The notes below the pieces were generated by a model. The model was not told the DNA's origin. It did no database searches and saw only the letters and a program-made list of their open reading frames with translations. Shown here piece by piece: positions 1 to 29,561 of a stretch of DNA of 29,561 bases. The DNA comes from Gryganskiella cystojenkinii (taxonomy: Eukaryota > Mortierellomycota > Mortierellomycetes > Mortierellales > Mortierellaceae), in the NCBI GenBank assembly GCA_015852425.1, contig JAAAIG010000444.1:1-29561 (forward strand). The letters run 5' to 3'. The position numbers were made by a program, and so were the translations under genes. Every line of letters begins with the position of its first letter. Position 1 is the stretch's first letter.

Positions 1-217
1 AAGAAACAGGCGAACCTAAAAGAAGTCGAGTGAGCACACGACAGATGACAAAAAGGCGTCCTGCTTCCCGGGAACCCAAAAGGGCAAAGGACATGGGATT
101 TCATAGAGAGTGCGTCTCGGATTCTAAAGGGACCATTATCCGCTCGCGCGATAATTTGCTTCAGGGACCGAACCTTCGAAGTTCTAAGCTCTATGAAAGG
201 TCTACTGGAAGCGCGTA

Positions 218-745
218 ATGTTCTCAGATGAAACTTCGATCAATCGCTATGGGTTCTTCGGCAGGCAGTTCTGCTACAGCAACCGCAAACACAAGCGTTT
301 CAAGGATAATCAGATCAAGAAGACGAAACAGTGTGGCGGTGGAAAAAAATGCTCTGGGTTGCATGACCTACTACAGCGTTGGTGATGCCGCCTGGGTCCC
401 GGACTAGATTAAGTCGGCAGACTACTTCGAGGTCCTCAAAGATTACGTCCTTGCATCTCGCAACTGGTTCCAGAAACCTTCATCTTTCAACAGGACAATT
501 ATTCCAGTGTTCACACCGCGCACGTAATCAATGGCTTTTTGAAGAGTCATCACTCTTCTCGACTGGCCACCGTGTTCCCCAGATCTCAACCCTTTCGAGC
601 ATCTTGGGTCGTACCTGGAACGAGATCCAGGCATATGAAAAAGAACCGACCAGCCTGGATGAGCTGTGCGAACGAGTGCAAGACGTTTGGGACAAAATTC
701 CAAACGATTATATTCAAAATAATGGTACGTACATACAAATGGGAG
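218..745 (+). pseudogene. Tc1/mariner-family transposase relic (DD34E type)
   Basis: This is a broken transposase in several frames. Seen directly: an opening FSDETSINRYG block at 221–253 carrying the first catalytic Asp (codon 227–229), then LGCMTYYSVGD near 351, DYFEVLKDYVL near 421, FQQDN with the second Asp at codon 494–496, SPDLNPFEH with the catalytic Glu at codon 597–599, and a C-terminal helix region PTSLDELCERVQDVWDKI at about 648–702. These are the signature blocks of Tc1-like transposases in the right order. The second Asp and the Glu are 103 nt apart, which is the 34-residue spacing plus a single-base shift. At least three frame changes and internal stops mean it cannot make an enzyme. 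The N-terminal DNA-binding helix-turn-helix region is not recognisable upstream, and I did not find terminal inverted repeats. Nothing suggests a link to the neighbouring zinc-finger gene. Confidence 0.82.
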
Positions 746-990
746 GGGATATAGAGGAAAAATACAAGTTACATGGGTGATGGTTGTGAAGGAAAAGGTG
801 AAGGACTCAATGCAGCATCAAAGAGAGATTGGGTAGAAAATACAAGAGGAGGGCAAAGAGGGAAAGGGCAAGAGGAAGATCAAGGGATGAGGCACTGAGC
901 AGTCTGAGTTGGTCTGGACAGAAACAAGAAGCGAATATCACTCGTGTGCTTTCGTCTAGATCTTTGGTGAACACAACTACGACTGCGTCG

Positions 991-3900
991 TTACTCTTCA
1001 ATATCGTCCGACACCTCACTCGCATCCTCAAGTTCACGGACACGCTGCTCATGCTGAATCATGGCCCTGATCTTCCTCAAGAGCTTTTCTTCCTCAGAAT
1101 GCTGGGGTTTGATGGGACGGCGCTGGTAGGGATTGAAGTGCGCCACAACCTGGACTACCCCATTTTCCTGACTGGGCAAGAGACGAGGTGCATTAGGCGA
1201 AGTCGAACGGCGATCCTCCGGTTTACGGTAGTGGTTTGAGGTTGTCCTGATCGCCAATTCTTCGTCACTTATCGTAACATCGGGGTGCATCTTTACAGTA
1301 TGTGTCTATTTCGCAAAGGGGCAAAAATAGTTAGACGACTTCATTCTTTCGAACTCGATGAAATACTTTGTCTCGCCAATTTCAACGGACCTTCAAGTTT
1401 CCGAGTTGGCTAAAGGTCTTGCCACAACCAACAAGTCGGCACATGAACGGCTTGACCTCGTCATGGATACGCTCATGTGTCTTGAGGTTGCCCAGCTGCG
1501 TGAAGGTCTTGTCACACTCAGGGTGAGGACATTTATACGGTCGCTCTCCTGTGTGCTTGCGCTCATGTGTCTATTTTTTTAAGGTAAGGACCATATGGTC
1601 ACTGTCAATACAATGGAATAATAGATATGAGGAAGGTATCAAACAAAGTACATGACAAAAAAACCATACCTTCAAGTTTCCAAGCTGAGTGAAGGAGCGT
1701 TCACAGCCATCGAATCGGCAAACCTGTCATATCGAACAGCACGTACCAAAGGCGGTGGAGAAGAAAGAGGAAGATAACAAGCACAGACACGAAAAAAGGA
1801 AACAAAGAAAGAGACAACACCCCAAAAACACGACACGAGAGAAAGACCCATAATCCATACAAAATGGACAGATTGAACAGACCAAAATCGTAAATTAACA
1901 AAATAAAAAAGAGAATGAAAATGAAAGGAGACAGAGAGAAGGGAGAGGAAACACCATGAGTCGTGAGTCGTCAAAATTCTTTGATAGTTGTCGTCAAACA
2001 TTTTCTTGTGAGGAATCAAAAAAACAACTCGAGAATGTTGGCAATACGAGACAAAAACGCATCACGATCTGGAAGATCGCGAGTGTTGTTTTCATCCTAT
2101 GTATGCACTATCTCGTCATAATCGTCTTTTCTTTGTAGCGCTCCCAAGGTCTTGAGTAAAATGCTGTTTGCTCACGCAAGACGATTGGTATCCAGCATTT
2201 TTCATCACGGTCGGAGCGTTGGATTTTGTGGTAGGATGTGGAGGGTGATGGAAATAGGAGTAAAAGGGACAATAGAAATCCTGAGGACGAAGAACAAAAG
2301 AGAGCGATGATGCAAAAAGTTTCCGTCAAAAAAAAAGGAAAGGACCTCTTCTCAGCATCTCCCCGGGAGATGAAGGTTTTTTGTGTGCGCAGACGAGTGG
2401 CAACAAGGGAATATCGGGTAGGAAAGCAAATAGAACGTGACGAACTTTCTTCTGGTGAACTGACCCTTTCGGAACAGAGGAAAAAAAGAAGCAAAATGAC
2501 TCTTTTCGCCAGCCGTGGCGAAAAGAGATCTGGACGCATCCAGACATGACCCTCCCTGAGGTTCAATCATTCCCTCGTTTTGACTTGTTCCGAGTCGTAC
2601 TGGTTCTTCTGGTTCGGTTTGAGCATCTTCAAAATGTCAATTTCTGACAATGACTACGCGTTCTTTCCTCCCTTCTCGACATATCCCAATTTGTTGCAAC
2701 TTGCAGACATGCCGTCAAACAGAAAGTAAGAGAAGAATGGCCCTTCGATGTTCCCACCAAATGCTCTACAATCTTTTGCCTTTGTGTTTCCTGGGTCCTG
2801 GATAGATGTTCCTTTTCCCAGTGCCTCTACATCATAATTTTGCTCTTGCTTCAGCTCCGCTCCTGCTCCTGATGTGTTCCTGATCCATACATCCAGCCTG
2901 ATGAATAGATTAGGGTACACGATGACTTACAAAGGGCCTAGTGCGAGTATGGCAGCTATAATTGAAACAAAGGAGCAAAAGAAAGAAGGCTGGTTAGTTC
3001 CCACTCTCGCACCTGAAAAAAAAATCGGCTTCCCAAACCGGATCCACTTCATTACGGGTCAAAACGGACAAAAGAAAAGGGGAGGGCGAAAGAACAGGAA
3101 ATTGTGACTGGGAAATACAAAGGGGAACATGTGCCACGATTGAGACTTCTGCTTGGCCAGCTCCTCTTTGTCTGTGAGAGTTGATAGCCTTGCTTTGTGT
3201 ATATTCTCTGTGCATCTTTTGCCTGTCGAGAGATGCTCTGCGACTCAACAACGTGTCAGGGCAAAAACAGCTATACCCGAGAAAAGAGACAACTGTGTTT
3301 CGTTTGTCGGGATTGTTGACTGAAAGAGGTAAAAACATGAAAGACCGAAAAGTACCCAAGAATGTTCCTCAGTCTGGAACATGGAAGTCTTGAACAGCTG
3401 GCAGACGACCCAACGTTAATCCACCAACGAACGTGCAGAGATCGTTTTATCGTCTGCCAAAAATTGAATTCAGTCCAACGGTACATGGACTGTGCGAGAC
3501 AAAGAAAGGTAGAGAAGAAAGAAGAACGAATAAAGTGGGAAAATGGTCTCGCCTTGATGTGGTATCTTACCGTTCATGGGAAGAGAGATCCTCGGCCTGG
3601 GAGAATTGTTTCTCACAATGAGCAACCGAGCAGGTGTAGTCGAGTCCTCTGCCACGAGCCGAGACGACGGAGGATGCAGAGTCCTCACTACTTATAGACA
3701 TCTTGCGACGGTTGATCACTTCTTGCTTCTTTTTGGTACTTGCCCCATTGCTGCTGCAACGAGACGTTTGTGGAGTCTTTGGAGAAGCGGTGGTCGGAGT
3801 TGTAGGAGTTGTCATAGTCGAAGCAGGTGCTGGAAGGAGCATCGTAGGCAGGTTATGCAACGAAGGACCATTCGCAGGTCGCTTCATGAACATTGTCGGT

Positions 3901-4151
3901 GAGGAAGGAATGGTGGCGTCTGGGTCATCGTCGTCCTGTTCGGGTTCATTCTTGAGAGATTCCGAGTCGAGGTCGAGGTCAAAGCCTGCTTCGACGTCCT
4001 CGACAGTAGCCTCCAGGGCCATGACCAGGGCATCCAACGGGGACGCCGGAGGATTTGCAGAGTTGAGGAGACTCTTCACAGACGACCGGCGTCGGACAGA
4101 GGAGGCAAAGTCTCTTTGCGGTGAGGAGTGAGGAAGAGTTGAGGTCATCAT
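991..4151 (-). CDS. C2H2 zinc-finger transcription factor, four fingers, five exons
   Basis: A probable nuclear sequence-specific DNA-binding regulator. Exons on the minus strand are 4151–3571, 2955–2931 (25 nt), 1723–1670, 1570–1391 and 1305–991, giving 384 residues. All joins keep phase and sit at GT/AG. The start is the first of two adjacent ATGs at 4151. Residues 1–170 are acidic and Ser/Thr/Pro-rich, typical of an activation or regulatory region. Finger 1 is 172–196 (CX4C…HX3H), finger 2 204–226, finger 3 234–256 and finger 4 264–286 (HX4H). Fingers 2–4 share the helix text QLGNLK, and the linkers resemble the TGERPY consensus. A charged tail of about 98 residues follows, ending in an acidic stretch. 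Introns are 615, 1207, 99 and 85 nt; the first two are long for a fungus. The last intron opens with the weak donor GTCCGT; reading through it gives VR and a stop, cutting finger 4. The target is unknown. The finger class is certain, the exact orthologue is not. Confidence 0.9.
2931..2955 (-). other. 25-nt microexon of the zinc-finger gene
   Basis: The exon is preceded by the acceptor TTATAG and followed by the consensus donor GTAAGT. Exon 1 ends two bases into a codon, and exon 3 must start in phase 0 to read its finger, so a missing exon of length 3n+1 was required. This one has 25 nt and encodes the end of an Arg codon plus CHTRTRPF. That supplies the second zinc-binding His of finger 1 and the linker into the VC start of finger 2. 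Confidence 0.88.
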
Positions 4152-7100
4152 TTTCGAAAAGATATATTCTTTGTAGGGTGCTGTATGTTGCTGTACTTTT
4201 GTTTTCAGAAAGAAAGAAGGACAAAAAAAAGGATAAGGATCGAAATAAGAAAAGTGAATAAAAGAGAGTTGGCGGGTAGTTTGTTGTTTCTTGTTGTTTG
4301 CTGCTGCTCTGTGCGTTGCTGAGGAGAACAAAAAAGAACGCAAGAAAGCACGTAAAGAAAGAACAGGTAGCTGGGTTTGTTGGGGTAGTGACGAGGATAG
4401 AAGGATGTGCTGGTGACTCTAGACGTAGAAAGACTAAGCAGGTGAATAAAGTATAGGAAATACTGCGCAGGTGACAACTGTGCTTGAACAGGAAGGATTA
4501 TGTCGATGTGCAAATGCGATCGAGATGAAAACAAGGAGGATGCAATGTGAACAGATGAAGAAAGTAAAAGAAAGCAAAAGAAGTCGTAACCTTTCAGGGA
4601 AACAGACAGGGAGCAACAAAAATGCCTCGCTCGTCCGTCCCTCTGACGCATTTTCTTTTTGCTTCCCGTGATGTGATCTTTGTGCCTGAAAACACCATAC
4701 TGAAAAAAAATGCGTGGCTGACTGCGCTGGGCAGTGCTAAACTGCCCTTTTGCAACTCGCCCCTCTTTTATCTTTCTTTGTGTTTTGCATGACAGGGGCA
4801 AGCTACGAGTAAATACTTCTTTCGAACAAGTTGTTGACTAGCAAATAGGCGATTCATCAAACAGCTTTTCCATATCCCCAGGATATTTTTAAAATGGTGG
4901 CGTTCAATCTGGGCTCAGTCATCCTTGTCACTTTCCAAGGGCAGAGCCTGTCGGGGCATTCTTTTCCCCGCTCTTTCTCTTTCGTTTTTTTGAGCGGTCA
5001 CGCCACTCCCACCGGCCAAGACGTACTTCGTCGGTCAACGCTGTTTCGAGTGCGGGGATAAAAGGTAGGAAGGCGATGGTAAGAACTAAAGAAAGAAAAA
5101 AAGAAATTAACACTGCGAGTCTTCACTATCTTCAGAAAAGGGAGGTCCACAGCGACGTAAAAATACCGTGCATCTGGGTGGTTTCATGATAACCTACCCG
5201 GGGGAAGAACTACTTGCAGCAGGGGCCAGCACCTTCCACCTATCCTGCAGAAAACAATACCGTAAAAAAAAAAAATGTCATCGGCAGGCTAATCTCAGCC
5301 CCTCTCTTTTTTTTTCCTTTTTTATGCTTTCCTTGGGGCCATAGGGATCCGCGATATTGGGCTCTTCAGGATAATAATAATAAACGACTTTCTGTTAGGG
5401 AGTTGACACGTGTAAGAGTCCACATTGTCTTGATCAGATCCCCCACATCCTCCCACTTCCCTTTTTTAGCCCTCCTTATTGTTGTTGTTGTCGTTCGAAC
5501 TGCATCCTGCCGAAGGGTCCACAACGTGTATCAAAATCCACAGTTAAAACCATCGAATTGGCACAGGTGTGCTAATCTGTATCCAAATTCAAGAAAAGGG
5601 AACAACGAGATGCACGGACTGTGCGTCTTTTTTTACGTTCTATTCGACAATCCCCTTGGGGCTTGCTCAACGTACAAAAGCGTGTTTCTTATAACTATGG
5701 ACGCCATTCAATGGGCACGTCCCACCTTGCGCACAGGCATGATACCGAGGAGAGGGCTGAGAAAAAATGAAGGGTACCATTGTCGCATTGTTTACAGCGC
5801 AGACATTGGACAGTCCCATCGAGGAGTGGTGGTTCTAGTATTGACTCGGGTCACCATGTATCATAGCCCCGTTTTCTTATCCGTTTTGCCTCCTGCTTTA
5901 TTATCGATTGCTTTTTATTTCTTTTTGCCTTGGAATACGCTATGTCACTAACATTTGAATACCTCGAATTTCAATTGACGTCTCTTGTTTTATTTTATTT
6001 TTCGCGCCGTTCAGTCTTCAAGATCTCTGATAGGAGGTGGAGAGAAGGGAGACGGGAAAGACTAAGAGAGAGAGAGAAAGGGGAAGAGGGAGAAAGAGTA
6101 GAAGAGTAGAAGACTTTGAGAGAAATATGGACGTGAAAGAGAGTGACAGATGAGGAATGGAATGACAAACAAAAGAGGCAGCTCCCTCTTCACTGACTTG
6201 TCTCCTTTCCCCGGTACATGTTCAATCCTTTTTTTCTTTTATTTCTAGCAACGCGACCCACAATGCGCATGGACCATGAACTGCGTGCTGGGGCTCTGTG
6301 TCTCCATTTGGGCTCAGTTTTCCTTCGCTGTGCTCTCGTTTTCACCTTTTTTTTTGTATTCTTGTGGAGTGCGTCTATCCTTTGTTTTACACTCTCCTCT
6401 TTGCCATGCTTCTCTCGCTATTTCACCTTGTGCTGTTGCTGTTTGTTCATGTTGTTTTGTTCTTTGTTTTCATTTTACGTATACTCTTTTTGATCATCAT
6501 CGTCATGAGCTCTCGCTTTTGTCTGGCTGACTGAATGCTGCATATTTGTGTACATGTCCGTGTGGACAATCTTTCTCTTTGAAAGTCCTCAAATTGCAAT
6601 TGCAGATGCAACCACACAGACTCACAACGTCAGTAAACAAACACTTGAAAACAAAACAAACAAGCAGAGAAAAAATGGTCCAAAGCAACCACCATCGCAA
6701 CCAACCCTCCATCAATAAAAAAAGGACCACCTGCATAAAGCCATCTGGCGAGTTCGTCCTTGGCGGTTACCTTCTTTCCCGCCTGTCCATCTCTGTCCTC
6801 CTCTCTCATGAATTCATCCCTTGTTTTTTTTGTCCTATTGTAATTGCAACCCTTTGCTTTTCAATGTCATATCTTCCTTAGTTGGGTGTTTCTCTCTGTC
6901 CATCTATCCCTCTCACTTTTCTTGCTCTTTTCTTGAGCCCCGGGTTTATTACGACATGGTCCGTCAACCCGCAAAGGGAGGGTTGCAACCACTTGGACAC
7001 GGCGTGTATTTTTTTTCTTGCCTTGTCCCCTCCCATTGTCCCCTTTTGTTGTTCTTGCTGTTGTGCCCTTTCCCTTGCCGTTTCGCGCGTTACCAGCTAT

Positions 7101-8114
7101 CCGTCCAACAGATCGAGGGTTATAACAGACCTAGATCCTCGGATCTAAAAAAAAAGAATAAGAGTTTGGCGAACGACAGCATACAGAGGGGGTTGACCAC
7201 AGCACTGACTACGACTCGTAGTCCAACCGAATTTTTTTTCCAACTCCATCAACACAAAACCCTTTCCGCGGTCAATCAGCCCAGATCGCCCATCTCTTCT
7301 GTTCCTCTCTTTTCCTCTCCCATCTTTCGCTAATCGCGTCTTTTTCTCCTCTTGACCTCCTATTACTCTACTCCTCTTTCCTCCTCTTTCCATCTCCTCC
7401 TTCCTATTTTTTTTTTGTCTTTTGGCACTCCATCCCTTGGCTGCTCGTATCTTTTGTCTATCAAGTTTGGGACAACCTGAACGATCGAACATTTGTCTTT
7501 TTTCGTGTAAGGTTTTCTACTATTTTTCTCTTTCACACACACTCTATTTGTCGTTTCTATTTTCTTTATTCTCTGTTTACCTTCCCTTTCTGTTTCTTTT
7601 TTTTGTTTGTCTGCCTGTCTTTTTTACCACTTCGATTCTGTTTTCGTCATCTTGTCTAGTATCCCAAGTCAATTCCCCCTCTTCCTCCTCCTCTCATCTC
7701 ATCTCTCCTTACCACCCTTTCCACCCTTTTTTTCCCCAAACATCATCACATACGACAAAAATCCACGACAGGCAAAAGAAGCTTCCCACAAGTAGAGCGA
7801 TCGACGAAACCCAAAACGCACAGCATTGCCTACATGCCCCACCATCCTGTATAAATATTTTCCCTCCATTTTTCCACTTTTCCACTTTTTTCTTTTTCTT
7901 CTTCTTCATTTTGCTTTACTTTGCATCCGTCGTACGCATTAGCTCTTCCACTACTTCACCTTGAGCTCGCTTTCTTCAACATCCCCAGCATCTTCAGTCT
8001 TCTTTGTCCTCTCATCTCTCGTCACAACCCTCACCTCGTTTTGCCAAAGATTTACCACCATTGGCATCAACATATTTTTCTTGAAACGCGTCCTATAATC
8101 TTCTACACATAACC
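4152..8114. promoter_or_regulatory. Long intergenic region between divergent zinc-finger and PH-domain genes
   Basis: About 4 kb without a supported gene. The left part, up to about 4620, is T/C-rich when read on the minus strand, towards the zinc-finger start at 4151. The right part, about 6200–8110, is T/C-rich on the plus strand, towards the PH-gene start at 8115. Each gene therefore has a pyrimidine-rich leader in its own sense direction. The middle, about 4800–6000, is more balanced. A purine-rich run with GA repeats lies at about 6030–6120. Open frames here (up to 245 codons) are rich in F, S, L and C, follow base composition and show no domain. No TATA box or binding site could be assigned with confidence. 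Confidence 0.55.
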
Positions 8115-8411
8115 ATGCCTATTACCAAGACGAGAGCTGGCCGCTCTATGCAATGGGCTCCAACCTATCACCAGGATAGCTATCCCTCCCCGACTCCAAT
8201 TTACAGTGGTCATCTCTTGAAGTTGGGATCGAATGATCGCTGGCAGTCGCGTCTCTTCACATTTGATGGTTCAGGTAACGTACCTAAAAAAAACGAAACA
8301 CTGACTTGACCCATGAAAAAATATCAGAAACAGACATACAACGAGTGCACTAGACGATTGTGTCGATAGCAAACAAATACTTGCCTCCAAGAAAACATAA
8401 ACTCATTCTGT

Positions 8412-8452
<41 letters not shown>

Positions 8453-11400
8453 CCTCTATTATTCATCTACTCCACTTCTCTCCTGCTCATCCCTATTCTT
8501 CCTTCTCCTCTTGCTCTCTTTCTCCAATCCTCCGTTCTGGCTCCTTTTAAACTTTTATATTTTTATTTTTACGCTCTCATAACGTGTTGACGCGTCCTGT
8601 CCCACGTTTCTTTATTTTTTTTTGTCATCAACACCATGCAGTTTTGAACTGTGTCGGTCGGAGACCAAGAGCACCTGTCATCGCGACCTACAACCCTCAT
8701 ATCTCCTCACCCTTTGTTTCAGGTCCTCATCAACACCAACACATTCATCACCCTCATCTTCAACCACAACAGCCTCAGGTCCCACAATCGCCCCCACCAC
8801 CTCACAACCCAAACACGAAATGGTCCATCAATCTCTCGACTGTAGTTGATATCCGTCTCTTGTCCACGTCCAGAAGCTATCGGTGTTTCCCCTCTGCTTC
8901 GGATAATGCACGGTCATTGTTGATCCAGACCTCAGATGGTCGTACCTTGACCCTGAGAGCCAAGAAGGATTTGGAACTCGAACGGTGGTATTTCGTCCTG
9001 GCCAAAATTTGGTCTTACCAACAGTTGTTCCAGCCCGCATCTTCCTCTTCCTCTGATCAACAGGTCTTGAGAGCTCCGTTCCGACCTGCCGGTAATGCTT
9101 CCGCTGCTGCCGGAGTTGGTAATGGTGCTGGTTTTGAAAAGGAGGAGCACTCTGCCACGAATGCAGAGTCACGTCAACAGCAACAACAACCACAACAGCA
9201 GCATAACAACAACTACAAGGGCCAAAGTCTTCATCACCCTACCCCCGCGAACCCACTCTCCTCCCCTATCTCGGGTACACACCCCTTCTTGTTGCCCCGA
9301 CTCTTGCCCGCTCACCAACAATCCGAGCATCTGTTCAACAAGTACCTTCAGCAACGTCAACAGCACCAGCAACATATTCAACATCAACAAGATCAACAAC
9401 ACCCTGCCTCGTTTGAACCTCAAGAGTTGCAGACTTCTACTCAACAACAACAGCAGCAGCAACCACCGCAACAGCAGCAGTCGCATGCAATTGAGCGCCA
9501 TGTCGTGCGCAGCAGCCGTCAACGCTCCCCCAAATCTTCAAAGATGCGCGAAAGCTTTTTGAGATACGAAATCCCTCTTCCAAGGGTTTCGGCTTTTCTC
9601 CCCCAGGGAATTGACTGGTCCTCGACCTCAAACAACAACGAGACCCGTCGTCGACTCTCGGGAGAAACAACTCCTCACAACAACCATGGCAGTAACACGA
9701 TCCTGAGAGAAGATTCTATGGAACGTCAAGGGGTAGTCGTCAGAAGGGGTGAGTCTAGGAATCAGGAGTTGGCTTCTGTGCTTCCTCCAGCAGAATTAGT
9801 CCGGACCAACTCTTCCTCCTCTCAAAAGCAGCAACAATCTCAACAGCAAACAACGGTTATCTGGCCTTGTGCTGCGACCATGGAACCTGCCAAAGCTGCT
9901 GCGATCGATCAATGGCGTCGTTCTCTCTTGTCACCTCTGTTGGTCGCCGATGCCGCTGTTGGATCGACCCGCAGTGACGATGATGAGGTTCTCGGTCAAG
10001 GCAAGGTTGGTCATTGCCAACGAATCTCTGGTGACCGTGAACGTGTCTTTGCAGATTTCAGTGACCAGGACGATGAAGAGGACCATGAAGCTCTTGGGGA
10101 CAATGTCGGACCGATGTCCCCGATGAGTCTCCAGAACAACACGAGGTGGTTGGCCCCGAACGACAACTACCTCCCGCCCCCCGAGCTCTCGATGGAAAAG
10201 GTTGTCCCCACGGGTCGACGTGCCAGTGCCCCTCAGTTGTTCAACACGGCCCGTCGCCCATCTCGCGTCGGTCGTGATGACGATAACGTTCCATTGGCTC
10301 AGATCCAGCACCATCAGAGACACCGATCTTTCGGGTTTGGTATGGAGATTGTGGCACCCAATGGCCTTGGTATCCGCATGGAGGATTATCAGAGTTACAA
10401 CATGAGCCTCAATAACCAGAACAACCTCGCTGATGTCCATGAGCAACACGAGGACGACGAGGAAGAGGACGAAGAAGAAGAGGAAGACGAGGAGGAGGAA
10501 TCGAAGGGTCATACCCCTCCCACTCAGCATATGCTCCTTGCAAAGAGACTCTCTCGTTGGGGGATGACTCAGCTTTCGTCCGAAGCCGACCGGGACTCTT
10601 CTTACGCGGGTCTGAGCAACACGCCCGATCTTCGTGATTCGTTCTCAAACCTGGCCACTTTCCACGACAGGGACTCTTACCCTGGTTTGTTGAACCTCAC
10701 GGTCCCTGAGCTCCACAAGACCAAAACGCTTGCTGCTGCTGCAGCGGCTGCCTCATCCGCCAACGCCAATACATCAGAGTCGTCGACCATGGCCACGCAT
10801 CAGCCTCAAATCCCCTCTCGATCCCAGATGCGAACAGGCGGACCTGGTCCGACCCCGTTATTGAGTATCCTGAAGCGTCCATCCGTGCCTGATCTGAGCT
10901 CTATGACGGTTGCCGCTGCTCCTTCTTCGCCTGCCACACCTCTCCGTCAATCATCTCCGTTATTGACTCCTGCATCTCCGTTCCCAATGCATGGTCTCTA
11001 CCAAGGACATACAGGTCTAGGCCTGGGCTCGAACGGTCTAGTTCAGTCCTCGAGCCACAACAGCATTCGCAGCATTCGCAGCATTCGCAGTATTCGCAGC
11101 ATTCACGGCCATAATAATAACGCAAAAGTCGAAACTCCTGCAGAAACAGCTAACCGATTGACGCCTACGGTCTCGGTTTCTGAACTGAACGCGATGATGA
11201 CAGCAACGGCCTTGGACACAATCATGTCCGTTGACATCAACGCGAGACGCAAGTCCACGTTCGAGACGGACCTAGAGCCGGGAACGCCTGAGCCCAGTCG
11301 TACGCGTACTGTTCAAGAACACGACGAACTTGTCCAAACCCTGATTGCGTTACAACAACCGATGGGTGAGAAGAAGAGTCAAGAGTCGTCGATGACGGTT

Positions 11401-11715
11401 CTGACAGAGGACGTGACCTCGACACCGACGCACCGACGGATGAGTCGTTATGGATACGACGACTTTGAGGGCGATAAAGGTCATCACCAAGGAGTCTCTC
11501 AAAAAGAGAAACCCCAGGAAAAGAACTGTGATGGACCGTTGTTGGCACCGCCAGAGGAACCCCCTCGTCGGGCCTCGTTTATTGAACTAAACAATAGTAG
11601 TTGTGCCAAGGAGTTGCAGATGATGCAACACAAGCTCCAGCAACAACAACAGTCCTTGGTTGACTGGAACGACGCTGACTCTGATGTCTCTGCAGAGGAC
11701 TTTTGTTACTTTTAA
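8115..11715 (+). CDS. PH-domain protein with long Gln-rich disordered tail
   Basis: Probably a phosphoinositide- or protein-binding adaptor at a membrane. Two exons, 8115–8274 and 8723–11715, join in phase (G + GT gives Gly54) for 1050 residues; the intron runs from GTAACG to TTTCAG. A pleckstrin-homology domain spans about residues 30–154. Strands YSGHLLKLG and SRLFTF lie in exon 1. The rest of the sheet and the C-terminal helix LERWYFVLAKIW, with its characteristic Trp, are in exon 2. A His/Pro/Gln-rich insert of about 32 residues sits in the domain exactly at the intron. The rest is low complexity: Gln/His runs, an Ala run, an acidic tract near 629–648, and five SIR/SIH units at 834–848. 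RRxS-like motifs such as RRRLSG and RRASA suggest kinase sites (inference). Recognisable enzymatic domains are absent. The ligand is unknown. The domain call is firm for the fold, not for the ligand. Confidence 0.88.
8275..8722 (+). other. Intron of the PH-domain gene with (TC)17 microsatellite
   Basis: This 448-nt intron lies between donor GTAACG and acceptor TTTCAG. A perfect TC dinucleotide array occupies 8415–8448 (17 units), and T-rich tracts follow up to the 3' splice site. The exon 2 reading frame stays open leftwards through 8584, but PH-fold continuity supports splicing at 8723. Confidence 0.8.
8415..8448 (+). repeat. (TC)17 microsatellite
   Basis: Seventeen uninterrupted TC units inside the PH-gene intron, counted directly. 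Arrays of this kind are usually length-polymorphic between strains. Confidence 0.95.
11062..11106 (+). repeat. Five tandem 9-bp units coding Ser-Ile-Arg
   Basis: The unit AGCATTCGC occurs three times exactly, then once as AGTATTCGC and once as AGCATTCAC, all in frame in the PH-domain gene. The product is four SIR tripeptides followed by SIH. DNA-level identity points to recent slippage rather than old selected protein repeats. Confidence 0.93.
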
Positions 11716-12195
11716 AAAAAAGGAAAAGACACAGCGTTCGTTAAAAAATAAAATAAAAGAAATATTAAAATCGCAAGAGAAAAAAGCGATGCAAAAGCAG
11801 AAAAAGGCAAGCTGTGCAATTAATGAAGAAAAGACGGGGAGCAAATACTTGGGACAAGAAGAGAGAACAAAGAAGAGGAAAGGGTTCTCTTGCATTGATC
11901 ATGTCACGTCTCCTTGAAAGAATGAGAAAAACAGTAAACGACACTGGAGAGGGGGAGAGCGGCATATTTGCCGAGGAGTAAGATGGTGGTCGGTGTGGGA
12001 ACTTTGTGCTAATACGATTTTGGCTTTCTTTAGATGGATATTGCCTTCAATTTCTCATCTCTCTTTTTTTTTCACTTGACCATCTCTCTGTTACTTTATT
12101 CTCCCATCGTCACCTCTCTACCAACGTGGCTTCGACAGCATTTTCTCGTTCATAACTAAGCTCGCTGATTCTCTTTTCTCGCCGTCTCTTCAAAC
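11716..12195. other. Intergenic: 3' region of PH gene and tropomyosin promoter
   Basis: No gene is seen. The left part is A-rich 3' flank. From about 12020 the plus strand turns strongly T/C-rich up to the tropomyosin ATG, the same leader style as other genes in the window. Confidence 0.5.
11747..11752 (+). terminator. Candidate polyadenylation signal of the PH-domain gene
   Basis: AATAAA, overlapping a second AATAAA-like run, lies about 32 nt after the stop codon at 11713–11715. Position and sequence fit a eukaryotic poly(A) signal, but the surroundings are A-rich, so chance occurrence is possible. Confidence 0.4.
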
Positions 12196-12903
12196 ATGGA
12201 TAACTTCAAAGTGGTACGGAGGACTAAAAACCCCTCAACCTCTTTTCCTTAGTACTGACAACGAGGGCAAGTTTTCGCCTTTCCATGTTGGACTGACGAG
12301 ACCTTTTTGCGTTTTCTTTTGCGTCGCCAATACGTTTAGAAACTAAACCAGCTGCGTGAGGACGTAAACTCGGCCGTGACTCGAGGTGATGAAGCCGAGA
12401 CTTTAAAAAAGCGTCTCTTGGATGAGAACACACACCGCGACCACGAAATCAAATCACTCAAGACAAAACTCGACCGACTGGAAAAGGCTCTAGAAAAGGC
12501 TGACAGGAAAATGGCTGAGAATCAGGAAGGTCTGAACGAGGGCGAGACCCGGAAAACTGAGGGCGAAGAGAATGCTAAAAAAATTGTCGAACTCGAGTCC
12601 CAGTTGGATACCGTCGCGCATACTCTTCGAGGGTCGACCGAAAAGTAATGCGCCAGTGTTTTTTTATTTTATTTTATTTTATTTTTTGGAAATTGAGCAG
12701 TGTCCAACTGTCTGATATTTTTTTCTCTCGTTCTCATTAGACTGCGTGAGATGGATGTCAAGACGGAGCAGTATGAGCGCCGTGTTCAACAGCTGGAAAA
12801 GGAGGCTTTTGCCTCTGAGAACAAGTCAAAGGATATGACTGAAAAGTGTGATGAGGTCAAACGCGAGCTGGATGAGACCATCCAAAAACTTGCCGACCTC
12901 TAA
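12196..12903 (+). CDS. TPM: Tropomyosin
   Basis: An actin-filament-binding coiled coil. In fungi tropomyosin stabilises formin-made actin cables and the cytokinetic ring and helps myosin V transport. Exons are 12196–12213 (only 18 nt, MDNFKV), 12340–12644 and 12741–12903. Introns are 126 and 96 nt with GTACGG/TTTAG and GTAATG/ATTAG ends. All joins keep phase and give 161 residues, the length I recall for fission yeast Cdc8 and budding yeast Tpm2. The whole chain is a charged heptad-repeat helix with A/L core positions and no Pro. Typical family text includes RGDEAETLKKRL, KLDRLEKALEKAD, and the C-terminal LREMDVKTEQYERRVQQLEKE. The frame of exon 2 runs on to a TAA inside the donor, so missed splicing would truncate the protein. 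The second intron holds a TTTTA repeat. It converges with VMA22. Identity is secure; which fungal paralogue it is remains open. Confidence 0.95.
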
Positions 12904-13557
12904 AAAACAGAACAAGGATGTTGAGATCTTCCCAGCCCGTCTCCCCTTCTCTGTCTTCTCTCGCTGACTATCATCTTAAACTACTCGTTGTTCCTTGATG
13001 TAGAGCCTGTTTGCACACCAAATACACTTCATTTCGTTACCGTATTGATCGTTTGTTTATTTCAACCTTTTTCTTGCAAATCTCTTAACCCCACCCATGG
13101 ATATTTGTTGAGAACAGCAAAGAAATGCAACACCTTGTGCGCATGTAACCAATTGTTTATACCTCATGTTCTTACGTTTTGGTTTTCCTTTTGCTCTTCC
13201 TTCTACCATTCTCCTTTTCTTTCTTATTTCCACTTGCACACTCTCCTACGCCATCCTTTCTTGCGCGCCAAGAGCAAAAAACGTAAAAAATCAGTCCTCT
13301 ACTAACATCTTTCGACGCGCATGGCCGTCAAGTTGAGATAGGCTAATAGCCAGAGCTTCCTCTGGCGCCGCTGTACTCTTTCCTGCTTTAGATGTTGCCA
13401 GTTGTATGATACAATCAATCTGAATGAAAATGAATTAAAAGGCAATCGGCTTGCTTCTAGTTCTAGATCTGATTCCAATTCATAGGTTCATAGTAATTCC
13501 AAAAGGGGAACGGTATATTTTTTAGGCGTATGATAAAAAAAGCTGGATTCCACACGG
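12904..13557. other. Convergent intergenic region between tropomyosin and VMA22
   Basis: This holds the 3' flanks of two genes that face each other. It is T-rich with no supported reading frame. A 105-codon frame at 12988–13305 is rich in F, C, L and S, has no domain and is best read as composition. No clear AATAAA was found on either strand at the expected spots. Confidence 0.5.
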
Positions 13558-14785
13558 CTACGCCACAACACTCGATGGCTGTTCCTGTAATGACTGTAAA
13601 CGCAAGATATCCTTCTCTAGATTCACCAGTTTGTGTTGCACCGTCGCCATCATCGCCACGTCTTCCAGACCTAGTAACATCCAAGGGAGAGAGAAATGAT
13701 GGTAAACAAAGTCAGGTTTCTTTGATGGGCATAGTAGCAACATGGACGATTGTTCATCAAACTGATCAATATTTGAAATCCTGCGCCTCATGTTGTCTTT
13801 GAAGCTTGAAGAAAGATTCGCGCGTGTTTTTTTTGTACCTTGCTTGAATGCAGTCTGAGCTGTGCGTAAGGATCCTGGGACAAAGACACCAAACCAGAGC
13901 AAAGGATCCGGATTACGTTCTTTTTTCTTGCTTGTCGTCTTCGATGACAGCGTCGATGATGGCGATGAGAATACTGAGTCGACATTGGAAGTGGGAGCCG
14001 TTGCCTTCTTCTTGCGATCATCATCCTCATCGTCCTTGGCAATGTTTTGATCCTGCTCAACGAGGCTACTTGTGCTACTGCTGGTGTTGCCGCCACGTCT
14101 CCTCAATCCTGATCCAATCTGTCCATTGTTGAAAAGGTCGGTATCAGTCTCGGACTCTTGTTCTGGTTTCTTTCCTGAATCTTGCGCTTTCAACTGCTCC
14201 TGTGCTTGTTCTTGTTGTCGCCTCTTGACCAGCAAGTCTTGAATCCGCACTGTGTCTTTTTCCACAGAACTAACAGAGTAAACAACGAAGAGGTTTCGAC
14301 GCGCGGTTAGCGAATAAGAACTCTTTGCCGAGAATATCCGAACAAGTAAAGACGAACAAATATAGGTCAACGAAAGAAAACCTACACGCCTCGAAGTGCC
14401 TTCATCCGAAGATCATAACAATCCGCAGAGACGTTCCTGGGACCCATGACATATTTCGCCTGCGAGATCTGCTCGCGTCCCTATATATATTTCAATAACA
14501 TTTAGACCAATTAACATGTAAGGGATCCGGTTTTCAGAAGTTGGCTCAAAAGCGACTGACGACTCTCTGCTTTGAACATATATTTACCTCCTGGAACTTT
14601 TCAGAGATGCGGGTCCAAGCAGAGTGATAGTCTTGGACGAGCGTCATGTACAGTACGACTAGCTGATCGAGTTCCTTGTTAATGGAATCAGCATTGGTGT
14701 CATGACCATCAGTCCCTTGAGAATGTCGTTGTTGCCGCTGTGTCTCCTCCTCCTTCTGTTGGTGTTGGCCCTGGACATGCGGCAT
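13558..14785 (-). CDS. VMA22: V-ATPase assembly factor, Vma22/CCDC115-like
   Basis: Vma22 works with Vma12 and Vma21 at the ER to assemble the membrane sector of the vacuolar proton pump; the human counterpart is CCDC115. Exons on the minus strand are 14785–14588, 14480–14386, 14269–13839 and 13670–13558, giving 278 residues. The second donor is GTAGGT, chosen over an overlapping GTGTAG because only it keeps phase. Residues 37–66 form the first helix (LDQLVVLYMTLVQDY, then WTRISEKFQE). About 67–97 carry QAKYVMGPRNVSADCYD. The family signature DPLLWFGVFVPGSLRTAQ lies at 219–236 and is followed by a C-terminal helix LEKDILRLQSL. Between them about 100 residues of Gln/Ser/acidic linker make the protein longer than its roughly 180-residue relatives. 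The third intron has a length of 3n and no in-frame stop. Assignment rests on the two conserved ends and their spacing. Confidence 0.85.
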
Positions 14786-16667
14786 TTTTATGTGAATTAC
14801 AGAGGAGCGAATGGAAGTGGATGGGTTACATGGGTGACATAAAGTCGACCCGAGGATCTTTCTTAAGGGGTTATTTGTGACTGCTTTGTAGACTGGAAAG
14901 CGTCCGTCCATGAGAAGCGAAAGTTGACTATGTTCAAAACCTTCTTGCCTTGGCCTGGCTTGGCTTTTCACACCTTCCCGTCAAATATGTGCATCGACTT
15001 CATATGTAAAACCCAAGGTAATTCACTTGTCGACCCTCTCATCCAATCTTCCTCTGATGCTTTTTCTTCTTTTCCTCTTTCAAGCAAGAATGACTCCGCT
15101 ATCGCTATCGACCATTGTCGAAGAAAATGCAGATGTTTCTATCCTGAAAGAGAAAGGCGACAAAGAAGAGCAAAGAAGAGCAGGTGATGGCCGCAGAACA
15201 GGGTTTATAATCGGTCAACGAGGAGAATGATCTCGAATTGATAATTTTTTTGCGTGTTCTTTACAGACATGTCTTCCATATTTGTGAATCTTGATATCGA
15301 ACACAAAATGTAAATGGAAATGCAATCGAAAGAACGCACACAACTACTGCCTTCTTCGCCTATGTTCGGTTTCTTGCCCATTTCTCAAAACAAACAAAAA
15401 GGCTTTTTCTATGGGAGCAAACTCTCGAGTACTTGAGGAGGCCAGTTGAACTGACAATAAGGGCAACAGTCGATGGTGAACAAGGGAAAATTCTTGATGA
15501 AAATCAATTATTCAATGATCGCTTCGGTCACTTTACTTTACAGGGCCACCAGAGTCAAAGTCTACTGAGGGCTCCTGAATAAGCAAATGACCTGCGTTTC
15601 TGGCATCAGTTTCGTGGCAATGTCAAGCTTTGCCAATTTTCGAGACGAGCTATTAATACTATGACTTTTGAATAAAGTCTTCAGCTTGCTGCCAAATGGA
15701 CGGAAATATCTTTCTTTCACCATCAATAAAAAATAACGCCTACCCGGTCCGTGCACGTCGATGACGCAGGAACAAATGCATAAAACGAACACGCATAGTG
15801 CGAACGAACCCCAGCAGAACACAAAAAGCGCTTGTATCCATACACTACTATCCTATTCACAATTGGCTGTGGCCATGTGGACATCAAAACAATAATAAAA
15901 AGTGCGCATCTCTGTCATCATGATGTTTTTGCCCTTCTTGTTGTTGTCCGAAAAAAAAAGGTTCGTATCCCCCTTTACCAGCCCTGTACTTCTTGCATTT
16001 TTTTCTTCTCGTGATTACAGCACGTCGACCCCTATTTTCCAATGTAAAGTAGACAGCATGCAGTCCAAAGGCAAGGGTGCCTGAGTCTTGGGATTGCAGG
16101 TGAACCGTAACCGCATTTGAGCATCATTGTCAACCGCATGGTTGGTTTTCTTTTTTCTGCTGTCCTCCTGGTCATTTTATTTCTCACCTTTGGTTTGTGC
16201 CCTGACTCAAAAAAAAACACACTCCCTTTCCTTTTTCCTCTTCCTCTTTTCTCTCTTTTTTTTTAAAAAAAACTCAATCGGTTTTCTCCAAAAGCCAAAA
16301 AAAATCACAAACCTCCTTCATCTTTTTTGTTCTCCCTTTTATTTTCGTACCTTCTGCCCTAGGTTTTTGCTCATCCTTCGCTCGTTTGTTTCTTTTTCTC
16401 CACATAAACGCCCCCTGCTGGTCGCCCACTATCGAGACGAACCTCTGCCACCATCAGCCCACAAAAAAACATAATTTTTTTTTTTTTTTTAAAAAACTTC
16501 TTTTCTTTTTCTCAGCGTATTCTTTTTGTAGTTTCTCTCTTATTTTCTACTGTTTTTTCGATACACTTTCACGATCCGATCCTGTTGCCTTTCATTTCCT
16601 CTCTTTTCTCTGTTGTTTTTTTATCGAGTTTCTTATTCTTACACGAAATATATAGTTTGAACTAATA
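14786..16667. other. Long intergenic region, divergent from VMA22, leading to the 530-residue gene
   Basis: No secure gene is present in about 1.9 kb. A possible two-exon micro-ORF at 15090–15313 is listed separately. From about 16140 to 16665 the plus strand is dominated by T and C, with runs of eight or more T at several points. This is the presumed promoter and leader of the gene starting at 16668. TATATA-like text lies just upstream of that ATG, near 16648. Confidence 0.5.
15090..15313 (+). other. Possible 46-codon two-exon micro-ORF, uncertain
   Basis: An ATG at 15090 opens a frame reading MTPLSLSTIVEENADVSILK and continuing with KEKGDKEEQRR. It can be spliced from a donor GTGATG at 15184 to an acceptor TTTACAG ending at 15266, in phase, to end at TAA 15311–15313. 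The piece ILKEKGDKEEQRRA resembles the first helix of TPR co-chaperone repeats (LKEKGN…), so this may be the stump of a lost TPR gene. It could equally be chance: the protein is tiny and the donor weak. It diverges from VMA22 with about 300 nt between the starts. Confidence 0.2.
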
Positions 16668-18260
16668 ATGTCGACTCAAGTTATTGCGTCCGGACCATTG
16701 GTCACCACAATCATGGTTGCACCTAGAGCTGGTTTGGCCACGATCAGAACCATGTTCACCAACAACAACAGCAACAGTGCTACCGCCGCCTCTGCTAGAA
16801 GACACACTATATCCCAAACACCCTCCACATCTCTTACCTCTTCAAACACAAAGAAAGATCAAGCACTCTTGTACGGTCTCGCCTTCGCCACCAGCACTCT
16901 CAATCTCGGACTTGGTCCGCGCAGTCAAACCACCTCGGCGGAACGGTACGTCGCCGCAGTCGAGCGGGAACAACAACTTCAAGATTTTCAACTAAGCACG
17001 GTCAACGATCGAGGTTATTTCATCCCCCCAGGACCCGAGGACAAGTCTTTCAAAGAGCATATGCGGGAGACCGACCCCGAGAGTTTCTTTGAGCGGATTA
17101 TCCTTCAAACTCCACCGGACCGGGTCCAAAACTTTCTGTCGACTGCCTCGACCATTAGCCCCTACATGTTCTCGGACCCTGTCCCTTACAGAGACAGTAG
17201 AAGACGAAGAAGTAGGGGCGAGGATGAGAATGACAACAACAATAAGATCAAAAGAGGTGGGGGTCGTCACCAGTCCATCCCCTCGACGTTCATAAAAGAG
17301 TCAACGGCCAAAAAGGAGATGACTCTTAATATTGGATCAGCCTCGGTTACAGCCACCGTCAAACCAGTCCAACCAACAACACCTGCACCTACTGCTCAGG
17401 CCATGTCAGGGGCAAGTCCAACGGATCAACAACAAGGAAATCAGGGGAAGCGACAGCAACAGCAAGAACAAGCTACGAAGGTCAGCGTCAAGAATACCCT
17501 GACTACGGCAGTCAGCAACAAGACCAGCAACATCAACAGCAAAGAAATTGTGGCCGTGACAGCGACCCCAGCTGACACTTTGTCCACGCCCCCTGCAAGT
17601 CCACCGATAACGGTCGCGATCACGATGTCGAAGGACGAGGGTTACTTCCCATCCACTAGAGTCCATAGCCGGTCATCCATCGTGTCGCCTTCTTCGGTCC
17701 CGCCAACCCCACCGTCATCTTTCAGTGCTAATAACCGACCTGTCAGCCACAGCAGCCAACACACCACCCAGAGTAGAATCCTTCCAACGACCAAGGAAAT
17801 GGAATCCAAAAAGATCCGCCATCGAGCTAGAGCTCAATTGTCTTTCTTGACAGGATCCAAACCCTCGGCTGTTTGGCATGACGACGAGGATGACGATGAG
17901 GAGGACATGGAGTCTGGATACGATCATAATGATGTCTTGTTCAAGAAAGAAGCCTCCAGGACCCGCTCCACAGTATTCTTGGAGGATGATCTCTTGGACT
18001 CGTTGTTATTCTCATCCTCGGCCCCTACTTCGACCTCTGTACCCTCATCACGGTCGTCTTCCCCACCTGATCTGGTTCTGGACACATCGTCGTCTTCCTC
18101 CACGTCGTCCTCAGCGGCCTCGTCTCCAGAGGTCTCACCTCGTCCTTCAGCAAGCAGCAGCAGTGGTGCCATCTCTACAAAGGAAGTGACACGCCAAAAG
18201 AACGCCCGTAAACTTTGGGAACAAAACGACTTCGGAGGAGTTTTGCCAAATTTGCAGTGA
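16668..18260 (+). CDS. Unrecognised Ser/Thr/Gln-rich 530-residue protein
   Basis: A single-exon gene that I do not recognise. The start at 16668 is the first ATG after a long pyrimidine-rich leader. Residues 1–63 contain no Asp or Glu but several Arg and Lys, compatible with a mitochondrial presequence, though low-complexity bias could explain it. RRHT at 44–47 fits a PKA-type site. Residues 91–175 look most like a folded or conserved block: AERYVAAVEREQQLQDFQ, then GYFIPPGPEDKSF, DPESFFERII and SPYMFSDPVPYRD. After that come basic, Gln-rich and Ser/Pro-rich disordered stretches, an acidic DDEDDDEED tract near 404–413 and a poly-Ser region. The chain closes with a non-repetitive end, NARKLWEQNDFGGVLPNL, which may be a short linear motif. 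Codon-like order over 1.6 kb makes it a real gene. It converges on the F-box gene with about 154 nt between the stops. Confidence 0.8.
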   Translation: MSTQVIASGPLVTTIMVAPRAGLATIRTMFTNNNSNSATAASARRHTISQTPSTSLTSSNTKKDQALLYGLAFATSTLNLGLGPRSQTTSAERYVAAVEREQQLQDFQLSTVNDRGYFIPPGPEDKSFKEHMRETDPESFFERIILQTPPDRVQNFLSTASTISPYMFSDPVPYRDSRRRRSRGEDENDNNNKIKRGGGRHQSIPSTFIKESTAKKEMTLNIGSASVTATVKPVQPTTPAPTAQAMSGASPTDQQQGNQGKRQQQQEQATKVSVKNTLTTAVSNKTSNINSKEIVAVTATPADTLSTPPASPPITVAITMSKDEGYFPSTRVHSRSSIVSPSSVPPTPPSSFSANNRPVSHSSQHTTQSRILPTTKEMESKKIRHRARAQLSFLTGSKPSAVWHDDEDDDEEDMESGYDHNDVLFKKEASRTRSTVFLEDDLLDSLLFSSSAPTSTSVPSSRSSSPPDLVLDTSSSSSTSSSAASSPEVSPRPSASSSSGAISTKEVTRQKNARKLWEQNDFGGVLPNLQ

Positions 18261-18414
18261 TGTAAACAACATCCCCCATAACAACACTACCAGAAAAGTC
18301 GTAGTGCAGCTATATATATTCCTTTATCAATCGTACTGGTTTTGCCTTCTTGTTTTCAAAATAATATTAATTATTATAATATAAAAAGAACGAACATCGA
18401 TCTTTTATACATCT

Positions 18415-20742
18415 CTATTCAGCCGTGTATGTACAAGATCTCTCCGTAGTCTTATCCTGTGTTTGATGATGATGAGCCAGCTCATACGAGGACAGGGACG
18501 ACAAAGAAGAAGTGGAGGAAGACGAAGGAAGCGAGGATGATGTGTAATGACATAAAGAAGATAACGGTGTCGGAGAACAAGAACATGACGTAGAGGAATG
18601 GACTGTGGGACGGTCTAATGTCGTGATATTGAGGTACTCGAGCCTTGGAAACGTCTTGGTCATGAGATCGTAAAGAACCTGATGACCAGACCAGGCTCGC
18701 TCCCGGGCAAGCGTGTCCGAGTCTGTCGTCAATGCTGTTGTGTCCTCGTCATCGTAGTCATCGTCCATCGAGATATCGTCCAGGACCATCATCGTGGCCG
18801 GATGACTTTCGTTCACGACAGAGATTGACAAGGCTCGGAGTCCTCGACAGGAAGGCTCGAGAGAAGAATTGTCGAGAAAGTGCCGCTCCAGATCGTGGGC
18901 CTTGGTCGTCCAGCAACCGCCCAGGATATGAAGTTCTCTCAGATTTGGACAGGAAGTCAAAATCGGGATGTAGGAAAAAGAACCGTTGCCGAAGTATACA
19001 CTATCCATGTCACTGTCGATGCTGTCATTGTTGTGACAAATTTCGAGGTACTCTAATGCGGTTTTGTGCTGTAGTTGTTGCGATAAGAGCTGGTCCAGTG
19101 ATCGAGGTCCCAGCATTTGTGACCATGGTCCAGCCATGATCGTTGTTTGTCCTGTTATGAAAGATGGTGGTGGTGATGAGAATGTTGTTGATCCCGAGAC
19201 CTTGAGATGACGAAGCGGACCTTCGTCGTTTGCGGCACGGACCAGATCCGCAAAAGTTTTGTCCTCCAACGTCCCCTCGACTTCCCAGTGACCCGCACGG
19301 GAGAATCGACTCTGGAACGAGGAGTTGCCGCCAAGTAAGATCGAGTCGTCGCTATCTATAATCCGAAGTCGGAGCCGGGGTATAGACTTGAACAGACTCG
19401 AGAATGCCGGGAGGACGCCGTGTTGGAGGACGACACGAGTGCTATTATGCTGTGTGAACAGTGGAGAAGAGGCGCCCGTCCCGGTATAATCGCTTGCGGA
19501 GGCCAGGCAGAGATCCAGATCTCGAACTTGAAGGAACTGCGACGGGGGTTGCGGTGATTGTTCGTGCTGATGTTGCTGTTGCTGTATATGCGTTGATTGA
19601 TTCCAGAGCTTCGTCATGAGGTCCTCGGGTGAAGACAATTGTGATTGACCGGTAGTCAATTCCTTCAAGAGAACCGATTCTCGATCCATGATGGACGACT
19701 GAAACGTTGTCGCTGTTGTTGATGAGAGGAGAGGAGACCCTGACTGACAAGGGAACGTGAGCATCAATTGAGTCTTGGTCTGCATGAGCCGTACGATCCA
19801 ATCCAAGGCGAAGTTCAAGGGAATGGCGGTCAAGACGGAACGTGAGTAATTGCTCACATCGGTCATATCGGCGTCATCAAAAAATTCATCGTCGCTCACT
19901 GCTTCTTGTTCATGTTCTTCTTCCTCCATTTGATCGTCCTCGTCCTCGGCTTCGTCACCGAAATCGACGATCGATCCCTCTCTCAGATGCAGGCTCACAA
20001 TCTGAATGGACGTTTGCTCTTCCAACAGCTGGATCAAGGCCTCCAAACTTTCCAGCAGGTCGTCACCCACTTGGTATTCTCCTGCTGCTGTTGTTGTGGT
20101 TTCGACTGTTGCTGTTGTTGCCGTTTCTCGGATATATATGTTGGCTATCGACAATAGGGACAGATGGGCGTTCAATCGGACCATTTTCATCACAGACTCC
20201 AAACCCAGGAGATTTTCCCTCCGTGTTGATTGATCGCCATCAAAGGACAAACTTGTTGATGTGGAGGAGGGCAGGAAATCCGCACGGTAGTAGAGCTCTC
20301 TGAGATTCAGACACAGACCTCCCTCGGCGAGTAGTTCCAAAGTGTTGATGCCTGTAACGTAAAGTGTCTGGATAAGGTGACAGTTCAATTGAAGGACGCA
20401 TAACCGCTGAGGCGTGCAAAAGATGTCCTTGTTGCCGCTTCGACCACCGCTGTAGACTCGTCGATGTCGTCCGTGTAAACGACCTTCGTTGTCCTCAGGT
20501 TCGAGATCATCCCCGCTGTTACTGTCGATCCAGGGTTGACGCCGAGACCTTGAGCGGGTGAGGGCCATCGTCGCGGTTTGGAGGGTTCGCCAGAGAAACG
20601 GGTAAAACTCGGTCTTCCAAGATCGAGAAACAAGGATGCAGTTGAGGATATCAGCTGGAGTCATTGGCGTGACAATGTATTCTTTGATATGAGGGATAGT
20701 GAAGAGTATGAGGGTCCAGTTGCTATCATGGTGGCTGTTCAT
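18415..20742 (-). CDS. F-box-like/leucine-rich-repeat protein, 775 residues
   Basis: A likely substrate adaptor of an SCF ubiquitin ligase. An F-box-like motif lies at residues 13–55: ILFTIPHIKEYIV, then TPADILNCILVSRSWKTEF and LWRTL; the spacing and the Trp match fungal F-box proteins. The body has irregular leucine-rich segments such as CLNLRELYY near 144, LRDLDLCL, LEYLEICHN, CPNLRELHILGGCW and FPRLEYLNI. Between them sit low-complexity inserts: an acidic tract at about 261–292, a Gln/His run, and Ser-rich text at the C-terminus. It is one uninterrupted frame. The start ATG follows directly on an A-rich run on its sense strand. The target is unknown. It is only distantly like the F-box gene at 24887 and is not an obvious tandem copy. 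F-box-like identity is likely rather than certain. Confidence 0.82.
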   Translation of the reverse strand: MNSHHDSNWTLILFTIPHIKEYIVTPMTPADILNCILVSRSWKTEFYPFLWRTLQTATMALTRSRSRRQPWIDSNSGDDLEPEDNEGRLHGRHRRVYSGGRSGNKDIFCTPQRLCVLQLNCHLIQTLYVTGINTLELLAEGGLCLNLRELYYRADFLPSSTSTSLSFDGDQSTRRENLLGLESVMKMVRLNAHLSLLSIANIYIRETATTATVETTTTAAGEYQVGDDLLESLEALIQLLEEQTSIQIVSLHLREGSIVDFGDEAEDEDDQMEEEEHEQEAVSDDEFFDDADMTDVSNYSRSVLTAIPLNFALDWIVRLMQTKTQLMLTFPCQSGSPLLSSTTATTFQSSIMDRESVLLKELTTGQSQLSSPEDLMTKLWNQSTHIQQQQHQHEQSPQPPSQFLQVRDLDLCLASASDYTGTGASSPLFTQHNSTRVVLQHGVLPAFSSLFKSIPRLRLRIIDSDDSILLGGNSSFQSRFSRAGHWEVEGTLEDKTFADLVRAANDEGPLRHLKVSGSTTFSSPPPSFITGQTTIMAGPWSQMLGPRSLDQLLSQQLQHKTALEYLEICHNNDSIDSDMDSVYFGNGSFSYIPILTSCPNLRELHILGGCWTTKAHDLERHFLDNSSLEPSCRGLRALSISVVNESHPATMMVLDDISMDDDYDDEDTTALTTDSDTLARERAWSGHQVLYDLMTKTFPRLEYLNITTLDRPTVHSSTSCSCSPTPLSSLCHYTSSSLPSSSSTSSLSSLSSYELAHHHQTQDKTTERSCTYTAE

Positions 20743-22597
20743 ATTTTTTTTTTAAAAAAAATGTAGATGGTTGCGGAGGGAAAGCGAGCTAGCCAATGAT
20801 GAGTCGTGAGATGGGTGTGGGAGGTGGAATGAAAATTTTGTGGAGAAATAAAAGTCTGCGCTAGGGCATCAGAAAAAGTAAAGAGAGAGAAAGAATCGAA
20901 GAAATCGAAGTAGGGGAGAAGAGTTTTGGAGAAAAAAAATTGAGAAACGGAGACGCCGACAAATTAGCCGTTCCCTTTCAATTTGAATGTTCACTTTCTT
21001 TTGTGCTTTTGGGGCAAGAAAGAAAGGAAAGAAAAGGAGTGAAAGTCTGGAGTTGGTGTAACTCTCGAAGAGTGCTTGCAGAGAAGGGGACCTTGGACAA
21101 CAAAAACAAACAACAGCGCAAAAAAATCTGCGCGAGAAAAAAAGAGCCAGCGCAAACAAGAGAACGCCTTTCGTGGGATGTTGTTGTTTTTGTGTTGTTT
21201 TTGTTTGTTGGTGCTCTCAAACAGTGCCGATTTCGCTCTCATGTCTCTGCTGTTCCTGAATCGATGTCTCATTCCGCCAAATCATCCAATTTTTCTCACC
21301 GCAGAAAGCTCTTCTTCAGTCCTCACTATGCTCTCCCCCTCCACACCCACGCTGTTCTGCACGGCACTTACTGTCCTTTTTATAAATAAAAAAAAAGATT
21401 CGCTGACCGGCGATCGTAGGAAATTGACCGGCAGAGTTCCAGCATCCAGTCTTCGTATTTGATAGTTCCAGCAGACCAGCAGATAGTCGACTCATCAACC
21501 TCGATCGCTGTTCTTGCATCCAGAGTGGTAAAAACCCTCCTTTGAGGAGAGGGACATAGAAGCTACGATTTTTTTTGGATCCTTCGTTGTATCCCCTTCC
21601 CCTCCCTTCGCGTGGCACCATGTATTGGCTTTTTCTTCCAAACAACAAACAAATGAAAGAACACCCCCCCCCCGTCACCATGGAATCATGCCCGATTGAT
21701 TTCTTACAAAATATCATAGAAAACTTTAGTCTGTTTGAATAGCTAAGAGGACAGTAGAGAGGTGGACTGATATCTCCGCATTTACGATTACATCCAACGG
21801 TCAACGAGCTAAGACAAAAAAGCGCCGCAACGCATTAGGTCAAGAAGAGCTAACAATAATCATAAAAGACTAAAAAATAAAAACGCTGAAGGAACATGGG
21901 ACGGGGAGAGAGAGAGAGGAAGGAGGGTCCTTGGCGCAAACATCATGCAACATATGTCAAGTGCCCATTTGTTTTGTTCGATTTCTTTTCTTGACGTCTT
22001 TTTGGGCGTCGTCCTTGCAAAAAAGGCCAATGGGAAACACTGTCAACAAATATCTGTAGCAAACAAAAACAAATATTCAAATGTCATCGCTCAACGGAGG
22101 TTGAGCTCCTGCGGCAATTGACACATGCAGCAAATGGCTGAGTCAGTATAAAAAAAAGAAGACGAGGGCGCAAAAAAACGTTGTCTGCTACTGTACCAGA
22201 CCGCCACTGTCCAGACGCAAGAAAAATGTCTGTGCAGAGCATATAAATAAAACCAAGATCAGAAAAGCGGATGCAGCACAGGCTGCACATGGTGTTGTCG
22301 CCCTGTATGAGACAAAAACGTGGATATTCTCTTGGTTATTAGAATTTCATTTAGCAAACAAACATACCATGGACAGGTTTTTCGTGACAAAGCATTGCAT
22401 GTTTGCGATTTTTTTCGTTAAAAAATTGGCCAAATGTACCTCTCATGTTTTTTGCCTCTTCACAAAGATCGCGCATGACATTGAGACGAAGCAAGGAGTA
22501 AAATCAATTGCTCTTCTAGAATTGCATCTCAAATCCACTCTGCATCTGTAACCCTGGCCGGTGCGCTATCACTCAGTCGCCCTTGACTGGCCGTCAT
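20743..22597. other. Intergenic region upstream of the 775-residue F-box gene
   Basis: About 1.85 kb with no supported gene. The first 400 nt, read on the minus strand, are T/C-rich and form the probable leader of the F-box gene. A short GA repeat lies near 21910. Open frames of up to 162 codons show Cys- and Phe-rich composition without domains. Confidence 0.5.
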
Positions 22598-23129
22598 TCA
22601 ACGATAGCCTAGATTTCGAATCATCCCCAACTGTTCCAATCCACCGCCATGATAGTCACTGCCGCTGCCGCTGCGGCTATCCTCCCGCCACCGGTCTTCA
22701 AGACTAATCGAAGCGTGTGACAGCATCGCTGAATCCAGCGCATCGAATGATCCTAACTTTAGAGTCTCTAACAAAAGCCGGGGTACGATCATTGATTCTG
22801 ACTCAGGCGAGGGCCGACTCTCCCTTGACCGTGAAGTCGTGGAAGAATACGAGAGCAAGGACCCCAGCAAGAAAAACAAGTGCAGTTCCTACGATCCTTG
22901 AAAGATCCAGGGTCGGCCGCCGTTCATAATAACTCCACTGGACTTCTTGGAGTTGCGGGCAGGTGAGGTTCTCAACGGTGGCCACCTTATCCCCCTGTTG
23001 TTGGACGGTGACGCGGAGGTCGAGCTTTCGAACAAGGGCAAAAGCGGCGTTTTTCTCGATCCGACGTACACTCTCGTTCGCGAAGGATGATTTCAAGATG
23101 AGGATCTCGGGGATGGCAAAGAGATCCAT
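22598..23129 (-). pseudogene. Shrunken N-terminal copy of the neighbouring F-box/LRR gene
   Basis: The frame opening at 23129 reads MDLFAIPEIL, then RRIEKNAAF and ENLTCPQLQEVQWSY. These match, in order, LDPLAIPEIL, KIEKNSAF and TNLTCPGLKEFTWSH of the intact gene at 24887. The F-box core between the first two blocks, about 40 residues, is missing. After the third block the similarity is lost; that frame passes through a hydrophobic stretch (IVGTALVFLAGVLALVFF) and stops at 22803. A second frame, 22879–22598, ends in GLEQLGMIRNLGYR, which vaguely recalls the C-terminal DLDQLRTLGRL of the intact copy. The most likely reading is a decayed tandem copy with a large internal deletion. A short expressed protein cannot be excluded, since the first frame is open for 108 codons. 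Confidence 0.65.
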
Positions 23130-23306
23130 CGATTATGCGCTGTTTCTGCAAGTTCATTGGTATTTGACGATGATCACACGATGGGCTGACAACATGATGT
23201 AGATGACAATGCATTAATGACGAAGCGGCTAATGGTATCGTAGCTCATTTTTGCACTGGCCACTGGCCACTTGACTTCATTCAAATGAACAAAGTTGCGA
23301 CCGTTG

Positions 23307-24887
23307 CTATAAAATCAACGCGCTTTCTTGTTCTTTATTCTTCTTCAGTAACCGATCCATCCGATCCTGATCCTCTCTTTCCTTCATCTCGAAACCCGAC
23401 AGATCTCTCAAAGCTGGCCAGTGATTTTCGACCCAAGTAACCTCATCGCTCGACCATGGAATCCTGGCAAAACCTTTCCCATAAGGAGGTCCACAAACTA
23501 TCTGGAGTCGTCCAAGTGTCCGCAACTGATCCAGATCCTCGGACAACGTGAATCCCAATTGCGCTGCACCCGTCTTCTTGAACTCGAAAATATTCAACGT
23601 CAGGGCTTCCAGTTTCACCAGTTTCGAGAGCCGAGACATGATCATCGCGGATGGAGACGACGGCGATGGTGGCTGAGGCAGCGGCGAATTCAGTTCAAAC
23701 CCCAGGTAGAGAAACCGAAGGTTTTCGCAGACCCAAGGTCGGTTATCGTTTAGGATATCCTCAGTCGCGATTTTTCTGGCATGCAGGATCTCAAGTTTGG
23801 GTAGAGAACAAAGTATCTCCTGGATAGCGGAACCCGGTAGCTCATCAGAACCCTGCACTTTCAAAACGCGGAGCTGGGTCAACATCATGGGCACATTCTG
23901 AAGCGCTCTCCAACTGTCCAGACTGAACAAGGTTTCGTTTAAATCCAGCTCGACTAATCTGGGCATCGATTCTGCCAAGACTTGAAGATCCTCGGGACAG
24001 AAGGGCATACCTTCCAACTCTAGGGACTCGAGCTTGGGCCAACCTTGACCTCCAGATCGGTATTCGTCTGCTAAATACCGCATGGGTGCCTCTGCGGGGT
24101 CGTCTAGCTTGGAGTACCATTCGAGGCGGAGCAGGTCTGGACACTGTCGGATGACCCAGAGATGCGCCAACATGATTTTCTCGCCGTAATCATCCTCTCC
24201 GCTCCGGATCGAGAGCTCTTGAATTTTGGTAGATCCACCAACTCGGGCTGACAACTGTGTAAGCTCTGACTCTGAGGGTGGGTGATACGGAAACGCGACC
24301 TCGTCCTCTGAACAGAACCAATAGCCTTCAAGCGTGAGGATCTTGAGACGGGACCAGACTTTTTCGTACAGTTCTTGCCAGAGACCGTTCTTGTCCAGGA
24401 ACATGTCCAGAGACTTGAACCGGGCTAGGTTCTGACAAGAGGCAATGGCCCGTAAGAGTTCCTCCGAGATCGAGCCACTGATCATCAACGAGATGGAGCG
24501 TAGGGTGGGATGACGACGTATAAAAGGCAAGACCAAGTCAACGTTGTTTGGACAGTGGCTCCACGTGAATTCCTTAAGTCCGGGACAGGTTAGGTTGGTG
24601 ATGTCTGGGTGAGTGAAGTCACCGCGGACTTCAAGCCGGCGGATGAAGGCAGAGTTTTTCTCGATCTTGGGTACGTCCAGGGTCTTTGACGGTAACAGCA
24701 ATACCACGTTGGACCAGAGGAGAGGGGACAGAGTCTTGTGCCAGGATTTTGAAACTTGTGTACTGGCAAGGAGAGCTCGCCTGGGTAACCATCGACCAAT
24801 TGCAGAGAGGATCTCTGGAATGGCGAGGGGATCGAGTCCGTTGATATGTTTTCCAAGGATGGATGCAGTCTCGTGGATGAGAGCCAT
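23307..24887 (-). CDS. F-box/leucine-rich-repeat protein, 526 residues
   Basis: A probable SCF ubiquitin-ligase adaptor. The frame is open upstream to 25223, but homology and context favour the ATG at 24887 (MALIHETASILG); the upstream codons run through a decayed copy of the same gene. The F-box is at residues 18–60: LDPLAIPEIL, then STQVSKSWHKTLSPLLW. LRR-type segments follow through the rest: LTCPGLKEFTWSHC, HPTLRSISLM, SRLKILTLEGYW, CPDLLRLEWYS, WPKLESLELEGMPF, MPRLVELDLNETL, LTQLRVLKVQG, LPKLEILHARK and LENLRFLYLGFEL-like text. A short Pro/Ser loop interrupts one repeat, and the C-terminus is a charged helix. It has no introns. It is the only intact member of a three-copy local cluster. 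Many fungi of this kind carry large families of such genes; specific substrates are not predictable. Confidence 0.88.
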   Translation of the reverse strand: MALIHETASILGKHINGLDPLAIPEILSAIGRWLPRRALLASTQVSKSWHKTLSPLLWSNVVLLLPSKTLDVPKIEKNSAFIRRLEVRGDFTHPDITNLTCPGLKEFTWSHCPNNVDLVLPFIRRHPTLRSISLMISGSISEELLRAIASCQNLARFKSLDMFLDKNGLWQELYEKVWSRLKILTLEGYWFCSEDEVAFPYHPPSESELTQLSARVGGSTKIQELSIRSGEDDYGEKIMLAHLWVIRQCPDLLRLEWYSKLDDPAEAPMRYLADEYRSGGQGWPKLESLELEGMPFCPEDLQVLAESMPRLVELDLNETLFSLDSWRALQNVPMMLTQLRVLKVQGSDELPGSAIQEILCSLPKLEILHARKIATEDILNDNRPWVCENLRFLYLGFELNSPLPQPPSPSSPSAMIMSRLSKLVKLEALTLNIFEFKKTGAAQLGFTLSEDLDQLRTLGRLQIVCGPPYGKGFARIPWSSDEVTWVENHWPALRDLSGFEMKEREDQDRMDRLLKKNKEQESALIL

Positions 24888-25049
24888 TATTGTACATGAA
24901 AAGGGAAATGATGCAATAAAAACAAAAGAATGGAGGATGTGGAGGACGTTCAATTGAAGGAATGCGCGTTTGGTTTTGCATGGAAGAGAGACAGCAAAAG
25001 AATCCAAAAATAAAAGTGCGGCGCGTTTTAGCGGCTCTCCATACCAGGG

Positions 25050-25985
25050 GCTCTGGTTCTTTATTTTCACGCAGAAACTGATCCTGATCCTTTCGATCAC
25101 GACCCACCCTCTCCTTGATCTTAAAGCCTTTAAGAGTGCAAAGATTGATCCAGTGATTCTCGACCCTAGTAACCTCATCGCTCGACCATGGAACGGTCGT
25201 GGTCCACCTGAGTAAAGGTCCATGAATCCTTTAGAGTCGTCGAAGGGTCCGCATCTGATTCAGTTCCTCGGCCAAGGTGAATGCCAGGGTTTGATGTCCG
25301 TATGTCATGTGGACCTCGGTAGGCCAAGTCGAGGATCTCTAATCTTGATAGTTTCGAGAGAAGAGAGTCGGACAAGGATCATATCTGAGATGACGCCGGT
25401 GTTAATGACGACAGCGATGGCGACGTAGATGAACGCGATGATGACGTTGATGAAGGGCTCCCAAGCCCTGGCTCCAGTCCAGTAATAACGTCATTCTCGG
25501 TTCTCTAAGGTCTTTACACACCCAAGGTCGATCATCGTTCTGGATATCCTGACAATGAATCACCGTCATGGATAATCGAACCTGGCAAGTCGTTTTTCCC
25601 TGCATGGGCCTCGTACGCTCGAACGCTGGAGTCTTGCCAACATTCCAGGCATTCGTTGGTGTTGACCCCGGCATAGCTCAAATCTAGTTTCACTACTCTT
25701 GGCATGAGCTTAGTCAAGTCCGCAAAGTCCCTCGAGGCGGTGTCACATACCCGGCAGCTTGTGGGATTCGAATCTGGGCCATCCTAGACCTTTTCCTCCG
25801 GATCGGTACTCGTCAGCCAAATGCCGCATGGGAGGATGGTCAAGATCCTCTTGCGCGAAAGCCCACAAGAGTTGAACAAGATCCGTTCACTACTTGATGA
25901 TCCAGAGGAGAGACTTTAGAATGCTGTCGCTATTCACATTATCACGGCATCGGATCGAGATCTCCTGAATCCGAGCTGGACAGAC
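25050..25985 (-). pseudogene. Frameshifted, 5'-truncated F-box/LRR copy
   Basis: Nucleotide text matches the 3' half of the intact gene at 24887–23307. For example, the 26-nt stretch giving PWSSDEVT-like codons near 25165–25190 recurs almost unchanged at about 23430–23456. Translated pieces in shifting frames include LMPRVVKLDLSYAG (intact: MPRLVELDLNETL), DDRPWVCKDL (intact: NDNRPWVCENL) and, near 25790, the ADEYRSGG block. The pieces are in the same order as in the intact gene but in different frames, with stops. The left boundary matches the C-terminus; the right fades out around residue 240 of the intact protein. The F-box half is missing, so it cannot act as an adaptor. Confidence 0.8.
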
Positions 25986-26322
25986 GACTCGGACTGAGGA
26001 GGACGACGATGACGATGAGAACGACGCGTTGAGCTCAGGCATAAATCACCCACAAAGCTTACACAATCTGGTGGAGAGAAATCCAAGGAAAAGTAGCAAA
26101 AGGCGCCCTCCGGACCAGAATCTGGTATCAACAACAGTCACCTATGTGTCCAATCTGCGAACACCCGACCAAGACCACTTGTTCTTCCTCTGTCATATTA
26201 TAATACCACGTTACGGGTTTGTCCCAGAGTCAGGATAACAACAAGGGGCGAAAATTTACGAAGGCAAGAGAGTGAGATCAAATTTACTATTGAAAAAGAA
26301 AAAAAAATGGATTCGCGATCCA
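25986..26322. other. Gap between the F-box relic and the N-domain paralogue
   Basis: No gene is recognised. The left end holds a simple GA/GAC-rich patch near 26000–26030 where F-box similarity is lost. I looked on the minus strand here for any ATPase remnant belonging to the truncated paralogue at 26742–26323 and saw none. Confidence 0.45.
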
Positions 26323-26742
26323 CTACACTGCAACGTCATCAAAAGGATCTTCAATAGAATCATCATTGCAGAAGACCGACAGGGGAGGAACATTCACTGT
26401 TGCCATGTCAAGCCGGGATTCTGTTGTTGTTTGCAGAGGCAAAGAGGTTGGAGGCGAGGAGGGGGTTGGAGCTGGGGGAGGCACCGCTGTTGTGCTTTGC
26501 TCTTCCTGCACTTGAAATATATTTTTTGTGAGTCTGACAACCTCGTTGTAGTTTTCCAGCACTAGATAGTCTGTCGATTGAACAATCCGTGTGAGTTGTT
26601 TACAAGGGTAGACTTTTTGGCCCCTGAGCGCCCCGATGAAGGTGATAGACGACACCGAGTTTGTTTGTTTGAAACATTTTTCTGAGGCTGTTTTAATGGC
26701 GGCTGACTCTTCCTTTGAGCCAGGCAGCATAATGTGACGCAT
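26323..26742 (-). CDS. ATPase-less paralogue of the SpoIIIAA-like protein (N-terminal domain only)
   Basis: An intact 139-codon frame homologous to the first 125 or so residues of the large gene at 28591–27236. Matching blocks, with the large protein second, are SKEESAAIKTASEKCFK / TPEEKAAIEAAAKICFK, LTRIVQSTDYL / LTRIVESTGYL, a Pro-rich linker in both, and VNVPPLSVFC / VTVPPLTVGC. It then diverges and stops where the ATPase domain should begin; no ATPase remnant was found downstream. The homologous start is the Met at 26730, and an in-frame ATG lies four codons earlier at 26742. Without a P-loop it cannot hydrolyse ATP. It might bind the partner or the same ligand as the N-domain, or be a relic that happens to stay open. 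The frame is undamaged over its whole homologous length, which favours a recent origin or retained function. Confidence 0.68.
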   Translation of the reverse strand: MRHIMLPGSKEESAAIKTASEKCFKQTNSVSSITFIGALRGQKVYPCKQLTRIVQSTDYLVLENYNEVVRLTKNIFQVQEEQSTTAVPPPAPTPSSPPTSLPLQTTTESRLDMATVNVPPLSVFCNDDSIEDPFDDVAV

Positions 26743-27235
26743 GGATAAGGCAAAGACGTAAAGGAAGGGAGGGGGTGGGGGTGTTTAATTGTAAAGAATT
26801 GTGGAAGAGGAGACGAACAAGGTGACAAAAAAGAGAGAGCAGATCATGTATTTTTTTAATTTTTTTTTAGGAGGGGAGTTGTGGCGAAGTTTAAGGCAAA
26901 GCCGAGAGCACAGCAAGTCAAAGAAAAACTTTGGCATGCCTTTCGATCCATCTCTGTATGTTTGTATCTTTGGTTCATACCCATAGAGGACCATCTATTT
27001 TTTTTTAAAAAAAAATAAAAAAAAATAAAAAAATAGGATCCAAAAAATAAAATCTCGGGGTCATTATTACGTGAGGCACCATTCTGCCTCTTGACTCCAA
27101 GTCCGCCCCTTCTCTCCTCCATAAGAAACTATTTTATTTATTTTATTGTTGACTAGAAAGCGTATGGAGAAAGCATAGGACATGCTTCGCGAGACTTGAC
27201 GAGGGGTAGGAAAAGGCTCAACATACTCCTATTGA
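26743..27235. promoter_or_regulatory. Upstream region of the N-domain paralogue, duplicated from the ATPase promoter
   Basis: Blocks at 26879–26944 recur upstream of the ATPase gene at about 28720–28875: GGCGAAGTTTAAGGCAAAGCC, then GAGCACAGCA, GTCAAAGAA and CTTTGGCATGCC, in the same order. Long A/T homopolymers occur at 26996–27050. A poly(A) signal for the ATPase gene is listed separately. Confidence 0.7.
27133..27138 (-). terminator. Candidate polyadenylation signal of the SpoIIIAA-like gene
   Basis: AATAAA on the minus strand, about 100 nt after the stop at 27236, within an overlapping ATAAA run. The position fits a 3' UTR, but the local A/T bias lowers the weight. Confidence 0.4.
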
Positions 27236-28591
27236 TCAATCGCACGGATACAGAACCTCCTCTCTTGATTCAAACATTTGGTCGCCGACCATGCGTCTTC
27301 TACGTATAGGAATGGATTTGCCCTGCATGATACGAGTGACGTTCTCGGCAACATCTTCGATAAATGCATACTCGAGTCCCTGTGGCGTTCGTGTAATATT
27401 GATCACCACATCGAATATGGGACGTGTGGTACGCTGAATGACAACTTTTTTACCATCAACTGCAACCCGATCCGAAACAAGAGCCTGAGTTGCTCCACCG
27501 AGAGCCTTGTTCAACATTGGGTTAAACACTAGATCTTGAATGTTGCCATGAACAGAAGCCACCATCTGGATGGACCTCAGTGCGATGGTCTGGCATACTT
27601 CCACCTCGTCCTTGGTGTTCAGCTCATCGATCGCGATGACATCCGGTGAATGGTTTCTTACACAGTCGAGCAGAGTTGCATACTGTTTGGCAGGGTCCAC
27701 GGGTCGAAAGACTCTTGAAGTGCCGACAATATGAACCTTGTCTTGTGCCTCGCCGCAGACCTCGCCGGACGTGTCAATCAGACACAGACATTTACCACGG
27801 GAGAGGTACTTGCAGATCTCGCGAAGGGTTGTTGTCTTGCCGACATTGGGAGAGCCACACAAAAGAACATTCTTGTTCTCGACAAGTCCGTCAAAGATGG
27901 GCAAAAGCCCCGACACACTCCGACCGACTCTGACAGTGATGCCTGTGATGGCGCCGTCATATGTCACAGCCGCCAGACGATGCAGGGTCTTTCCAAAGAT
28001 GACACGGTTGCCTTGCTTGAAGTTTGGTCCGCCTCCGGGCAGCTGTTCCAACATTGTGGAGATATCGGACTCTTCGATTAGTCTGTTGAACTGAATGCAT
28101 TCGCCATTGATCTTGACAAACAGGTTGGATCCCACGTCAAGAAAGATGTCTGTGGCTGCTGTGTCCTCCAAATCCAGATGCTCGGTGGCAATCTCACCGA
28201 GCATATCTATAATGGCGTCCATGTCGCAGCCTACAGTCAGAGGAGGGACCGTCACTGTCCTGTTAACATGGGATGAAGTTGTGTGTACGGCTGAGGTGGA
28301 TGGTACCGTCGTCGCCATCTTGACTTGAGGAGCCGGAGGTCTTGGGACCGGGGGAGGCGCCGGCGCCGCCTGCGTTTCAAATGCCTTTGTGAGCACGACC
28401 TGGCTATTTTTGTGTGTGAGCTGAAGATAACCAGTGGATTCAACAATCCGTGTGAGGTTTTTGCGGGTTGCAACATTTCGCTTCTGAAGTGCCTTTAGGA
28501 AGACGTCAGCTGTGATCTTGGTCTTGTCCTTGAAGCATATTTTGGCTGCAGCTTCAATTGCGGCTTTCTCCTCTGGTGTTCCAAGCAGCAT
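27236..28591 (-). CDS. SpoIIIAA/Ycf45-like P-loop ATPase with novel N-terminal domain
   Basis: A RecA-like ATPase of the secretion-ATPase group. Its closest known types are SpoIIIAA, which energises the sporulation channel in Bacillus and Clostridium, and Ycf45 of cyanobacteria and plastids. One intronless frame gives 451 residues. Walker A is GSPNVGKT at 246–253, followed by TLREICKYL. LIDTSGEVCG is at 271–280, Walker B VIAIDEL at 318–324, and SVHGNIQDLVFNPML at 346–360 matches the family HGN motif. LHRLAAVTYDG…ITVRVGR at 203–223 matches the strand block before the P-loop. FDVVINI near 393 closes the core. Residues 1–70 form a small helical domain that I do not recognise; a Pro/Ala linker (about 73–90) joins it to the rest. 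No organelle signal or membrane segment is evident. A partial paralogue lies downstream. The cellular role in a fungus is unknown. Confidence 0.88.
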   Translation of the reverse strand: MLLGTPEEKAAIEAAAKICFKDKTKITADVFLKALQKRNVATRKNLTRIVESTGYLQLTHKNSQVVLTKAFETQAAPAPPPVPRPPAPQVKMATTVPSTSAVHTTSSHVNRTVTVPPLTVGCDMDAIIDMLGEIATEHLDLEDTAATDIFLDVGSNLFVKINGECIQFNRLIEESDISTMLEQLPGGGPNFKQGNRVIFGKTLHRLAAVTYDGAITGITVRVGRSVSGLLPIFDGLVENKNVLLCGSPNVGKTTTLREICKYLSRGKCLCLIDTSGEVCGEAQDKVHIVGTSRVFRPVDPAKQYATLLDCVRNHSPDVIAIDELNTKDEVEVCQTIALRSIQMVASVHGNIQDLVFNPMLNKALGGATQALVSDRVAVDGKKVVIQRTTRPIFDVVINITRTPQGLEYAFIEDVAENVTRIMQGKSIPIRRRRMVGDQMFESREEVLYPCD

Positions 28592-29561
28592 ATTTGAGGG
28601 AATGTATTTCGATGTAAAGGGGATAAAGAGGAGCTAAAATTGTAAAAGTTGGAGATAAGAAACAAACAAGGGGAAGAGCAGAGAACATGTTACTTCTTAT
28701 AGAAGAATGTTACGGGGGTCTGTGGCGAAGTTTAAGGCAAAGCCAAGATCATGGGAAACCGAACCAAATAGTCACATGAACCATTTCTATCATCGAGAGC
28801 ACAGCATTGAGTGAATGAAATACTGGTAAAAAGTTGTGGCGGAGCAGGTCAAAGAATATGCTTTGGCATGCCAATCCCTGAACTATGCTGTGTAGTTACT
28901 TCGCCAAAAGTTCTATTTTTTTTTCGACTTGTCTTGTGGAACCCGATTTTTTACCAGGCCGCGGAGCTTTTTCGAGACCTGTCTGCTTAGGTCATCGTTC
29001 TTTCACCTCGTCTCCATGTCTTTGACCAGGGTCAACCATAGAGTCACCTGTTCGGGAATTGGATGTGTCGAGAGTTCCTGTTCGGTCACCGCTCATAAAC
29101 TCGTTCATCTTCAGTATTTTGCTTGAATAATTTGGGTCTGAATCCGAGACAACCACCTACAGCGGAATATTTGCAAATGATCACCAAGATAACAAAGGAG
29201 AGACATGTGGTCCTGGCCTCCTTTGGGTTAGCACGGATTCGAACAGAATGGACATAGTCTGCTTGATCCGGTGCGCTTTTGCGCTTTCAGGGACAGGTTT
29301 TTCTCTCTCCGAGAGAGTCTGACGAAGGGATTCGTCCTTGATAGATACACATGTTAATCGTGCTCTCTCTCTGTGTGCTGATAACACACCTGATTATCTA
29401 CTAGAACAAGAACCACAGCGATCGAAGGAACAGCAGTGACATTGTGCGTCTCAAAAAAAAGGTCCGATAGACGGCAACTGGATCAACGATTCAGAAACGG
29501 GCTGCATCACGTAAGCGTAGGCCCAAGTTTGTGCCAAAGAGGACAAGTAAAAAAAAAAGGG
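28592..29561. other. Upstream region of the SpoIIIAA-like gene to the window end
   Basis: This contains the ATPase promoter blocks at about 28720–28875, described with the duplication. From 28920 onwards no gene, RNA or transposon could be supported. Frames of up to 68 codons show no domain. The window ends within nondescript sequence with an A-run. Confidence 0.45.

Follow-up and report, generated by a model that had tools for sequence, protein, structure and literature searches.

An R3H-free Ycf45-type ATPase with a predicted N-terminal winged helix in the fungal family Mortierellaceae

The window, a 29,561-nucleotide stretch of Gryganskiella cystojenkinii DNA analysed here in full, encodes a fungal Ycf45-type ATPase with an N-terminal domain that is predicted to be winged-helix-like (Table 1). 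By sequence comparison its motor belongs almost certainly to the Ycf45/R3H-ATPase family, which is a branch of the PilT/VirB11-type hexameric motors. Our main reading, to which we give a probability of roughly 0.5, is that such a gene was acquired once, underwent a domain swap and duplication, and may now specify a hexameric nucleic-acid-handling motor; the last part is what we infer from the fold. New are the subfamily that spans this fungal family, its changed architecture, and the prediction of a winged helix. In public annotation one Linnemannia homolog is named 'putative protein ycf45' and three jgi-source homologs are named 'stage III sporulation protein SpoIIIAA', and no work on a fungal Ycf45-type member was found among the literature matches listed.

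Table 1. Positions in the window of the ATPase gene, its parts and the adjacent truncated copy
Feature	Position	Strand	Remarks
Complete CDS, 451 aa plus stop	27236..28591	(-)	One open frame, ATG to stop
N-domain, residues 6-67	28391..28576	(-)	Helix-strand-helix-helix-strand-strand, predicted winged helix
Pro/Ala-rich linker, residues 75-105	28277..28369	(-)	Model confidence mostly very low
Motor module, N-terminal part, residues 109-234	27890..28267	(-)	TLHR and RVGR blocks common to bacteria
Walker A GSPNVGKT, residues 246-253	27833..27856	(-)	K252 invariant
Asp box IDTSGE, residues 272-277	27761..27778	(-)	E277 invariant
Walker B IAIDE, residues 319-323	27623..27637	(-)	D322 and E323 invariant
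His box HGN, residues 348-350	27542..27550	(-)	H348 invariant
Truncated tandem copy, 139 aa	26323..26742	(-)	N-domain, Pro-rich linker and first motor-module residues, then stop

The ATPase module spans residues ~123-434 and holds the motifs GSPNVGKT, IDTSGE, Walker B and HGN given in the first-pass annotation. In the alignment used for conservation and structure, which took in 42 of the 76 fungal proteins and 16 bacterial ones, residues K252, D273, E277, D322, E323, H348 and G349 were invariant in all 58. Roles for the Asp box, Walker B and His box motifs are described in a section of PMC2703783. The motor is homologous along its length to bacterial R3H ATPases, is ~30-35% identical to the Ycf45/R3H forms and carries the TLHR and RVGR blocks besides the catalytic boxes, consistent with its initial designation as Ycf45-type. 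When the protein was compared with plasmids by tblastn, an R3H protein of the cyanobacterium Scytonema matched at E 8e-33, Thermus at 1e-27 and Deinococcus at 9e-21 at best, and VirB11 rows, in the 40 matches listed out of 73, reached no better than 2e-3. The likeness to VirB11, PilT and DotB motors is marginal in sequence (30.2 bits against the VirB11 model TIGR02788, with an equivalog cut-off of 249.95). A better match to PilT/VirB11, which had been named as grounds for doubt, was not borne out, and VirB11, PilT or AAA+ as the true family was rejected by sequence, with VirB11 and PilT matching far worse than Ycf45/R3H. The general AAA model PF00004 gave 24.5 bits (cut-off 21.2), and bacterial members of the family match it too.

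The relation to SpoIIIAA is more distant than the first-pass label implied. The protein matched Pfam PF19568 (Spore_III_AA) at 30.6 bits with a gathering cut-off of 27, and SpoIIIAA has this Pfam family and the same four motifs in common with it (PMC2703783, in part). The match to NCBIfam TIGR02858 reached only 50.4 bits (E 1.8e-13), far below the equivalog cut-off of 281.3, and SpoIIIAA proper was rejected as an assignment. Because the cyanobacterial, Thermus and Chloroflexi members, all three of those scanned, reached only 70-105 bits with TIGR02858, the missed cut-off separates the fungal protein from SpoIIIAA and not from the Ycf45/R3H forms. All nine bacterial genomes that were scanned individually matched a profile built from the fungal proteins, with best scores of 170-192 bits.

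What the fungal protein shares with bacterial Ycf45-type R3H ATPases (Chloroflexota, cyanobacterial, Atribacterota, Armatimonadota and other) is the whole motor with its four catalytic boxes and the TLHR and RVGR blocks; it differs in ending after the motor, without PF25516 and R3H, and in the addition of the N-terminal domain and linker. Most of the bacterial forms fetched were ~500-600 aa long, and PF25516 and R3H followed the motor in both of the long members scanned and were absent from the short Thermus one. The Pfam scan gave no R3H match in the 451-residue protein, in agreement with the first inspection; PF25516 was found neither in the protein nor in the genome, and, with matches allowed up to E 1, the protein showed no PIN domain. 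The Asp box reads IDTSGE in the fungal protein and D[TS]SNE in three aligned bacterial rows. PF25516, which carries the description 'phosphotyrosine protein phosphatase', lies between motor and R3H at residues 400-477 of P0077 and 379-456 of the L011 protein.

The first ~70 residues had been called an unfamiliar domain, which holds insofar as no family match there reached a Pfam cut-off; the structure model, on the other hand, predicts that the domain folds as a winged helix. Structure-search matches of the predicted model include winged helices, protein-binding ones among them. Basic residues predominate in the turn and the third helix (R38 in 41, R43 in 34 and R48 in 32 of 44 proteins), and as modelled the domain looks like a DNA- or RNA-binding one. 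Within the linker, pLDDT fell below 50 at residues 75-79 and 81-100. A search for stand-alone N-domain proteins, in which 17 candidates were scored, returned none at E up to 10.

Relatives of the motor were encoded by at least 577 stretches of prokaryote genomes. By the NCBI ranks of the record titles, the best 80 of these loci comprised 56 Chloroflexota, 8 Melainabacteria (Gastranaerophilales), 3 Atribacterota, 3 Armatimonadota, one each of Myxococcota, Bacillota and Cyanobacteriota, and 7 without a phylum. Plants have a Ycf45 homolog, SPD1. The earlier description of a family otherwise tied to sporulation, cyanobacteria and plastids thus proved too narrow, given the predominance of Chloroflexota among the best loci and the occurrence of YCF45 in two protists that lack plastids (see below). 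The motor type was widespread in the two bacterial phyla sampled: the fungal profile matched 183 of 194 genomes from the phylum of a record titled a cyanobacterium (L088) and 57 of 61 from that of a record titled Bacillota (L085), yet no work on the function of the R3H-type motor was found among the literature matches listed. The fungal version, free of R3H and with intact active sites, would make this motor testable apart from photosynthesis and sporulation. In the 80 bacterial loci with longer flanks, genes for dTMP kinase (39), pdxS (17), pdxT (16), a cyclic-di-AMP receptor (12), guanylate kinase (8) and holB (6) lay near the ATPase gene, counts that are rough lower bounds because one representative per cluster was scanned and the flanks were short. 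A gene of ~335 codons stood upstream on the same strand in 36 of these 80 loci, and in 54 of 122 when all loci are counted; its single scanned representative (L055, 1985-2989) had no Pfam match at E 1e-5 and no NCBIfam match at E 1e-3. On a Thermus thermophilus plasmid (L009, 1-4840), an R3H-less Ycf45-type ATPase (P0078) follows a transglycosylase gene and a gene annotated as type IV secretory conjugative DNA transfer. This protein consists of the motor module only (310 aa, 29% identity), is without the N-domain, sits on a long tree branch, and may fill the role of VirB11 in this transfer system. A scan of viral contigs with two narrow peptide patterns found no relative.

Protein searches of fungi returned 74 homologs at E up to 1e-3 and, in an alignment-based search, 76 at E up to 10, the window's own protein being included in both. 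The 76 consist of that protein, 16 without an organism name, 58 from Mortierellaceae and one from Apophysomyces ossiformis. Nine genera of Mortierellaceae are represented (Mortierella, Linnemannia, Podila, Dissophora, Gryganskiella, Haplosporangium, Entomortierella, Actinomortierella and Modicella), which upholds the view of a fungal nuclear gene with other fungal members, and six homologs (P0005, P0030, P0051, P0055, P0058 and P0067) lie on contigs of 1.3-3.4 Mb. These searches scored only candidates that contained exact words of the query (7997 and 7998 scored). Neither returned the bacterial relatives, apparently because of this requirement, and for the same reason they cannot show that eukaryotic kin of ~35% identity are absent. 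The sole named homolog outside Mortierellaceae, that of Apophysomyces ossiformis (Mucorales; P0028), lies on an 81.5-kb contig. Since it nests among Mortierella and Linnemannia proteins, with 78% identity to that of Mortierella sp. GBA35, it would reflect either a contaminated assembly or a transfer.

In a fungal tree of 46 of the 76 proteins, drawn without support values, conspecific copies often clustered (G. cystojenkinii, D. globulifera, A. ambigua, E. parvispora, M. alpina and P. epicladia). The pattern suggests repeated duplication within lineages, although copies taken from separate strains, or gene conversion, could produce a similar picture. A second full-length G. cystojenkinii copy, of 489 aa and letter-for-letter identical to BGZ83_002613, lies on another contig of the 35-Mb genome; the two proteins are 72% identical in the 58-protein alignment and 86% over the tree columns. 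The duplication behind them is not recent (dS 1.68). Between these paralogs dN/dS was 0.08/1.74, about 0.05, for the motor and 0.45/1.20 for the N-domain, and the N-domain of the truncated copy compared with that of the 451-residue protein gave 0.51/1.04; these ratios are rough because dS is near saturation. The comparisons indicate that the motor is under strong purifying selection, that the N-domain is held much less tightly, and that the truncated copy, although it retains an open frame, is weakly constrained.

These data bear on whether the gene might be a bacterial contaminant of the assembly or a non-functional relic, a proposition to which we attach hardly any credence. Only the truncated tandem copy, with its relaxed constraint, speaks for a relic, and nothing was found in favour of contamination. 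The same contig carries a eukaryotic marker, a Vma22/CCDC115 match at 13561-14412 (-) with 44.6 bits (cut-off 28), and two window ORFs give F-box-like matches that fall short of the 24.3-bit cut-off, at 17.2 and 22.0 bits. GC3 of the ATPase gene (0.55) falls within the range of six other window ORFs, truncated copy included (0.47-0.57). Together with the copy on another contig, the homologs in nine genera, six of them on megabase-scale contigs, and the motor dN/dS, these findings argue against either possibility: a contaminant contig, raised beforehand as an objection, was not borne out and is very unlikely, and the evidence is also strongly against a relic for the full-length gene.

The origin of the gene was approached through a tree of 59 rows, made up of 11 of the 76 fungal proteins, 45 of 134 bacterial loci (L011-L144) and 3 plasmid proteins, the rows being fungal and bacterial or plasmid only, with no SpoIIIAA or eukaryotic YCF45 among them. 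The 11 fungal rows formed one clade (100/100) on a stem of ~9.5 changes per column. When four long rows (P0078, P0079, L081 and L021) were dropped from later trees, the drawn root split the stem into parts of 5.6 and 4.4. The clade cannot be placed because this stem is so long: the unforced tree set the fungi beside Atribacterota at 67/99 only, and unions with cyanobacteria (p-AU 0.37), Gastranaerophilales (0.34), the L088/L142/L144 type (0.42) and a Chloroflexota sample (0.40) were not rejected. Identification of the donor accordingly failed, with all four alternative bacterial sister groups at p-AU 0.34-0.42.

We consider it improbable that the gene is an old eukaryotic inheritance, that is, the plastid- or cyanobacterial-type YCF45 of early eukaryotes, kept by few or no fungi beyond Mortierellaceae. 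In a section of PMC3087521, a table of genes with cyanobacterial ancestry lists YCF45 for Phytophthora ramorum and Naegleria gruberi, so that presence in eukaryotes without plastids is not new as such, and both the unrejected clade with cyanobacteria and the very long fungal stem would suit great age. Such a history would need many losses because no named relative outside Mortierellaceae was found bar that of Apophysomyces, a result of exact-word searches in which 16 of 76 proteins were without an organism name. As one in 59 named matches besides the window's own lies outside the family, the evidence leans, within the reach of those exact-word searches, towards the gene having been gained late and away from an ancient eukaryotic branch passed on widely. 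A study of 44 early-diverging fungi reports that transfer rates are rather low and that xenologs in Mortierellomycota arose chiefly by duplication after transfer; the available part of that source makes no mention of the Ycf45/R3H ATPase family (PMC11291939). With the present gene, the bacterial-type genes of Mortierellaceae would gain a family-wide, duplicated and domain-swapped case.

According to our main reading, a single acquisition would have brought an R3H ATPase gene of bacterial (or plastid) type into an ancestor of Mortierellaceae. Its nucleic-acid-binding C-terminal portion would then have disappeared, with recruitment passing to a winged helix attached at the N-terminus by a flexible linker. 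The protein would form a hexameric ring and use ATP to move or remodel nucleic acid, and the N-domain would have diversified through repeated later duplications within lineages, with very little change in the motor. The best Foldseek match of the whole fungal model was 5f4h, which we take to be PINA, an archaeal branch-migration ATPase. This protein is 13-14% identical to the fungal one, is absent from the 13 sequence matches of the latter and carries a PIN domain in the position of the fungal winged helix. PINA is described as a promoter of Holliday-junction branch migration in a section of PMC8775617. A nucleic-acid-handling hexamer is favoured because of the R3H domain in the bacterial forms and of PINA as the probable structural neighbour; the substrate would more likely be DNA than RNA, as with PINA, and the role would not be secretion. 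A more specific proposal can be put forward only tentatively, namely that an R3H ATPase was captured once and its R3H exchanged for a winged helix, giving a nucleus-located, multi-copy, hexameric DNA or RNA translocase. Such a protein would be a eukaryotic motor in the PilT/VirB11 superfamily that works outside organelles, its address domain evolving fast and its motor almost unchanging.

With the same family and origin, the motor might instead act on proteins or membranes, as a repurposed assembly or traffic ATPase whose winged helix served for protein docking, in the manner of cullin WHB or COP9 subunits; we regard this role as rather unlikely. The top rows of VIA-align 2 were of PilT, DotB, PilB, CpaF, GspE and VirB11 types, and 5f4h came 23rd (50 rows are shown, and a family missing from them proves nothing). 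Such a role would also suit the setting of the Thermus plasmid relative, in a run with conjugative transfer and transglycosylase genes, the report, in part of PMC2703783, that SpoIIIAA serves a secretion complex, and the protein-binding winged helices among the N-domain matches. Against it, no spoIIIA operon, pilus or secretion partner was found among the six window ORFs scanned, bacterial R3H forms are often near dTMP kinase and some near replication genes, and the turn and third helix of the N-domain are mostly basic.

The truncated copy sits just downstream of the 451-residue gene on the same strand. Because no stand-alone N-domain protein was found, it looks like a decayed duplicate, and no motor remnant was detected downstream of its stop. 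The upstream regions of the two genes have a stretch of 31 bases in common (29 of 31 identical). Judged by eye, 25300-26000 (-) has no long open frame but contains pieces that resemble the F-box-like ORF at 23307-25259; these may be a decayed duplicate adjoining the truncated ATPase copy.
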